Assembly: GCA_944368925.1 (NCBI GenBank) | Contig: CALVXG010000014.1 | Span: forward strand, 1-61,143 | Length of the DNA: 61,143 bases | DNA from: an uncultured Clostridia bacterium | GTDB lineage: Bacteria > Bacillota > Clostridia > Christensenellales > Borkfalkiaceae | Direction: 5' to 3' | Shown: positions 1 through 61,143 of the stretch, in pieces | How positions within the stretch are numbered: the stretch's first letter is position 1 | Layout: each line of letters starts with the position of its first letter | Program-made: the position numbers and the translations under genes | Notes under the pieces: generated by a model | What the model saw: the letters and a program-made list of their open reading frames with translations, nothing else | The model's database searches: none | What the model was told of the DNA's origin: nothing

Positions 1-157
1 CGAAGCGGAAAGCGAAGCGAATGCGAAGCGGAAAGCGAAGCGAATGCGAAGCGGAAAGCGAAGCGAATGCGAAGCGGGAGCGGTGCGAATACGAAGCGGG
101 AGCGGTGCGAATGCGAAGCGGGAGCGGGGCGAATACGGAGCGGGAGCGGGGCGAATA
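1..157. repeat. GCGAAGCG-type tandem repeat at left contig end
   Basis: There are three exact 23-bp units (1-23, 24-46, 47-69) followed by four diverged 22-bp units (70-157), all built from CGAAGCGG and GCGAAT words. A similar 23-bp array closes the right end of the window. An open frame runs through the array but its translation is only repeat-derived Arg/Gly/Ser, so I do not call a gene. The array is cut by the window edge, so its true length is unknown. Confidence 0.9.
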
Positions 158-174
158 CGGAGCGCTCTTTTAAA

Positions 175-210
175 GCACAGCGCCCGCAAATAAATTTGCG
201 GGCGCTGTGC
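175..210. terminator. GC-rich hairpin beyond rplS
   Basis: Perfect 16-bp arms (175-190 and 195-210) enclose a TAAA loop. It lies just beyond the rplS terminator and has the GCAAA/TTTGC loop edge seen in many intergenic hairpins of this window. It may serve as a second-line terminator or as the terminator of a gene to the left of the window. Confidence 0.6.
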
Positions 211-223
211 CGGGGAAAAGGAA

Positions 224-250
224 AACGCTCCGCACGATGTGCGGAGCGTT
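224..250 (-). terminator. Intrinsic terminator of rplS
   Basis: Arms 224-235 and 239-250 are perfect complements around a 3-nt loop. Read on the minus strand the stem is followed by a T-rich run, 15 nt after the rplS stop codon. Confidence 0.85.
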
Positions 251-264
251 TGTCGATTTTTCGT

Positions 265-609
265 TTAACGAACTTCTTTGATTTTTGCCGCTTTACCCGT
301 TCTGCCGCGCAGATAGTAAAGTTTCGCCCTGCGGACCTGACCTTTACGGATCACGGTGATATCCGCGATTTTGGGGGAATGCACGGGGAACGTACGCTCC
401 ACGCCTACACCGTAGGACAATCTGCGGACCGTGAACGTTTCGCGGATTCCGCCGTTCTTCTTGGCGATAACCACGCCTTCGAACGCCTGCAATCTTTCGC
501 GCGTTCCTTCGACGACTTTCACGCTTACTTTTACGGTGTCGCCTACGTTGAAAGCGGGAACGCTGTCTTTCAGATTCTCTTTTTCGATTGCTTCAATCAA
601 ACCTTTCAT
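265..609 (-). CDS. rplS: 50S ribosomal protein L19
   Basis: L19 is a structural protein of the large ribosomal subunit at the interface with 16S rRNA. The 114-residue product carries the family features: a basic [19 protein letters not shown] block and the ending [14 protein letters not shown]. An ATG at 624 in the same frame would add five residues (MEVKS), but the bases just after that ATG form a perfect GGAGGT Shine-Dalgarno site seven bases before the ATG at 609, so I choose 609. In most Firmicutes rplS directly follows trmD. Here it stands alone at the end of the cluster with its own promoter (679-707) and terminator (224-250). Confidence 0.95.
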
Positions 610-678
610 CGACTTTACCTCCATATTACGAAGCGTTCGTAGCCGTTTTTGCCAGAGGACCGCCCGAAGTCTTTTGCT

Positions 679-707
679 ATTTTATCATATTTACGCGATC
701 TGCGCAA
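679..707 (-). promoter_or_regulatory. Sigma-A promoter of rplS
   Basis: On the minus strand TTGCGC (702-707), a 17-nt spacer and TAAAAT (679-684) lie about 70 nt upstream of the rplS start codon. This gives rplS transcription independent of yraN. Confidence 0.75.
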
Positions 708-752
708 CCGTTTTTATGTGCAAACCGCAAAAAATTTCGTAAAAAAGTATTT

Positions 753-1112
753 TTACGCGCCGAACGCAGATTGAATATGGTTGATTCCCCGATCAGTGAC
801 TTCCAGAACGTCGAAACGGACGGCCACGTCGCCCGCGCGCATCAAAAAGGCGCGCGCGATGTCGATATAGCGCTTTTGTTTGCGCCGATCCACCGCTTCC
901 GACGGCGTTCCGAATGCGTCGCTCTGGCGCGTTTTTACCTCGCAGAACACGACCGTATCGCCGTCGCGCGCCACGATGTCCGCCTCGCCGAACGGCGTCC
1001 TGTAATTGGTTTTCAGGATCTTATAGCCCAAACTTTTCAGGTATTCGACTGCCCGCCGTTCCCCTGCTCTTCCGAGCGATTTTTTATGAACGTCCTGCGG
1101 TGAATTTCGCAT
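753..1112 (-). CDS. YraN/UPF0102 family nuclease-fold protein
   Basis: The 119-residue product fits the YraN (UPF0102) family, which has a restriction-endonuclease-like fold and an unproven cellular role. The conserved elements are all visible: the helix GRAGERRAVEYLKSLGYKIL, then FGEADIVARDGDTVVFCEVK with the acidic residues and EVK typical of PD-(D/E)xK folds, then a GTPSEAV segment. It follows rnhB, as often in bacteria. Its first 76 nt overlap the 3' end of rnhB in another frame. I kept ATG 1112 because no later start codon precedes the conserved core. Confidence 0.88.
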   Translation of the reverse strand: MRNSPQDVHKKSLGRAGERRAVEYLKSLGYKILKTNYRTPFGEADIVARDGDTVVFCEVKTRQSDAFGTPSEAVDRRKQKRYIDIARAFLMRAGDVAVRFDVLEVTDRGINHIQSAFGA

Positions 1113-1699
1113 AATCCGTACTCCCCGATCGCGTCGCGGTGCATTTTCGTACCGTACCCCTTGTGCTTTGCAAACCCGTATTGCGGATAGATCTTGTCAA
1201 ACTCGCACATGAGCCTGTCCCGATACACCTTCGCCAGAATGCTCGCCGCGCCGATCGAATAGGACAGATAGTCCCCCTTTACCAGCGACTGCTGCGGGAG
1301 CGAAATGTCGAGCTTGAAATTCCCGTCCACAAACACTACGTCCGGCTCCACCGAAAGCCCTTCCACCGCCTGCTTCATGCACAGCTTCGTCGCCTGCAAA
1401 ATGTTGATACGGTCTATGGTTTTGTTGTCCACTTCACAGATCTTGTACGCGATCGCCCGCTCGCGGATCAGCTCCGCCAGGCGCTCACGCTCCCCCTCTT
1501 TGAGCCTCTTGCTGTCGTCGATCCCCTCGATCAGAAACTTCTTTTCCAGCGGCATGATCACCGCCGCGCAGACCACAGGCCCCGCAAACGGACCTCTGCC
1601 CACTTCGTCCACGCCCGCTATGTACTGCGCGCCGAGTTCCGCCATCTCCCGCTCGTAAAACAGCTTGTCGATCGGGGCGCTCTCCTTTTTCGTTCGCAT
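1037..1699 (-). CDS. rnhB: Ribonuclease HII
   Basis: RNase HII cleaves the RNA strand of RNA-DNA hybrids and starts removal of single ribonucleotides from DNA. The 220-residue protein has the motif AGVDEVGRGPFAGPVV with the Asp-Glu catalytic pair near residue 31, DDSKRLKEGERERL near 62, SIGAASILAKVYRDR near 147 with a further catalytic Asp, and HKGYGTKMH. The family's usual C-terminal block IHRRTF is followed by about 14 extra residues. That tail is read from DNA that also encodes the start of yraN. The gene lies 57 nt after rbgA, a pairing common in Firmicutes. Confidence 0.95.
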   Translation of the reverse strand: MRTKKESAPIDKLFYEREMAELGAQYIAGVDEVGRGPFAGPVVCAAVIMPLEKKFLIEGIDDSKRLKEGERERLAELIRERAIAYKICEVDNKTIDRINILQATKLCMKQAVEGLSVEPDVVFVDGNFKLDISLPQQSLVKGDYLSYSIGAASILAKVYRDRLMCEFDKIYPQYGFAKHKGYGTKMHRDAIGEYGLCEIHRRTFIKNRSEEQGNGGQSNT

Positions 1700-1756
1700 C
1701 GCTCTCTTTCCTTCGCGGCTCTGCCGCCCAAAAGTCCCGCGTTTTTTGCGGGAAGC

Positions 1757-2608
1757 TTACAGTTTCAGTTCCTCCGCATTTTCCAGCGTGATCCTGCCCG
1801 TCCTGCCTTTGCGGAAATCGTCGAGGATCGCCTTTGCGCCGCGCTCGTAATCGAATTCGCCCCCGCGCAGGATAAACCCGCGCCTGCGGCAGACTTCTTC
1901 GTACATGCCGAGCGGCGAAGAAAAATCGGTGATCCCGTAGCGTTCGCTCAAAAATTGCGGGTACGTTGCCGCAATTTCGCGCAAAAGCTCCAGCGCTATG
2001 TCGTCGAGATCGAGAATATCGTCGTTGATACTGCCGATGTACGCGAGATGCTTTGCCAGCTCCTGGTTTTCAAACGCGGGCGGCATGGTGCCGGGCGTAT
2101 CCAAAAGTTCGAACCCCGCACAGCGGATCCATTGCTTTCCGCGCGTGACCCCCGCTTTGTCGCCCGTGACAGCGCGCTTTTCGCCGCTCAACGCGTTGAT
2201 GACCGTGCTCTTGCCCGTGTTCGGTATGCCGCATACCATCAGCCGCACGGGCCGCACGATCCCTTTCTGCGCGTCCTTTTCCATCTTTGTTTTCAAAAGA
2301 GAGGGCAGCTTTGCCGCGATCTTCTGCGCCGTCCCCGCGCGCGACGCCGTGCACGCGAGCGCCGCCGCTCCCTGCCGCGCAAACGCCGCCAAAAACGCGT
2401 CCGTCTTTTTCTCGTCCGCAAGATCCGCCTTGTTCAGAAGATACAAAACGGGCTTGTCCGCAAACAGTTTGTTCAGATTTTTGTTGCGCGTCGCGACGGG
2501 CGCACGCGCGTCGAGCACCGCCAAAACTCCGTCCACGAGCGGCACGCTCTCCTGCATCATGCGCATCGCTTTGGTCATGTGCCCGGGAAACCATTGTATG
2601 TGTTTCAT
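1757..2608 (-). CDS. rbgA: Ribosome biogenesis GTPase RbgA (YlqF)
   Basis: RbgA is a circularly permuted GTPase that drives late 50S subunit assembly. In this 283-residue protein the G4 motif NKAD comes first, followed by G1 GIPNTGKST and then G3 DTPG, the permuted order that defines the family. The N-terminus MKHIQWFPGHMTKAMRMM is the family hallmark and fixes the start at 2608, with AGGGAA about ten bases upstream. The open frame continues further upstream to 2794, but that part has no family match and overlaps the neighbouring gene. Length matches Bacillus RbgA (about 282). Confidence 0.95.
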   Translation of the reverse strand: MKHIQWFPGHMTKAMRMMQESVPLVDGVLAVLDARAPVATRNKNLNKLFADKPVLYLLNKADLADEKKTDAFLAAFARQGAAALACTASRAGTAQKIAAKLPSLLKTKMEKDAQKGIVRPVRLMVCGIPNTGKSTVINALSGEKRAVTGDKAGVTRGKQWIRCAGFELLDTPGTMPPAFENQELAKHLAYIGSINDDILDLDDIALELLREIAATYPQFLSERYGITDFSSPLGMYEEVCRRRGFILRGGEFDYERGAKAILDDFRKGRTGRITLENAEELKL

Positions 2609-2714
2609 AGAAAATTCCCTATTAAAGCCATCTGCTTTTTCACTTTTCCCTGCCGCAAAAACAATGCAAGTTTCACCCCGCTGATTTGCGTGCAGAGTTC
2701 TCGGCTTTACCGAT

Positions 2715-3311
2715 TCAAGGCGTATAATCGAACAGTAAGTAAGGCAACCACTCGACAGGCTCGCCGCGCCCTTGTAAAAACTCGGCAAAGACACGCATCT
2801 CTTCGTAGCTGTTCTGAATCAATCCCCAATCATTCCATTGTACGGAAAACTTTTTCCGAAGATCCTTTTCGAAACCGCAGCACAAATAACTATGCAGTCC
2901 CCCGTCTTCCCCGAGAATTTCTCCGCCCAGCAATTTTTTCGGTGCGACCGTCTCTTTGCAAAGAAACACCGCACTCTCACAGCCACTGACAAAACGTCGG
3001 ACCACGTCCGTCTCAGCAAACTGTCCGATAACACGCAATGCGTTCACTTCTGTTTTAAATTGTTCATAAAACTTTAGTGCATCACGCAGAACCGAAAAAC
3101 GTCCGTCCGAAGGAGAAAACCGCCCCTCTTTAATCAGATTCCATACGGCCAAATTTTGATGAATCCGTTCCGCAGGATCAGGAAAAATTCGTACAATACA
3201 ATCGCTCAACGAAAGAAGCCTTGTACAAGGTAAATCAAAGCAAGCGGGCTTTGCAATCGGTTCGACCAAAAAATAACCGATGTTTTGCAGTCTGTTCATT
3301 GCATCATTCAT
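2715..3311 (-). CDS. Hypothetical protein inserted between trmD and rbgA
   Basis: I do not recognise this 198-residue protein. It is soluble, with no signal peptide or membrane segment, rich in aromatic residues and cysteines, and ends WLPYLLFDYTP. It starts at ATG 3311 with GGAG about ten bases upstream; ATG 3299 is an alternative. The DNA is visibly more A+T-rich than the flanking translation genes and uses more A/T-ending codons. It interrupts a gene order usually tightly conserved (trmD followed by rplS/rbgA). Together these hint at a horizontally acquired gene. Function unknown. Confidence 0.7.
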   Translation of the reverse strand: MNDAMNRLQNIGYFLVEPIAKPACFDLPCTRLLSLSDCIVRIFPDPAERIHQNLAVWNLIKEGRFSPSDGRFSVLRDALKFYEQFKTEVNALRVIGQFAETDVVRRFVSGCESAVFLCKETVAPKKLLGGEILGEDGGLHSYLCCGFEKDLRKKFSVQWNDWGLIQNSYEEMRVFAEFLQGRGEPVEWLPYLLFDYTP

Positions 3312-3338
3312 GCCCCCTCTCCCACTGTTTGCCTCTTC

Positions 3339-4019
3339 TCAAATCTCCTGTTTTCCGCCCAGAAGGTCGGGGCGCTTTTCACGCGTGATCTTTTCGGACT
3401 GTTCCCGCCGCCACTTGTCGATTTCGGCATGGTTGCCGCTGCGCAGCACTTCGGGAACGGTCAGTCCGCGATACTCGACGGGGCGGGTGTACTGCGGGTA
3501 TTCGAGCGCGTTTTCCGAAAAACTTTCCTGCACGAGCGAGGAAGTGCTGATCACGCCCTCCACGTACCGCGCCACGCAGTCGGTGACGACCATCGCAGGC
3601 AATTCGCCGCCCGTGAGCACATAGTCGCCGATGCTGATCTCCTCGTCGATGAACAGATCGATCGCGCGCTGGTCCACGCCCTCGTAATGCCCGCACAAGA
3701 GGATCAGATGTTCGTATTCCAAAAGCTCGAACACTTTCTGCTGGCGGAACGTCTGTCCTTTGGGGGACATATAGATGCGCCGCGCCTTATGCGCGGGGTC
3801 AAGCGCTTCAATCGCCGAACCGATGGGCTGCGCCGTCATGACCATGCCCGCGCCGCCGCCGAAGGGATAATCGTCGCATTTTAAATGCTTGTCCTCGGTG
3901 TAATCGCGGATATTCACGACGTTGATCTCGATCTTTTTCTCTTTCTGCGCCCTGCCCAGAATGCTCGACTGCATCGCCGTAAACATTTCGGGGAAAAGGG
4001 TCAAAATATCGATCTTCAT
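3339..4019 (-). CDS. trmD: tRNA (guanine-37-N1) methyltransferase
   Basis: TrmD uses S-adenosylmethionine to methylate G37 next to the anticodon, preventing +1 frameshifting. It is a SPOUT-class enzyme with a trefoil knot. The 226-residue sequence has MKIDILTLFPEMF at the start, YPFGGGAGMVM, the knot segments LLCGHYEGVDQRAID and EISIGDYVLTGGELPAM, QYTRP, and VPEVLRSGNHAEIDKWRR near the C-terminus. It begins 3 nt after the rimM stop codon, so the two are translationally linked in the rpsP operon. Confidence 0.97.
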   Translation of the reverse strand: MKIDILTLFPEMFTAMQSSILGRAQKEKKIEINVVNIRDYTEDKHLKCDDYPFGGGAGMVMTAQPIGSAIEALDPAHKARRIYMSPKGQTFRQQKVFELLEYEHLILLCGHYEGVDQRAIDLFIDEEISIGDYVLTGGELPAMVVTDCVARYVEGVISTSSLVQESFSENALEYPQYTRPVEYRGLTVPEVLRSGNHAEIDKWRREQSEKITREKRPDLLGGKQEI

Positions 4020-4022
4020 GCT

Positions 4023-4526
4023 CTACTGCTCCACCGCGACCTGCGCAAACCGCGCGCCGTTTACCGTGATTTTCCCGTTTTCCACGTCCACGTCCGCAAC
4101 GACCCCTTCCGCCGCGGGGAACATCCATTCTCTGTCCCCGTCGCGAAGGACGTAAACGTCCGTATGCGCGGGCAGAACGTCCGCAATTTCCCCAAGACGT
4201 TCCCCCGTTTCCGTGTACACGCCGCAGCCGATCACGTCAACGATATAATACCTGCCTTCCTGCAGGGCGGGCGCTTCGGAACGCAAAACTTCGATCTGCT
4301 TTCCGCGCAGAAGCTCCGCCGCGTTGCGGTCGGCCACCCCGCTGAGCACAAGGTACGCCGCCGACGCGTCGAAACGCGCCGACAATACTTTGTATTCGGC
4401 ACCTTCTACATACACTTTGCGGAAATTTTTGATCTGCGACAGCTCGTCCAAAAGCGGCTTTATCTTGATCTCGCCGCGTATGCCCTGCGGCTTGAGTATT
4501 TCACCGATGACTATTTTTTCCTGCAT
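4023..4526 (-). CDS. rimM: 16S rRNA processing protein RimM
   Basis: RimM helps mature the head of the 30S subunit and binds ribosomal protein S19. The 167-residue protein has the two expected beta-barrel parts: an N-terminal RimM domain starting IGEILKPQGIRGEIKIKP, and a C-terminal PRC-barrel with YYIVDVIGCGVYTETGERLG and WMFPAAEGVVADVDVEN. Length is normal. It is the third gene of the rpsP-khpA-rimM-trmD group. Confidence 0.95.
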   Translation of the reverse strand: MQEKIVIGEILKPQGIRGEIKIKPLLDELSQIKNFRKVYVEGAEYKVLSARFDASAAYLVLSGVADRNAAELLRGKQIEVLRSEAPALQEGRYYIVDVIGCGVYTETGERLGEIADVLPAHTDVYVLRDGDREWMFPAAEGVVADVDVENGKITVNGARFAQVAVEQ

Positions 4527-4610
4527 AAATCCTCCGCGTAAAACAAAAGAAGGAAAAACCGTTCGTCTGCCGCGATTTTTCCCTCATTCCGTTCGGATCT
4601 TCCGCAAAAA

Positions 4611-4859
4611 TTATTCCGCGGCTTTTTCCTTTTCCTTGATTTCAATGTTGTATTTCTTGCCTTCCTTCGCGGACGCACAGCGAACCAGCGTGCGCAGCGC
4701 CTTCGCGATCTTGCCCTGCTTGCCGATCACCTTGCCCATGTCCGACTCTTCCAGCATGACGGTGATCTCCGTCGTGCCGTCTTTCTCTTCCACGCGGTAC
4801 TCGATTTTATCCTTAAACTCGGCAAACTGTTCTACAACGTATTTGACCAGTTCCAGCAT
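4611..4859 (-). CDS. khpA: KH-domain RNA-binding protein KhpA (YlqC)
   Basis: KhpA is a small single-KH-domain protein that binds RNA, usually as a dimer with KhpB, and affects cell division and small-RNA regulation. The 82-residue product has the GxxG loop in MGKVIGKQGKIAKALR (about residues 41-56) between beta strands, the minimal KH fold. It follows rpsP by 21 nt, the standard Firmicutes arrangement. Confidence 0.93.
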   Translation of the reverse strand: MLELVKYVVEQFAEFKDKIEYRVEEKDGTTEITVMLEESDMGKVIGKQGKIAKALRTLVRCASAKEGKKYNIEIKEKEKAAE

Positions 4860-4880
4860 CTTTCAACTCCCCCGATCCGA

Positions 4881-5174
4881 TTACTTCTTCTTTCTGGTCT
4901 TCGTCCTGGGTGCGGAAAGTTTCGTGGGTTTCTCGATGATCCCCTGACGGATCAGAAGCGTCTTCACCGTCTCCGTCGGCTGTACGCCCTTCGAAAGCCA
5001 ATCTTTCGCCTTGTCCGCATCGATCACGATGTCTTCCGGCTGCACCGTCGGATTGTAATGCCCGATCTTTTCGATATACTCGCCGTCACGCGCCTTTCTT
5101 CCGTCCACAACCACGATACGATAGAACGGGTTCTTTTTGTCGCCTAGTCTCGTAAGTCTCATTTTGACTGCCAT
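4881..5174 (-). CDS. rpsP: 30S ribosomal protein S16
   Basis: S16 is a 30S assembly protein binding 16S rRNA. The 97-residue protein begins [20 protein letters not shown], has [21 protein letters not shown], and ends in a basic tail (RTKTRKKK). AAAGGAG lies at good distance from the ATG. It is the first gene of the khpA-rimM-trmD-rbgA-rnhB-yraN run and is driven by a full-consensus promoter (5239-5267). Confidence 0.97.
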
Positions 5175-5238
5175 ACTTAAAAACTCCTTTCAGAAAATGT
5201 TTTTCCTTTTACGGCCCCTTTCGGCCTGATACCGCTCT

Positions 5239-5267
5239 ATTATATCCGAATAAAAAACGGCTGTCAA
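5239..5267 (-). promoter_or_regulatory. Full-consensus sigma-A promoter of rpsP
   Basis: On the minus strand an exact TTGACA (5262-5267), a 17-nt spacer and an exact TATAAT (5239-5244) lie upstream of rpsP. The -35 hexamer is inside the 3' arm of the upstream gene's terminator hairpin, so terminator and promoter share bases. Confidence 0.93.
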
Positions 5268-5287
5268 GCATTTTTACTTGACAGCCG
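5258..5287 (-). terminator. Terminator of the repeat lipoprotein gene
   Basis: Arms 5258-5268 and 5277-5287 are perfect 11-bp complements with an 8-nt loop. On the minus strand a run of six T follows. It lies 14 nt after the stop codon at 5302 and overlaps the rpsP promoter. Confidence 0.9.
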
Positions 5288-5301
5288 CACTTTTTTTCAG
5301 T

Positions 5302-8300
5302 CTATCCGCCTATGGAAGCATATTCTTCTTCCGTAAAGGCGATCATATACCACACATTCGGGTCGTTTTCGTCCAAAATTTGGAAGGCCGTATCCGTCAG
5401 AACCGTCCAGGACGGATCTTTTTGCGTCGTAAGATCTTTAAGTTCCCCGGTATTAAAATCGGCGCGCATATACAGTTTTCCGCCTTCCGCACGCTGCAAA
5501 ATATGCCCCTCGCCGTCCGAGAACGTACCCGTTTCCGCATCGAAAGAGAACGTATAGCCCGCAACCGTGAGTACGTTGTCGGCAAATTTGTACGGCTCGC
5601 TGACCTGATCTGCGATCATTCCGCTTTTAAACGTGAAAAACTCGGCCGTCTGCGCCACGCGCATCAAAACAGCGTATTCCCCGTCATAATACCAGTACAC
5701 GCCGAAATGCTCCCCCGTCTGCGCATAGTTCGCCACGAGATATACTTCCCGCCCGATCCCGAACAGATCGGACACATACGTATAAACCTCGCCTCCGTCC
5801 TTCAACGTCCAGCCGGAAAAGACCAGCGTTTCGTTTTCCGGCACAGGCTCCGGCAACTTTACGCCGCCATCACTTCCTCTTTCATATTCCGCCTGCATCG
5901 GATCGATCGTCCCCGTCCCCGGATCAAAATACACCGTGATCACTTTGTAGCTGAATTTCGCATACAGCTGCAGCTCCTGCCCGTACCCAAACGCTTCGTC
6001 CGGCCAGGAAATAAGCATTCCTTCCGCCGTCTCCCAACCAATAAAAGATCGGGTCTCGTCTTCTTCTATGACGGGAAATTCTCCGCCCGCCCCTTCATAA
6101 TACGTCTCTGTCCAATATATTTCGCCGTCTGCGTAAAACGTCACCGTCACGCTGGGCGCGTCCAACGGAATAAATATTGCATTCACTTTCAAGTCCGACA
6201 CTCCGTATTGATCGCCGTACGCGAACAGCTCCTCCGCCGTTGACACCATTCCGAAGTCCGTCTGCCAGCCGATAAAAATCATATCTTCCGGGTAAACCGG
6301 CACAGGGAAAATCGCCTCCTCTCCCCGCTTCAGCCATATTTGCTCTTCCGTTTTTCCGCTTTCGAACGCGAACTCGCTGATGAAATAGACTACCATCTCC
6401 TGCATGACTTCGCGGTAGCGCGCATTCAGCGTAAATTCCGTCACTTCGTACTTTTTCGCAATCTCAAACAACTCCTGCACCGACATGATCGTCGTCCCGA
6501 ATTGTTCGCAATACCATCCTTCAAAAACAAAATCTTCCGGGACGTTCGGAACCGCTTGCGGCAGCTCGTCCCATTCCTCAAGCGACAGCGTCACCGTCTG
6601 TTCGCCGTTTACCGTACCGTCCGCCGCATCCAGCGTCACTACCACGGCATCGACTTGCAGCCAATAGACCGCCGTCAGCGTCAGCGCGCTCACCTGCATA
6701 CTGTTCGCATAATCCATCACTTCGGACGACGTCAGCATCTCCATCCCGTCCCTCATCCAGCACGAAAATTCGTACCCTTCCGGCGGGGTCGGAACGGGAA
6801 GCGCTTCCCACACATCACGGCTGTACGTGATCACGCTCTCCCCTTCCAGATTCCCGGGCTCTGCCAAAAACGTCACTTCCACCTGCAAAATCTCCTGGTA
6901 CGGGCTCATCACCGCGTTCAGACGCACCGCGCCGCTCCCGAATTTCGCAAACAGCTGCTCCAACGTGTCTATCCGCTCCCCGTCTTCCGTCTGCCAATAC
7001 TCAAATTTCCCCACCTCGGGCGAATTTGACACTTTGTACAACTCCCTGCCCAGGTCGTTATCATAATAGGTATCCGACATATACCATTGGCCGTCTACGT
7101 AAAATTCAACATTCAGAGAGTCCGCCCGATTAAATTCGATTTCCCAGAAAGCTCCCGAAAAGCCCGACGGCTGCTCTTGCTTGCTGTATACCCCGCTCGC
7201 CATTTCCAACGCCGCTTCCTCAAAATAGAGCATTTCCCCTTCAAATACGAATTCTATGTTCTTCGCATAGCGGAACGCGTATGTGCCGACATACTCCACA
7301 CTCTTCGGCACCGTGATCTTCATATCCTTGCAGCCCGCAAACCCTTCGTACACGATCTCCGTTACGGGCAGCCCGTTATGCTCCGACGGGATCACGATCG
7401 TTTCCTTGCGACGGTTCTCCCCGACACCGACCGCATAGCCGACCGTCTCGCCGCCCTTCTCGATCGCATAATAGACAAAGCCGTCCGTCTCTACAGGCTC
7501 CGCCGCCTCGCCTTTGATATTTCCGATCACCTTCCACGCGCCCGCGTCTTTTGTATATATGTCGTACGAAACGCTGTCCAGATACAGATCGCCGTCTTTG
7601 CCTGCGTCTGCCGTCGGCACGCCGCTTCCAACAAGCCAGGTCGCTCCGTCCGCACCGTCCGCTCCGTCCTGTCCGTCTTGTCCGTTCGTCCCGTCCTGTC
7701 CGTTCGTTCCGTCTTCGCCGTCTTCGCCTTTGATACTGCCGATCAGCGTCCATTCGCCAGAAACTTTCTGATACACATTGTACGCCGCGCTGTCCAGATA
7801 CAGATCGCCGTCTTTTCCCGTTTCCGCCGTCGGAACGCCGCTGCCGACAAGCCACGTAGCCCCGTCTGCTCCGTCCTGTCCGTTCGTGCCGTCTTGCCCG
7901 TCCTGACCGTCCTGACCGTTTGTGCCGTCTTCGCCGTCAACACCGTCTTGTCCGTCCTGGCCGTCCTCACCTTTGATACTGCCGATCAGTTTCCATTCGC
8001 CCGAAACTTTTTGATAGACGTTGTACGCCGCGCTGTCCAGATACAAATCGCCGTCTTTGCCCTTGTCCGCCGTCGGAATGCCGCTGCCGACAAGCCACGT
8101 AGCACCGTCTGCGCCGTCTTGCCCGTCCTGACCATCCTGACCGTCCTGGCCGTTTGCACCGTCCTGTCCGTTCGTTCCGTCTTCGCCGTCTTGGCCTTTG
8201 ATACTGCCGATCAGCTGCCACTCACCCGAAACTTTTTGATAAACGTTGTACGCCGCGCTGTCCAGATACAGATCACCGTCTTTGCCTGCGTCTGCCGTCG

Positions 8301-8667
8301 GCGCGCCGCTCCCAACAAGCCAGGTCGCTCCGTCCGCTCCGTCCTGTCCGTTCGCTCCGGTCGCACCGTCTTCGCCGCGCACATTGCCCGCATTGATGGT
8401 GGAATTGTCCGTCAGCGTAAGGATCAGATCTCCCTCGTCGTTGACCGCCGCCGATTGAACGCCCACGCCGTCTTTCCCCGACACCAACGCGATAAATTCA
8501 TCGTACGTTCCTTCATACCCCAGCGCCACGGCCTGCGCATACACCTGCTCGGAAACCGTGCCCTGCGGCTTGGGGCTTTCTTCGGAACACCCGACCGCAA
8601 AGACAAGGCTCATCGCAAGAATTACCGCGCAGATCGCCATGATCACCGCTTTCTTTGCCTTGCTCAT
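5302..8667 (-). CDS. Large collagen-like repeat surface lipoprotein
   Basis: A 1,121-residue predicted surface lipoprotein. Residues 1-27 form a lipoprotein signal peptide (basic start, hydrophobic core, cleavage before Cys27 in FAVGC). After a short spacer, four Gly-X-Y collagen-like stretches (about 98-113, 158-188, 233-269, 313-341; mostly GQD, GAD, GTN, GED) alternate with four near-identical modules starting ATWLVGSG at 114, 189, 270 and 342. Residues about 395-490 look like a BspA-type leucine-rich segment (IVIPSEHNGLPVTEI). Next come several Listeria/Bacteroides-type repeats (FIGWETAEGM, FSGWTLKDGG) and a final beta-rich domain. The role is likely adhesion or matrix; the ligand is unknown. 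The gene has its own promoter and terminator inside the ffh-rpsP interval. Confidence 0.9.
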   Translation of the reverse strand: MSKAKKAVIMAICAVILAMSLVFAVGCSEESPKPQGTVSEQVYAQAVALGYEGTYDEFIALVSGKDGVGVQSAAVNDEGDLILTLTDNSTINAGNVRGEDGATGANGQDGADGATWLVGSGAPTADAGKDGDLYLDSAAYNVYQKVSGEWQLIGSIKGQDGEDGTNGQDGANGQDGQDGQDGQDGADGATWLVGSGIPTADKGKDGDLYLDSAAYNVYQKVSGEWKLIGSIKGEDGQDGQDGVDGEDGTNGQDGQDGQDGTNGQDGADGATWLVGSGVPTAETGKDGDLYLDSAAYNVYQKVSGEWTLIGSIKGEDGEDGTNGQDGTNGQDGQDGADGADGATWLVGSGVPTADAGKDGDLYLDSVSYDIYTKDAGAWKVIGNIKGEAAEPVETDGFVYYAIEKGGETVGYAVGVGENRRKETIVIPSEHNGLPVTEIVYEGFAGCKDMKITVPKSVEYVGTYAFRYAKNIEFVFEGEMLYFEEAALEMASGVYSKQEQPSGFSGAFWEIEFNRADSLNVEFYVDGQWYMSDTYYDNDLGRELYKVSNSPEVGKFEYWQTEDGERIDTLEQLFAKFGSGAVRLNAVMSPYQEILQVEVTFLAEPGNLEGESVITYSRDVWEALPVPTPPEGYEFSCWMRDGMEMLTSSEVMDYANSMQVSALTLTAVYWLQVDAVVVTLDAADGTVNGEQTVTLSLEEWDELPQAVPNVPEDFVFEGWYCEQFGTTIMSVQELFEIAKKYEVTEFTLNARYREVMQEMVVYFISEFAFESGKTEEQIWLKRGEEAIFPVPVYPEDMIFIGWQTDFGMVSTAEELFAYGDQYGVSDLKVNAIFIPLDAPSVTVTFYADGEIYWTETYYEGAGGEFPVIEEDETRSFIGWETAEGMLISWPDEAFGYGQELQLYAKFSYKVITVYFDPGTGTIDPMQAEYERGSDGGVKLPEPVPENETLVFSGWTLKDGGEVYTYVSDLFGIGREVYLVANYAQTGEHFGVYWYYDGEYAVLMRVAQTAEFFTFKSGMIADQVSEPYKFADNVLTVAGYTFSFDAETGTFSDGEGHILQRAEGGKLYMRADFNTGELKDLTTQKDPSWTVLTDTAFQILDENDPNVWYMIAFTEEEYASIGG
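7513..8376 (-). repeat. Intragenic collagen-like and ATWLVGSG module repeats
   Basis: This part of the lipoprotein gene (residues 98-385) contains four copies of a roughly 44-residue module (ATWLVGSG...GKDGDLYLDS...YQKVSGEW...LIGSIKG) separated by Gly-X-Y triplets of varying number. The first three module copies are nearly identical; the fourth has diverged (DSVSYDIYTKDAG). Unequal triplet numbers point to slippage or recombination between copies. Confidence 0.9.
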
Positions 8668-8697
8668 ATCTCTCCTCCCTATTTATAATGTATCTTA

Positions 8698-8726
8698 ATT
8701 TTATAATTATTTTTGTCATATGTCAA
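8698..8726 (-). promoter_or_regulatory. Sigma-A promoter of the repeat lipoprotein
   Basis: On the minus strand TTGACA (8721-8726), a 17-nt spacer and TAAAAT (8698-8703) sit about 31 nt before the ATG, with a strong GGAGGAG ribosome site in between. The surrounding DNA is A+T-rich. Confidence 0.85.
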
Positions 8727-8859
8727 TATTTCCGCCGTACACAATTTTGTGAAATGACAGTTTTTTTAAAAACCGCACCGCGGACTTTGGCATTAGTTTT
8801 GCGGACGGCCTCGGCAGGAAAAACGGAAACAGATAAAAGAGCGGCGAATTTTTTACCGA

Positions 8860-8936
8860 AAGGGCGGCGCCCCGAAAAAATTTTCGGGGCGCCGCCCTTC
8901 ATAAAGAAAATGCCGCGGGCATTTTTGCCCGCGGCA
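8860..8936 (-). terminator. Double hairpin terminator of ffh
   Basis: Two hairpins lie downstream of ffh. The first after the stop codon has arms 8911-8921 and 8926-8936; the second has 19-bp arms 8860-8878 and 8881-8899. On the minus strand ATTTTC follows the first. The stretch from here to the lipoprotein promoter (8727-8859) holds nothing else I can recognise. Confidence 0.8.
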
Positions 8937-8942
8937 GAATTT

Positions 8943-10259
8943 TCAGCGCATAAAGGGAAGTCTTTTCCCGTTTTTGAATTGTTTCATCATGAGTTTGGTC
9001 TGTTCGAACTGTTTTAAGAGCTGATTGACTTCCTGCACGTTAGTTCCCGAACCCAAAGCGATGCGGCGCTTGCGCGAGGAGTTGATGATCTCGGGTTTTT
9101 CGCGCTCTTTCATGGTCATGGAAAGGATGATCGCCTTGATGCGCTCGATCTTCTCTTCGTCGAAGTCGCTCTCCTTGATCTTGAGTTTGCTCATGCCCGG
9201 CATCATGCCCATGACCGACGCGATGCCGCCCATCTTTTTCAGCGATTCGAACTGCATGAGATAGTCTTCCAACGTGAACGAGGCTTCGCGCAGTTTTTTC
9301 TCCAGCTTTTTCGCCTGTTCCTCGGTGACCGCTTCCTGCGCCTTTTCGATCAGCGAAAGAACGTCGCCCATGCCCAAGATCCTCGACGCCATGCGGTCGG
9401 GATAAAACGGTTCGAGGTCTGTGAGCTTTTCGCCCACGCCGATAAACTTGATGGGCTTGCCCGTCACCGCTTTGATGGAAAGGCACGCGCCGCCGCGCGT
9501 ATCGCCGTCCAGCTTGGTCAAAATCACGCCCGTAACGTCTAAGCGTTTATTGAACGTTTCCGCCACGTTGACCGCATCCTGCCCCGTCATGGAATCGACG
9601 GTGAGGAGAATCTCGTTCGGATGCACTTCGTTTTTGATGTTTTCCAGCTCCTGCATGAGCGTCTCGTCGATGTGCAGACGGCCCGCCGTGTCGATGATCA
9701 CCACGTCGTTGCCCATCGAACGCGCCTGCTCGATCGCCTGTTTTGCCGTCTTGACGGGGTTTTGCGTTCCCTTTTCAAAGACGGGCACCCCCGCCTTTCC
9801 GCCTACCACCTGCAGCTGGTTGATCGCCGCGGGGCGGTAAATATCCCCCGCGACCAAAAGAGGCTTCTTGCCCTGTTTTTTCAAAAGCATGGCGAGCTTT
9901 CCGCACAGCGTCGTCTTGCCCGCGCCCTGCAGACCGCACATCATGATAACCGTCGGCGGTTTGTCCGCAATTTCCAGTTTCGCGTTCGTCGAACCCATCA
10001 GCGCGATCAGTTCTTCGTTGACAATCTTGATCACCTGCTGGGCAGGGTTCAGACTCTTGAGAATTTCCTGCCCCACCGCCTTTTCCGATACGTCCGCAAT
10101 GAATTTCTTCGCCACAAAAATATTGACGTCCGCTTCCAAAAGCGCAATACGTACCTCGCGCATCGCGCCCTTGATCTCCAACTCCGTCAGCTTCCCGTGC
10201 TTGGTCAGCTTGGAAAATATATGGTTCAGTCTGTCCGACAACGATGAAAATAATGCCAT
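8943..10259 (-). CDS. ffh: Signal recognition particle GTPase Ffh
   Basis: Ffh is the protein subunit of the bacterial SRP; it binds 4.5S/6S RNA and signal sequences and targets ribosomes to FtsY. The 438-residue protein has the N domain, the G domain with GLQGAGKTTLCGKLA (P-loop), GDIYRPAAINQL, DTAGRLHIDE and TKLDGDTRGG, and a methionine-rich M domain with MGMMPGMSKLK and RRIALGSGTNVQEVNQLL for RNA and signal-peptide binding. GGGAGG precedes ATG 10259. It follows ylxM, as in other Firmicutes. A 7-bp hairpin (10272-10288) lies just before its ribosome site. Confidence 0.97.
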   Translation of the reverse strand: MALFSSLSDRLNHIFSKLTKHGKLTELEIKGAMREVRIALLEADVNIFVAKKFIADVSEKAVGQEILKSLNPAQQVIKIVNEELIALMGSTNAKLEIADKPPTVIMMCGLQGAGKTTLCGKLAMLLKKQGKKPLLVAGDIYRPAAINQLQVVGGKAGVPVFEKGTQNPVKTAKQAIEQARSMGNDVVIIDTAGRLHIDETLMQELENIKNEVHPNEILLTVDSMTGQDAVNVAETFNKRLDVTGVILTKLDGDTRGGACLSIKAVTGKPIKFIGVGEKLTDLEPFYPDRMASRILGMGDVLSLIEKAQEAVTEEQAKKLEKKLREASFTLEDYLMQFESLKKMGGIASVMGMMPGMSKLKIKESDFDEEKIERIKAIILSMTMKEREKPEIINSSRKRRIALGSGTNVQEVNQLLKQFEQTKLMMKQFKNGKRLPFMR

Positions 10260-10358
10260 GATCCTCCCTTTGCGCCGATCTTCGGCGCGGTTTGGAATTT
10301 TTTATGCGGCGTTTCCGCCCGCTCCCGCCTTTTATCAAAAAACTTTACGCCCGAAAAA

Positions 10359-10679
10359 TCAATCAGTCTTTTCCGTAAGAATCCGTTCCAGTTCGTCCGA
10401 AAATTCGGGGTGCGTCTCTTTAAAATCCTGCAAAGCACTCCGTATCCGCGAAAGTTCCCTGAGCGTTTTGCCCAGCCCCAGCTTTTCTTCGTATTCGTCC
10501 AAAAACTGTCGGCTCTTGGCAAGCGTGTCCGATACGCTCTGCTTGGAGATCCCCTTCTCCCCGGCAATCTCCGTCAAAGACAGATCACACATATAATACA
10601 ATTCGCACAACTCCCGCTGGTGCTCCGTCAGGAGCGCACCGTATGCGTCAAAAAGCTGTACATATTTCAGATCTTTCAT
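10359..10679 (-). CDS. ylxM: YlxM family SRP-associated HTH protein
   Basis: YlxM is a small DNA/RNA-binding-like protein encoded beside ffh in Firmicutes and reported to modulate SRP GTPase activity in streptococci. The 106-residue protein has an N-terminal helix followed by a sigma-70-region-4-like helix-turn-helix (LTEHQRELCELYYMCDLSLTE, then AGEKGISKQSVSDTLAKSR) and a charged C-terminus. Its promoter (10689-10717) ends only nine bases before the ATG and no Shine-Dalgarno site is present, so the message is probably leaderless or nearly so. Confidence 0.92.
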   Translation of the reverse strand: MKDLKYVQLFDAYGALLTEHQRELCELYYMCDLSLTEIAGEKGISKQSVSDTLAKSRQFLDEYEEKLGLGKTLRELSRIRSALQDFKETHPEFSDELERILTEKTD

Positions 10680-10688
10680 GGTAAAAAC

Positions 10689-10717
10689 ATTCTATACGAT
10701 TTCTTTTTTGCTGTCAA
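10689..10717 (-). promoter_or_regulatory. Promoter of ylxM-ffh, near-leaderless
   Basis: On the minus strand TTGACA (10712-10717), a 17-nt spacer and TAGAAT (10689-10694) are followed by nine bases and then the ylxM ATG (10679). The expected start site is two to three bases before the codon. It lies between the ftsY stop codon and ylxM. Confidence 0.82.
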
Positions 10718-10738
10718 TCCGTTTTGCGCCTTTGAGCA

Positions 10739-11632
10739 TCAGATAATGCCTTCGGTAAATTCTTCCGCGTCAAACAGCTGCAGATCGTCCAGCTTTTCGC
10801 CCGTCCCGACAAATACCACAGGAATCTGCAATTCTCCGCACAGCGAAACCACAAACCCGCCTTTCGCCGTGCCGTCCAGCTTGGTCAGCACGATCCCGTC
10901 CAGATCCACCGCCTCGTCAAACAGCTTTGCCTGCGACAGCGCGTTCTGCCCCGTCGTCGCGTCCAGCACGAGAAATTTGTAAAAATGCGCCTCTGGATAA
11001 TCGCGCTCCACGACACGGTCCATCTTTTTCAGCTCTTCCATCAGATTCGCCTTCACGTGCAGACGCCCCGCCGTGTCCACGATCACGACGTCCGTCTTCT
11101 TCGCCTTCGCCGACGAGATCGCATCGTATACCACCGCCGAAGGATCGCTCCCCTCTTCATGCTTGACGATACGCACTTTCGCACGTTCCGCCCAAACAGT
11201 CAGCTGATCCGCCGCCGCAGCACGGAATGTGTCCGCCGCCGCCAGCGTCACGCTCTTTTTCTCCTTGACAAAATAATTCGCCAGCTTGCCGATCGTCGTC
11301 GTCTTCCCGACTCCGTTGACCCCCACCAGCATGATCACCGCAGGATATTCGATTTCGGGTACTTCCGCCTGCGACAGCGTATCTTCTATGACATCTTTCA
11401 AAAGATCGATCACGTATTCTTTATCTTTGAGCTTCTCTTTCTTCGCTTCCGCGCGGATCTGATCCACGATCTCTTCCGCCGTGATCACCGATATGTCCGC
11501 CGAAATCAGAATCTCTTCCAGCTCGTCGTAAAAATCATCGCCCAAACCCTTTGCGAACAACGCAGAAAGTTTGCCCGATATGTTGTCCTTCGTCTTTTTC
11601 AATGCACCGATGATCTTTCCGAAAAATCCCAT
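10739..11632 (-). CDS. ftsY: SRP receptor GTPase FtsY
   Basis: FtsY is the membrane-associated SRP receptor that pairs with Ffh and stimulates mutual GTP hydrolysis. The 297-residue protein is the short Gram-positive form without the long acidic A domain. It has GVNGVGKTTTIGKLA, ADTFRAAAADQLTVWAER, DTAGRLHVKANLMEEL and TKLDGTAKGG, and a C-terminal VFVGTGEKLDDLQLFDAEEF. AAGGAG precedes the ATG. It lies between smc and ylxM-ffh, so three co-translational targeting genes are consecutive. About 380 bp of repeat-like noncoding DNA separates it from smc. Confidence 0.97.
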   Translation of the reverse strand: MGFFGKIIGALKKTKDNISGKLSALFAKGLGDDFYDELEEILISADISVITAEEIVDQIRAEAKKEKLKDKEYVIDLLKDVIEDTLSQAEVPEIEYPAVIMLVGVNGVGKTTTIGKLANYFVKEKKSVTLAAADTFRAAAADQLTVWAERAKVRIVKHEEGSDPSAVVYDAISSAKAKKTDVVIVDTAGRLHVKANLMEELKKMDRVVERDYPEAHFYKFLVLDATTGQNALSQAKLFDEAVDLDGIVLTKLDGTAKGGFVVSLCGELQIPVVFVGTGEKLDDLQLFDAEEFTEGII

Positions 11633-11689
11633 CCGATTTTCTCCTTCCTATTTTTTGAACTGTTTTCGTCAACGCTCGGCTCCCGCCAA

Positions 11690-11778
11690 AAAACAAAACC
11701 GCATCTTTCGCATCCGTTCGGCGGTTTCGCCCTCAAATCACGGAAATTTATTTCGTCAGCCCGAAACAAATTTCGTGA
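11690..11778. repeat. Structured repeat element, partial copy A
   Basis: A partial copy of an element also present at 11810-12005 and about 17300-17645. It contains the hallmark hairpin (11738-11755 pairing with 11762-11778 around TCAGCC) and a CGGCGG...CGCCCTC block. On the minus strand it ends with a stem (AAACCGC/GCGGTTT) followed by a T-rich run, which could end transcription between smc and ftsY. No protein gene is supported in 11633-12010. Confidence 0.7.
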
Positions 11779-11809
11779 ACTACTTTTTATAATTTATGCG
11801 CAAGCAAAA

Positions 11810-12005
11810 CCGCGCTTTTGCGCCCGCGCACCCTGTTTGCCGTGAGGCTCTTGCAGGAAAGGTGAAGCGGCGCGCGCTTATTAAAGGTGTGCCCCGATGG
11901 CGCGCCGCGAGGAAAACCTCCGCGGCCAGCGGCAAAGCCGCGCGCCCGTGGGGTTGTCTTCCGATCACGGGAAAAATTTTCATCAGCTTGAAAATTTTTT
12001 CGTGA
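11810..12005. repeat. Structured repeat element, copy B
   Basis: This copy abuts the smc stop codon. It shares blocks with copy C: TTTTGCGCCCGCGCAC (11816-11831), GCTCTTGCAGGAAA (11847-11860), a stem (11867-11875 with 11900-11908) whose loop contains TTAAAGGTGTGCCC, and the terminal hairpin (11965-11982 with 11988-12005). Stem bases differ from copy C while pairing is kept, and the loop words stay the same, which suggests a folded RNA or a palindromic mobile element. Confidence 0.75.
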
Positions 12006-12010
12006 ACCCC

Positions 12011-15000
12011 TCAGTTCACCGTATCTCCCCCCAGCTTACTCTCCACTTCCGAAAGTTTGACCGAAACGATCTTGGATACGCCCTTTTCTTCCATAGTGAC
12101 ACCGAACAGGCAGTCCGCTTTTTCCATGGTCGGTTTGCGGTGGGTGATGACGATAAACTGCGTTTCTTTTGCAAACTTTTTCAAAAACTGCGCGAATTTG
12201 TCGACGTTTGCCTCATCCAACGCCGCTTCGATTTCGTCGAGTACGCAGAAGGGCATCGGGCGCAGCATCAGGATCGCGAACAGGATCGCGATCGCCGTCA
12301 AAGCGCGCTCGCCGCCCGACAAAAGGGAGATCTTCGTCAGTTTCTTGCCCGGAGGGCAAGCCACGATCTCCACGCCTGCGTTTAGCGGATCGTCGCAATC
12401 GGTGTAATCCATCTGCAATTCCGCCCTGCCGCCGCCGAACAGTTCGCGGAACAGTTTTTTGAAGTTTTCGTTGATCTGGTTGAACCCTTCGTCGAACTGC
12501 TTCTGCATTTCGCCTTTCAGCTCTTCCAGAGCCGCCGTCGTGTCGTCGATGCCTTTCTGCACATCGTCGCGCTGGGCGGTCATTTCCTCATACTGCGCGT
12601 TGAGCGTTTCGTACTCTTCGAGCGCGTTGTGGTTGATCGCGCCCAGCGAATTGATCTCGCGCTTTAAACGGTTGATGGACGTCTGCCCCGCTTTCGGGTC
12701 AAATTCTTCGTCCTTGAATTCCAGACAGCCTTCGTATGTAAGCTGGTATTCTTCATCGATGCGCGCCTGCAGATTTTCCAGTTCCGAATCAATTTTCGTA
12801 AGTTCGATTTCCTGTCTGTGCCGCTCTTCGCCTTCCCGCTCGATCTGTTCGTTCAGCGAACGCGTGTCGCGCATGATCCGCTCGATCTCCGCGTTCAGCT
12901 CTTCCTTGGCACGCTGCTGCTCGTCTTTCTTTGCGCGCAAGGCGTTCAGCTCTTCGCGCTGTTCGGGCGTGAGCGCCGCCTTTTCTGCCATCTCTTCCAG
13001 ATCGACAATGGTTGCCGCAATATTTTCAATGTTCGCCTTCGCGTCCGCGATCCGCTTTTCCAGCTCCTCGCGCTCGCGGTCCAGCCGCGCCATGTCGTTT
13101 CTGTCCGCTTCCGCCGCCGCGCGGTACTGCGCAATGTACACCTGCAGAACGTTCTTGCGCATATTGCGTTCGCTCAGCTCGGATTTTAATTTGTCGTACT
13201 CTTCCTTGCGCCTGTCCGATTCTCCCTCTGCGTCCGTTTTGAGCTGCGCGATCTGCGCCTGCCCCTGCGACGAGGTGGAATACTCGCTGTCTATGCCCTT
13301 CATGCGCTCGTACAAAACCGCCATCGATTCGTTCTGGATTTTCAGATCCGCTTCTTCTTCGTCGATTTTTTGCGCCAACGTATCTTTCTTTTCGGACAAA
13401 GCCGCGATCTTCGAGCGCGCTTCCTGGAAACTTTCGCGCAACGTTTCCAGCGCATCCAACTGTTTCTGCTTTTCGTCTTCGAGCGCGGCGCGCTTTTTCG
13501 TGAGCGCTTCGCGCTCCTTTTGCGCCGCCGCGATCTCCGCCTGCGCCTGCTCGATGCGCCGCTCGTTGGCAAGGAAATTGCCGCCGCCTTCCCTACGCGA
13601 TCCGCCCGTCATCGAGCCGCTCGTCGAAATCACGTCGCCGTCCAGCGTCACGATGCGGAATGCGTGCGGGTATTTCTTGGAAATCTCCGTCGCGTTCGCG
13701 ATATTGTCCGCAATCAACGTGTTCCCGATCAGATTGTAGATCACGTTGTCATAATATTTGTCGTAACGCACCAGTTCGTTCGCAAGCCCGATCGCCCCGT
13801 TCTCTTTGAGCGCTTTGCGCGTATAATCCGTTTCGTAATGCGGTTTGAGCGATTTTACAGGCAAAAACGTGACTTGCCCGCCTTTCGTGCGCTTCAAATA
13901 TTCGATGAGATAGCGCGCATCGTCCGCCGTCGCCGTTACAATGTTCTGCATGGCACCGCCGAATGCCGTTTCGATCGCTACTTCGTATTTCTCGTCGCAT
14001 TTGACGATGTCCGCAATCACACCCTTGATCCGTCCCGAAAGATCCGAACTTCTGCGTGCATCGCTCATCAACTTCTTGACCGAAAATTTATAGCCTTCGA
14101 AATCGTCTTTGACGTTCTGGTAGAAACGCTTGCGGTCTTCCAGCGAAGAAATGCGCCCGTTCAGCTGAAACAACGCTTCGCTCGCTTCGTCCGCCCGCGT
14201 GTTCAGAGCCATGATCTCGTCCTCTTTCGCCGCTTTCAGCTCCTTTTCGCGCGAAACGTATTCCACGACTTCGTTGTACCAGTCCTCGCATTCCGCAAGC
14301 GATTTTTTATCCGCTTCCAGCTGCGCGGAAATCTTTTCCGCCTCCGCCGCAAGCTCTTTCATGCGCTCTTCCGCCGCTTCTTTCTTCGCCGAAAGCGTAC
14401 CGATGTTTCGGTTGATCTCCGAAAGATTTTCCAGTCGGTCGATCGCGCTCCGCTGCGATTCGTCGTTCCACGCTTCGTATTCGGACAGCTGCCCGTTGAG
14501 TTTTTCGACTTCTTCCGCCAGCGTCGCCGATTCGCGCTGCGAATCTTCTATCTTTTTGTCGTGATCCGCCGCGCTCTTTTGCAAAGCCTCCCGCTCCGCC
14601 GCGATCGCCGTAAGCCGCGCGCCGCCCTCTTCCACCGCCTTTTCTTCGGAATTTCTCTGTTCCTTGAAAAAGGTGATACGCTCGCGGATCACGTTGGCGT
14701 CGCCCTCTTTCTTTTGCAGGTCGACCGTGTATTTGAGGATCTGCTCGTTGAGCTCCTGCAACAGAGCATCCCCTTCCGCTATGCGGCGGCGATCTTCGTT
14801 GTACCGCGCTTCCAGACGCTCGACCTGCTCGCGCTCCTGCGCAATGCGCGTCTGAATGCGCGAAAGCACGGCGTTGATGGACGCCCGCGCCGATTCCGCA
14901 TTGTCGTGCTTATAAATATAGAGGTTGATCTCGTCGTGACGCAAAGCGTCGTACAATTCGCGGTATTTTTTCGTCTTTTCCGCCTGCCGCGCAAGCGGTG

Positions 15001-15610
15001 TGAGCATGTGCTCCACTTCGCCCATGCGCTGCAGAAAAATATTCAGATTCGTGTACGAATTGGCGAGCCGACGCTCGATGTCCTGCTTTCTCGATTTGAA
15101 GATGACGATGCCCGTCGCTTCCTCGAAAATGGCGCGGCGGTCTTCGGGTTTGGCGTTCATGATCTGCTCGATCTTGCCCTGCCCGATGATGGAATACCCT
15201 TCCTTGCCCAAGCCGACGTTGTGCAGGCGGTCCACGATGTCCTTCATGCGGCAGGGCTGCTTGTTGATCAGATACTCGCTCTCGCCACTGCGGAACAATC
15301 GGCGCGTGAACGCCACTTCGTCGTATTCGAGATCGGCAAACATATGCGTGGAGTTGTCGAACGTGAGCGTGACTTCACAAAACGACTGGCTCTTGCGCGT
15401 CTGCGTGCCGCCGAAAATGACGTCCTGCATGTTCGAGCCGCGCATCGTCTTTGCCGACTGCTCGCCGAGCACCCAGCGGATGGAATCCGCCACGTTGCTC
15501 TTGCCGCAACCGTTCGGCCCGACGATACAGGTAACGCCGTTATCGAATTTTATTTCGGTTTTATCCGCAAAGGACTTGAAACCGTTGAGCTCGACTTTTT
15601 TGAAATTCAA
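12011..15610 (-). CDS. smc: Chromosome segregation ATPase SMC
   Basis: SMC forms the condensin-like ring that compacts and segregates the chromosome with ScpA and ScpB. The 1,199-residue protein has an N-terminal ATP-binding head (GFKSFADKTEIKF, Walker A GPNGCGKSN), a coiled coil, a hinge near residues 510-650 with GGAMQNIV and ISTSGSMTGGSRREGGG, a second coiled coil, and a C-terminal head with signature LLSGGERALTAIAILFAIL and Walker B FCVLDEIEAALDEANV. The start codon is TTG at 15610, with GGGGAG inside the end of rnc as ribosome site. It begins four bases after the rnc stop codon. Confidence 0.97.
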   Translation of the reverse strand: MNFKKVELNGFKSFADKTEIKFDNGVTCIVGPNGCGKSNVADSIRWVLGEQSAKTMRGSNMQDVIFGGTQTRKSQSFCEVTLTFDNSTHMFADLEYDEVAFTRRLFRSGESEYLINKQPCRMKDIVDRLHNVGLGKEGYSIIGQGKIEQIMNAKPEDRRAIFEEATGIVIFKSRKQDIERRLANSYTNLNIFLQRMGEVEHMLTPLARQAEKTKKYRELYDALRHDEINLYIYKHDNAESARASINAVLSRIQTRIAQEREQVERLEARYNEDRRRIAEGDALLQELNEQILKYTVDLQKKEGDANVIRERITFFKEQRNSEEKAVEEGGARLTAIAAEREALQKSAADHDKKIEDSQRESATLAEEVEKLNGQLSEYEAWNDESQRSAIDRLENLSEINRNIGTLSAKKEAAEERMKELAAEAEKISAQLEADKKSLAECEDWYNEVVEYVSREKELKAAKEDEIMALNTRADEASEALFQLNGRISSLEDRKRFYQNVKDDFEGYKFSVKKLMSDARRSSDLSGRIKGVIADIVKCDEKYEVAIETAFGGAMQNIVTATADDARYLIEYLKRTKGGQVTFLPVKSLKPHYETDYTRKALKENGAIGLANELVRYDKYYDNVIYNLIGNTLIADNIANATEISKKYPHAFRIVTLDGDVISTSGSMTGGSRREGGGNFLANERRIEQAQAEIAAAQKEREALTKKRAALEDEKQKQLDALETLRESFQEARSKIAALSEKKDTLAQKIDEEEADLKIQNESMAVLYERMKGIDSEYSTSSQGQAQIAQLKTDAEGESDRRKEEYDKLKSELSERNMRKNVLQVYIAQYRAAAEADRNDMARLDREREELEKRIADAKANIENIAATIVDLEEMAEKAALTPEQREELNALRAKKDEQQRAKEELNAEIERIMRDTRSLNEQIEREGEERHRQEIELTKIDSELENLQARIDEEYQLTYEGCLEFKDEEFDPKAGQTSINRLKREINSLGAINHNALEEYETLNAQYEEMTAQRDDVQKGIDDTTAALEELKGEMQKQFDEGFNQINENFKKLFRELFGGGRAELQMDYTDCDDPLNAGVEIVACPPGKKLTKISLLSGGERALTAIAILFAILMLRPMPFCVLDEIEAALDEANVDKFAQFLKKFAKETQFIVITHRKPTMEKADCLFGVTMEEKGVSKIVSVKLSEVESKLGGDTVN

Positions 15611-15614
15611 ATTC

Positions 15615-16259
15615 CTATTCTCCCCTGTTTTCTTTGAACAGATTCAAAAGCGCCCGCGCCGCGGCTTGCTCCGCTTCTTCCTTGCTCGCCCCGATGCCTT
15701 CCGCACTCGCGCCGCCCGCGCTCACGCGCACCGTAAAGCAGGGCGCATGATCCTGCCCCGACCGCGCACATTCCTCATATACCACCGCGTGCGGGAAAAG
15801 TTCGTTGAGTTTGCTCTTCCCGTCGTCGTAATTTCCCGCATACGGTAACAGCTTTTCGCGTACAAATATGCGCGCGGCGTCTATTCCGCCGTCCAGGTAG
15901 ATCCCCGCCGTCACCGCTTCAAAAAGACTCGAAATGCTCTTTTTCCCTAAATTGCATTCGTTCCCGGAAAAATATACGTAACCGATCCCCATCGCGCGCA
16001 CCGCCGCTTCCAGCGGCTTTTGCGACACCGTCGCAATGCGCAGTTTCGTCATTTTTCCTTCCGATCCCCCTGCCTTATACAACTCTTCCGCTACCAAAAA
16101 ACCAAGCAGCGCGTCCCCCAAAAATTCCAGCCGTTCGTTGCTCGCTCCGCCCCGCGCATTCGCATACGACGAATGCGTGAAACACGTCGCCAGCAGCCCC
16201 TTATCGCGGAACGTATAGCCGAGTTTTTCTTCGATTTTCGAAAAATCAGCCCTCTGCAC
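15615..16259 (-). CDS. rnc: Ribonuclease III
   Basis: RNase III cuts double-stranded RNA in rRNA processing and RNA turnover. The 214-residue protein has THSSYANARG, the catalytic signature ERLEFLGDALLGFLVAEELY, the second acidic region SLFEAVTAGIYLDGG, and a C-terminal dsRNA-binding domain ending in KEEAEQAAARALLNLF. I choose the GTG start at 16259 because GGAGG lies six bases upstream and the family N-terminus (FSKIEEKLGYTF) follows. An upstream in-frame ATG (16310) would add residues without family match. It overlaps the end of plsX by 14 nt. Confidence 0.93.
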   Translation of the reverse strand: MQRADFSKIEEKLGYTFRDKGLLATCFTHSSYANARGGASNERLEFLGDALLGFLVAEELYKAGGSEGKMTKLRIATVSQKPLEAAVRAMGIGYVYFSGNECNLGKKSISSLFEAVTAGIYLDGGIDAARIFVREKLLPYAGNYDDGKSKLNELFPHAVVYEECARSGQDHAPCFTVRVSAGGASAEGIGASKEEAEQAAARALLNLFKENRGE

Positions 16260-17277
16260 CGATCGCCTCCAGATCCGTCTCCGACAGCAATTCCTTGATC
16301 GAAGGCACAAGCCCGCTGTCTACGGCCGCTTTCGCCTGCAACACAGACGCACAGATGGAATCTGCTTTGCTCGACCCGTGCGATTTTACCACCACTTTGT
16401 CGATCCCCAAAAGCACCGCACCGCCGTATTTGCTGTAATCCATCACGCGCTTGATGTTCTTGAACGCCTTTTTCATAAACAGCGCATACCCGACTTTCGC
16501 CCAGAACGACGCCATGATGTTCTCTTTGATGATCTTCATCACCGCCAACGCCGTGCCTTCCGTCGTTTTCAATGCAATGTTGCCCGAAAATCCGTCGCAC
16601 ACCGCCACGTCGATATCGCCGCTCATAATGTCGCGCCCTTCCACGTTTCCGACAAAATGAATGCCAGGCAGCGTCTTCAAAAGGTTGTGCGCTTCCTGAT
16701 GCAGCGGGTCTCCCTTATGATCTTCCGTTCCGTTGGTCACAAGCCCCACCCGCGGCTCTTTCACGCCCATCGCTTTCGCGTACGCCGTGCCCATCAGAGC
16801 AAAATGACACAGATTCACGGGTTTGCATTCCGCATTCGCGCCCGCATCGATCAGAAGCACTTTGCCGCCCGTCGCCGTCGGCAAAGCGGGACATACCGCC
16901 GGCCGCGAAATCCCGCGGATCCTGCCCACGCGCAAAAGTGCGCCCGTCAACACCGCTCCCGTCGATCCCGCCGAAACAAACCCCTGCGTTTCTTCGTCCT
17001 CTTTGAGCATCTTCAGCGCCACGACCAGAGAAGAATCCTTCTTCTGCCGTATCGCCATCGTCGGTGCATCGTCGTTGGTGATCACTTCCGTACAATGCAC
17101 CACTTCCAGCCGCGCTTTGTCATACGTAAGCCCCGAAAGCGTCTGTCCGATCTTCGCTTCGTCCCCCGTCAGCACGACTTTCAGATTCTTATCCTTTTCC
17201 AGCGCAGCTACCGCGCCCTTTACGATCTCCGCAGGGGCATTGTCCCCGCCCATCGCATCCACGACTATCTTTATCAT
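16246..17277 (-). CDS. plsX: Phosphate acyltransferase PlsX
   Basis: PlsX converts acyl-ACP to acyl-phosphate, the donor for PlsY in phospholipid synthesis; it acts at the membrane surface. The 343-residue protein starts IKIVVDAMGGDNAPAEIVKG and contains GFVSAGSTGAVLTGALL, VLLIDAGANAECKP, VGLVTNGTEDHKGD and VCDGFSGNIALKTTEG. Many Firmicutes have fab genes and acpP between plsX and rnc; here plsX runs straight into rnc with overlapping ends. The stretch upstream to asnS holds repeat copy C rather than a gene. Confidence 0.96.
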   Translation of the reverse strand: MIKIVVDAMGGDNAPAEIVKGAVAALEKDKNLKVVLTGDEAKIGQTLSGLTYDKARLEVVHCTEVITNDDAPTMAIRQKKDSSLVVALKMLKEDEETQGFVSAGSTGAVLTGALLRVGRIRGISRPAVCPALPTATGGKVLLIDAGANAECKPVNLCHFALMGTAYAKAMGVKEPRVGLVTNGTEDHKGDPLHQEAHNLLKTLPGIHFVGNVEGRDIMSGDIDVAVCDGFSGNIALKTTEGTALAVMKIIKENIMASFWAKVGYALFMKKAFKNIKRVMDYSKYGGAVLLGIDKVVVKSHGSSKADSICASVLQAKAAVDSGLVPSIKELLSETDLEAIGAEG

Positions 17278-17299
17278 AATCCTTTCTCCGATCTGGTTT

Positions 17300-17645
17300 A
17301 CTCTTCGGCTCTCCTCTTTCTGCCCGCGCGTCTTTCCCGTGCAGGCTCTCGCCGAAACGTTTTCTTATTCTTCCGCCCGCCTTTTTCGCGGGATACCTTT
17401 CTGCCGCAAAGCTCTTGCAGGAAAAATAAATCTTTGTGGGTCATTTTGCGCCCGCGCACTCCATTTGCCGCATACCTGCGGCTCATCGTAAGAGGGTGAA
17501 GCCGCACGATTTTTTAAAGGCGTGCCCTTTCTATCGTGCGGCGAGGGAGAAAACGCCGCAGAGGACGCTTTCGCGTCCGAACGGCGGTGTCGCCCTCCAA
17601 TCACGGAAATTTGTTTCGTCAGCTCGAAACAAATTTCGTGAGCCT
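17300..17645. repeat. Structured repeat element, copy C with partial modules
   Basis: The asnS-plsX gap (17278-17648) carries no supportable gene but holds the best-preserved copy of the element. It has GCTCTTGCAGGAAA (17410-17423), TTTTGCGCCCGCGCAC (17444-17459), a perfect 10-bp stem (17501-17510 with 17533-17542) whose loop contains TTAAAGGCGTGCCC, nested stems (CGCCG/CGGCG, GGACGC/GCGTCC, GAGGG/CCCTC), and the terminal hairpin (17601-17618 with 17625-17641, loop TCAGCT). Diverged partial modules lie at about 17300-17400. The terminal hairpin is eight bases from the asnS stop codon. Confidence 0.75.
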
Positions 17646-17648
17646 CTC

Positions 17649-19031
17649 TTAATACTCCAAATTCCCCACCGTCCGCGGGTACGGCAATACGTCGCGGATG
17701 TTGGAAATTCCCGTTAAATACATGATCATGCGCTCGAACCCGAGACCGTATCCCGAATGCACCGTCCCGCCGTATTTGCGGAGTTTGATATAAAAATCAT
17801 AGTCTGCAGGGTTGAGTCCCAGCTCTTTCATGCGCGCAAGCAAAACGTCTTCGCGCTCTTCCCTCTGCGAACCGCCGATCAGCTCGCCGATCCCCGGAAC
17901 CAGAAGATCTGCCGCCGCGACCGTCTTTCCGTCATCGTTCAGGCGCATATAGAACGCCTTGATCTCCTTCGGATAATCGGTCAAAAAGACGGGCTTTTTG
18001 TAGACCTGCTCGGTCAGATACCGCTCGTGCTCGCTCTGCAGGTCGCAACCCCAATACACGGGGAACTCGAACTTGTCCTTGACCTTTTCCAGAATTTTGA
18101 TCGCTTCCGTATAGCTCAGGCGCACAAATTCGCTCTCCGCCACGTTTTTAAGGCGATCGATCAGTCCCTTGTCCACAAAATTATTCAAAAATTCAATCTC
18201 TTCCTTGCAGCTGTGCATGACATACGTGATGATGTATTTGACCATCGCTTCCGCCACGTCCATATCCCCCGCAAGGTCGCAGAAAGACATTTCCGGCTCG
18301 ATCATCCAGAATTCCGCCGCATGGCGCGTCGTGTTGGAACGCTCCGCGCGGAAGGTCGGCCCGAACGTATATACGTTGGAAAATGCCATCGCAAACGGCT
18401 CGACGTTGAGCTGTCCCGATACGGTCAGGCTCGCTTTCTTGCCGAAAAAGTCTTTTTTATAATCCACTTCGCCCTTGATCTTGTCCAGATCCAGCGTAGT
18501 CACCTGGAACATCGCGCCTGCGCCTTCGCAGTCGCTTCCCGTGATGATGGGCGTGTGTACGTACACAAATCCGCGTTCGTTGAAAAATTTATGAATGGCA
18601 TACGCCGCTTCACTGCTGATCTTGAATACCGCGCCGAATGTGTTCGTACGCGGACGAAGATACGCGATCTCGCGCAGAAATTCCATCGAATGACGTTTCT
18701 TCTGCAACGGATAGTCGGGAGCAGACGCACCCATCACTTCGATCTTTTCCGCCTTGACTTCAAACGGCTGTCTGTTTTCGGGCGTCAAAACCACTTCCCC
18801 CGTCACCACAAGGCTCGCCCCTACGTTCTGTTTGGCGATCTCGTCGTAATTTTCCAGTTTCTCCCGCTCAAACACGACCTGGCAGTTTTTGAAAAAACTT
18901 CCGTCGTTCAGCTCGATAAACCCGAATGCCTTGGAATCGCGCAATGTGCGCACCCATCCGCAAAGCGTAACCGTCTTTCCGCCCAATTCTGCCGTCCGCT
19001 CAAAAAGCTGACGGATATAAGTTCTCTTCAT
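17649..19031 (-). CDS. asnS: Asparaginyl-tRNA synthetase
   Basis: A class IIb synthetase that charges tRNA-Asn. The 460-residue protein has the N-terminal OB-fold anticodon-binding domain ([20 protein letters not shown]), class II motif 2 ([20 protein letters not shown]) and motif 3 ([17 protein letters not shown]), and the AsnRS-type ending [17 protein letters not shown]. It is monocistronic with its own promoter (19079-19107). The leader is too short for a T-box. Confidence 0.96.
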
Positions 19032-19078
19032 AACCTTTCTCCGTTTTTTGTATAGAATACCGCAGTTTATTTCCTAAT

Positions 19079-19107
19079 ATTGTATCAAATTATTTCGGAT
19101 TTATCAA
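19079..19107 (-). promoter_or_regulatory. Sigma-A promoter of asnS
   Basis: On the minus strand TTGATA (19102-19107), a 17-nt spacer and TACAAT (19079-19084) lie about 48 nt before the asnS ATG, in A+T-rich DNA. Confidence 0.82.
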
Positions 19108-19218
19108 GTATAAATTTGTCGAAACCTATTCTTTTTTAAAAGAGCACTTTTTTGCGTGAAACATTTTTTCTCTCCGCCTCTCTGAACCCGCCCCAGAAGC
19201 CGCAAAATTATTTTTAAA

Positions 19219-19290
19219 GGCTGCCGTCCGCAAATCAATTTGCGGACGGCAGCCTACACAAAAAAAGCCGCGCATGCTTCCATGCGCGGC
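19219..19290 (-). terminator. Tandem hairpin terminator of the GNAT-like gene
   Basis: The first hairpin after the stop codon (19267-19276 with 19281-19290) is followed on the minus strand by seven T, a canonical terminator. A second perfect 16-bp hairpin (19219-19234 with 19239-19254) lies beyond it. Confidence 0.88.
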
Positions 19291-19298
19291 CCTTGCCG

Positions 19299-20426
19299 TC
19301 AATCTATTTTTTTTACAAAACACTTTCTGCGCTTGACGATCTCGCGCTCCATCGCGTTCCACTGTTCTTGCACCGCATTGTTGGTGATAAGTTCGGGATT
19401 GGATTCGATATGCTCGATCTCGTCGGCAAGAACGTTTCTGATAATGCGCGCCATCATCACGGAATTCACGCCCATTTTCTGATAGTCGGGATGCACCGCT
19501 ATGAGCACCATTTCCAATTCCTTCGGCTTTGCGATCGCCTTCATCAGACGGAAAATGGTGGGAAGCGTCATCTTTCCGCCGCTTTTTTGCAACGGTTTGC
19601 AAATGGAAGGCAAAACCACCGCCATCGCGATCACTTTTCCCTCTTTGTTCGCAAGCATGGAAAAATACCGAGGATTGATGACCGTAGCAAACTGTTTGAG
19701 AATATGATCGATCACTTTCCCTTTCACGGGTACATAACAATCGAGCGCAGCATACGCAAGATTGGTCATCTCCAGAGCTTCATGGCCGTAACGTCTGATT
19801 AGCTTGTTCATCGGCATGCTTTCCGCAAGTTCCTGCAAACCGAGCTTTTTCTGTATGTAACCCGCCACATGTTCAATGCGCGGATCCAACGAATCGGGAA
19901 TGGTAAAATCATATTCCACCCATTCACTTTCGTCCGAAAATCCCGCCCCGCGGACAAGTTTTTCATAATAATCATAATTATAATTTGTAGCATACGTTGC
20001 GCGGCGATCGAACCCGTACGTTAAAAGCCCTTCCCTGTCCTGATCGTTAAAGCCCCAGGGGCCGTGGATCGTGTCCATGCCGCGCTCTTTGCCGAACTTT
20101 TCCACGGCTCCCAAAAGCGCTTTCGCCACTTCGGGATCGTCTATACAGTCGAACCTGGAAAAACGAATACACTTCCTGCCCGAAATCTCATTGTACTTCT
20201 TCTGCAGGATCGCCGCGATCCTGCCCGCCGTTTTCCCGTCTTTTTTTGCAAGATAACAGCAAATTTCACATTCTGCAAGCATCGGGTTCTTTTTGGGGTT
20301 TGTCAGATTCATCTCATCCCCGTACAGCGCAGGGACGTACTTATCACAATTTTTGTAAAGTTCCAAAGGAAAACGCACAAATTCGCGCATTTGTTTTGCG
20401 GTCTTTACCGCCATTACGGTTATCAT
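19299..20426 (-). CDS. GNAT-superfamily-like protein of unknown substrate
   Basis: The 375-residue protein belongs to a widespread uncharacterised family I recognise by its N-terminal pattern (a V-x-FPxxLYKNxxxYVPxLxxDE-type start, then KKNPML, AGRIAAILQKKYNE and FSRFDCIDD) and by the segment IHGPWGFNDQDREGLLTYGF. A C-terminal part resembles an acyl-CoA N-acetyltransferase core: LEMVLIAVHPDYQKMGVNSVMM fits the acetyl-CoA binding loop. The substrate is unknown. GAGAGG precedes ATG 20426. It is monocistronic with a strong terminator. Confidence 0.8.
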   Translation of the reverse strand: MITVMAVKTAKQMREFVRFPLELYKNCDKYVPALYGDEMNLTNPKKNPMLAECEICCYLAKKDGKTAGRIAAILQKKYNEISGRKCIRFSRFDCIDDPEVAKALLGAVEKFGKERGMDTIHGPWGFNDQDREGLLTYGFDRRATYATNYNYDYYEKLVRGAGFSDESEWVEYDFTIPDSLDPRIEHVAGYIQKKLGLQELAESMPMNKLIRRYGHEALEMTNLAYAALDCYVPVKGKVIDHILKQFATVINPRYFSMLANKEGKVIAMAVVLPSICKPLQKSGGKMTLPTIFRLMKAIAKPKELEMVLIAVHPDYQKMGVNSVMMARIIRNVLADEIEHIESNPELITNNAVQEQWNAMEREIVKRRKCFVKKID

Positions 20427-20475
20427 CTTTTCATCCTCTCAGCTGTCGCAAAGCGCGACAGAATCATCCATTTTG

Positions 20476-21819
20476 TTAAACAACGTGGTTTTCACAAGGT
20501 ATTTTACCACACTTAACAACCAAATGCAAGACGTCGGAGCTATTTTCAGGCTCCAAATTTTGCGGAATTTTCTGGATTATACCCTGGATCGGCGCATAAC
20601 GGTCTTTGCGCAGGCGCACCGTCTTGACCGTTTTTCCCGCCACGCGACGAATAAGATACCCTTCACTGCGCAGCCCCTGTTTCTCCGCACGCAGGACGCA
20701 CTCACTGTCCCCCTCGCGGATCTCGGGTTCGGGCGGAGCGATCGTTTCCACCACAACGCTTTTGCGAACATAAGTCACATCCGTTTTGTGTCCGTAAACG
20801 CGGACGCAAAGATTTCCGCCCGACGCTTTTGCAAGAATATACACCCTGCCTTCGGTATCGTTACGGAATTTCAGATCACAGCCCGTGCCGCTGACCATGG
20901 CGTCGAAAGAAGGTTCCACATACCCGACTGCCAGACTGTGCGGATGCTGTTCCACGATCCCCATGCCCGAAAGGAGCGCCGCGTTGTAAAGCGTCGTGCT
21001 CACCTGGCACACCCCGCCGCCCGTTCCCGCGACAAACGCCCCGTCCTGTATGACGGGCGCGCTCTTGAACCCGTTCGCTTCCGTCCGCGCCCCCACCGTC
21101 TCGTTAAAAGAAAAGACTTCTCCCTTTTCCAGAATTTTCCCGTTGATCTTTTTCGCCGCAAGCGCTATGTTGTCCGCACGGTTGCACCCCTGCGCGTAGC
21201 GCGTGGAAAAATCGCTCAGCTTTACGCACGATTCCTTTATTTTGTCAAGAGTTTTGCGGGGCGTCTCCTCCGCGACCTTTGCGTGCACCCTGCCGCCGCC
21301 CGCTTTCAGCGCCGCAAGCACGTCCTCTTTGAGGCGCGCCCCGTCTGCATATGTCCCCTTCTTTTCGCCCGTAAACACGAACGGCTCTTCCCATTCCGCC
21401 GTGAATTTTAAGCGCGCGTCGCGGCTCTTCGAATAAAATTCGTCGCAAATTCCGCGTAACGTACCATCCAAATCGGTGAGAGTCAGCTCTTTTTCAAGAG
21501 AATAGTTCCCCGCCCTGCGCGCCTTTTTGAGAACCTTCAAAAGATCGCTCCGATAGTACAATTCGGGCGCGCGGAACACGTATTCCCGCTCCCCGATCTC
21601 CACGATCAGCTCCCGCGAGGCGGCGTCTTCCTGCAAGGCGCGCGAAACCTTCGCGCACGCCTCCGCCTCCGTCATGCCCGAAACGTCTACCCCGTCCACC
21701 ATGCACCCGCGCGGCATTCTGCCTGCGGAAAACGCGCACATGAAAAGCGCCGCCGCCAAAACTGCCGCGGCGGCAAATATCTTCCAAAAAATCTTCCTCT
21801 TTGCATTGCTTGCGTCCAT
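20476..21819 (-). CDS. VanW-family membrane-anchored cell-wall protein
   Basis: The 447-residue protein has an N-terminal membrane anchor (about residues 10-32), a peptidoglycan-binding-like region as in YoaR proteins (about 40-190), and a VanW domain (about 205-330) with FSTRYAQGCNRADNIALAA, GEVFSFNETVGART, GGGVCQVSTTLYNAALLSGM and EQHPHSLAVGYV. The last 90 residues look like a shortened G5-type domain. VanW proteins are common in spore-formers; their enzymatic activity is unproven. The protein is probably outside the membrane and acts on the cell wall. Confidence 0.88.
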   Translation of the reverse strand: MDASNAKRKIFWKIFAAAAVLAAALFMCAFSAGRMPRGCMVDGVDVSGMTEAEACAKVSRALQEDAASRELIVEIGEREYVFRAPELYYRSDLLKVLKKARRAGNYSLEKELTLTDLDGTLRGICDEFYSKSRDARLKFTAEWEEPFVFTGEKKGTYADGARLKEDVLAALKAGGGRVHAKVAEETPRKTLDKIKESCVKLSDFSTRYAQGCNRADNIALAAKKINGKILEKGEVFSFNETVGARTEANGFKSAPVIQDGAFVAGTGGGVCQVSTTLYNAALLSGMGIVEQHPHSLAVGYVEPSFDAMVSGTGCDLKFRNDTEGRVYILAKASGGNLCVRVYGHKTDVTYVRKSVVVETIAPPEPEIREGDSECVLRAEKQGLRSEGYLIRRVAGKTVKTVRLRKDRYAPIQGIIQKIPQNLEPENSSDVLHLVVKCGKIPCENHVV

Positions 21820-22058
21820 ACCGATCCCGCCGCCCCTTTATAGCAGTATGCCCCGCAAAAATCCGATCATTCGCGTTTTTTCGTGCCATTTTCAGGTTTT
21901 TCGCCCGCAGAAATTTTTCACCGCTTTTTTGCGCTTGTTTTTTTGTCATACAGGCTTGTTTTTTATGATTTCACCCTTTATAATCCAAAACACACGGATT
22001 TTTTTCTGCGCTTTTACAAGGCTCCGCAATCGGGCGGAAAAAATATTCCGATTTCGCG

Positions 22059-22156
22059 CAATCGATTTTTCAACGATCGATTTCAACGGTTGATTTTCAA
22101 AGGTCGATCTTCAACGGTATTTTTTCAACGGTTGATTTTCAAGGATCGATTTTCAA
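22059..22156. repeat. Seven tandem 14-bp AT-rich iteron-like units
   Basis: Read on the minus strand this is seven consecutive units of 14 bp (one 13, one 15) with consensus TTGAAAATCRACCG. They lie downstream of recF in the 423-bp gap between vanW and recF. The period is not a multiple of three, so it is not coding. No consensus DnaA boxes are seen. The rest of the gap (21820-22058) is A+T-rich with nothing recognisable. Confidence 0.85.
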
Positions 22157-22164
22157 AAGAAAAA

Positions 22165-22198
22165 TGCCGCGGCGCGCAAAGATTTGCGCGCCGCGGCA
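22165..22198 (-). terminator. Terminator of recF
   Basis: Perfect 16-bp GC-rich arms (22165-22180 and 22183-22198) are followed on the minus strand by ATTTTTCTTTTG. It lies 45 nt after the recF stop codon. Confidence 0.88.
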
Positions 22199-22242
22199 CG
22201 ATAAACAAATTTTATGAAAAGCAAAAAACAAAAACCGCCCGT

Positions 22243-23328
22243 TCAGCGTTTGATCTTGCCCGCGCAGATGCGGATCTTGTTGACCGATCGACCAAAAAGG
22301 ACTTTTTCGGTATGGGTGCAGGTGAGAATGGTCTGAACTCCGTCGATCTGCGCAAGAAGCTTGCGACGGCGGGACAGGTCGAGTTCGCTCATCACGTCGT
22401 CGAGAATGAGGACGGGGTATTCGCCCGCGACCTGGCGGAAAATGTCCACCTCGGCAAGTTTTAAAGAAAGCGCGGCGGTGCGGGCCTGGCCCTGCGAGCC
22501 GTATACGCGCGCTTCCGTGCCGTTTACGAGAATTTTCAGATCGTCGCGGTGCGGGCCTGCGGTCGTGTAGCCGAGGCGGACGTCCTTTTCGTAGTTGTCG
22601 GACATTTCTTTCAAGAGCGCCTGCGCGATCTCGTCGCGGGTGTCGCCGCGTTTGCGTTCGGCGCCCACTTCGAGCGTTTCGGCGCCGTCGGTCAGGAAGG
22701 CGTGTTTTTCGGCGGCAAGCGGGGCGAGTTTTTCCAAAAATTCGCCGCGGCGCTCGATGAGTTCCGCCGCATAGCGGCAAAGCTGCACGTCCCAGACGGG
22801 CAGCGTTTCGAACACCAAAGAAAGATCTCTGTTTTTTAAAAGCGCGTTGCGCTGTTCCAGGATCTTGTTGTAGCGCACGAGCGCCGTATAGTAGGAGCGC
22901 GAAAGCTGGGAAATGGAGACGTTGAGGAAGCGTCGGCGTTCGTCGGGGCCGTCCTGGATCATGCGGAGTTCGCCGGGGCTGAAAAAGACGCCGTTGATGT
23001 TGCCGAGGAGATCGGCGTTGCGGGCGATTTTGGAGCCGTTGATGCGGATCTCGCGTTTTGTTTCGAAGATATCGGCGGCGATGGAGATATTGCCGAACCT
23101 GGTTTCGGCGAGGGCGGAGATATGGGCGGCGTCTTCGCCTGCGCGGATCAGCTGTTTATCGCGGCCCGTGCGGGGGGAAACGCCCGTGCAGAGGTAGAAC
23201 ACCGCTTCGGCGCAGTTGGTTTTGCCCTGGGCGTTCTTGCCGTAAAGCACGTTGATGCCGTCCGCAAAGTCGAACGTTTCTTCGGCGTAATTTCTGAAAT
23301 TTTTCAGTACCAAATTTTTTATTCGCAT
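22243..23328 (-). CDS. recF: DNA repair protein RecF
   Basis: RecF is an SMC-like ABC ATPase that loads RecA at gapped DNA with RecO and RecR. The 361-residue protein starts IKNLVLKNFRNYAEETFDF, has Walker A YGKNAQGKTN, FSPGELRMIQDGPDERRRFL, the ABC signature GSQGQARTAALSLKLAE and Walker B VLILDDVMSELD. It is divergent from dnaA; dnaN, which often lies between them, is not in the window. Confidence 0.96.
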   Translation of the reverse strand: MRIKNLVLKNFRNYAEETFDFADGINVLYGKNAQGKTNCAEAVFYLCTGVSPRTGRDKQLIRAGEDAAHISALAETRFGNISIAADIFETKREIRINGSKIARNADLLGNINGVFFSPGELRMIQDGPDERRRFLNVSISQLSRSYYTALVRYNKILEQRNALLKNRDLSLVFETLPVWDVQLCRYAAELIERRGEFLEKLAPLAAEKHAFLTDGAETLEVGAERKRGDTRDEIAQALLKEMSDNYEKDVRLGYTTAGPHRDDLKILVNGTEARVYGSQGQARTAALSLKLAEVDIFRQVAGEYPVLILDDVMSELDLSRRRKLLAQIDGVQTILTCTHTEKVLFGRSVNKIRICAGKIKR

Positions 23329-23345
23329 TCTTTCTCTGTTTTGAT

Positions 23346-23374
23346 TTGATTTTCCGACGAATTTATATTATAAT
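23346..23374 (+). promoter_or_regulatory. Sigma-A promoter of dnaA
   Basis: TTGATT (23346-23351), a 17-nt spacer and TATAAT (23369-23374) lie in the 184-bp gap shared with recF. They give a 5' leader of about 130 nt containing a GTACTC/GAGTAC stem around a GCGCC hairpin. The same A+T-rich core may also drive recF the other way. Confidence 0.75.
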
Positions 23375-23512
23375 GTACTCTGTACCGGCAAACTGCGCCG
23401 CGCGGGCGCATAAGGGGGAGTACGGCTTTGTTTGTATTATAGCAGATTTCGCCGAAAAGACAAAGCAAAAAGAGAATTTTTACGAAAAAAGACAAAGCGG
23501 GTTGAGGTTTAT

Positions 23513-24856
23513 ATGTCTGAAAACGATCAATTTGAATTAGTGTGGAAGAAGATCAGCGAAACTCTGCAGGCGACGCTTTCGCCGATCACGTACAATACAT
23601 ATTTATCCAAGCTCAAGGCGGTGGATATAGACGGGACGAAGATCATTTTAAGCACGGACAACGAATTTTTCGCGAATTTTATCGGGAAGAATCTGACGGA
23701 CAAGATGAAGGAAGCGTTCCGCAAGGCGGACACGGGGATCACGGATTTTGAGCTGGTGATCGAAGGGAGTGATGACGTCGTATTCACGACGGAGGAAGAG
23801 GAAGAAGATTATTCTCCCCTTTCGGTGGATCCGCGGTTCACGTTCGAGTCGTTTGTTGCGGGGAAGAGCAACGAATTCGTGTTTGCGGCGGCGAAGGCGG
23901 TGGCGAAAAATCCGGGGGCGAATTTTAATCCGCTGTACATCTACGGCGCGTCGGGTTTGGGGAAAACGCATCTGATGCAGTCGATCGCGAACTATATCAG
24001 TCTGCACAAGCCTGCGCTGCGGGTGATGTACACGACGTGCGAGAAGTTCATCAACGAGCTGATCGATTCGATCTATCTGAACAAGGGGAACAATCGGGAC
24101 AGGCAGGCGAAATTCCGTAACCGATACCGCAATGTGGACGTACTTCTGATCGACGACGTGCAATTTTTGGCGAAGAAGCAGGCGGTGCAGGAGGAGTTGT
24201 TCCACACGTTCAACGCATTGCAGGCGGAGAACAAGCAGATCGTGTTGACGTCGGACGTTCCGCCCAAGGAGATCGCGACGCTGGAAGAGCGGCTGCGCAC
24301 GCGGTTTGAAGGCGGGCTGATTGCGGACATACAACCGCCGGACACGGAGACGAAGATCGCGATCTTGCGGCAGAAGGCATTCGAGCGCAAGGCGGTGATC
24401 CCGCCCGACGTGCTGGATTTTCTGGCGCGGGATTCGGGGACGGACGTGCGTACGCTGGAAGGGCGGCTAACGAAAGTTATCTTTGCGAGCAAGCTGCACG
24501 AGAAGCCGATCACGCTGGAGCTTGCGGCGACGGCGTTGAACGAGGCGATCAGCGAAGAGCACGAGACGGTGACTTCGGACAAGATCATATCGGGCGTATG
24601 CTCGTTTTATAAGATCACGAAAGACAAACTTTTGGGCAAGAGCAAGAAAAAGGAACTGGTGATCCCGCGGCAGATCTGCGCGTATCTGATGTGCGAGATC
24701 ATGAACATACCGCTCGTCTCCATCGGGGAAGCGCTGGGCGGACGCGATCATACGACGGTGATCCACTCGCGGGAAAAGGTGACCAACCTTATCAAGGTAA
24801 ACGACCGCGTGGCGAAAGAAGTGGAAGACATCCGCAATATTATTTTGAAGCAGTGA
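23513..24856 (+). CDS. dnaA: Chromosomal replication initiator DnaA
   Basis: DnaA is the AAA+ protein that opens the origin. The 447-residue protein has domain I (ENDQFELVWKKISETLQATL), a short linker, the AAA+ core with YGASGLGKTHLM (Walker A) and VLLIDDVQFLAKKQ (Walker B), and domain IV with the DNA-binding signature ALGGRDHTTVIHSREKV. I choose ATG 23513, preceded by GAGG at seven bases; the open frame extends 27 codons further upstream through the leader without family match. Gene strands diverge around this locus as expected near an origin, but I see no DnaA-box cluster. Confidence 0.97.
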   Translation: MSENDQFELVWKKISETLQATLSPITYNTYLSKLKAVDIDGTKIILSTDNEFFANFIGKNLTDKMKEAFRKADTGITDFELVIEGSDDVVFTTEEEEEDYSPLSVDPRFTFESFVAGKSNEFVFAAAKAVAKNPGANFNPLYIYGASGLGKTHLMQSIANYISLHKPALRVMYTTCEKFINELIDSIYLNKGNNRDRQAKFRNRYRNVDVLLIDDVQFLAKKQAVQEELFHTFNALQAENKQIVLTSDVPPKEIATLEERLRTRFEGGLIADIQPPDTETKIAILRQKAFERKAVIPPDVLDFLARDSGTDVRTLEGRLTKVIFASKLHEKPITLELAATALNEAISEEHETVTSDKIISGVCSFYKITKDKLLGKSKKKELVIPRQICAYLMCEIMNIPLVSIGEALGGRDHTTVIHSREKVTNLIKVNDRVAKEVEDIRNIILKQ

Positions 24857-24938
24857 CGAAAAGGCAATCTTTATAAATAAGGAAAAGCGTTTACCCTTCC
24901 GTTTTGCGGGAGGGTAACGAATTTTTGGGCATACGTAT

Positions 24939-26813
24939 ATGGAAGTTACGAACAAATTTTACACAACGGGATACGACGCGGTGGTCGTAGGCGCGGGCCA
25001 TGCGGGGTGTGAAGCGGCGCTGGCGCTGGCGCGCACGGGGATCCGTACGCTGATGCTTTCGCTGAATCTGGACAGCATCGCGTTCATGGCGTGCAACCCG
25101 TCGGTGGGCGGCACGGCGAAGGGGCATCTGGTGCGCGAGATCGATGCGCTCGGCGGCGAAATGGGCCGCAATGCGGACAAGACGGCCCTGCAGATGCGCA
25201 TGCTGAACGTAGGCAAAGGCGCGGCGGTGCAGAGCCTACGCTCGCAAGCGGACAAGCACGCCTATCATGCCGCCATGAAAAAGACGCTGGAAAACACGGA
25301 CAATTTGACCATCTTGCAGGGCGAAGCCGCCGAAGTTCTCACAAAAGACGGGAAAGTGTGCGGCGTTAAGACGACTTTCGGCGAAATTATCGAGGCACGT
25401 GCGGTCGTTCTTGCGACGGGCGTGTATTTAAAGAGCGCGGTGATCGCGGGCGAATTCAAGCAATCGAGCGGGCCGAACGGGTTTGCGCCCGCGAATGCGC
25501 TGACGGACAATCTGATCGCGCTCGGGTTCAACGTGCGCAGGTTCAAGACGGGCACGCCCGCCCGCGTGGACGGCCGCACGATCGACTATTCGAAGTGTGA
25601 AATTCAGAACGGCCAGACGGATATTTATCCGTTTTCCTATCTTTCGGACGGGGTCGTGCAGAACCAGAAGCCCTGCTATCTTACCTACACCAACGAAAAG
25701 ACGCACGAGATCATCCGCGCGAATCTGCACCGTTCGCCGCTGTATTCGGGGGTGATCAAGGGAACGGGGCCGCGGTACTGCCCTTCCATCGAGGACAAAG
25801 TGGTGCGGTTTGCGGACAAGGAGCGGCACCAGATCTTTCTCGAACCCGAATGTGCGGATTCCAACGAAGTGTACGTGCAGGGCATGAGTTCATCCCTGCC
25901 CCACGACGTGCAGCGGGCGATGTACCGCACGGTGGCGGGACTGGAAAACGTGCGCATCATGCGCTATGCCTACGCGATCGAATACGACTGCATCGACACG
26001 CTGGACGTATACCCTACCCTGGAATTCAAGAAGGTGGAAGGCCTGTACACGGCGGGACAGATCAACGGCACGAGCGGCTACGAAGAAGCGGCGGCGCAGG
26101 GACTCATCGCGGGGCTGAACGCGTCACTGAAACTGCGCGGCAAAGAGCCGCTGATTTTGCACCGCGACGAGGCGTATATCGGAGTTCTGATCGACGATCT
26201 CGTGACCAAAGGCACGAACGAGCCGTACCGCATGATGACCTCGCGCGCGGAACACCGCATTCATTTGCGGCAGGACAACGCAGATTTCCGTCTGACGGAA
26301 AAGGGTTACGCCGCGGGACTCGCCACGAAAGAGCGTTACGAGCGCTATCTTGCGCGAAAACAAGCTGTTGCGGACATTCACGCGCAGCTCGACGAGCGCG
26401 TCGCGCCCGCAAACTGCCGCGAATTTTTAACCGATCACGGTTTCCCCGCGCCTGCGGGCGGCGTTTCGTATGCGGACATGCTGCGCCGCGGCATCGATAT
26501 CGCCGAGATCCGCGAACGATTCGGGATCTTGCAGGGCGCGCGGGCGGAAGACGTCGAAACGGCGTGCATCGACATTAAGTACGAAGGCTATTTGAAGCGC
26601 GGCCTCGAACAGATCGAAAAGGCGAAAAAGCTGGAAAACCGCAAACTGCCCGACGATATCGACTACGAAAAAATCGACGGACTGCGGCTGGAAGCGCGGC
26701 AGAAACTCAACAAGATCCGCCCCGAAAACCTTGGCCAGGCGGGTCGCATTTCGGGCGTCAACCCCGCCGACATCGCCGTGCTGATGGTGTATCTCTCTTC
26801 CCCGCACAAATAA
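24939..26813 (+). CDS. mnmG: tRNA uridine carboxymethylaminomethyl enzyme MnmG
   Basis: MnmG with MnmE modifies U34 of several tRNAs, using FAD and methylene-tetrahydrofolate. The 624-residue protein has the FAD motif VVVGAGHAGCEAALALART, FMACNPSVGGTAKGHLVREID, CPSIEDKVVRFADKERHQIF, GLYTAGQINGTSGYEEAAAQG and a C-terminal helical domain with EARQKLNKIRPENLGQAGRI. It lies 82 nt after dnaA; mnmE, rsmG, parA and parB, its usual companions, are absent. A hairpin (about 24892-24916) precedes it and no clear Shine-Dalgarno site is visible near ATG 24939. Confidence 0.96.
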   Translation: MEVTNKFYTTGYDAVVVGAGHAGCEAALALARTGIRTLMLSLNLDSIAFMACNPSVGGTAKGHLVREIDALGGEMGRNADKTALQMRMLNVGKGAAVQSLRSQADKHAYHAAMKKTLENTDNLTILQGEAAEVLTKDGKVCGVKTTFGEIIEARAVVLATGVYLKSAVIAGEFKQSSGPNGFAPANALTDNLIALGFNVRRFKTGTPARVDGRTIDYSKCEIQNGQTDIYPFSYLSDGVVQNQKPCYLTYTNEKTHEIIRANLHRSPLYSGVIKGTGPRYCPSIEDKVVRFADKERHQIFLEPECADSNEVYVQGMSSSLPHDVQRAMYRTVAGLENVRIMRYAYAIEYDCIDTLDVYPTLEFKKVEGLYTAGQINGTSGYEEAAAQGLIAGLNASLKLRGKEPLILHRDEAYIGVLIDDLVTKGTNEPYRMMTSRAEHRIHLRQDNADFRLTEKGYAAGLATKERYERYLARKQAVADIHAQLDERVAPANCREFLTDHGFPAPAGGVSYADMLRRGIDIAEIRERFGILQGARAEDVETACIDIKYEGYLKRGLEQIEKAKKLENRKLPDDIDYEKIDGLRLEARQKLNKIRPENLGQAGRISGVNPADIAVLMVYLSSPHK

Positions 26814-26854
26814 TTTTTTACGGCCGCCGCGGCCGATTCATACAAAAAACTCAT

Positions 26855-26890
26855 AAAAAGCCTCCCGCAAACATTTGCGGGAGGCTTTTT
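26855..26890 (+). terminator. Intrinsic terminator of mnmG
   Basis: Perfect 17-bp arms (26855-26871 and 26874-26890), A-rich before and five T after, 41 nt past the mnmG stop codon. Confidence 0.92.
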
Positions 26891-26953
26891 CGGCGCACGT
26901 TTTGATAATTCTTTTTATATGATTTTTCATATTTTTTCATAAATTCCCGCCTA

Positions 26954-26993
26954 TTCGACAATACTTCCGTTCATTGCGGCACGAACTTATAGT
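26954..26993 (+). promoter_or_regulatory. Candidate Spo0A-activated promoter of spoIIE
   Basis: TTCGACA (26954-26960) matches the Spo0A box exactly. A -10-like TATAGT lies at 26988-26993 and no good -35 is present at the normal distance. A start near 27000 would put the box at about -43, the position of activating 0A boxes at Bacillus spoIIE and spoIIG promoters. The role is inferred. Confidence 0.6.
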
Positions 26994-27012
26994 ATCATAA
27001 AGCAAAAATGCC

Positions 27013-27038
27013 GCGCCGCGCGCGTATGCGCGCGGCGC
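27013..27038 (+). promoter_or_regulatory. GC-rich hairpin in the spoIIE leader
   Basis: Arms 27013-27023 and 27028-27038 are perfect 11-bp complements around GTAT. The hairpin lies 18 bases before the spoIIE ATG, directly upstream of AAGGA. It may be an attenuator or a block to early translation; it could also be a relocated terminator. Confidence 0.6.
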
Positions 27039-27056
27039 GCAAAAAGGACTCCGATC

Positions 27057-29375
27057 ATGATACAGCAACGAACCTTCCGATACTCTTACAAAGCGGCCTG
27101 CGTGTACCTTTGCCTTTTTGCGGCAATGCTGCTTTTAAACTTCACGATGAAAAATTTCGAGCCGTTTTCCCTGCCCCTCTTCGCCGCCGCCCTCGCCTGC
27201 GGCCTGCACCCGTTCGTTCTCGCGGGCCTTTACATACTCACAGGGGGACTGAGCTTTTTTACGGGATTTTTGCCCTTTCTCCTGTTTGCGGTGCAGGGCG
27301 TCTTTTTGGGCGCGGTCTTTTTTATCTACCGAAAAACGGGCAAAAACATGCGGGCGGAATTTGCCCTCTACGCGCTCCTTGCGCTCGCGCCGTATCTGTG
27401 GCTGTTCGGCAAGTACGTCTACGCCGATTATATCAAGGCGGCGATTCTTTCCGCCGTGCTGTTTTTGCTGTGCCTCGTCTTCCTCGGCGCGGTGCGCTGT
27501 CTGTTTTTCCGCGCGGGACGAAAAAAACTCGCGCCCGAAGAACTCGTTTTCTGCGCCGCCGCCGTCGCCGCGACGGGCATAGGCCTGTACAACTGCGCGG
27601 GTTCCTACGCCTACGAAAGCGTCGCGCTCTTCGCCCTCCTGCTCTCCTGCGCCCTGCTCCAAAGCCCCAAAGCCGTCTTTTGCGCGCTCGTTTTGGGCAT
27701 CGCGCCCGCCGTCTGCCAGAGCATCGCCGCGGGCGCGCCCGTCCTCACCCCCGTCGCCGCCATGTGTCTGTACGCCGCCCTCGTCCTCTTACTGTTGCCT
27801 TCGGGTAAACTTCCCGCGTCGCTCGCGCTGTTCATCGGGAACATGACTCTCCGCTACTTCCTCGATTTCTCCGCGCGCGGCACCGCCCCCTTTACGGAAA
27901 GCACCTTTTACCTCACTATGCTCGTCCCGCTCATTCCCTGCTTCCTATTTGCCGTACTGCCCGAGTCCTGGCTCGCGCGCGGCGCGCAGACCTTGCGAAA
28001 ATACGGCGAAAAGCGCCTCACCCGTTCGAGTATCGACAAAAACCGCGCCGAGGTCGGACAAAAGCTGTTCGAGATCTCCGCGGCGTTCCGCGAAATCGAA
28101 AACGCCTTTTCCGCCCTCGATACCCGTCCGCAATCTGAACAGGCGGCACAGGCGCTCGTCGCGGAGGAAATCAGACGGGAAGTCTGCTCCCCATGCGAAA
28201 AAGCCCCGTCCTGCGATCAGAAAACGGGCGATTCGCTCGCAAAACTCGTCGCCGTCGGCTGTCAGAAAGGCAAGGCAAACCTCATCGACATGCCCGCCGC
28301 CCTCACCGCCGAATGCCCCAACCCTTCCGCCCTTCTCTTTTCTCTCAACCGCGCGCTTTCCGAATACCGCCGCCGCATTCTCGACGAGGAAAACGCCGCC
28401 GAGGGACGCGCTCTGTTCGCCGAACAGGCGCACGCCCTCGCCGATATGCTTAAAAACCTCGCCGTCTCCCAAAGCGCCCCCACAGGCGCGCACGCAGAAG
28501 CCGAACGCGCCCTGCGGCTCGCCCTCGCAAAGATCGGGATCGCCTGCGACGAGATCCTCGTTTTGGGTGATTTGCCCGAAATTTATCTGACGGTGAGCGG
28601 AAACCCCGCCCAAAAGCGCATTTGCCGCGCCGCGGAAAATGCGCTCGGCATGCCCTTTTCACTCTCCGCAAAGCGGAGCGTCGCGCAGGACAAAGCGGTG
28701 CTCCTGCTTCACCCCACGCCCCGCTACGACGCCGCGTTCGGCGTCGCAAGCGCGACGAAAGAGGGCGAAACGGACTGCGGCGATACCACTTCCGTCCAGA
28801 GGATCGACGAACGCTCCTTCTTGTGCGCGCTCGCCGACGGAATGGGCAGCGGAACGTACGCACGGCGCGTTTCCGATTGCGCCCTCAACCTCGTGGAAAG
28901 TTTGTACCGCGCGGGCATGGCGGGCGATACCGTGCTCTCTACCGTCAATCGGCTCCTCTCTTTCAACCGCGAAGAAAGTTTCGCCTGCGTGGACATCGCC
29001 ACCGTCAACCTCGATTCGGGAAAAACCGACATCGTCAAGATCGGCTCTCCCCTGTCCTTTTTGCTTACCCAGGGCAAGGCCGAAATTTTGGAAAGCGATT
29101 CCCTTCCTCTCGGAATTTTGGACGGCGTTCGCCCCACGACCCTCTCGCGCACCCTTGCCGACGGCGACGTCCTCGTCTTTTTAAGCGACGGCATCACCGC
29201 CGCTTTCGGTTCCAGCGCCGACATCGCCGATTACCTTTGCCGCCAACCCGCCGCCAACCCCCAAACCCTCGCCGACAAGTTTTTAAAAGAAGCGCTCGAT
29301 CGCGCCGGCCGCGCCGACGACGACATGACCGTTCTCGCCGTTCGCCTGTTCCGCCGTATTCCCGAAAAACAGTAG
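27057..29375 (+). CDS. spoIIE: Stage II sporulation protein E phosphatase
   Basis: SpoIIE dephosphorylates the anti-anti-sigma factor SpoIIAA to activate sigma-F in the forespore. The 772-residue protein has about ten membrane helices in residues 10-310, a central regulatory region with Cys-rich VCSPCEKAPSCD, and a C-terminal PP2C phosphatase (about 545-772) with ETDCGDTTSVQ, ALADGMGSGTYARRVSD, VFLSDGITAAF and DDDMTVLAVR, which carry the metal-binding Asp residues. Length is close to the usual 800-830. It is monocistronic; a Spo0A-like box precedes it. Confidence 0.95.
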   Translation: MIQQRTFRYSYKAACVYLCLFAAMLLLNFTMKNFEPFSLPLFAAALACGLHPFVLAGLYILTGGLSFFTGFLPFLLFAVQGVFLGAVFFIYRKTGKNMRAEFALYALLALAPYLWLFGKYVYADYIKAAILSAVLFLLCLVFLGAVRCLFFRAGRKKLAPEELVFCAAAVAATGIGLYNCAGSYAYESVALFALLLSCALLQSPKAVFCALVLGIAPAVCQSIAAGAPVLTPVAAMCLYAALVLLLLPSGKLPASLALFIGNMTLRYFLDFSARGTAPFTESTFYLTMLVPLIPCFLFAVLPESWLARGAQTLRKYGEKRLTRSSIDKNRAEVGQKLFEISAAFREIENAFSALDTRPQSEQAAQALVAEEIRREVCSPCEKAPSCDQKTGDSLAKLVAVGCQKGKANLIDMPAALTAECPNPSALLFSLNRALSEYRRRILDEENAAEGRALFAEQAHALADMLKNLAVSQSAPTGAHAEAERALRLALAKIGIACDEILVLGDLPEIYLTVSGNPAQKRICRAAENALGMPFSLSAKRSVAQDKAVLLLHPTPRYDAAFGVASATKEGETDCGDTTSVQRIDERSFLCALADGMGSGTYARRVSDCALNLVESLYRAGMAGDTVLSTVNRLLSFNREESFACVDIATVNLDSGKTDIVKIGSPLSFLLTQGKAEILESDSLPLGILDGVRPTTLSRTLADGDVLVFLSDGITAAFGSSADIADYLCRQPAANPQTLADKFLKEALDRAGRADDDMTVLAVRLFRRIPEKQ

Positions 29376-29700
29376 CCCGCTTTTCTCTCCCCGTCCACTT
29401 CCACATTTTTCGCACTTTCCCTTTTCTCTTTCGCTTTACCGCACTTTTGCCTGTGTTCTCCTTCTTGTTCACTTTAATGTCCCCATGCTTTTTCTCTTAT
29501 GTTTCGCCGCGTCTTTGCCTGTGCTTTCCTTTTCTCTTACGTTGTATCACCCCTTTTCCCGTACCTTCCATTTCCTTTACGCTTTGCCATGCCATGCCTA
29601 CGCTTTTCCTTTTTAATTTTCTCTTTCTCCCCTCCTTTTGTTTTCCCGCAATAGCTTCCCCCTTTTATCTCCTCTTCCTCGTAATCGGAGAAATTTTTGC
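29376..29700. other. Long pyrimidine-rich stretch after spoIIE
   Basis: The plus strand is almost continuous C/T with recurring words such as CTTTTCTCTT and TTTGCCTGTG; it looks like a degenerate repeat. Frames run through it without credible coding. The spoIIE-type terminator comes only after it (29724-29762), so it may form a long pyrimidine-rich 3' untranslated region. Confidence 0.65.
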
Positions 29701-29723
29701 ATAACGTTCGCTATTTTTTTAAC

Positions 29724-29762
29724 AAAACGGGCGGCTCTACTAAAAGTAGAGCCGCCCGTTTT
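29724..29762 (+). terminator. Terminator downstream of spoIIE
   Basis: Perfect 18-bp arms (29724-29741 and 29745-29762) around AAA, with four T closing the right arm. It lies about 350 nt beyond the spoIIE stop codon. Confidence 0.85.
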
Positions 29763-29869
29763 AAAAGTAGAATCAAAATTGTGAAAAGTCGAGAAAAAAT
29801 CAAAATACAATCTTGATTTTTTGAATATGATTCGTTAAAATAAAAACGCTGTGAATACGGAAAGCAAGC

Positions 29870-30440
29870 AAAGCCATTGACGCAAAACCATTACGACGGA
29901 ATCAGATTGCGACATTCTGACAAAGCAAACGCCCTTTCATTCGTGCCCGTGTGCAAGAAAAATCGCACCGCGTCGCAAAGATACCATTGGCGTTCACCGA
30001 ACATTGTTTTTCGGCAAAAAAATTCATGGCGTTTCTAAAAAGCAATACAAGCGGCGCGACCATTGCCACATTTTTCAAGCAACAAAAATTTTTATCTTTG
30101 AATTCACAACTCGGGCGGAGCGGCCACGAAAGCATTGCGCTATGACAAGAAAAGTCATGCCGATTCCGAAAATACAATACAAGCGATGCGATGATCGCGA
30201 CATATTCCACGCGGCAAAAGTTTTTTATCTTAGAAGCACACAATACAGACAGAACGGGCAGAACAGTAATGTCTTACGGCAAGAAAAGTCATACCGTTTT
30301 CGAAAATACAATACAAGCGATGCGGCCATTGAAAGATGATTTGCGCGAAAATATTTTTACAATTTCGTAAAGCAGAACATAAACGAAGCGATCATGGCGG
30401 CATTGTCTTGCGGCAAAGAAAAGCAGAAATTTACCCGACA
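29870..30440. repeat. Degenerate tandem repeat of about 134 bp, 4 to 5 units
   Basis: Homologous unit starts (CATTG...CGGCAA, then AAAAGTCAT and AATACAATACAAGCG words) occur near 29874, 30002, 30133, 30267 and 30401, spaced 128-134 bp. The array fills the gap between spoIIE and degV and is more A+T-rich than nearby genes. Short open frames of both strands cross it, but the spacing is not a multiple of three, so I treat it as noncoding. Function unknown. Confidence 0.75.
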
Positions 30441-30475
30441 TGGGCGGAGCAATAACATAAAAAGGAGTTTTGCAT

Positions 30476-31363
30476 ATGCAGGATTATATTTTATGCTGCG
30501 GTTCGACCGCAGATCTTTCGGCGCAGAGGCTGAAAGAACGGAACATTGAATATATTCCTTTTCACTTTTTCCTGGACGGAAAGGAATATACGGACGATTT
30601 AGGGCAGACGATCACCTATCCGGATTTTTACGCGGCGATGGCGCGCGGCGCCATGACGCGCACTTCGCAGACAAACGCCGACGAATTTGAAAGCGCTTTT
30701 ACTCCCTGGCTGGAAAGCGGCAAAGACATTGTATATGTTTCCCTTTCTTCGGGGATATCGGGATCGTATAATTCCGCCCTGCTTGCGCAGAAGACCGTGC
30801 AGGAAAAATTCCCCGATCGCAAGGTGTATATTGTCGATTCGCTGGGCGCGTCTTCGGGGTATGGCCTGTTCATGGAAGAGCTTGCCGATCGGCGCGATAG
30901 CGGAATGAGCGCGGAAGAACTTATCAAATGGGCAAACGAGAATCGCTTGCGCGTCAATCATTGGTTTTTCTCCACCGACCTCACCTTTTACGTTCGCGGC
31001 GGAAGAATTTCCAAAGCGATGGGCTGGTTCGGCACCATTTTCCGCATCTGTCCCCTGCTGAACATGGATAACCTCGGCAGGCTGATCCCGCGCCGCAAGA
31101 TCCGCACAAAGGCGAAAGTTATTCAGGAGATCGCCGCGACAATGGTCGAATACGCCGACAACGGTGCCGACTACAACGGAAGGTGCTACATTTCACACGC
31201 CGCATGCAAAGACGATGCAGTAGCCGTGAAAAACCTCGTCGAAACATATATCCCCGCCCTGAAAAATAAAGTGGAAATTTTTGACGTAGGAACGACCATC
31301 GGCGCCCATACCGGCCCCGGCACAGTCGCCCTGTTTTTCCTTGGCAAAGTCCGCAACGACTAA
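30476..31363 (+). CDS. DegV family fatty-acid-binding protein
   Basis: DegV proteins bind fatty acids and, as FakB, present them to the FakA kinase for acyl-phosphate formation in Firmicutes. The 295-residue protein has CGSTADLS at the N-terminus, the hallmark MTRTSQTNADEFESAF, SLSSGISGSYNSALLA, VDSLGASSGYGLFM, TFYVRGGRISK and IGAHTGPGTVALFF. ATG 30476 is chosen because AAGGAG lies eight bases upstream; a TTG two codons earlier is too close to it. FakA is not in the window, though PlsX (16246), which acts next in that route, is. Confidence 0.92.
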   Translation: MQDYILCCGSTADLSAQRLKERNIEYIPFHFFLDGKEYTDDLGQTITYPDFYAAMARGAMTRTSQTNADEFESAFTPWLESGKDIVYVSLSSGISGSYNSALLAQKTVQEKFPDRKVYIVDSLGASSGYGLFMEELADRRDSGMSAEELIKWANENRLRVNHWFFSTDLTFYVRGGRISKAMGWFGTIFRICPLLNMDNLGRLIPRRKIRTKAKVIQEIAATMVEYADNGADYNGRCYISHAACKDDAVAVKNLVETYIPALKNKVEIFDVGTTIGAHTGPGTVALFFLGKVRND

Positions 31364-31944
31364 ATTGTGCAACAGTGCGCAATACAGGTTTCTTTTCCCT
31401 TCTCACGATCTTTTACTCCATTTCGCATTGCAGGGCATCGCACCGCCTGACCCTGAAAAAAATCTGATCAACTTTTTAAATAACATTTTCAAAGATGCCG
31501 CGCGCCTTGCCGCAATAGGCACTCTCGAAAAAGTCTGCCCGACTTTTTCGGAGCCGCCTATCGCCGACGCGCGGCTCTTGATTTTTACACTTTTTTTCCT
31601 TTTTGTCCGTTCACTCATTGAAACCTCTTTACAACATTCAGCCGCGTAACTTTTTTGAAAGTTTTCCGTATATACCGTTTTTTAAAGCAATGCTTCGGCG
31701 CATGGAATGACCTTTCGCAGGCAAAACAGGCTTTAAACGGCGAGCAAACCCGTAAAATATTTTGTTTTGCGGCTGAAAAATGTCGGCAAGGTTTTGAAAC
31801 GGAGAAATGTGAGGGTATAATAAGATCGCGGCGGGAAATCAAATCTACGGGCGGAAGCCATCCGCCCCGAACGCACGCCGCGCCGAAATCGGCGCGGCGC
31901 CAAACGAGAAGGACACGGATCGCTTCCCCGAAAGGCGGTACGAA
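31364..31944. other. Noncoding stretch with two hairpins
   Basis: No supportable gene. It contains a GAAAAAGTC/GACTTTTTC hairpin (about 31526-31549) nested in weaker flanking pairing, and a perfect CG-rich hairpin (31876-31886 with 31889-31899) upstream of the next gene. Short frames here lack ribosome sites and family match. Confidence 0.5.
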
Positions 31945-32454
31945 ATGGATTTTTTACAGTTTTTCGGTTACATCCGTCAGTTCAATGCGGACGTGGCAAT
32001 CATCGGCGCGGCTGTCTGGGGAATCAACCTGCTGCTACGCAAGACCCTGCTCAAAAATCTTAAAAAGAGCAAACTCGCAACGTTTTTGCCTTTTTTGCTC
32101 GGCGCCCTGCTCTACACCGCCTATGCGGCGGCAGTCAGCGGGCCTGCCGGTATGGACTGGAATTCGGCGCTCAGCGCCGGAATTACCTGCGGTTCGCTGG
32201 CAACGGTCATACAAGTTGTTTATGAACAGTTTACCACAGGCAATGAATCCGTCGGCATACGGGCGGCCTGCATAAAAGCACTGCTTGCAGATTACGGCGA
32301 GATCAGCAACGAGACGGCTGTCGAACTCGAACAAGCCGTGACGGAAGAAAATTCCGACCGCGCTTTGGAACTCCTAAAAGAAATTGCAGGCGAAATGATG
32401 GCAGGTACCCTGTATTCTCTGCTTTGCAGAACCTTGAACAGTCTGAGTAATTGA
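31945..32454 (+). CDS. Small membrane protein of unknown function
   Basis: The 169-residue protein has two to three hydrophobic segments (about 17-31, 44-66, 73-95) and a soluble helical C-terminus rich in Glu (ISNETAVELEQAVTEE). The layout resembles holin-like or phage-associated membrane proteins, but I see no decisive family motif. AAAGG lies about ten bases before ATG 31945. It is flanked by a 5' hairpin and a strong terminator, so it forms its own unit. Confidence 0.75.
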   Translation: MDFLQFFGYIRQFNADVAIIGAAVWGINLLLRKTLLKNLKKSKLATFLPFLLGALLYTAYAAAVSGPAGMDWNSALSAGITCGSLATVIQVVYEQFTTGNESVGIRAACIKALLADYGEISNETAVELEQAVTEENSDRALELLKEIAGEMMAGTLYSLLCRTLNSLSN

Positions 32455-32470
32455 TTTTCTCCCGTTAAGG

Positions 32471-32504
32471 CGGCGGCGCGCATTTTTGCGCGCCGCCGTT
32501 TTTT
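32471..32504 (+). terminator. Intrinsic terminator of the small membrane protein
   Basis: Perfect 12-bp arms (32471-32482 and 32487-32498) followed by six T. The following 280 bp (32505-32786) before gerA contain no gene or clear promoter; one TTATCCATA word (near 32595) is a near match to a DnaA box. Confidence 0.92.
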
Positions 32505-32786
32505 CTTTAAAACACCATCCCACAAAAAATGCTACACCAATCAAAACAACACAAAAACCTGTAAAACAAGCAGAAATTCAGGCATAAAAAGCCACTTATC
32601 CATAACATGAAGAACACTACAGCCGCAAATATGCCTTTTCCTTTTGTAGCTGCACAGTTTTAAAAGCAAGAAGTTTTCCGCAGTCAAACGAGGCGGAAAG
32701 CAGGGAAAAGGCAACGGAGCGTATCCGATTGGGGTAAAGCCTTGCGTCGGCGGCATATTTTCTGACCGAATGCACACAATGCGAAT

Positions 32787-34268
32787 GTGGAAAAGAAAAA
32801 AGAGAAACGGCCTCTCCTGTCGGACGCCGAAAAAAACATTCAGAGTCTGAAAGAAATACTTTCGGCGCAGGATATATTGGTTTACAGATTTGAAACCGCG
32901 GACAAGAAACTTTGCGCCGCCGTGTATGCAGACGGGATCACGGATAAAGAATTGCTGGGCGAACTGGCGGCAAGGCCGTTGGCGCAGGAAAACGCGCCGA
33001 AAACGCGCCTTGAAGCGGAAAAACTTTTGCTGTTCCCTGAGCTGAAAGAAGCGGATGACGCGGAAACGGCTGCCTTTGAAATTCTTTCGGGGAATCCCGC
33101 GCTGTTGATCGACGGGATCGCGGGCGCCATTATCTTAGGCACAAAAAAGGTTGCGCTCCGCGCGGTGATGGAACCGCAGACGGCGATCACGGTCAAAGGT
33201 CCGCGCGAAGGCTTTATCGAGGACGTTAAAACCAACATGAGCCTGATCCGCCGCCGTTTCAAAACGCCGAACCTGCAATTTGATATGCTGACCGTCGGCA
33301 AACAGAGCGGAACAGCGGTCTGTGTGGCATACCTGAAAGGGATCGCTGACGAATCCCTGGTAAAAAAGGTATGCGCCCGCATACAGGAAACGGCAATCGA
33401 CGGCGTACCCGATTCTTCGTATATCGCACAATTTCTGACCGATCGGCCGCATTCCGTTTTCAAACAGGCAGGAACGACCGAAAAGCCGGATATCCTGTGC
33501 GCAAAGATGCTGGAAGGCCGCATCGGGATCCTGGTGGACGGCTCGCCCATCGCGCTCACCCTTCCGTATATGCTGGCCGAAGATTTCCAGAGCGCACAGG
33601 ACTATTTCGTTTCGCCCGTGCGCGCCACGTTCAGCCGCATTTTGCGGCTTTTGGCGGTGTTGGTGGCAGTATTTCTTCCCGCCATGTACGTCGCCGCGCA
33701 GCTGTTCCGCCTTCAACTGCTCCCGTTCGGCCTGCTTATGACCATTTCCGGAGGGATACGCGGCATCCCCCTCTCGCCCAGCCTGGAAATGTTCTTCCTG
33801 CTGATCGTGCTGGAAGTGCTCATCGAAGCGAGCATACGGATGCCCAAATACGTCGCGCTCGCCCTGTCCGTCATCGGCGCGCTCGTACTCGGCGATACTG
33901 CCGTCAAAGCGGGACTCGTCTCCTCGCCCGCCATTATTATCATCGCCCTTTCCGGGATCTCCGCCTATACCGTCCCCGACCTTACCGGCACGATCTCCGT
34001 CGTGCGCATGGCCTACCTCGTCGCCGCGGGAAGCGTCGGGATCTACGGCGTCACCCTGCTGACAGGCCTTTTCGCCTACTACCTCGTCTCGTCCGACAGT
34101 TGGGGAACGCCCCTCCTCGCGCCCTTTTCCCCGCTGATAAAACACGACCTGCGCGATTCCGTTTACAAAGCGGATCTCTTTTCGCTCCGCCAACGCCCGC
34201 AAGTCTTTTCACCCAAAAACCGCACGCGCCTTCGCAAAAAAAGCGCGGCGCAAAAGGAGGAATCATGA
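32787..34268 (+). CDS. gerA: Spore germinant receptor subunit A
   Basis: GerA-type subunits form the channel part of the inner-membrane receptor that senses nutrients and starts germination. The 493-residue protein has a soluble N-terminal domain (about 1-285; FKTPNLQFDMLTVGKQSGTA, ILVDGSPIALTLPY), then five to six membrane helices from about residue 290 with LPAMYVAAQLF and RGIPLSPSLEMF, and a basic tail. The start is probably GTG 32787; no Shine-Dalgarno site is near, and an in-frame stop lies eight codons upstream. The stop overlaps the gerB ATG (ATGA). Confidence 0.93.
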   Translation: MEKKKEKRPLLSDAEKNIQSLKEILSAQDILVYRFETADKKLCAAVYADGITDKELLGELAARPLAQENAPKTRLEAEKLLLFPELKEADDAETAAFEILSGNPALLIDGIAGAIILGTKKVALRAVMEPQTAITVKGPREGFIEDVKTNMSLIRRRFKTPNLQFDMLTVGKQSGTAVCVAYLKGIADESLVKKVCARIQETAIDGVPDSSYIAQFLTDRPHSVFKQAGTTEKPDILCAKMLEGRIGILVDGSPIALTLPYMLAEDFQSAQDYFVSPVRATFSRILRLLAVLVAVFLPAMYVAAQLFRLQLLPFGLLMTISGGIRGIPLSPSLEMFFLLIVLEVLIEASIRMPKYVALALSVIGALVLGDTAVKAGLVSSPAIIIIALSGISAYTVPDLTGTISVVRMAYLVAAGSVGIYGVTLLTGLFAYYLVSSDSWGTPLLAPFSPLIKHDLRDSVYKADLFSLRQRPQVFSPKNRTRLRKKSAAQKEES

Positions 34269-35374
34269 ACGAAAAAGCACTCAACGTACGCCAGATCTGC
34301 TTTCTGTTTGCCGCGATCCTGCCCGTCACGCGCATGCTCGTCTACCCCGCCACTCTTTCTTACCGCGCAAAAAACGACCTCGTCTGGGCCGCGCTGATCA
34401 GCTTTGCCGCCGAATTTGCCGTGATCGCGCTCTTGCTCCTGCTCGCCAAAAAAACCGACCTCACTTTCTTCGGCCTTGTGCAAAACACCTTCGGCCGCGT
34501 CGCCGCGCGCATCGCCTGTTTTGTGTTTTCGCTGTACTTTTTCTTTTCCTCGCTCCTGCCCGTTTTGGAACAGCGCGGCTTTATTTTGCAGGTTTTTTAT
34601 GAGAACGTATCCTCTTTTTTGAGTTTCATTCCCTTCGTGGCGGTGAGCCTGTACGCCAGCGTAAAGGGACTTCGCAGCACAGGAAGAGTGGCCGACCTTT
34701 CCCTGCCCATCTTTGCGGTCTGCATTCCCGTTCTCCTGCTGCTCGCCCTGCCCGAAGCAGATTTTACCGCGCTTTTGCCCGTCGGTTCGACGGGCGCGGG
34801 CAACATTTTCCGAAGCGCCGCCGAAGGAATGAATTGGTTCGGAGGCGCCGCGTATATGCTCTTTTTCCTCGGAAATTTCCGCTATGAAAAGAAAAGCGCC
34901 GTCAAAATCTTGTCGGCGTACGGAATCGGTGCGGCGATCGTGCTCTTTTTCCTCGCCCTGTTTTACGGAATTTTTTCGGACATCGCCATCTTACAGCAAA
35001 ACGCCTTGGCGCATATTTCCAAATACGCCACTTCCTTTACCTCGCTGGGCAGGATCGACCTTCTGTTCATATTCGCCCTCTCCCCCGTGCTCCTCTTTGC
35101 CCTGTGCCTGCCCTTGCAACTGAGCACCCGTTGCGCCGCCGAAGCGCTTCATGTAAGGCCTGTCTTCCCCGCGGCGGCAATTCACCTGCTCCTGCTTCTG
35201 TTTATTCTGTTTTTTAACCAGTCTTATCTGGAAATACAGACGCTCATGACGCAAAAACTATGGTACGTATTCGTAGTTTTCGCACTTTTGCTGCCCGCGC
35301 TCGCCCTCGTGCTGCGCAGGGAAAAGGGTGCGGGAGCTGGCGGTGCGCGGCTGAAAAACGGGAGGAGATTATGA
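34265..35374 (+). CDS. gerB: Spore germinant receptor subunit B (GerB/endospore permease)
   Basis: The B subunit is a transporter-like ten-helix protein of the amino acid-polyamine permease fold that contributes to germinant binding. The 369-residue sequence is hydrophobic throughout, starting NVRQICFLFAAILPVTRMLV, with ENVSSFLSFIPFVAVSLYASVKG in the middle. AAGGAGG precedes ATG 34265; the open frame continues upstream through gerA but is out of frame with it. It overlaps both neighbours by four bases. Confidence 0.93.
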   Translation: MNEKALNVRQICFLFAAILPVTRMLVYPATLSYRAKNDLVWAALISFAAEFAVIALLLLLAKKTDLTFFGLVQNTFGRVAARIACFVFSLYFFFSSLLPVLEQRGFILQVFYENVSSFLSFIPFVAVSLYASVKGLRSTGRVADLSLPIFAVCIPVLLLLALPEADFTALLPVGSTGAGNIFRSAAEGMNWFGGAAYMLFFLGNFRYEKKSAVKILSAYGIGAAIVLFFLALFYGIFSDIAILQQNALAHISKYATSFTSLGRIDLLFIFALSPVLLFALCLPLQLSTRCAAEALHVRPVFPAAAIHLLLLLFILFFNQSYLEIQTLMTQKLWYVFVVFALLLPALALVLRREKGAGAGGARLKNGRRL

Positions 35375-36567
35375 AGACGAACAAGATCGGAATGCGAATT
35401 TTTCTGCTGATCGCGGCATTTCTGCTTTTGCTGTTTTTTTCCAACGATTTCGGGTTGATCGACATTCAGAAGACTTCCATCATCACGGCGATCGGCATCG
35501 ACGCGGGCGAAGAAGGCGGAATGGACATCACGGCGCAGATCGCCGTACCGGAGGCGGGCAACAGCGGAAAGGCGGGAAACGTTTCCGTCAAAGGGGCGCG
35601 CACGGTCGGCGAAGCCATCTCCCTCTTGAATCTGAAAACGGGCTGGTACCCGACGCTGGTGCATTGCCGCCTGATCCTTTTGGGCGAGGCGGCGACAAAG
35701 ACGGACGTGTTCCGTTCGTTAGATTATTTCCTTCGAAGCCAGTTTGTGGAAGACTCCTGTCTGGTCGCAGTCTGCGCCGAGCGCGCCGAAGACGCGCTCG
35801 GCGCGCAGTCGCCCGTCGGCGACATGACCTATGCCGCCATCGAAAAGGTGCTCTCTTCCGAAGCGCAGAAGACGGGACTCGTCAGCGTGAACAACCTGCG
35901 CGAATTTTCTAAGGGGTATTATTCGGTCGGCAAGAGCAGTTTTCTCCCCGTCCTCACCCTCAAAAAAGACGCGCAGGCCGAAGGCGGAGGCTCTTCCTCT
36001 GCAAACGAATCTCAAAGCGGAAGCTCCGCCAAGAGCGCTTCCGCGGGCTCCGATCTTTTCGACGCGTCCTCTACCATGCTCTTTTTCCGCGGCCGGCAGG
36101 CCGACGTGCTCAGCGCCGAAGAGACGCTCGCTTTCAACCTCGCCTATACCGCCACCGATTTCGCCTACGGCAACGTTTCCGTCAGCGAAAACGGCGAAAA
36201 CGTCACCTACAACCTCAAAATCAAGATCACCAAAAAATCTGAAAAGGTTTCCGACGAAAAGGGCGTACCCGTCCTGCGTTTTTCTATCCGCGCCCGCGCG
36301 CAGATCGCCGACGCGAGCGACGCGGGTTCCGCACAGGAAGTCGCACAGTCTTCCGTCGTCCCCGCTTTCGTCCTGCAGGCCGCGCAGGATCGTCTGCGGC
36401 TCCAGCTCGACGCCGCTTTCAAAAAAGCGCAAAACTGCGGCTGCGACCTCTTCGGGGTCTGCCAAAGCCTGCAAAGATTTCAGCCCCGCCTCTTGCAGAC
36501 CCTCGGCGAAAACGCCCTCTCCGCCGCCAAAGCCTCCTTCGATATCCGCTTCGATACCCTGCATTGA
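35371..36567 (+). CDS. gerC: Spore germinant receptor subunit C, lipobox missing
   Basis: GerC is normally a lipoprotein on the outer face of the inner spore membrane. The 398-residue protein keeps the family layout (IQKTSIITAIGIDAGE, LNLKTGWYPTLVHCRLILLGE, LDYFLRSQFVEDSCLVAV, QRFQPRLLQTLGENAL), but its start (MRIFLLIAAFLLLLFFSND) has no cysteine, so it is probably held by an uncleaved membrane helix. A Ser-rich linker near residues 207-226 divides the two domains. GGAGGAG precedes the ATG; overlap with gerB is four bases. It could also act in a receptor of different topology. Confidence 0.9.
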   Translation: MKTNKIGMRIFLLIAAFLLLLFFSNDFGLIDIQKTSIITAIGIDAGEEGGMDITAQIAVPEAGNSGKAGNVSVKGARTVGEAISLLNLKTGWYPTLVHCRLILLGEAATKTDVFRSLDYFLRSQFVEDSCLVAVCAERAEDALGAQSPVGDMTYAAIEKVLSSEAQKTGLVSVNNLREFSKGYYSVGKSSFLPVLTLKKDAQAEGGGSSSANESQSGSSAKSASAGSDLFDASSTMLFFRGRQADVLSAEETLAFNLAYTATDFAYGNVSVSENGENVTYNLKIKITKKSEKVSDEKGVPVLRFSIRARAQIADASDAGSAQEVAQSSVVPAFVLQAAQDRLRLQLDAAFKKAQNCGCDLFGVCQSLQRFQPRLLQTLGENALSAAKASFDIRFDTLH

Positions 36568-36587
36568 TACGCCCATACCCATTGCAT

Positions 36588-36621
36588 GAGCAGACCTCCC
36601 GATCGGGAGGTCTGCTCTTTT
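36588..36621 (+). terminator. Terminator of the ger operon
   Basis: A perfect 30-bp palindrome (36588-36617) followed by a T run, 21 nt after the gerC stop codon. The gap to the next promoter (36622-36785) ends in A+T-rich DNA. Confidence 0.88.
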
Positions 36622-36785
36622 CCTTTCCGCGCGTGCGGCCCGCAAGTCAAAAAATAAACAAGAACGTAAATGCGCGCGCGGCGCAAGCAGAACATCTGAC
36701 AATGACGCCGCCCGATAAAATTGTGAAAATTTACCATATGATTATGATAATTTTCAGAAATATTAAAATTTTTTTCAAAACACTC

Positions 36786-36813
36786 TTGACAAAGGGGAAA
36801 GATATGGTATAAT
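36786..36813 (+). promoter_or_regulatory. Strong promoter with UP-like upstream DNA
   Basis: Exact TTGACA (36786-36791), a 16-nt spacer and exact TATAAT (36808-36813). The preceding 60-70 bases are rich in A and T tracts, like an UP element. Nothing downstream looks like a normal gene, so it most likely drives the candidate RNA at 36820-37676. Confidence 0.9.
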
Positions 36814-37109
36814 AAAAGTGACCTAAGGGAAAAAATCCAAAACGATTTTCCCTCGGTACAACTCAAATGGACGGCACGCGGAAGCTGCATCTCTCCCAAT
36901 ACAAAATAATTTGCGTTGGTTTCCACCGGAAAAATGTGCACAGGGAATATCGGCGCAAGGGTGAACAGAAAGGTCAAGGAAATTTCGATCGGGAGCAGCA
37001 AAGCGGAACAAGGCGGAACGCCGCGATCACACACAGGCTTATCGGAAAAGAGGGGCCGGATGCAGAGGGCGAAGCCGAAGTTCATGCCGGAAAGAAGGGA
37101 GGTACTGCA

Positions 37110-37142
37110 ATGTACAAATCAGACCTGAGAAAACTTGCTTGA
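37110..37142 (+). CDS. Possible 10-codon small ORF inside the candidate RNA
   Basis: GGGAGG lies seven bases before an ATG that opens MYKSDLRKLA and stops at TGA. A second such unit follows 14 nt later. It could be a leader peptide or chance; the same bases may instead be part of RNA helices. Confidence 0.3.
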   Translation: MYKSDLRKLA

Positions 37143-37156
37143 CGGAGGGCGGTCCA

Positions 37157-37189
37157 ATGTACGATTTTAGGATGGGAACGGTAAAATAA
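37157..37189 (+). CDS. Second possible 10-codon small ORF
   Basis: GGAGG lies about ten bases before an ATG that opens MYDFRMGTVK and stops at TAA. The context CAATGTAC is shared with the previous small frame. Coding is unproven. Confidence 0.28.
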   Translation: MYDFRMGTVK

Positions 37190-37640
37190 GCCAAGGTTTT
37201 GAAATTTTGCGGGCAGGCGGAACGCGCTGCAGGTGGGATGCGCCCGTACCGATTATGGAAACAGAAAGAAACAGGCGGCTTACAGAGTCCCTTAAAACTG
37301 AATAAATTTGTTGATTCGCCCGCAGTGCTTACGCCCTGCGGGCTGCTTATCCTATCCCCTGTCGGCGGCAGACGGCCGAAGACTTTTGCGGATATTCCGC
37401 AAACCGCCGTATGCCTGCCCGACCCGCCGTGTTTTTGAATGAGAAACAGCGATGATTGCGCTTTCCTTTAAAAGTCCGATTTGCCGCTGTCCGGCTGTTG
37501 CCGGAGACACGGAAGCCGACGGGGAATGCAGTTTGGATGCCTGGCCGCGCACAGCGAAAGGCCGTGCGCTTTTACAGGGCGTCCGATCGGGAATATCGAT
37601 TGCGTCTATACAATTTTCCCCCTTATTTATATTTCAGCGG

Positions 37641-37676
37641 GACGGAGCTTGCTTTCTGCAAGCTCCGTCTTTTTTT
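37641..37676 (+). terminator. Terminator of the candidate noncoding RNA
   Basis: Perfect 12-bp arms (37641-37652 and 37658-37669) followed by seven T. The next 200 bp up to the rpmA terminators are pyrimidine-rich with no gene. Confidence 0.93.
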
Positions 37677-37882
37677 GCCGAATCTAAAAAACTTGCCCTG
37701 CCCCCGCCGCATCTTTTCCCGATACCGCAGACATTTTTATACCCGCCGCCTTTTTTATCTTCTCCTCTCCGTTTTTTTATAATTTTCCCTCTGCCCCTTG
37801 AAGACAGAATTTAAAAAATGCTGCGGGAAATAGCCGCACGCATAAGCGGCCATGTAAAAAATTTAAAGCGGTAAGATTGCCG

Positions 37883-37959
37883 AAGAACAGTTTGCGCGGC
37901 ACAAAATTGTGCCGCGCAAACTGTTCTTTAAAATTAAATCCCCGCAAAATTGCGGGGAT
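37883..37959 (-). terminator. Double terminator of rplU-rpmA
   Basis: The first hairpin after rpmA (37938-37947 with 37950-37959) is followed on the minus strand by a T-rich run. A second hairpin with 22-bp arms (37883-37904 and 37907-37928) lies just beyond. Confidence 0.85.
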
Positions 37960-37963
37960 CTTG

Positions 37964-38239
37964 TTACTGTGCTTTGTAAACGCTGACCTGTTTTCTGTCT
38001 TTGCCCAATCTTTCAAACCGAACGACGCCGTCGATGAGAGCGAACAGCGTATCGTCTTTGCCGATACCGACGTTGTTGCCGGCATGGAATTTCGTGCCGC
38101 GCTGACGAACCAAAATGTTACCGGCAAGCACTTCCTGGCCGTCCGAACGCTTCACGCCGAGGCGTTTTGCTTCGCTGTCGCGGCCGTTGTGCGACGAACC
38201 CGTTCCTTTTTTATGAGCAAATAAATTGATAAGAATCAT
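37964..38239 (-). CDS. rpmA: 50S ribosomal protein L27
   Basis: L27 reaches the peptidyl-transferase centre through its N-terminus. The 91-residue product has the family core [21 protein letters not shown]. As in other Firmicutes it starts with an extension (MILINLF before AHKKG) that Prp protease normally removes. The usual prp gene between rplU and rpmA is absent; the gap is only 56 nt. Confidence 0.96.
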
Positions 38240-38295
38240 TTATTTATCCTCCTTAAAAAATGTGTGCCGCAGATTGTGCGGCGGACGCCTTTGCT

Positions 38296-38601
38296 TTACA
38301 GCGTGATCTTTTCGATCTTGACCGCGGTGAAGGGCTGGCGATGGCCTTGTTTTTTGCGCTCGTTCTTTTTCGCCTTGTATTTGAACACGACGATCTTTTT
38401 GAACTTATCCTGCGCTTCGACCTTAGCGCTGACTTTCGCGTTCGCTACGTCTGCGCCGACCTTGATCCCGTCGTCTGCCGAAACCAGAACCGCTTTGAAC
38501 TCGACGGTTGCGCCGACTTCAGCGTTCAGTTTTTCTACGCGGACAACGTCGCCCTCGGAAACCTTGTACTGTTTGTTTCCGTTCTCGATGATTGCGTACA
38601 A
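38296..38601 (-). CDS. rplU: 50S ribosomal protein L21
   Basis: L21 binds 23S rRNA. The 101-residue protein starts [18 protein letters not shown] and ends [13 protein letters not shown], standard for the family. The start codon is TTG at 38601, with AGAGGAGGT at good distance. It leads the rplU-rpmA operon, which has its own promoter and a structured leader. Confidence 0.96.
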
Positions 38602-38690
38602 AATATTTTACCTCCTCTAACCAGTCTCGCCGTGTGCCAAGGCGGTGCGCGTGCGCACGCTTATAAAGCCCGCTACGAGCGGCTCGAATC
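38602..38690 (-). promoter_or_regulatory. Candidate L21-type ribosomal protein leader
   Basis: The roughly 85-nt leader between promoter and rplU is rich in short inverted repeats (GTGCGC/GCGCAC, GCCG/CGGC). Position and size fit the L21 leader RNAs of Firmicutes that mediate feedback control. I judge by position and pairing, not by a model match. Confidence 0.5.
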
Positions 38691-38692
38691 AT

Positions 38693-38721
38693 ATAGTAGC
38701 ATATCGCGCCTATTCTGTCAA
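38693..38721 (-). promoter_or_regulatory. Sigma-A promoter of rplU-rpmA
   Basis: On the minus strand TTGACA (38716-38721), a 17-nt spacer and TACTAT (38693-38698) lie about 92 nt before the rplU start codon. Confidence 0.85.
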
Positions 38722-38747
38722 GCATTTTTGCCTTACGAGAACAATTT

Positions 38748-39287
38748 TTACTTTTCGTAAACGCTTCTTTTGAGAATGCCTATGTACGGAAGATTGCGGT
38801 AGCGCTCCGCATAGTCCAGACCGAAGCCGACCACAAACTCATCGGCGCAGTCGAAACCCTTGTAGTCCGCCTCGATGGGTACGACGCGGCGGCTGTACTT
38901 ATCCAGCAGGGCGCAGATCTTCACGCTTTCGGGTTTTCTCGAATACAGCATACGTTTGAGATAGGAAAGGGTGTACCCCGAATCGATGATATCCTCCACG
39001 ATGATGACGTGTCTGCCCTCGATCTTTCTGTCCAGATCCTTGATGAGTTTGACTTCTCCCGAAGATTTCGCGCCCGCGCCGTAAGAGGAAATTGCCATAA
39101 AATCCATTTCCACGGGAATCGTCATGGCGCGCAAAAGATCCGCGTAAAACATCACGCTCCCCTTCAAAATTCCCACCATCAGCGGGTTTTTGCCCGCATA
39201 TTCTTTGTCCAGCCGCGCCGCCAGCTCTCCGATGCGCGCCGCGATCTGCTCTTTGGAAAACATGATGCTTTCTACGTCCTGATGCAT
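38748..39287 (-). CDS. hpt: Hypoxanthine phosphoribosyltransferase
   Basis: It salvages hypoxanthine or guanine with PRPP to give IMP or GMP. The 179-residue protein has the PRPP loop [17 protein letters not shown], the flexible loop [16 protein letters not shown], and a C-terminal [20 protein letters not shown] typical of Firmicute HPRT. AAGGAG lies ten bases before ATG 39287. The start overlaps the end of tilS by 16 nt; tilS-hpt is a conserved Firmicutes pair (usually with ftsH next, absent here). Confidence 0.95.
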
Positions 39288-40669
39288 TTGTTATTTTCTC
39301 CTTTTTCGTATAATGACAATGTATAGATCCTGCCGGAATTTTTGTCCAGCTTGCCTTTTTCGGAAATTTCCGTGCCGAGCACGGCGTACACCTCTTTCCC
39401 GCACGCAAGGACGGGCAAGGTATCCCTGATCCGTTTGGGGATCTTTTTATCGATCAGAAATTCTTTCAGTTTTTTCGTGCCAGAACCGAATTTTTGAAAG
39501 ACGTCCCCCTCTTTCCGCAACCGAAACACGCAGTTTTGCGGCAGCTTGTCCGCATCGATGACCAGCGTGCGGAAGCCGTTTTCTTCCCTTTTTTCTTCGA
39601 TTTTTCCGCCGCGCCGCACGGCAACGGTCAGATCTCCGAACGCAAATTCCCCTTCCGAAAACGCATACTCGCAGGAAGGGCGCTCTTTTGCGCAAAAAAG
39701 AGCAATCTTTCCGTACTCGCGCGCGGCACAGATCCCGCGCGGAAGATTTGCCGTCTTTCCGTTCTCTCCCTGCGTGAGCGCATAGATCTCGTCCAGGTTC
39801 GCCCGCGTATAATCTTTTTCCACGCCGAACTTGCGCAGCGCCCGCAGCGCACACCGATAAAACAGCGGCTTGGGCGCCCTTTCGTCGATCGTACAGACCT
39901 CTCCTTCCGTATAATATCCGTCCGTCAGCGAATACAGATATGCGTCGTCTTCGCGCGCCGCGCGGGAAAAGCGGTACACCGCTTCGTCCGCGTTTTCAAA
40001 ACGCGCCCGCACCCGATCCAAAATATCGTGCCGCAAAAAATTGCGGGTGTATGCGGTGTCCGCATTCGTCTCGTCTTCCCGCCAGGAAAGCCCTTTCTCC
40101 CGCAGATATTCCGTAATTTTTTCCTTCGCAACCCCCAAAAGCGGCCGCACGATCCCCTTGTTTTCGAGCACTCTTTCCGCCGCCATTTCGGGCATGAACC
40201 GCTCCGCAAGCTCCCTTGCGGGAATATAGTCCCGAATGCCGCCCGCCCCCGCAAGAGCGCTGCCCCGAAACAGGTTAAAAAGCACGCTCTCCGCGTTGTC
40301 GCCCGCATGGTGCGCCGTGGCGATCACGTCCGCACGGTCTTCCGACAGCAAGCGCAAAAAAATACGGTACCGCACGCGCCGCGCCGCATCTTCCACGCCC
40401 AGCCCCCACTCTTTTGCAAGCGCGGGAACGTCGGCAGAATACGAATACAACGGGATCTTCCACCGCTCGCAGACCTCTTTCACAAACGCCGTGTCCGCCC
40501 GCGAACTCTCGCCGCGGATCCCGTGCTCCACGTTCACGGCGCTCAGCGTTATCCCGCTTTCCGCCGCCGCGCACAGACAATGCAGGAGCGCCGTCGAATC
40601 GCCGCCCCCCGAAAACGCCACGCACACGCGCCTGTTTTCACAATTTTTTAAATCTGCGTTCAGCTCCAT
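39272..40669 (-). CDS. tilS: tRNA(Ile)-lysidine synthase
   Basis: TilS attaches lysine to C34 of the tRNA-Ile CAU anticodon so that it reads AUA. The 465-residue protein has the PP-loop [37 protein letters not shown] and a C-terminal TilS domain with [22 protein letters not shown] choose ATG 40669: the promoter -10 element ends six bases before it, so the message likely begins at or next to the AUG. An in-frame GTG at 40687 would fall in the -10 region and is unlikely to be in the transcript. Confidence 0.94.
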
Positions 40670-40675
40670 ACCCTC

Positions 40676-40704
40676 ATTATACAACACAACACCGCAGAAT
40701 GCAA
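40676..40704 (-). promoter_or_regulatory. Promoter of tilS-hpt, leaderless geometry
   Basis: On the minus strand TTGCAT (40699-40704), a 17-nt spacer and TATAAT (40676-40681) are followed by six bases and the tilS ATG. No Shine-Dalgarno site at usable distance. Confidence 0.82.
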
Positions 40705-40773
40705 TAAATTTGCCGCAAATAACTCTTTCCGCTCCGCGCGCGGATTTTTAAAAAAACGCGCCTTTGCGCGCAA

Positions 40774-40799
40774 AAAGGGCGCGGCTTAGCCGCCCCTTT
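40774..40799 (-). terminator. Terminator overlapping the ClC gene stop codon
   Basis: An AAAGGG(C)GCGGC / GCCGCCCTTT hairpin with a TTA loop includes the stop codon and is followed on the minus strand by more T. Confidence 0.72.
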
Positions 40800-42096
40800 A
40801 ATACAACCGCTGCGGCAGAGGCAAAAGGCGCTTGCGGCGGGCGTTGAAGCGGCGTTCGATGGATTCGCTGACCGTCTCACGCTTTTTCTGATTGTAGACG
40901 GAACGGTCGAAATTGAAAAGATAGGCCGCAAGGCAGGCAACGGCCATGAAAGGCAAGGACGCGCCGCCGAACATTTCCACGCCGAGAAAGACGGGTGAAA
41001 GCAGGGTGTTTGTCGCCGCGCCGAACACGGCGGCATACCCGAGCGCCGCGGCGACGTACGCGTCCAGGCCGAACAGAGAGCCTGCCACCGCACCCAGACA
41101 GGTGCCCGCGACAAAGAGGGTCGTCACCTCGCCGCCCAAAAATCCGACGGACAGAAACACCGCCGTAAAGAGCAATTTCACGATCCAGTCGAACACAAAA
41201 ACTTCGCCGCCGAAGGATTCCGCGATCAGATTGGTGCCCAGGCCGCTGTACCTGCCGCCGCTCACAAACAAAAGCGCCGCCAACAGAAGACCTGCCGCCG
41301 CCGCGCGCACATACGCGTTTTTGCAGGCAAAAGAGAAAAACTTTTCCGCGACCTTGCGCGCCCCGCAAAAGACAAGTCCCGCGATCCCGCACAGCGCGCC
41401 GAACGCAAAAATGCGGAAAAACAGGGATACGTCCATCGACAATTCAAACGAAACGGCATATGCGGCGTGCGTCATGCCGCAAAGTTTCGCCGTAAAATAG
41501 GCGGCAAACGCCGCAAAGAGCGAAGCGACGAGCGCGCGAAGGCGGATCCCGCCGACGATCGTCACTTCCAGCGCGAAAAAGAGCGCGCACACGGGCGTTC
41601 CGAACAGGGCGGAAAAGCCTGCCGCCATGCCCGCCACCAACAGTATTTTGTCCGCGTCGTGCATGGGAACGTGTTTCCCGATGCCGAACCCGATGGACGC
41701 GCCGATCTGCACGCCCGCGCCTTCCCTGCCGACGCTGGCACAGAAAAGATGCGCCGCCCAGCCGCCCGCAAACTGGAACAGAGCGTTGCGGACGGGGAAA
41801 TATGCCCCGTCCGTGTGGCTCGCCTTAAACAGCGCGTCCATGCCCGTGGGGACGCCCTTCCCGAACGTCCGCATCATGGCGACCGTCAGAATGCCCACGA
41901 TCGGCAAAAACCAAACGTAAAGCGAAAAGTGCGCCGCCCCGAATGCGGCGCTCTTTTCCACGCCCACGCCGAAAATTCCGCCCGCCGCGCCCGCCGCACA
42001 GCCGACGGCGATGCCCAAAAACGCATAGGCGATCTGTTCCGCAAACAGAAACGCCCCGCTCTTGTTGTGAGCGCCGATATACGCCGCCGCGCTCAT
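40798..42096 (-). CDS. ClC-family anion transporter, CLC-F-like
   Basis: The 432-residue polytopic protein has ClC landmarks: FGKGVPTGMDALF in the first selectivity-loop position, SVGREGAGVQIGASIGFG with the gating Glu, TPVCALFFALEVTIVGG, and GFLGGEVTTLFVAGTCLGA. The last resembles fluoride/proton antiporters of the CLC-F group rather than chloride ClC (GGIFAP type), so I suggest fluoride export, as inference. The true start is ATG 42096, overlapping the ybaK stop codon by ATGA; the open frame continues upstream through ybaK in another frame and should be ignored. No fluoride riboswitch is visible. Confidence 0.85.
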   Translation of the reverse strand: MSAAAYIGAHNKSGAFLFAEQIAYAFLGIAVGCAAGAAGGIFGVGVEKSAAFGAAHFSLYVWFLPIVGILTVAMMRTFGKGVPTGMDALFKASHTDGAYFPVRNALFQFAGGWAAHLFCASVGREGAGVQIGASIGFGIGKHVPMHDADKILLVAGMAAGFSALFGTPVCALFFALEVTIVGGIRLRALVASLFAAFAAYFTAKLCGMTHAAYAVSFELSMDVSLFFRIFAFGALCGIAGLVFCGARKVAEKFFSFACKNAYVRAAAAGLLLAALLFVSGGRYSGLGTNLIAESFGGEVFVFDWIVKLLFTAVFLSVGFLGGEVTTLFVAGTCLGAVAGSLFGLDAYVAAALGYAAVFGAATNTLLSPVFLGVEMFGGASLPFMAVACLAAYLFNFDRSVYNQKKRETVSESIERRFNARRKRLLPLPQRLY

Positions 42097-42572
42097 ACCG
42101 TTTCCGTATGCGCCGCGACGGGCGCAAACACCGCCCCGACGTACGCCGCCAGCGCTTCGGGCGAAAGCCGCACCTGATGCCCTACCTTCCCCGCGCTGAC
42201 ATAGATGAGCGGAAAATTCTTCGCACTTTCGTCGATAAAGGTTTTGAACCGCTTTTTCATGCCGATGGGCGAACACCCGCCGTGAATGTAACCCGTGAGC
42301 GGCTCCAGTTCTTTCTGACGGATCATGGCGACCGATTTGAACCCCGCCGCCTTCGCCGCCTGTTTCAGATCCAGCGACGAACATACCGGCACGCAAAATA
42401 CGGCATGCTCGCCCTTGTCGGACACCGTCACCAGCGTCTTGAATACGCTGTGCGCGTCCTCGCCCAACTGCCTGGCCACTTCCTCGCCGTCCGTGATCTC
42501 GGGCGGGTACGAATACCCCGTGTATGCGATCTTTTTTGCGTCCAGAAGGCGCATGACATTCGTCTTTTCCAT
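42093..42572 (-). CDS. ybaK: Cys-tRNA(Pro) deacylase YbaK/EbsC
   Basis: YbaK hydrolyses Cys mischarged on tRNA-Pro. The 159-residue protein has the YbaK/ProX fold pattern: LGEDAHSVFKTLVTVSDKGE, FCVPVCSSLDLKQAAKAAG, GYIHGGCSPIGMKKRFKTF. The Lys in VFKTLV is the active-site lysine of the family. ATG 42572 fits the family start; the open frame further upstream is through the promoter. Co-transcribed with the ClC gene. Confidence 0.93.
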   Translation of the reverse strand: MEKTNVMRLLDAKKIAYTGYSYPPEITDGEEVARQLGEDAHSVFKTLVTVSDKGEHAVFCVPVCSSLDLKQAAKAAGFKSVAMIRQKELEPLTGYIHGGCSPIGMKKRFKTFIDESAKNFPLIYVSAGKVGHQVRLSPEALAAYVGAVFAPVAAHTETV

Positions 42573-42603
42573 ACTTTGACCTTGTTTTTCGCGTTTTTCG
42601 CCT

Positions 42604-42632
42604 ATTATACCACACGCCCGCAAAAAAAGCAA
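42604..42632 (-). promoter_or_regulatory. Sigma-A promoter of ybaK-ClC
   Basis: On the minus strand TTGCTT (42627-42632), a 17-nt spacer and TATAAT (42604-42609), about 32 nt before the ybaK ATG. Confidence 0.78.
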
Positions 42633-42686
42633 TCGGGCCGCGGCCGCAAAACAACTTTCCCCGCCCCTTGCCGCGGCGAAAAAATG

Positions 42687-42769
42687 GCCGCCGTCCGCAA
42701 AAGGTTTTTGCGGACGGCGGCGCGCGCACAAAAGCGGCTGCCGAGGGGCATAATGCCCCTCGGCAGCCG
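42687..42769 (-). terminator. Double hairpin terminator of the glm operon
   Basis: Two long perfect hairpins, 42735-42750 with 42754-42769 and 42687-42702 with 42706-42721, lie downstream of glmS. On the minus strand CTTTTG follows the first. Confidence 0.82.
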
Positions 42770-42801
42770 AAAAAGCAAATTTTCACAAAGAACGGCGCGG
42801 G

Positions 42802-44577
42802 CTATTCGACGGTCACCGATTTGGCAAGGTTGCGGGGTTTATCGGGGTCATAGCCGCGCAAGAGGCACATTCTGCACGCGAAATATTGCAGCGGAATAAC
42901 GGCGAGCACGGGCATGAGCTTTTCGTGCAGGGCGGGCAGCGCGCACTTACAGTCGGCGCAGCTTTCCGAAAGCGCGGCAGTATCCTGCGAGAGCAGGACG
43001 GTGAACGCGCCGCGCGCCTTTGCCTCGGCGAGCGCGTTATCCGTCTTTGACGCGAGCGCGGGGGAAGTGGAGATAGTAAACACGGGGAACCCCTCTTCGA
43101 TGAGGGCGAGCGTGCCGTGTTTGAGTTCGCCCGCCGCGTACCCTTCCGCAAACACGTAGGCGATCTCTTTGACTTTAAGCGCGCCCTCTTCGGCCGTGCG
43201 CACGTCCAGTCCCCTGCCCAGGCAGAACATGCCGCGCGCGTCTTTGAGCTTTGCCGCCAGGGCGGACATCTGCAAAAAGCAGCCGAACGTCTCTTCCGCC
43301 GCCGAAGAGAGGGAAGGAAGGCTCGCAAACCAGTCGGGAAATTCCTGCGTGCGGTAAAATTTCATCTGCGCCGCCAAATAATACAGGCAGAGCAGCTGGC
43401 AGTTATAGCTCTTCGTGGCGGCGACGGCGATTTCGGGGCCCGCGCGCATCACGATGGTAAAATGCGCGAGCGAAGCGAGCGAGGACTGCGCAATGTTGGT
43501 GACCGCCAGCACGTACGCGCCGCGCTCTTTGGCAAGGCGCGCGGCTTGCAGGGTATCCGCCGTTTCGCCGCTCTGCGAGACGGCGACAAACAGATCGTCT
43601 TTGCCGATGAGCGGGTCGCGGTAGCGGAATTCCGACGCCGCGAAACAGAAAACGGGACAACGTACTTCGCTTTCCGCGACGTCGGCGAACATTTCGGCGG
43701 CGTGCAGGGCGGTGCCGCACGCCGCCGCGTACACCTGTTTTGCGCCGCGCAGAATGCGCGCACAGGGCGCAAAATCCGTTTCGGTCAGCCCCGCGAGCGT
43801 ATCCGAAAGGGCGCGCGGGATCTCGGAGATCTCTTTTTCCATGAACGTGCCCGAAGCGGCCGAAGTCAGGCGGCTTTCGGGCGGCACGCGCGTAAACTGT
43901 TTGCAGATCTCGCGCCCCTGCCCGTCGCAAAAGCAGATCTTGCCCCCGCCGATGCGGATAAATTCGCCGTCCGAAGCGGGACAGATAAACTCCGCCGCCC
44001 CGCAGAGCGCGGGCACGTCGCTGCACAGATACAGCGCGTCCGCGGCCGCTCCCGCCACCAGCGGACTGCCCTGCCGCACCCCGACGATCTCCCCGGGAAA
44101 ATCGGCGCACAGCACCGCCAGCGCGTACGAGCCTTTCAGCCTTTCGCACGCCTTTGCGACCGCGCCGAAAAAATCGCCGTCGTACGCGCGCGCGATCAGC
44201 TTGACGATCACCTCGCTGTCCGTTTCCGACAAAAAAACTTCGCCCTGCCTTAAAAGCTCATCTTTCAGCGTGCGGAAATTTTCCACGATCCCGTTGTGTA
44301 CCAGCGCAAATTTTCCGCTCACGTGCGGGTGCGCGTTCGCGTCCGAAGGCTTCCCGTGCGTCGCCCAGCGCGTGTGCCCGATGCCCGTATCCCCCGCTAA
44401 AGGTTTGCCTTTCAGATTGCTGACGTAACCCTTTTTCTTGCGCACGTTCAGCGTTTTTGACGGCGAAACCATCGCGATCCCCGCCGAATCGTAACCGCGG
44501 TATTCCAGTCCCGAAAGCGCCGAAAGAATTTTTTCGTAACAGTTTTCTTTGGAAACACATCCTACAATGCCGCACAT
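42802..44577 (-). CDS. glmS: Glucosamine-6-phosphate synthase
   Basis: GlmS makes glucosamine-6-phosphate from fructose-6-phosphate and glutamine, the first step to UDP-GlcNAc for peptidoglycan. The 591-residue protein starts MCGIVGCV with the catalytic Cys at position 2, has EYRGYDSAGIA and GIGHTRWATHG in the glutaminase part, two SIS domains (FVAVSQSGETADTLQA, FCLGRGLDVRTAEEGALKVKE), and the ending DPDKPRNLAKSVTVE. It is the last gene of the operon and starts one base after the glmM stop codon, so there is no room for a glmS ribozyme. Confidence 0.97.
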   Translation of the reverse strand: MCGIVGCVSKENCYEKILSALSGLEYRGYDSAGIAMVSPSKTLNVRKKKGYVSNLKGKPLAGDTGIGHTRWATHGKPSDANAHPHVSGKFALVHNGIVENFRTLKDELLRQGEVFLSETDSEVIVKLIARAYDGDFFGAVAKACERLKGSYALAVLCADFPGEIVGVRQGSPLVAGAAADALYLCSDVPALCGAAEFICPASDGEFIRIGGGKICFCDGQGREICKQFTRVPPESRLTSAASGTFMEKEISEIPRALSDTLAGLTETDFAPCARILRGAKQVYAAACGTALHAAEMFADVAESEVRCPVFCFAASEFRYRDPLIGKDDLFVAVSQSGETADTLQAARLAKERGAYVLAVTNIAQSSLASLAHFTIVMRAGPEIAVAATKSYNCQLLCLYYLAAQMKFYRTQEFPDWFASLPSLSSAAEETFGCFLQMSALAAKLKDARGMFCLGRGLDVRTAEEGALKVKEIAYVFAEGYAAGELKHGTLALIEEGFPVFTISTSPALASKTDNALAEAKARGAFTVLLSQDTAALSESCADCKCALPALHEKLMPVLAVIPLQYFACRMCLLRGYDPDKPRNLAKSVTVE

Positions 44578-44578
44578 A

Positions 44579-45874
44579 TCACACCCCCGTCCGCACGATC
44601 GTGCGGCGCACGCTCTCGGCCGCGCTCTTTGCGGCCGAGAGCGTTTCCGCTTCCGCAAAGATGCGTATGACAGGCTCCGTGCCCGACGCGCGCACCACCA
44701 GCCGATCCGCCTTTTCACTCTCCCGCGCGATGCTCGCGCGCACCTCTTCGTTGCCCAAAACGCGCACTTTGTCGCCCACGCGCACGCTCACGTTGTACTG
44801 CGGCAAAAGTTTTACGTCCGCAAGCTCCGAAAGCGGCGTTTTCGCGATCAGCTCCGCCAGCTTTACCGACGTCAGTATTCCGTCGCCCGTCGTGGAATAC
44901 TCCGACAGGATCACGTGCCCCGACTGCTCCCCGCCGATCACCGCGCCGCTCTTTCGCATATACGCCGCCACGTATTTGTCCCCGATGTCCGTCCGCGCAA
45001 GCCGTATCCCGCGCGCCCGCAAATACCGCTCCGCGCCCGTGTTCGTGTGCGCCGTCCCCACGGCCAGCCCGCCCGTCAGACGCCCCCGCCGCTTCAGCTC
45101 CGCCGCCAAAATACAAAGCACCGTGTCCCCGTCCGCGATCTTCCCCCGCTCGTCCGCCGCGATCAGCCGATCCGCGTCGCCGTCATAACAGAACCCCGCG
45201 TCCGCACCCGTTTCCGCCACCGCACGGCACATTCCCTCGGGATGCAGCGCCCCGCAACGCTCGTTTACGCGCCGGCCGTCCCTTCCGCAATTCAGCGGAA
45301 TCACCTTCGCACCCAGTTTTCGGAATACCCGCGGCGCAAAACTTCCCGCCACGCCGTTTGCGCAGTCCAGAACAAACGTCTTGCCTTCCAGGGATGTTTC
45401 GCAGCAACGCGCCAGATAATCGGTATAATCTTCGCGGCGGGGAATCGTTTTTACCCTGCCGCAATGCAGCGCCGACGCAAATGCGTACTCCTCAAACCAG
45501 TGTTCCGCTCGCTCTTCCTGCTTCTCCCCCAGCTTGCACCCCGCCGCATCGAATACTTTTAAACCGTTGAACTCGGGCGGATTGTGCGACGCGCTGATCA
45601 CGACCCCGTAATCCGCGCCTTCCCTGCGCACAAAATATGCCACCGCCGCCGTCGGCAATACGCCGCCCGCCAGAACTTCTCCCCCGCCCGCCGTCACGCC
45701 CGCCGCAAGCGCAAGCGCCAGCATATCCGACGACGTGCGCGTATCCTGCCCGATCACCACCCGCGCCTTGCCCTTTAACCTGCACAGCGCATTCCCCAAC
45801 GCAAACGCCGTGCGCGCCGTCAGTTCTTCCCCCGCTACCCCGCGGATCCCGTCCGTACCGAAATACTTGCTCAT
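44579..45874 (-). CDS. glmM: Phosphoglucosamine mutase
   Basis: GlmM converts glucosamine-6-phosphate to glucosamine-1-phosphate. The 431-residue protein has KYFGTDGIRGVAG, the phosphoserine loop VVISASHNPPEFNGLK, the metal loop CYDGDADRLI, GGEQSGHVILSEYSTTGDG and RASGTEPVIRIFAE. ATG 45874 overlaps the stop codon of the upstream gene (ATGA). It is somewhat shorter than E. coli GlmM (445) but complete. It acts between GlmS and the acetyltransferase encoded just upstream. Confidence 0.97.
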   Translation of the reverse strand: MSKYFGTDGIRGVAGEELTARTAFALGNALCRLKGKARVVIGQDTRTSSDMLALALAAGVTAGGGEVLAGGVLPTAAVAYFVRREGADYGVVISASHNPPEFNGLKVFDAAGCKLGEKQEERAEHWFEEYAFASALHCGRVKTIPRREDYTDYLARCCETSLEGKTFVLDCANGVAGSFAPRVFRKLGAKVIPLNCGRDGRRVNERCGALHPEGMCRAVAETGADAGFCYDGDADRLIAADERGKIADGDTVLCILAAELKRRGRLTGGLAVGTAHTNTGAERYLRARGIRLARTDIGDKYVAAYMRKSGAVIGGEQSGHVILSEYSTTGDGILTSVKLAELIAKTPLSELADVKLLPQYNVSVRVGDKVRVLGNEEVRASIARESEKADRLVVRASGTEPVIRIFAEAETLSAAKSAAESVRRTIVRTGV

Positions 45875-46485
45875 TCTTCCTCCCGCCTGCGGCTCTTTCT
45901 CTCCTGCCGCACCCTGCCGATCAAAAACGCACCCGCAGGCACGTCTTCCGTCACCGTCGTGCCCGCCGCAATGAAACACCCCTCCCCCAACGTCACGGGC
46001 GCGATCAGATTTACGTTGCTCCCGATAAAACAGCGATCCCCCACCACCGTCCGATGCTTGCTCACGCCGTCATAGTTACAGAAAATCACCCCGCACCCGA
46101 TGTTGCAGTCCTTGCCTACGTCCGCGTCCCCGACATATGTAAGATGCCCGATCTTCGTCCCGTCCCCTATGTTCGCGTTTTTGATCTCCACAAAATTGCC
46201 GATCCTGCAATTTTTCCCCACGACCGCCCCCGGCCGCAAATGCGCAAACGGCCCGATTCGGCTGTTTTCCCCCACCCGCGCGCCGCGCAGAACGCTCGCC
46301 GTCAGCTCACAGCCCGCATCCGCCTCCGCATCTTCCAATATGTTGTTCGGATACAAAACCGCACCCGCCCCCACACGGCTTTCGCCCAGCAGCGCATTGT
46401 TCGGAAACACAACCGCCCCTTTCCCCACCGCGGCGCGCTCCGATATCGTCACCGTCGCAGGAGATATGACCCGATAGTTCGCCAT
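45871..46485 (-). CDS. Stand-alone GlmU-type glucosamine-1-phosphate acetyltransferase
   Basis: The 204-residue left-handed beta-helix protein matches only the C-terminal half of GlmU: IGPFAHLRPGAVVGKNCRIG, NFVEIKNANIGDGTKIGHLT (with the catalytic His), IGCGVIFCNYDGVSKHRTVV, GSNVNLIAPVTLGEGCFIAA and GTTVTEDVPAGAFLIGRV. The N-terminal pyrophosphorylase domain is absent; AAGGAGG six bases before ATG 46485 and the hexapeptide start show this is a complete gene. It should acetylate glucosamine-1-phosphate, leaving UDP transfer to another enzyme. Other sugar acetyltransferases are a weaker alternative. Confidence 0.88.
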   Translation of the reverse strand: MANYRVISPATVTISERAAVGKGAVVFPNNALLGESRVGAGAVLYPNNILEDAEADAGCELTASVLRGARVGENSRIGPFAHLRPGAVVGKNCRIGNFVEIKNANIGDGTKIGHLTYVGDADVGKDCNIGCGVIFCNYDGVSKHRTVVGDRCFIGSNVNLIAPVTLGEGCFIAAGTTVTEDVPAGAFLIGRVRQERKSRRREEE

Positions 46486-46522
46486 TCCCGCCTCCTTAAA
46501 TTTGAAAATCATTCCATACTAT

Positions 46523-46550
46523 GCGGCGGCGCAAATTTTTGCGCCGCCGC
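46523..46550. promoter_or_regulatory. Hairpin between divergent glm operon and kinase gene
   Basis: Perfect 13-bp arms (46523-46535 and 46538-46550) lie upstream of both flanking genes, so it is not a terminator of either. It may regulate the glm operon leader. Confidence 0.5.
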
Positions 46551-46635
46551 CCCTTTCCCTGCGCGGCATCGAGGCGCACGCGGACGCGGCGATGGGCATG
46601 GCAGAACGGGCGAAAATGCGCGGCTTGGAAAAGGC

Positions 46636-46664
46636 TTTACAAACGCACGACGAATTGCTATACT
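46636..46664 (+). promoter_or_regulatory. Promoter of the P-loop kinase gene, leaderless geometry
   Basis: TTTACA (46636-46641), a 17-nt spacer and TATACT (46659-46664) are followed by six bases and ATG 46671. No Shine-Dalgarno site. Confidence 0.8.
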
Positions 46665-46670
46665 TTAACC

Positions 46671-47174
46671 ATGCAAAACCTTATCTTTGTCAACGGGACG
46701 ATGGGCGTCGGAAAATCCGCCGTCTGCAGGGAACTGAAAAAAATTCTGCCTCAGAATGTATTTTTGGACGGCGACAACTGCTGGGACATGACGCCTTTTA
46801 CCGTCAACGAAACGACCTGCCGCATGGTGCTCGGCAATATCTGCGCACTCTTAAACGGCTTTTTACAAAGCGGCGAGTTCGAAAACATCCTCTTTTGCTG
46901 GGTCATGCACGAGCGCGGCATCGTCGACGAGATCCTCTCCCGCCTTTCGGGAGAATTCCGCTTTTCGCTGTTTACCCTGCAATGCTCCGAACAGGAGCTC
47001 TTGCGGCGCTTAAACGGCGACATTGCCGCAGGACTTCGCTCGCAGGACGTCGTTTCCCGCAGTCTTGAACGCGCCGCGCACTACAAAGACATGCACTCCG
47101 TTTGCATCGACACGACAAACCTCACCCCTTTGCAGACCGCGCATAAAATTCTTTCTTTGATTAAAAATACTTAA
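46671..47174 (+). CDS. P-loop NTPase / small-molecule kinase-like protein
   Basis: The 167-residue protein has an N-terminal Walker A LIFVNGTMGVGKSAVCREL, then FLDGDNCWDM, a helical lid region and LQCSEQELLRRL, the layout of shikimate/gluconate/nucleoside-kinase-type P-loop proteins. The substrate cannot be read from sequence. I start at ATG 46671 because the family begins here and the promoter abuts it; the open frame continues 50 codons upstream with no match. Transcribed divergently from the glm operon. Confidence 0.85.
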   Translation: MQNLIFVNGTMGVGKSAVCRELKKILPQNVFLDGDNCWDMTPFTVNETTCRMVLGNICALLNGFLQSGEFENILFCWVMHERGIVDEILSRLSGEFRFSLFTLQCSEQELLRRLNGDIAAGLRSQDVVSRSLERAAHYKDMHSVCIDTTNLTPLQTAHKILSLIKNT

Positions 47175-47193
47175 ACCGTTTTCTTGCTATGAA

Positions 47194-47281
47194 GAGGGGC
47201 CGCCTGCAAATTTTTTGCAGGCGGCCCCTCTCCATAACGCATAAAAAAGGAAGCAGATCAAAAAAATCTGCTTCCTTTTTT
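47194..47281. terminator. Bidirectional terminator pair between convergent genes
   Basis: Hairpins 47194-47210 with 47214-47230 and 47243-47258 with 47266-47281 lie between convergent genes. The second has A and T runs on both sides and can act in both directions. Confidence 0.88.
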
Positions 47282-47331
47282 GCCGAATTATTATAAAAAT
47301 TATTTTTCGCCTTGCTTTGCGAAATATCCTT

Positions 47332-47874
47332 TCAAGAACGGCTGAGTATTTCGAGCTTTTTTTCGTCGTGCGAATCAAACGAAACAGCCCTTATGGCTTT
47401 CTTGTCAATCTCGACCTTGCCGTCCGGAATCCCGTCAAAACTTATCATGTCCGCTTCCAATGTTTCGGCTGAAATCCCCGTAATTCTGCCGTTGAAATCA
47501 CTGCCGTCCGATTCCGCGACTTCAAAAGATACCACCTTGTTTTTCTCTTTCAAATACTTATAAACCCTGTCCCGTAAAGAATCTTTTCCCCCTGTATATC
47601 CGAAATCCGGCGCAGAGCATTCCTTGTTTCCGATATATTCCGACACTTTCAGCAGGTTGTTCAAATACAGCGTCTCTCTCTGTATTTTGATAATATTTTC
47701 CACGAGAAAACAGAAAAATCCGTCGCTCTCCCCGTATCTGTCCAAAGTTGCGATCAGACAATCGCTTTCGTCAAAATCCACAATATATCCCACCTGAAAT
47801 CTGGACGTATCGTCAGGATTCAGATAAATTTCGCACAATTCCCGATTTTCTTTGTATTTTTTCAGACCGAACAT
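47332..47874 (-). CDS. Hypothetical protein with two similar beta-rich halves
   Basis: I do not recognise this 180-residue soluble protein. Residues about 25-80 (QVGYIVDFDESDCLIATLD...) and about 116-178 (VSFEVAESDGSDF...) each look like a five-strand small-barrel unit with a matching DG turn and a closing Leu-rich strand. This suggests a duplicated SH3/Sm-like fold (inference). ATG 47874 with a purine-rich GGGGAAG upstream. The DNA is more A+T-rich than its neighbours. It has its own exact TTGACA promoter and is monocistronic. Confidence 0.78.
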   Translation of the reverse strand: MFGLKKYKENRELCEIYLNPDDTSRFQVGYIVDFDESDCLIATLDRYGESDGFFCFLVENIIKIQRETLYLNNLLKVSEYIGNKECSAPDFGYTGGKDSLRDRVYKYLKEKNKVVSFEVAESDGSDFNGRITGISAETLEADMISFDGIPDGKVEIDKKAIRAVSFDSHDEKKLEILSRS

Positions 47875-47917
47875 TCTTTTCTTCCCCCTCTTGTCGGTTT
47901 TACTTCCCGTCAACAGC

Positions 47918-47946
47918 AGTATACACCCGCTGCGATGCAATGTCAA
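47918..47946 (-). promoter_or_regulatory. Sigma-A promoter of the 180-residue hypothetical protein
   Basis: On the minus strand TTGACA (47941-47946), a 17-nt spacer and TATACT (47918-47923), about 43 nt before the ATG. The MFS gene ends at 47997, just upstream. Confidence 0.85.
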
Positions 47947-47996
47947 TATTTTTTCGGATTGTATATCTTGAACGGACGGATTGTCTTCTCCTGTTC

Positions 47997-49265
47997 TCAC
48001 TCCTTTTCCGTCAGAGGGAGGCGGTACGGCTTGTTTTTGGACATCTTAGCGATCAGCACGGAAAAGACGACGGCGAGGATCGGGAACACCGCACAGCATA
48101 AAATTCCCGCTTTCATGCCGAGCTGTTCGGCCGTCCAGCCGAACTCTGCCGCAAAATCTGCCGCCGCAGGCGCCGCGATCACCGCGTCCGCGACCAACCC
48201 CGTGACCTGCGGCCCCACCGACGCGCCCAAATCGCCGCCCGCCGCCATCAGCGCAAACACCGCCACGTTCGCGTTGGGGATATGATCGCCCACCGCGATC
48301 AGACTCCCCGGCCAGAGCATGGAAACGCAAAGCCCCGTCAGCCCGCACGCAATGAGCCCGATGACGGGCACGGGCGTGAGCGCCGCCGCCAAATAGCACA
48401 CCGCCGCCCCCGCCGACCCGAAAATCAGCACTTTATAGATGCGCTTTCCGAACGCGCCGTACAGGCTTCGGCCCAGTCCCAGCATGAGCGCAAACATCGC
48501 CACGCCGAAAATATCGCCCCAGATCTTTTCCATGCCCAGCGCCTGTTCCAGATAGCCCGACGCCCATTGCGACATCGTACATTCGCTCGCGCCGCCGAAA
48601 AAGATGCAGAGAACGCACAAAATGAGCGCTTTGTTCGAAAAGAGTCCCACCGCGCCCGACGTCTTTTCGGGCGTTTCGACGGGCGGCATCTTCGCGAAAA
48701 AGAACAATACCGCCGCGACGGCGGGGACTATGCCCCACCCCAACACCAGCCATTGCCAGTTTTCCCTGCCGATCGCAAACAGCAGGCCGCTGCTCACCAG
48801 CACGACCCCGACGACGCCCCAGGCGTACACCGAATGCAGGCGGCTCATGGCGCGCTCGGGATCGGGCGAGGGGATTGCCGCGATGATCGGGCTGATCAGC
48901 ACCTCCGAAAGCCCGCCCGACGCCGCAAAGACGACCGTACCCAGCGCAAGCCCCGCGTACGCATACTGCGGGAACAGCCAAGGCAGGACGGAAAACAGTA
49001 CGATGCCCGCCACCGTCAGAACGGGGGTCAGGCGCACCGTCAGCGCAATGTTGAATTTGTGCGAACAGAAAGAAAACAGAAGATCGACGCCCAGCTGCGT
49101 ACAAAAATTGAGCAGCACCAGCAAGCCGAGCAGGCTGTAAGAGATCCCGTATTCGCTGTAAAAGGTGGAAAAAAGCAGGGGCGATACGGTCGCGACGACC
49201 GCCATCGACACGTTCACCGAATAGGCCGCCGCCTTGGTCAAGGAATATTCTGCCGTCTTTTTCAT
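47997..49265 (-). CDS. MFS transporter
   Basis: The 422-residue protein has about 12 membrane helices and Major Facilitator traits: LLGLLVLLNFCTQLGVDLLF in helix 2, a signature-like VFAASGGLSEVLISPI segment, and WPGSLIAVGDHIPN in the C-terminal half, as in sugar/fucose-permease-like members. ATG 49265 has GAGAAG upstream; the open frame beyond it runs through the terminator and is not coding. It lies next to a cytoplasmic fucosidase, so oligosaccharide or fucoside uptake is a reasonable guess. Substrate unproven. Confidence 0.88.
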   Translation of the reverse strand: MKKTAEYSLTKAAAYSVNVSMAVVATVSPLLFSTFYSEYGISYSLLGLLVLLNFCTQLGVDLLFSFCSHKFNIALTVRLTPVLTVAGIVLFSVLPWLFPQYAYAGLALGTVVFAASGGLSEVLISPIIAAIPSPDPERAMSRLHSVYAWGVVGVVLVSSGLLFAIGRENWQWLVLGWGIVPAVAAVLFFFAKMPPVETPEKTSGAVGLFSNKALILCVLCIFFGGASECTMSQWASGYLEQALGMEKIWGDIFGVAMFALMLGLGRSLYGAFGKRIYKVLIFGSAGAAVCYLAAALTPVPVIGLIACGLTGLCVSMLWPGSLIAVGDHIPNANVAVFALMAAGGDLGASVGPQVTGLVADAVIAAPAAADFAAEFGWTAEQLGMKAGILCCAVFPILAVVFSVLIAKMSKNKPYRLPLTEKE

Positions 49266-49286
49266 TTTTCTTCTCTCATCATCGGC

Positions 49287-49326
49287 AAAAGGCCGCCGCA
49301 CGGCGAACGCCGTGCGGCGGCCTTTT
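49287..49326 (-). terminator. Terminator of the fucosidase operon
   Basis: Perfect 19-bp arms (49287-49305 and 49308-49326) with an A-rich side and T run, seven bases after the fucosidase stop codon. It separates the fucosidase from the MFS gene. Confidence 0.9.
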
Positions 49327-49333
49327 TTAAATT

Positions 49334-50545
49334 TTACTCTTCGGCATATTCGAGGCAGGCTACCCGCACCGAAAGGCTCGTGCCGTACGCGAACGGGCGC
49401 ACCGCGAAGCGGTTTTGCGGGCATTCGATCTTATCCCCGCTGTCCAGCCAGTAGGCGCGGCCGAACCGAAGGCCCTTTTCCAGAACGATCTCGCGGTTTT
49501 CGATCGCCTTCACCACGTTCGGGTCGGCGGTCATCGGTACGTTTTTCACGACCACGTACAGTCGTTTTCCGTCCGTAAGCGGGATCCCGCCCTCGCAGGC
49601 GACGTCCGCTTTGCGCACGTCGAAAATAAAATTCTTGTTCGCGCGGATAAACTTTCCGATCTCTTTGAGGATCGCCTTGTCCGTCGGATTCACCGCGCCG
49701 CTGCCCGTAAGGCCCGTGTTGAGCAGGAAATTGCAGTTCGCGGCGCGGCAATCGAGAAGATTTTCGATCAGTTCGTGCACCGCTTTATAGTTGCAGTCCT
49801 GCTTCGCATACCCCCAATGATCGTTCAGCACCTGGCACATTTCGCCCGCGCGCGGCTTGTCCGAACAGTCCACATAGTGCGGATTGCCGCGTTCGAACGT
49901 CACGCTGTCCAGCTCGGGATGCCCTACCTTCCCAAGCTCCGAAAGTCCCGTGTTGTTGATGATCATCGCCTCCGGCTGGTACGCGCGGATCGCCGCATAC
50001 AGGCGGTCTTCCTGCCAGTCGCCGTCCGGTTTGTCCCACATACCGTCGAACCAAAGCCCCCCGATCTTTCCGTAATTTTTGCAGAGGATCGTCACGCTTT
50101 CGATCAGATAATCGATGTATTTCGGGAAATTCTCCTTGTAATCGGGGTTGTGCCAGTCCAAAAGGGTGTGATAGAAAAAGGGCACCAGCCCTTCCGCGCG
50201 GCACGCGTCCACAAATTCGCGGATCAGATCCCTGCCGCACGCCGAATGCGGCGCGTCGTACGTGCTCAGCCCGCACGTATCGTACAGAGAAAAGCCGTCG
50301 TGATGGCGGGTCGTGAGCGTGATGTACCGCGCCCCCGCCGCCTTTGCCGTTCTGGCAAGCGCCTGCGCCCAATCTTTGCGGATCTTAAACTTCGACGGAA
50401 GTTTTTCGTACTGCCGCGCGTCCGTCTTCGGATCCAGCGCCAGCACCCATTCGCCCTTTCCCAGCACGCTGTACAGGCCGAAATGTACAAAGATCCCGAA
50501 ACCGAGCTTTTTAAACCGCTCGATGTAGCCGAACCGATTCTCCAT
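49334..50545 (-). CDS. Cytoplasmic alpha-L-fucosidase (GH29)
   Basis: GH29 enzymes release alpha-L-fucose from glycans by a retaining mechanism. The 403-residue protein has FGIFVHFGLYSVLGKGEW, YITLTTRHHDGFSLYDT, FFYHTLLDWHNPDY and GGLWFDGMWD, where the Asp is the expected nucleophile. No signal peptide, so it is intracellular and depends on import of fucosylated sugars. GGAGG precedes ATG 50545. It follows the oxidoreductase gamma gene by 52 nt on the same strand. Confidence 0.93.
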   Translation of the reverse strand: MENRFGYIERFKKLGFGIFVHFGLYSVLGKGEWVLALDPKTDARQYEKLPSKFKIRKDWAQALARTAKAAGARYITLTTRHHDGFSLYDTCGLSTYDAPHSACGRDLIREFVDACRAEGLVPFFYHTLLDWHNPDYKENFPKYIDYLIESVTILCKNYGKIGGLWFDGMWDKPDGDWQEDRLYAAIRAYQPEAMIINNTGLSELGKVGHPELDSVTFERGNPHYVDCSDKPRAGEMCQVLNDHWGYAKQDCNYKAVHELIENLLDCRAANCNFLLNTGLTGSGAVNPTDKAILKEIGKFIRANKNFIFDVRKADVACEGGIPLTDGKRLYVVVKNVPMTADPNVVKAIENREIVLEKGLRFGRAYWLDSGDKIECPQNRFAVRPFAYGTSLSVRVACLEYAEE

Positions 50546-50597
50546 GATTCCTCCTTAAAATCGGCGGACGTACCCGCCTTTTTGATGCGAAATGAAT

Positions 50598-51137
50598 TTA
50601 TTTTTGCGCGAGCGCCGCGTTGATGCCAGTCAGAAACGCGCGCTCGTTGCACTCGCACAGATGTACTTTTCCGATGAATTTTTCGCGCAGGCAGCTTACA
50701 ATGCTCTTTTGCTGCACCGCGCCCGTCGCCGCCACCAGCACGCCCAGCGCGATCATGTTCGCCGTGCGGATATCGCCCGCTTCCAGCGCAAGATCGTTGA
50801 GCGGCACGTCGTACACTTTGACGTCGTCGCGCCCCGCATAGGAATCGGAGATGGAACCGTTCACGACGATCATCCCGCCGCTCTTCACACGCGGCGCGAA
50901 TTTGTGAAAACTCGGCGCGTTCAGCGCGATGAGCACGTCGGGCTCGCTGCAAAGAGGCGATGCGATCTCTTCATCCGACAAGATCACCGCACAATTCGCC
51001 GTGCCGCCGCGCATTTCCGGCCCGTACGCCGGCAAATACGATACCTCTTTCCCCTCATGCAGGCCGCTCTCCGCCAGAAACCGCCCCGCACTCAGAACGC
51101 CCTGGCCGCCTTGTCCCGCCAATAAGATCCGTATCAT
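50598..51137 (-). CDS. 2-oxoacid:ferredoxin oxidoreductase, gamma subunit
   Basis: The gamma subunit of a four-part pyruvate/2-oxoglutarate/2-oxoisovalerate:ferredoxin oxidoreductase. The 179-residue protein starts IRILLAGQGGQGVLSAGRFLAE, with YGPEMRGGTANCAVILSDEE and LIALNAPSFHKF, matching the family. ATG 51137 overlaps the beta-gene stop codon (ATGA). It closes the ferredoxin-alpha-beta-gamma order. Confidence 0.95.
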   Translation of the reverse strand: MIRILLAGQGGQGVLSAGRFLAESGLHEGKEVSYLPAYGPEMRGGTANCAVILSDEEIASPLCSEPDVLIALNAPSFHKFAPRVKSGGMIVVNGSISDSYAGRDDVKVYDVPLNDLALEAGDIRTANMIALGVLVAATGAVQQKSIVSCLREKFIGKVHLCECNERAFLTGINAALAQK

Positions 51138-51880
51138 TCTTTCCCCTCCGATTTATCCCTGTACACGCCCAAAGGGAAAGTTTTCGTGCATTCCTCGCCC
51201 ATGAACCGCAGCGCTTCCACGGGGCGCATGTGCCAGTTCGTCGGACAGGAAACAAGCACCTCGATAAACGTATACCCTCTCCCTTCCGACTGGAATTTCA
51301 ATGCCTTTTTGATCGCTTTCTTCGCCGCAAGCACGTGCTTTACGTCGTGCGTGGAAACGCGCTCGATGTAATAGGGCGCGTCCAGCGTCGCGAGAAGTTC
51401 GCACACGCGGATCGGATACCCGTTCACTTTCGGGTCACGCCCGCTTTGACAGGTCGTCGCCTTCTGCCCGATCAGCGTCGTAGGCGCCATCTGCCCGCCC
51501 GTCATGCCGTAGATGCTGTTGTTGATGAAAATAATCGTGATATTCTCGCCGCGCGCCGCCGCATGCACCGTCTCCGCCATGCCGATGGACGCAAGATCGC
51601 CGTCCCCCTGGTACACGAATACCGTCGAATCGGGATGACAGCGCTTGATCCCCGTCGCCACCGCGGGCGCCCTGCCGTGCGCCGCTTCCTGCATGTCGCA
51701 GTTAAAATAATCGTACGCAAACACCGCACAGCCTACCGGCGCGATCCCGATACACTTCTCCTGCAGCCCCAGCTCTTCGATGCTCTCCGCCACCAGCCGA
51801 TGCACGATCCCGTGCGTACAACCGGGACAATAATGCATGTGCGCGTCCGTCAGCATCTTCGTCTTTTCGAATACTTTCAT
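51134..51880 (-). CDS. 2-oxoacid:ferredoxin oxidoreductase, beta subunit (TPP-binding)
   Basis: The thiamine-diphosphate subunit. The 248-residue protein has HYCPGCTHGIVHRLVAES (cluster-type Cys), VFVYQGDGDLASIGMAETVH with the TPP/Mg motif GDGD, and INNSIYGMTGGQMAPTT, typical of KorB/VorA-type chains. ATG 51880 overlaps the alpha stop codon; the open frame goes further into alpha out of frame. Substrate specificity cannot be read directly. Confidence 0.95.
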   Translation of the reverse strand: MKVFEKTKMLTDAHMHYCPGCTHGIVHRLVAESIEELGLQEKCIGIAPVGCAVFAYDYFNCDMQEAAHGRAPAVATGIKRCHPDSTVFVYQGDGDLASIGMAETVHAAARGENITIIFINNSIYGMTGGQMAPTTLIGQKATTCQSGRDPKVNGYPIRVCELLATLDAPYYIERVSTHDVKHVLAAKKAIKKALKFQSEGRGYTFIEVLVSCPTNWHMRPVEALRFMGEECTKTFPLGVYRDKSEGKE

Positions 51881-52950
51881 GCTTTCACCGCCTTTTCCAA
51901 AGCGTCTTTCGCCGCCCGCACGATCTCGCTTTCGTCGGGTACGTTTCCGCCCGTGCGCCCGTAAAAGTACACGGGCTTTTTCCCGTTCACCGCAAGACGC
52001 ACGTCTTCCACCATCTGCCCCAGCGACAGCTCCACCGACAAAAACGCCTTCGTTTCTTCCCTTTCCGCGCAGCGCGCGAACACATTGTCGGGGAACGGGT
52101 ACAGCGTGATCGGACGGATACACCCCGCCTTGATCCCCTGCTTGCGAAGCTCGTTGACCGCGCTCTTTACGATGCGCGCCACCGTCCCGTAAGCGGTCAG
52201 AACAATCTCCGCGTCCTCCGTCTTATACTCCGCCGCCAGACGCTCGTTGGCGTAAATTTCGTCGTACGTCCTCTGCAATTCGTTGACGTGCGGCTCCAAT
52301 TCCTCGGGTTTTATGATCAGCGAATTCAAGACCCTGCGGTCTTTTCCGTAATGCCCGCTCGTCGCCCACGGCTTTTCGGGTATCTCCGAAAGGCTGCGCA
52401 TCGGCGGGAGCTCCACAGGCTCCATCAGCTGGCCGATCATGCCGTCCGCAAGGATCATCGCGGGTACGCGGTAACGGTCGGACAGATCGAAAGCGCGGTA
52501 GGTCAGATCGCACGCTTCCTGCACCGAACAGGGCGCCAGCACGATCAGATGATAGTCACCGTGCCCGCCGCCTTTGGTCGCCTGAAAATAATCGCCCTGC
52601 GCAGGCAAAATTCCGCCAAGTCCCGGGCCCGCACGCATGATGTTCACCACCACGCACGGGATCCGCGCACAGGCAATGTAGGAGATCCCTTCCTGTTTCA
52701 GGCTCACCCCCGGGCTCGACGAACTCGTCATCGCGCGCACGCCCGAACCCGCCGCGCCGTATACCATGTTGATCGCCGCAACCTCCGATTCCGCCTGCAC
52801 AAACGTGCCGCCGATCTGCGGCATCTTTACCGACATATATTCCGGAACTTCGTTCTGCGGCGTGATCGGATACCCGAAAAACGCACGGCATCCGTTTCGG
52901 ATCGCCCCTTCACAGATCGCTTCCGTTCCGTGTAACAAAATTTTTGACAT
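51877..52950 (-). CDS. 2-oxoacid:ferredoxin oxidoreductase, alpha subunit
   Basis: The 357-residue alpha chain has CRAFFGYPITPQNEVPEYM, FVQAESEVAAINMVYGAAGS, AMTSSSSPGVSLKQEGISY, MRAGPGLGGILPAQGDYFQA and a transketolase C-terminal domain (VLTAYGTVARIVKSAVNELR). It most resembles KorA/VorB proteins, annotated for branched-chain 2-oxoacids in many Clostridia. Such enzymes make acyl-CoA and reduced ferredoxin, or run in reverse to fix CO2. Confidence 0.95.
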   Translation of the reverse strand: MSKILLHGTEAICEGAIRNGCRAFFGYPITPQNEVPEYMSVKMPQIGGTFVQAESEVAAINMVYGAAGSGVRAMTSSSSPGVSLKQEGISYIACARIPCVVVNIMRAGPGLGGILPAQGDYFQATKGGGHGDYHLIVLAPCSVQEACDLTYRAFDLSDRYRVPAMILADGMIGQLMEPVELPPMRSLSEIPEKPWATSGHYGKDRRVLNSLIIKPEELEPHVNELQRTYDEIYANERLAAEYKTEDAEIVLTAYGTVARIVKSAVNELRKQGIKAGCIRPITLYPFPDNVFARCAEREETKAFLSVELSLGQMVEDVRLAVNGKKPVYFYGRTGGNVPDESEIVRAAKDALEKAVKA

Positions 52951-52992
52951 ACTTCCTTCCTCTTTCTTCGGAAAATTTTTCCCGCTTCGCGC

Positions 52993-53199
52993 TCACTTCT
53001 CGACCGTGATCGCACAGTCCGGACACATGATCGCACAGAACGTACACCCGATACAGTTCTGCGGATTCACCGCCTCCGCCACAAAATACCCCGACTGGTT
53101 CATCCGATGCTCGCTCAGCGATATCACCTTCTTCGGACACGCATCCGCACACAGCCCGCATCCCTTGCATACCTTCTCATCGATCGTGATCTTCGCCAT
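52993..53199 (-). CDS. Ferredoxin-like delta subunit, two [4Fe-4S] clusters
   Basis: The 68-residue protein has two CxxCxxCxxxCP motifs (CKGCGLCADACP and CIGCTFCAIMCP), the electron-output subunit of the oxidoreductase. It starts three bases after the ogg stop codon and leads the four-gene block. Confidence 0.95.
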   Translation of the reverse strand: MAKITIDEKVCKGCGLCADACPKKVISLSEHRMNQSGYFVAEAVNPQNCIGCTFCAIMCPDCAITVEK

Positions 53200-53202
53200 A
53201 CT

Positions 53203-54045
53203 TTACCTTCCTTCCCGTTCATAATAAAACATGTACTGCTGAAAATACCCGCTGTATTCCCCGTATTTTCTCTCCAGCTCCCGCGCGATCTTTTCGCGGT
53301 CTCTCTCCGCGCCGCCCAGCCGCTCGCGGTACACCCGATCCGTCCATACGTCCACGGGAAACGCGTCCGTCCTGTGAAACCCGAACAGCAAAATGCAGTC
53401 CGCTACCTTCCGCCCGACGCCGCGCATTATCAAGAGCCTTTCGCGAAGTTTCTCCGTCGTAAAATGCGAAAAATCTGCCGCCGCACCCGACGCAAGCTCC
53501 CGCGCCGCCGCCGCAAGATACGCCGCACGATACCCGAACCCCAGCGACTTGTAAAATTCCGCGTCCCGCTCCGCAAGTTTTTGCGCCGTCGGAAACGTAT
53601 AATATTCCCTGCCGAAAAATTCCCGCTTCTCGCCCAAAGCCGCACACAGCTTTGCGATCATCTGCCCGATGCGCGGTATGTTGTTGTTCTGCGACAAAAG
53701 AAAGGTCACGATCATCTCTTCCGCGTTCTGGTTCAGGATCCGTATCCCCTTCCCGTAACGCGCCGCTCTTTCCAGATATCCGCCCTCTCTCTCCGCCGCC
53801 GCAACGATCTGCCCGTAATCGCGCGCCAGGTCAAAATAGTTCGAAAAATACTCTCCCTCGCCCGCCTTGCACTCGATGCGTACCGTCTTCTCCGCCTTTG
53901 AAACGCGGCATGCCCGCTCGCCCGCACAGACGAAATACCCGCCTTCGTCCCGCGTGAACCGAAACGTCTGCCCGCATTCCAGCGTCGCCTTCGGCGAAAA
54001 ATATTCCCCGCCGATTTCCAGTTCTTCTTTCGTTTCCATAGACAT
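53203..54045 (-). CDS. ogg: 8-oxoguanine DNA glycosylase (OGG1-type)
   Basis: Removes 8-oxoguanine paired with C. The 280-residue protein has the OGG N-terminal domain (TLECGQTFRFTRDEGGYFVC), the helical core LLSQNNNIPRIGQMI, and the helix-hairpin-helix with MRGVGRKVADCILLFGF (catalytic Lys) followed by FPVDVWTDRV (catalytic Asp). Starts at 54045 or 54039 (Met-Ser-Met); no Shine-Dalgarno site is seen and the promoter is only 13 bases away. It heads the oxidoreductase operon, which may link repair with oxygen-sensitive iron-sulphur enzymes. Confidence 0.92.
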   Translation of the reverse strand: MSMETKEELEIGGEYFSPKATLECGQTFRFTRDEGGYFVCAGERACRVSKAEKTVRIECKAGEGEYFSNYFDLARDYGQIVAAAEREGGYLERAARYGKGIRILNQNAEEMIVTFLLSQNNNIPRIGQMIAKLCAALGEKREFFGREYYTFPTAQKLAERDAEFYKSLGFGYRAAYLAAAARELASGAAADFSHFTTEKLRERLLIMRGVGRKVADCILLFGFHRTDAFPVDVWTDRVYRERLGGAERDREKIARELERKYGEYSGYFQQYMFYYEREGR

Positions 54046-54058
54046 CCGTATTTTTTAT

Positions 54059-54087
54059 ATTATATCACACTCTCCGCAAAAAATCAA
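54059..54087 (-). promoter_or_regulatory. Promoter of the ogg-oxidoreductase operon
   Basis: On the minus strand TTGATT (54082-54087), a 17-nt spacer and TATAAT (54059-54064), 13 bases before the first ATG of ogg; the leader would be only about six bases. Confidence 0.78.
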
Positions 54088-54346
54088 TTTTTTTATTTTG
54101 ACTGCCGCCCCGCCTCCCCCTTTTTGAAACTTTGCCCCATTCCCCGCCTTTGCGCCCCGTTTTTTCATAATTTGGCCGAATTTTTTACGCGCGCAGGTGC
54201 TTTTTCCGTATTTTTTTGCCCGCGCGCGAAAAATGTTGCGAAAAGACGCTTTTTTGCAAAGTTTCTTGTTTTGTGCCGAAAAAGAAAATACCGAGCCGAT
54301 TTTGTTGTTTTTGCAAAGATATGTGCCTTTTTCGCTTGAAAAATGT

Positions 54347-54375
54347 TTGCCAAAAGTAAAATTTTTCTGTATGAT
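54347..54375 (+). promoter_or_regulatory. Promoter of the four-helix membrane protein
   Basis: TTGCCA (54347-54352), a 17-nt spacer and TATGAT (54370-54375) end nine bases before ATG 54385. No Shine-Dalgarno site. The 54088-54346 gap holds nothing else recognised. Confidence 0.72.
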
Positions 54376-54384
54376 AATGGCACG

Positions 54385-54957
54385 ATGAGCTTCAGAAAAA
54401 AGATAAAAAAATCGAGATTCGTTCTCAGTTGCATATTTTTGTGCGGGTACACCCTGTATACGGTGTACGCGGTCTATTACTACCTCACCATCCGCAACGC
54501 GTTGAGCGTCGTGCTTTTGTGCCTGATCGCCTTCGCGCTGGCACTCTCCGTCTTCGTTACCGCCGTCAGTTACCGCATCAACCTCATGGACAAGCCGCGC
54601 CCCGCCCTGCTTCGGTTCGTGAAAATGACGAAATACGCCGCTCAGCTCGCCTGCTCGCTCGTATCCCTCGGCTTCGTCCTCTCTGCCGTGCAGAATTTTA
54701 ACCCCTTCTCGCTCATTATGGCGGTCATCTCCATTCCCTTTTTGCTCTGGAGCATTTTCGTCAACGTCGTCGCCGAATACTTCGAACGCAAATTCGCCCG
54801 CGGCTTCGGCAAAAAGACGTACGTCTGCGAACCGCCCAAAGATTCCGACGGCAACCCCGTAGACCTCAGCCGCACCATCGCCCGCTTCGACGGGGCCGAA
54901 AAACTCCGAAAAATGCAAAAACAGGCGGAAAAACGCGAAGACCGCCGCCAAAACTGA
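54385..54957 (+). CDS. Four-helix membrane protein of unknown function
   Basis: The 190-residue protein has a basic start (MSFRKKIKKSR), four membrane helices (about 13-35, 41-65, 80-101, 108-131) and a soluble charged C-terminus ending KQAEKREDRRQN. I do not recognise the family. An upstream in-frame ATG at 54343 would lie inside the promoter, so 54385 is preferred. Confidence 0.8.
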   Translation: MSFRKKIKKSRFVLSCIFLCGYTLYTVYAVYYYLTIRNALSVVLLCLIAFALALSVFVTAVSYRINLMDKPRPALLRFVKMTKYAAQLACSLVSLGFVLSAVQNFNPFSLIMAVISIPFLLWSIFVNVVAEYFERKFARGFGKKTYVCEPPKDSDGNPVDLSRTIARFDGAEKLRKMQKQAEKREDRRQN

Positions 54958-54991
54958 CGATCGGAAAAATTTTTTACCGAAATTTATAAAA

Positions 54992-55031
54992 GCCGCCTGC
55001 GGCGCAAAAATTTGCGCCGCAGGCGGCCTTT
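54992..55031 (+). terminator. Terminator of the four-helix membrane protein
   Basis: Perfect 17-bp arms (54992-55008 and 55011-55027) followed by a T-rich run. Confidence 0.92.
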
Positions 55032-55142
55032 TCTTTACTTTTTCCGCGTTTTTCAAATAAAATTGCGCCGATTTTTCCGCTTTTTTAAGAAAAACGCTTC
55101 CCGCGCGAAAAGGCGCGGGAGGGAAATTTTTTCACAAATATC

Positions 55143-55171
55143 TTGACAAGCCGAAAAATACAAGATACAAT
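55143..55171 (+). promoter_or_regulatory. Sigma-A promoter of the 100-residue membrane protein
   Basis: Exact TTGACA (55143-55148), a 17-nt spacer and TACAAT (55166-55171), 37 nt before the ATG, with AGGAGG in between. Confidence 0.9.
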
Positions 55172-55208
55172 AAACAAAACCGCACAGCGGTCATTTCAGG
55201 AGGTTTCT

Positions 55209-55511
55209 ATGTTTAAAGGTTTGGAAAAGGTGTTCGATATTCTCGGCGAGATCCTCGCCGTCGTCCTGGTCGTCGTCTTCGCGCTCATGATCATCAACGC
55301 GAATTTCTCGTTCCTCCCGGACGAAGTTCTCAATGTGTTCAAAATCATTCTCAATTACGGATTCCTCGTTCTCTGCGCCGTGGTTGGCCTGGAAGCAATG
55401 GCAAAACGCAACTTTATCTTCCAGATCATCTTCCTCGCCCTGCTCGCGCTGATCGTGATCTTCCTGTTCTTCCCCGGTACATACGAAAATCTGATCGGAT
55501 TGGTCAAATAA
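55209..55511 (+). CDS. Small three-helix membrane protein
   Basis: The 100-residue protein has three hydrophobic segments (about 13-32, 41-60, 67-88) and short loops. Unknown function. AGGAGG lies six bases before ATG 55209; the open frame upstream covers the promoter. Strong promoter, perfect ribosome site and strong terminator suggest high expression. Confidence 0.85.
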   Translation: MFKGLEKVFDILGEILAVVLVVVFALMIINANFSFLPDEVLNVFKIILNYGFLVLCAVVGLEAMAKRNFIFQIIFLALLALIVIFLFFPGTYENLIGLVK

Positions 55512-55542
55512 TCGTAGGGAAAACCCAAACAAATTGAAAGAT

Positions 55543-55575
55543 GCGGCGTCTGCCTTTGCAGACGCCGCCATTTTT
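55543..55575 (+). terminator. Terminator of the small membrane protein
   Basis: Perfect 11-bp arms (55543-55553 and 55558-55568) followed by a run of seven T. Another GC-rich hairpin follows (about 55580-55610); 55610-55685 is pyrimidine-rich with no gene. Confidence 0.92.
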
Positions 55576-55685
55576 TTGCGCCGCGGCGGGCGAAGGTTCC
55601 CTTCGCCCGCCGCGTTTTCCGCTGCTTGTCTTTGCCATGCTGTTCCCTGTTTTGCCTGCCTTGCTTGCCTTTCCTTCGTTGTTTT

Positions 55686-56741
55686 TTACCCGCCTCGTTT
55701 TTGCTCTGCCCCGTCTTCGCCGTTTTCTTTCCCTGCGGCCCGCCCGTTTAAAGGCGGATCCTCTCGTCCAAGCTCTTTTTCCTGCGGGAGCGTGTCGTTT
55801 TGATGCTCTTCCTGCGGGGGCAAATCGGCTGTTTCCCTCTGCGCCCGCGCATTGCCCTTACGGAAAAGAGGTTTGTCGGCCGAGCAGAGCCATGCGCCCG
55901 CCGCCATCAGCGCCAGGGCGATGTAGTATGTGTACGGGGGAATTTCGCGGAACACGGCGAGCGAAAGAAGGGTGCCGATAAAAGGCGCGATCGCGTAATA
56001 GGCGCTCGTGCGGGCGGCGCCGAGGAGCCTTTGGGCGTGCACGTAAAAGAAAATGCTCAGCCCGTACGCCACAAACCCCACGCCCAGCACGGCGAAAATA
56101 CTCCACACGGCGCCGACCCTTTCTCCGACGCAAAAGCCGATCGCGAGCGAGCCCAACCCCGAAAAGATGCCTTTGAGAAGGACGATCTCCGACGGGTCTT
56201 TGGAGGAGATTTTCCGCGTGCAGTTGTTTTCCAACCCCCAGCACACGCAGGCGAGAAGCACGAACAGCGAGCCGTAAGAAAAGCGCAGTTGCGTAAAATC
56301 GGAGACGGAAAGGAGCGCGCAGGACAAGACCACGAACACGATCCCCGCCCAGAGGCGCGCGCTGATCTTTTCCTTAAAAACCGCCAGCGCAATGAGCGCC
56401 GTCGCCACGATTTCAAAATTATTGAGAAGCGAAACGTTCGCCGCGCTCTCGCTGCGAAGGCCGAACAAAAGACAGATGGGCGCCGCAATGTCCAAAAGGA
56501 TCATTGCCACCGTGTACGGCAATTCCTTTGCCGTGAGCTTCGCTTCCTTCCTTTCGCCGCCGCGTACCTTGCGCGCCAGCGCCACCGCGCTCATCCCGAG
56601 TCCTGCCCCGACGTATAAAAATCCCGCCATCAGCGTCGGCGGCATGAAATCCAGCAGCAGTTTGGAAAGCGGCGAGTTGATCGCATACAGCGCCGCCGCC
56701 AAAATCGCAAACAATATTCCTTTCCCGATCACTTTTTCCAT
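55686..56741 (-). CDS. EamA/DMT-family transporter
   Basis: The 351-residue protein has ten membrane helices in two EamA repeats (first about 8-145, second about 155-290): AAALYAINSPLSKLLLDFMP, AIALAVFKEKISARLWAGI, and YYAIAPFIGTLLSLAVFREIP, where the E-K-x-S and AP-x-x-G motifs are typical. The C-terminal 60 residues are hydrophilic and charged (PPQEEHQNDTLPQEKELG), longer than usual. Likely exports a metabolite or drug; substrate unknown. Monocistronic. Confidence 0.9.
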   Translation of the reverse strand: MEKVIGKGILFAILAAALYAINSPLSKLLLDFMPPTLMAGFLYVGAGLGMSAVALARKVRGGERKEAKLTAKELPYTVAMILLDIAAPICLLFGLRSESAANVSLLNNFEIVATALIALAVFKEKISARLWAGIVFVVLSCALLSVSDFTQLRFSYGSLFVLLACVCWGLENNCTRKISSKDPSEIVLLKGIFSGLGSLAIGFCVGERVGAVWSIFAVLGVGFVAYGLSIFFYVHAQRLLGAARTSAYYAIAPFIGTLLSLAVFREIPPYTYYIALALMAAGAWLCSADKPLFRKGNARAQRETADLPPQEEHQNDTLPQEKELGREDPPLNGRAAGKENGEDGAEQKRGG

Positions 56742-56893
56742 CTTCTTTCAACCCTTTCTCCCCTTCATTATAGCGCGTTTCCCCGCAAAAGGCAACCGCC
56801 CTTTCTCTTTCGGCGGCTTTTACGCTCTTGTTTTTTTGATTGACTCTTCCATAACAAAAAATGCGCGGGGAGTCTCGGTTTTTTCGCTCTTTG

Positions 56894-56980
56894 AACGCGG
56901 CGCCGTCCGCAATTTTTGCGGACGGCGCCGCGTTTTTAAGAAAAAGGCAGGCAGACAAGCGGCTTTGCCGCTTGTCTGCC
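56894..56980 (-). terminator. Two hairpins ending the ispE-57045 unit
   Basis: 56950-56963 with 56967-56980 is followed on the minus strand by CCTTTTTC, a terminator form. A second, 19-bp hairpin (56894-56912 with 56916-56934) lies beyond it. The rest of 56742-57044 holds nothing else. Confidence 0.82.
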
Positions 56981-57044
56981 CGCCGAAGCGTTCTTTTTGC
57001 GTTCGCCATAGGAACCGCAATGTTACGCAAATTTTACGTAGGGT

Positions 57045-57929
57045 TTATTTTTTCAGATCGTCGATGATCGAACGGATCAGTTCTTCCGTCTCCGCCTGTA
57101 CGCGCGCCTGTGCGCCCGCCGCCGTCGTGCCCGTCCTAAGATTGCGCGCGCGCCCGACGTTCGCATAGACAAAGCTCCGCAAAAATGCCGCCGCCGCGAT
57201 CAGCAGCACCACCGCCGCCGCCGCGCATACGATGCAGGGAATCAGAATGCTCGCGTCCGGCACGCTCCGTACAAAGGGCGCCAGCGCCAGCGCCGCCGCC
57301 GCAAATACCGCAAACAGCACCGCAAACAGTACGAAACGAAACCGCGCTTTGCGGAACGCTTCCATGATCTGCGGCCGCGCCTTTTCGCGCTGACTCTCGT
57401 CCGCTTCGCGCAGCCGCGCGCTCTCCGCCGCACATTCCGCCGCCTTCTCTTCCAGCCGCGGGACGTACTTTGCCGCAAGTTCCGCCCGATCCTGCGCTTC
57501 CATGCGGCGGAACGCCTTTTCATAGGCCTGCTCGCAATCGTATATGCCCGAAAAATCTGTAAAATCTTTCGTCTGCACCTTCACGACCCCGAACCAGCTG
57601 TGCCAGTCCGCACCGTACAGCGCCGCGCTGTCCAGATATTTCTCGCCCGCGCCGTCCAGATCGCCCTCCGCAAACAGCTTTTCCGCTTCCTCGTACATCT
57701 TCTGCGCGCGCTCCTTGCGCGAGCCGCGCTCCTTCTCACGCTCCAGACTGCGGCGCGCCAGCGCATTGTCCGCTTCCGTCCCGTCCTTCTCCCCGTCAAA
57801 TCCGTCAAAGTCCGGTATCTCGATCACAATGTCGCTCTCGTCCTGCGAGTTCCCCGCTCCCAGCACCGCTTTCGTCTTCTTCAGCCTGATCTTCCCGTCG
57901 TCGTCCAGTTCAAGATTTCTCTCTTCCAT
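57045..57929 (-). CDS. Hypothetical protein with TPR-like helices and two membrane segments
   Basis: The 294-residue protein has an acidic N-terminus, a charged Arg/Glu stretch, a TPR-like helix pair (MYEEAEKLFAEGDLDGAGEK, about 78-110), a coiled-coil region to about 190, and two membrane helices (about 194-218, 226-250). I recognise no family. The start overlaps ispE by 20 nt, so they are translationally coupled. Confidence 0.8.
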   Translation of the reverse strand: MEERNLELDDDGKIRLKKTKAVLGAGNSQDESDIVIEIPDFDGFDGEKDGTEADNALARRSLEREKERGSRKERAQKMYEEAEKLFAEGDLDGAGEKYLDSAALYGADWHSWFGVVKVQTKDFTDFSGIYDCEQAYEKAFRRMEAQDRAELAAKYVPRLEEKAAECAAESARLREADESQREKARPQIMEAFRKARFRFVLFAVLFAVFAAAALALAPFVRSVPDASILIPCIVCAAAAVVLLIAAAAFLRSFVYANVGRARNLRTGTTAAGAQARVQAETEELIRSIIDDLKK

Positions 57930-58872
57930 CTTCCGCTCCTGTCATCAGATTCCCCGCCGTTTCCTTTTCCTCTTCGCTCAAAACGAACGGATTCCGCACC
58001 CACGTGCGCCGCTTTTGCGGTTCAACCGTATGCACCACGCGTACCGGGATCTTTCCCTTATACCTGCTCTTCGCCCAGCGGCACATCTGTTCGCTTTCAA
58101 ACAACGCAAACACCGCGCTGCCCGAACCCGTCACCGCGTACGCCTGCGGCGAAAAATCCGCCGCCGCCCGCAACGCTTCGGCCGTGTCGCCGTTCAAAAG
58201 CGCGGCAGGCTTGCCCAACGCATTGTAGACGTTCGCCGCCGCCCTTTGCCAATCGCCTTCCGCCAGCGCGCGCGAAAGCCGCGCACTGTCCGCCCGCAGA
58301 GGATCGGGCGCGGCATCGTATTCCGCAAAACAGCGCGCCGTCGATACGGACGATGACGGCAAAAACAGCAAAAACCAAAGTTCCCGTTTCACCGCAAGCG
58401 GTTCTACCCTGTCGCCCCGCCCGAAAATCCGCGCAAAGCCCCCGCTCAGCATGTATCCCGTATCGCTCCCGAGCCCGTCCGCAAGCTCCTTCAAAGCCGC
58501 AGTTTCGCCCGTCTTTCTGTACAGCTTCGCCATCACATTCAATACGCCCGCCGCATCCGCCGACGAGCCGCCCAATCCCGCGCCGATCGGAATATCTTTG
58601 TAAATCTCGATATCCGCCCCGCACGTTTTGAACCGCCCGACAAACCGCTCCGCCGCCTTGACCGCATTGTTCCGCTCCGGCGGGATCCGCTCGCTCCCTT
58701 TCCCGTGCATGTACACGTTCACGAGCTTGTCCCCCCGCGGCTTCGCGCAGATCGTATCGTAAATGTTCACGCTCGCCACCACGCTGTCCAGCATATGATA
58801 GCCGCCCGCCGTACCCGTCACGTTCAGCGACAGATTCAGTTTGGCATAACTCTTCACTTTCGCCGCAAACAT
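57910..58872 (-). CDS. ispE: 4-diphosphocytidyl-2-C-methyl-D-erythritol kinase
   Basis: IspE phosphorylates CDP-ME in the MEP isoprenoid pathway. The 320-residue GHMP kinase has VKSYAKLNLSLNVTG (catalytic Lys region), YHMLDSVVASVNIYD, the ATP-loop DIPIGAGLGGSSADAAG, and AVTGSGSAVFALF. ATG 58872 has GAGG six bases before the intervening CGGAGT; an upstream ATG at 58920 lies just past the -10 element and is unlikely. In Clostridia ispE often neighbours veg and a SPOCS protein, as here. Confidence 0.95.
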   Translation of the reverse strand: MFAAKVKSYAKLNLSLNVTGTAGGYHMLDSVVASVNIYDTICAKPRGDKLVNVYMHGKGSERIPPERNNAVKAAERFVGRFKTCGADIEIYKDIPIGAGLGGSSADAAGVLNVMAKLYRKTGETAALKELADGLGSDTGYMLSGGFARIFGRGDRVEPLAVKRELWFLLFLPSSSVSTARCFAEYDAAPDPLRADSARLSRALAEGDWQRAAANVYNALGKPAALLNGDTAEALRAAADFSPQAYAVTGSGSAVFALFESEQMCRWAKSRYKGKIPVRVVHTVEPQKRRTWVRNPFVLSEEEKETAGNLMTGAEDGREKS

Positions 58873-58899
58873 ACTCCGCCTCACGTTCAGTTTCGCTTC

Positions 58900-58928
58900 A
58901 TTATAACATATTTTGTACATTTGTGTAA
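58900..58928 (-). promoter_or_regulatory. Sigma-A promoter of ispE
   Basis: On the minus strand TTACAC (58923-58928), a 17-nt spacer and TATAAT (58900-58905), about 27 nt before the ispE ATG. Confidence 0.8.
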
Positions 58929-59002
58929 ACAGCTAAACGGCTCTTTCTCCGAATTTACACATACATTTTACATTTCCTGCCTCTTTTACGAAAATTTTCC
59001 CT

Positions 59003-59044
59003 GCGCGCAAAAGGGTCTGCATGAAAGCAGACCCTTTTGCGCGC
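59003..59044 (-). terminator. Hairpin after the SipL-like gene
   Basis: Perfect 18-bp arms (59003-59020 and 59027-59044) directly after the stop codon. A/T-rich bases follow on the minus strand, without a long T run. Confidence 0.75.
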
Positions 59045-59052
59045 CTATTTTT

Positions 59053-60564
59053 TCAGATCACGTTTTCTTTTTTGCGGTAAACGAGAATGCGTTCCCCGCC
59101 CGAAAGCGGGAACGTAAGCCCCGGATTGGCCGACTGCACTTCCTCGGGCGTTTTGCCGAGCTTTTTCGCCGTGTCCCAAAGCGTATCGCCCGCCGCGGGC
59201 ACATACACGCTGACCGCGCAGGTATTCTCTTTCTCCGCCTCTTTGCAGGTAAATTCGGAGACGTAGGCGTATTTTTCGCCCGATAAGAGGGTCACGTACA
59301 ACTTTAAAGCGCCCTCCGCTTCCAGCTCTCCCTCCTTTTTCTGGCGCACGGATACGCCGCAGCAGAGCGCCGAGATCTGCGCCTTGTCGCCCGCGCGGGC
59401 ACGGTCGCAGCGCACGGGAAAGGCAAACGGCAGGCTGACGGGAATCGTCCGCTCCGTTCCCTCCGCGTCCTTGCAGAACACCAGCGCCGACAAAACGCCC
59501 TCCGCCATGATCTCGCCTTCCGATACCGTCGCGCCGATCTGCGCATTGCACAGCGCCGCCGACTGCAAAATGCAGGAATAGTCCACTTCCCCGCCGACGG
59601 CCGCCGTTCCGCTCACACGCTCCGCCGCCGTAAAGGCACACACCGCTTCCTCCGTTTCCAGCTCGCTCTTTTTCAGCTCGCAGACATACCCCGGCGCAAA
59701 CGCGTCCGCCGCCATCAGCACTTCCTCGCGGCGGCTCACCTTGCCGCGGATATCCAGCTCGATCTGCGCCAGAATACGGCAGCGGTTTTTCTCCTCGTCG
59801 CAGGAACAACTGATCTGTATGGAAGAAATGTGCACCTTCGCAAGACAGGACATTCCCGCCGACGCCTCGTCGCACGGGATCTCCGCGCGGAACGGGATCA
59901 GCCGCTCGTACGACACGGGCTCGTTTTCCCCTTCCCGCTTTGCAAAGATCCCTAAATTCACTTCCCCCGATACGTCCAGACTCCCCGCCGAACAGCTCAC
60001 CCGCGTCAGACACACCTGCTCGCTGTGCAGCAAAACGTCTCCTACATAATCGGTGTCAAATTCTTCCTCCAACGTCGCCGTGCCGCTGCACGTGCTCTCC
60101 TTGCGTATGCGCACGGGCCGAAAATCGCACACGATCCCGTCGCCGCCCGCCAGATATTGCAGCTGCGTCGGCACCTGCAGAGAAATATTTGCCGTCACGA
60201 TCGCCGATACGATCACCGACCTGCCTTCATAGCGGACTTCCGTCTTCTCCACGATCAGCTCCACTTCCGCCGTCTGCGCGGGTGCCGCCGACGCGCTGCT
60301 CGCTTTGTGCGAAAACTCCGCCCCGCGCTCCGCCCCGATCAGCGTTCCGTCCGGCGCCGCCGCTACGATCGAAAAATAAATCTTCCCTCCGTAACGCACT
60401 TCGCCCGATAAAACTTCCGCCCCGCTTAAAAGTACCCGCGGACTGACCGCCAATACACGGTTCTCCGACCAGTCCGATAACCTGCATTCTACGATCGATT
60501 GCGCCCGCAATTCTTCCCCGCGCTGCGTACAGCCGTATTTTTCATAATTCGGTGTCAAGGACAT
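59053..60564 (-). CDS. SipL-like SPOCS (DUF3794) and LysM spore coat protein
   Basis: The 503-residue protein has three repeated SPOCS/DUF3794 domains (about 40-160, 170-290, 310-430) and a C-terminal LysM (VYVPAAGDTLWDTAKKLGKT, about 452-500). This is the layout of SipL in Clostridioides, which anchors the spore coat through SpoIVA. GGAGGT precedes ATG 60564; the open frame further upstream has no match. A sigma-E-like promoter (60595-60623) fits mother-cell expression. Located between ispE and veg, a common clostridial order. Conserved domains are clear; the exact coat role is inferred. Confidence 0.9.
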   Translation of the reverse strand: MSLTPNYEKYGCTQRGEELRAQSIVECRLSDWSENRVLAVSPRVLLSGAEVLSGEVRYGGKIYFSIVAAAPDGTLIGAERGAEFSHKASSASAAPAQTAEVELIVEKTEVRYEGRSVIVSAIVTANISLQVPTQLQYLAGGDGIVCDFRPVRIRKESTCSGTATLEEEFDTDYVGDVLLHSEQVCLTRVSCSAGSLDVSGEVNLGIFAKREGENEPVSYERLIPFRAEIPCDEASAGMSCLAKVHISSIQISCSCDEEKNRCRILAQIELDIRGKVSRREEVLMAADAFAPGYVCELKKSELETEEAVCAFTAAERVSGTAAVGGEVDYSCILQSAALCNAQIGATVSEGEIMAEGVLSALVFCKDAEGTERTIPVSLPFAFPVRCDRARAGDKAQISALCCGVSVRQKKEGELEAEGALKLYVTLLSGEKYAYVSEFTCKEAEKENTCAVSVYVPAAGDTLWDTAKKLGKTPEEVQSANPGLTFPLSGGERILVYRKKENVI

Positions 60565-60594
60565 TTTTGCTTCTACCTCCGCTTTGTTCAGTCT

Positions 60595-60623
60595 ATTGTA
60601 TGCCCCCGCCCCTGCGTTTATGC
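60595..60623 (-). promoter_or_regulatory. Candidate sigma-E promoter of the SipL-like gene
   Basis: On the minus strand GCATAAA (60617-60623), a 14-nt spacer and CATACAAT (60595-60602). The -10 is an exact match to the mother-cell sigma-E/sigma-K consensus, and the -35 keeps the ATA core. No sigma-A promoter is evident. Confidence 0.65.
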
Positions 60624-60752
60624 CTCCCATTCCCGCGCGAATCTGCACGATTTTCCCCGAATACGTATTTTTTTGCCCGCGTTCGGCAATAATCACTCCG
60701 GCGCACTCCGCCCCGATTCGGCGGAGCGCCACCCCATAAGGAGCAACTTGCC

Positions 60753-61022
60753 ATGATCAGAGCACCGCAAAATCTCTCACTCATCAAACAGGAAATCGAA
60801 AAATTTTACGAAAAAGAAGTGCGCGTTCACGTAAACCTCGGCAGAAACAAACATGCCGACTTCGTCGGCACCCTCTCCGGCGTCTACCCCGCCCTCTTTA
60901 CCGTATCCCCCCACGACAAAAATTACCGCGGCAAAACCGCCTGGTCTTACGCCGAAATCCTCTGCGGCAACGTCCGCGTCCGCCCCGCCGAAGCCCGCAA
61001 ACAGTCTTCCGACCTCGCCTGA
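60753..61022 (+). CDS. veg: Veg family protein
   Basis: Veg (DUF1021) is a small basic protein with an Sm-like barrel; in Bacillus it stimulates biofilm formation. The 89-residue protein has LIKQEIEKFYEKEVRVHVNL and GRNKHADFVGTLSGVYPALF followed by FTV. AAGGAG lies at a good distance before ATG 60753. A GC-rich hairpin (about 60702-60731) lies in the leader. It is divergent from the SipL-like gene. Confidence 0.94.
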   Translation: MIRAPQNLSLIKQEIEKFYEKEVRVHVNLGRNKHADFVGTLSGVYPALFTVSPHDKNYRGKTAWSYAEILCGNVRVRPAEARKQSSDLA

Positions 61023-61067
61023 CGTCCCCGCCGTCGATTTGTCCGCGCCCCGAAAGCGGGAAGCAAA

Positions 61068-61143
61068 GCGAAGGCGAAGCGATAAGCGGAGCGAAGGCGA
61101 AGCGATAAGCGGAGCGAAGGCGAAGCGATAAGCGGAGCGAAGG
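61068..61143. repeat. 23-bp GCGAAGCG-type tandem repeat at right contig end
   Basis: Three exact copies of a 23-bp unit (61068-61090, 61091-61113, 61114-61136) and the start of a fourth. The unit resembles the left-end repeat. Cut by the window edge. Confidence 0.92.

Follow-up and report, generated by a model that had tools for sequence, protein, structure and literature searches.

A folded RNA with its own promoter and tandem SD-led micro-ORFs in Candidatus Borkfalkia and related bacteria

RNAIII and SgrS are dual-function RNAs, 6S RNA presents RNA polymerase with the likeness of an open promoter, and the ribosome-associated noncoding RNAs (rancRNAs) described are mostly short fragments. 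The raiA motif family is a further structured RNA to be considered here, and it is presumably contained in Rfam. Peptide-coding sRNAs have been surveyed (PMC5521070). Like RNAIII and SgrS, the RNA described in the following joins a folded structure to a short ORF that is under selection and preceded by an SD of its own. Unlike them, it carries up to five tandem SD-led ORFs (1-21 codons, the upper value being our filter setting), its peptides differ between genera, and its ORF0/ORF2-type modules carry an extra stretch that is complementary to the remaining part of the 16S 3' tail. Its proposed principle, to be abundant and to act as a decoy for a central machine of the cell, would be that of 6S RNA, but here ribosome start sites are offered, and the window has no Rfam match. 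Regulation through ribosome binding, also proposed here, is the theme of the rancRNAs (PMC8938821), whereas our case concerns a gene dedicated to the RNA and equipped with promoter, terminator and start modules. The raiA motif or ModT RNA (PMC11706538) is likewise a conserved structured RNA of Bacillota, yet the window is without a match to Rfam. OLE, ROOL and GOLLD (PMC12286853) are large folded bacterial RNAs in their own promoter-terminator units as well, but the RNA presented here differs from them by the absence of a covariance-model match, by a core of about 525 nt and by a selected micro-ORF inside. The preliminary description had likened its candidate ornate RNA to these; that likeness was not supported, as there is no Rfam match, one micro-ORF is under selection, and it was by the start modules that the RNA could be followed into other genera.

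The search for known families covered the window, by which we mean the whole stretch of 61,143 bases analysed. None of the 4227 Rfam families, including RF00023 (tmRNA) and RF00010 (RNase P RNA), matched at gathering threshold anywhere in it. At E<=10, positions 36580-37980 gave nothing meaningful within the RNA; the best rows were chance matches outside it, on an inverted repeat around 37879-37965. Six homologous loci likewise gave 0 Rfam matches. By these searches the RNA belongs to none of the 4227 families. Searches of the open-licence PMC literature, the thousands of candidates in PMC8040213 aside, found no description of this RNA.

In the case of the promoter, exact TTGACA-N13-TGN-TATAAT occurs a single time in the window and in 0 of 100 dinucleotide shuffles, with A/T-rich DNA on its 5' side from about 36750; the exact TTGACA-16-TATAAT with A/T-rich upstream DNA that had been reported for this locus is confirmed. 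A blastn search of 61 genomes detected homologues in 32 of the 37 genomes of the genus Candidatus Borkfalkia (Christensenellales, Christensenellaceae in the NCBI taxonomy) and in 0 of the 24 genomes from other families of the order, the homologous stretch being 36780-37356 (query positions 4-577). All 30 fetched Borkfalkia homologues have the exact promoter with a freely varying spacer, the copies having been found with a promoter pattern that also permitted near matches. Transcription likely starts near 36820, at the 5'-terminal hairpin. The positions of all features are collected in Table 1.

Table 1. Coordinates of promoter, helices, start modules and 3' elements of the RNA gene in the window.
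Feature	Coordinates	Strand	Remarks
Promoter	36786..36813	+	TTGACA (36786-36791), 16 bp spacer with TGg (extended -10), TATAAT (36808-36813)
5'-terminal hairpin	36820..36859	+	GGGAAAA (36827-36833)/TTTTCCC (36846-36852); flanks GACC and invariant CGGTAC (36854-36859)
Central helix	36911..36958	+	TTGCGTTGG with TCGGCGCAA; helices 3 and 4, 6 of 12 pairs changed on both sides
ORF1 with start module	37097..37142	+	SD GGGAGG (37097-37102), ATG 37110, MYKSDLRKLA*, stop 37140-37142; frame 37110-37142, 10 codons
ORF2 with start module	37144..37189	+	SD GGAGGG (37144-37149), GGTCCAATG (ATG 37157), MYDFRMGTVK*, stop 37187-37189; frame 37157-37189, 10 codons
3'-domain helix	37209..37247	+	GCGGGC/GCCCGT around GCGCTGCAGG; helices 1-3, 5 of 9 pairs changed on both sides
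3' box	37291..37304	+	CTTAAAACTGAATA, usually a little 5' of the terminator
First GC hairpin	37318..37343	+	GCCCGCAG..CTGCGGGC; no U-run in this species
Possible read-through 3' end	37614..37676	+	TTTTCCCCCTTA (37614-37625), then terminator hairpin (37639-37671) and seven T

The terminator hairpin with seven T, noted beforehand, is present at the far end of the unit. However, conservation over the genus fades near 37356 (query position 577), at the first GC hairpin, and the conserved core comprises about 525 nt (36820-37343). Because conservation ends at this hairpin, the RNA would measure about 525 nt, or about 855 nt by read-through, and the length of about 860 nt given in the preliminary description does not describe the conserved part. 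The first GC hairpin is likely the ancestral terminator; TTTT follows within 12 nt on its 3' side in 15 of 30 copies, the window not being among them. A longer transcript ending at 37676 is possible. One genome (G015) alone gave a second blastn piece, at query positions 769-854.

Two observations concern these 3' elements. Firstly, seven of the 30 Borkfalkia copies, including the window, have TTTTCCCCCTTA or a close variant shortly 5' of a second hairpin; it is complementary to the 5' element AAGGGAAAA, and in five of these seven copies the first hairpin is without a T-run. On weak evidence, the pairing of TTTTCCCCCTTA with AAGGGAAAA could close the longer RNA end to end. In the seven loci this closing beats shuffles (0 of 200 as low), but it is hardly better than with partners swapped between loci (-10.5 versus -10.2), so that no covariation can be claimed for it. 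Secondly, the 3' box was recognised in 29 of 30 Borkfalkia units, 28 of 30 units of genus g34 and 24 of 30 units of a mixed-genus list, and AAAACTGAATA or a close variant also stands just 5' of SD-like sites in other families of the order (L095, L097, L098). By comparison with rRNA-spacer sequences, CTTAAAACTGAATA could be a boxA-type antitermination signal; this reading found no support, as YTTGAAAAYTGAATA is present in 9 of 81 relatives, but a 16S or 23S end was seen by motif check in 0 of the 11 loci inspected.

Helix-rich sequence had been described for this stretch. The folding energy alone is a weak argument, being only modestly better than chance (z of -1.97, with 1 of 20 shuffles as good); the structural evidence is the covariation among homologues, and in the aligned sequences the helices clearly covary at both ends of the RNA. 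In the Borkfalkia 5' domain, 10 of 22 pairs changed on both sides and 84.0% of the cells were paired (4 of 7 pairs and 90.5% in the 5'-terminal hairpin, helix 2 of this domain), in the 3' domain 18 of 22 pairs changed on both sides and 91.1% of the cells were paired, and neither score was reached by any of 500 shuffles, the paired-cell shares being inflated because the structures were predicted from the alignments used for counting, and the shuffles ignoring relatedness. The first GC hairpin, helix 5 of the 3' domain, contributes 10 of 10 pairs changed on both sides, and slid controls of this domain drop to 30-47% paired cells. Collecting homologues and testing them for covariation, as the preliminary description had proposed, hence supported its structured RNA.

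In the case of g34, 14 of 38 pairs changed on both sides in an alignment of 19 of the 30 units (the others exceeded 480 nt or had no 3' box that was recognised). One of 500 shuffles attained the covariation score, and further pair types were no more numerous than expected by chance (215 of 500 shuffles). The promoters of these g34 units are no independent evidence, as the units had been gathered by the promoter pattern. Selection on the RNA structure, as looked for in a dual-function RNA, is therefore found in both Borkfalkia and g34.

The preliminary description had further held that no frame looks like a protein. This has to be revised, since 30 of 30 homologues contain a tandem pair of SD-led ORFs, each about ten codons long, ORF2 being recognised in five copies from the printed sequence where the script did not name it. 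The ORF1 peptide begins MYRSDLRKL in 14, MYKSDLRKL in 12 and MFKSDLRKL in 1 of the 30 copies (consensus MY[KR]SDLRKLA); two further copies have one inserted codon with the frame kept, and one has diverged to MCNFYSRKL. Among the 27 uninterrupted rows, 7 of 8 codons differ at their third position, 2 of 8 at the first and 2 of 8 at the second; this tally omits three of 30 rows for ORF1 and three for ORF2. The pN/pS of ORF1 is 0.068 (25 loci, 18 distinct sequences), a value lowered by selecting these 25 of 30 rows by peptide pattern, which L006, L012 and L030 fail, while the ORF finder did not pick up L008 and L019. The control frames give 5.4 and 1.35, on 9 and 15 stop-free rows, respectively. 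Judged from these comparisons, ORF1 is under strong protein-level selection in Borkfalkia. A conserved protein frame with purifying selection, named beforehand as an observation that would speak against a noncoding RNA, is accordingly present in the form of this tiny ORF. Selected ten-codon genes can thus be detected by comparing close relatives, well under the usual limits of annotation.

ORF2 (MYxFxxGTVK in Borkfalkia) has a pN/pS of 0.56 versus 0.95-0.97 in the other frames and is, by this measure, weakly constrained. Its TAC codon is constant in 27 rows, which suggests an RNA-level constraint on AUGUAC. From the ORF1 stop to the ORF2 AUG there are 12-15 nt in 29 of the 30 Borkfalkia copies, so that the ORF2 SD overlaps or directly adjoins the ORF1 stop; in L008 the ORF1 stop is lost and ORF1 reads in frame through ORF2. 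The structured RNA in its own promoter-terminator unit therefore stands as first described, whereas the word noncoding does not, given the selection on ORF1. The RNA is not purely noncoding: it is folded, matches no known RNA family and carries tiny start sites and genes.

To follow the RNA beyond the genus, two sequence-only models were used, R1 (ORF region) and R3 (mixed), the family in our counts being f1 of the genome set. The ORF1 pattern itself gave 27 matches in GTDB genomes. Over 396 genomes of the order, R1 gave 13 matches outside Borkfalkia but within the family (11 in g34 and 2 in g32, 9 of the 13 at E<=0.001). All 13 loci have exact TTGACA-N13-TGN-TATAAT upstream, although the promoter is absent from R1. 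Most of them carry three micro-ORFs, the first of 2-5 codons (MNR, MHR, MH, MKYK; 11 codons in L112), the second of 8-15 codons and the third, for example, MYxxxxGAEK. One weak R1 match in another family (G410, E of 0.009) was without promoter or micro-ORF by pattern check.

With R3 at E<=0.05, matches came from 151 of the 251 genomes of the family and from 13 of its 18 genera; the weak ones among them need not all be real, and most genomes with a match had one. Among 40 fetched weak or medium matches from other genera, a script recognised the exact promoter in 26, a near match in 4 and neither in 10; the 26 exact promoters sit 5' of SD-led starts or the 3' box, and one further exact match was found in the 143,598 strand-bases of the 40 loci. 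Order-wide (396 genomes), three of the out-of-family R3 matches were read, namely L221, L223 and L225, with G555, G540 and G047 outside this set. Units were recognised in L221 (E of 4e-4) and L225 (E of 0.003): both combine a near-consensus promoter (TAAAAT in L221, a 17-bp spacer in L225) with micro-ORFs in SD modules and with a terminator-like hairpin followed by a T-run. The 3' box is present in L221, none was seen in L225, and L223 showed no such unit. The two loci were accepted because of the shared architecture, as the E-values alone are unconvincing for so many genomes. With an exact-consensus promoter, presence in most members of this gut genus, recurrence in the family and beyond, and absence from Rfam, this would be a major RNA of these bacteria that had gone unrecognised.

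Across these loci, 238 modules were counted in 97 units, L146, L153 and L155 (for which the promoter script gave none), L221 and L225 being added by eye. The units hold 1-5 micro-ORFs, of one codon up to the filter limit; five stand in one unit of a g27 locus. In L155, which has four modules, one AUG is directly followed by UAA and another reads AUG-UAC-UAA. The third module of L146 and L153 (both g38) is an SD with GACCAAU and no start codon, AUC replacing AUG, and L157 (g31) is similar. The divide between noncoding RNA and mRNA is broken here, as the conserved parts include start modules with ORFs down to one codon.

A second feature of the modules is the context of the start codon. All 30 Borkfalkia ORF2 copies have CCR directly 5' of the start codon (one of them a GTG), and so do 128 of the 238 modules, compared with 0 of 116 ordinary SD-led starts, the latter taken from Borkfalkia loci. 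We take the free 3' tail of the 16S rRNA to contain the segments UUGGAU and CCUCCUU, the family's own 16S 3' end having not been found in 121 family genomes. An SD followed by UCCRA is complementary to both parts of this assumed tail. For ORF2 of the window, the predicted duplex joins GGAGG/CCUCC with GGUCCAA/UUGGAUC (37144-37158) at -19.0 kcal/mol, again with the assumed tail, so that over this stretch the RNA could bind the 16S 3' tail along its full length.

Permutation of the tail segment was used to judge this pairing. For 123 distinct CCN-AUG modules, UUGGAU gave a mean duplex energy of -15.2, below all 59 permutations (best -14.8), with the modules having been chosen before the test and permutations that keep UUGG or a similarly placed GGA coming close. 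The 98 other, ORF1-type modules showed no extra complementarity to the 16S tail, as 57 of the 59 permutations were as good or better. Shuffling the last 8 nt before the AUG weakens the tail pairing in modules and ordinary starts alike, and the shuffle test is therefore not specific. Part of the motif would be accounted for just as well by an internal hairpin of GGA with UCC. The permutation test is suggestive only.

Taken at the level of sequence, this looks like a new kind of RNA working together with ribosomes. In the reading that we tentatively put first, as possible rather than probable, the RNA captures or senses initiating ribosomes. Strong transcription of the stand-alone gene would yield a folded RNA, about 525 nt or possibly 855 nt in length, with the tandem ribosome start modules and their micro-ORFs as its conserved working parts. 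Each module would present a strong SD, to which the ORF0/ORF2 type would add UCCRA before the AUG for pairing with the rest of the 16S tail, and each would capture a 30S subunit, with start and stop following within a few codons. By way of the SD at its stop, ORF1 may pass ribosomes on to ORF2, and its nascent peptide could provide a sequence-specific control in Borkfalkia. The RNA would then act as a ribosome decoy or as a sensor of initiation capacity, a ribosome counterpart of 6S RNA.

The decoy or sensor role is ranked first because the modules and their spacing persist, ribosome engagement being the simplest function common to them. From genus to genus the ORFs change in number, length and peptide, but the modules are kept, and on this argument ribosome engagement would outweigh any single product. 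The main fact against a pure decoy is the amino-acid selection on ORF1, which keeps both a micropeptide gene and a nascent-peptide switch alive. If ribosome binding through the 16S tail is true, control of ribosome availability by an RNA becomes directly testable; structured RNAs with a short ORF are already known, and ribosome capture by this route would be categorically new.

The main rival, somewhat doubtful in our judgement, is a micropeptide gene, i.e. a stable bicistronic mRNA from which MY[KR]SDLRKLA and MYxFxxGTVK are released as free peptides, with the structure serving stability and translational control. It is favoured by the pN/pS of ORF1 relative to the other frames, the 27 of 30 ORF1 peptides that are alike save for K/R and Y/F, the frame kept in both inserted-codon copies, and the lowered value for ORF2 in Borkfalkia. 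However, the ORF1 peptides differ in other genera (MKKILRGRKIS, MRVFQHFIKK and MKLRVLEL in g34, MIYFARTVETKGR in g32). ORF2 there is not distinguishable from control frames, with 0.72 versus 0.72 and 0.83 in g34, and 0.65 versus 0.75 and 0.36 in g32. Some ORFs have 1-3 codons, and helices outside the ORFs covary.

Returning to ribosome capture, a wider form of it, rather unlikely as we see it, would make this a new class of ribosome-capturing RNA in the family and other Christensenellales families. Such RNAs would be abundant and folded, with tandem starts, some matching the entire free 16S 3' tail, and ORFs of 1-21 codons (within the filter), holding or counting initiating ribosomes as 6S RNA holds RNA polymerase; the neighbourhood of spore-germination genes in several genera would then point to ribosome dormancy or reawakening.

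A cis-acting nascent-peptide switch is an unlikely explanation. Here a signal (amino acid, antibiotic or initiation state) would pause the ribosome on ORF1 and refold the RNA, so that the 3' box with the terminator, or else a segment acting in trans, becomes exposed or hidden. Such a switch would fit a short ORF1 under amino-acid selection with the second SD at its stop. In addition, the invariant CGGUAC could pair with GUACUG beside SD1, and in g34 a hairpin CATATCG/CGATATG (helix 3; 93.8% of cells paired in the structure predicted from that alignment) places SD1 in the loop and the AUG in the stem. However, the CGGUAC pairing is invariant and thus uninformative on covariation either way, the g34 hairpin is nearly so, a conserved downstream gene as output is missing, and the 3' box is also present where ORF1 is unrelated.

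Less likely still, the RNA could be a structured scaffold of the OLE, ROOL or GOLLD type with incidental ORFs. The isolated promoter-terminator unit, the covariation at both ends and the single match in most genomes with a match would agree with a scaffold; the empty Rfam search, the purifying selection on ORF1 and the tracing across genera by micro-ORF modules would not.

We regard as very unlikely, and have rejected, a leader or attenuator of a neighbouring gene, be it the upstream germination operon or a downstream gene. In the window, Pfam names a Spore_GerAC protein upstream and ribosomal protein L27 downstream on the other strand. Upstream of the RNA and on its strand, a GerAC-like ORF was found in 23 of 30 Borkfalkia, 14 of 30 g34, 4 of 4 g29 and 1 of 7 g27 loci; Pfam gave the family name for the window, for L104 and for L147, and short flanks in many loci limit the counts. 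This association is what a leader would lean on; against it, GerAC-like ORFs were found in 0 of 20 g32 loci, and other neighbours occur, namely MreB (L148), RpoC (L221) and a Na+/H+ exchanger (L116). Moreover, the RNA has its own perfect promoter, begins after the gerAC stop (29-391 nt separate the end of the GerAC-like ORF from the -35 box) and closes with a terminator. Downstream, no cluster of mechanically called ORFs is common to most of the 28 loci compared, and the ORFs are often on the other strand. As a conserved downstream gene is absent and the neighbours vary, the RNA is to be seen as a gene of its own, and its place behind the germination operon as old but not obligatory. Between gerAC and the RNA promoter, directly 3' of gerAC, there is a 13-bp terminator-like hairpin (36588-36617). 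On the other side, the stretch that separates the RNA gene from the convergent gene for L27 contains a long inverted repeat GAAGAACAGTTTGCGCGGCACAA..TTGTGCCGCGCAAACTGTTCTT (37879-37932), with a hairpin ATCCCCGCAAAATTGCGGGGAT (37938-37959) 3' of it, a region that draws spurious Rfam rows.

A divergent housekeeping RNA (RNase P, tmRNA, 6S or SRP) is hardly credible: a folded RNA from a strong promoter with a single locus in most genomes with a match would suit it, but the genome's own RNase P RNA (contig C5, 272 bits) and tmRNA (contig C20, 159 bits) are located elsewhere, by which both identities are rejected, and the window is without an Rfam match. The tag of the genome's tmRNA (L032) is ADNANYNANAQFAYAA, ending AYAA. 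An RNA titrating CsrA in the manner of CsrB/RsmZ, suggested by GGA motifs that are frequent by eye, can be practically dismissed, since no CsrA (PF02599) was found in 37 of 37 Borkfalkia genomes, with positive PF02599 controls in E. coli, B. subtilis and Thermotoga, which refutes it there unless a CsrA analogue exists.

A phage origin was rejected as well, the ORF1 pattern having 0 matches in viral contigs. The promoter-plus-leader pattern matched two viral contigs, where the 640 bases read show this promoter type before SD-led protein frames and not this RNA. These IMG/VR contigs (L229, L230) carry two or three exact TTGACA-N13-TGN-TATAAT within the 640 bases, as if phages of these bacteria used the strong host-type promoter.
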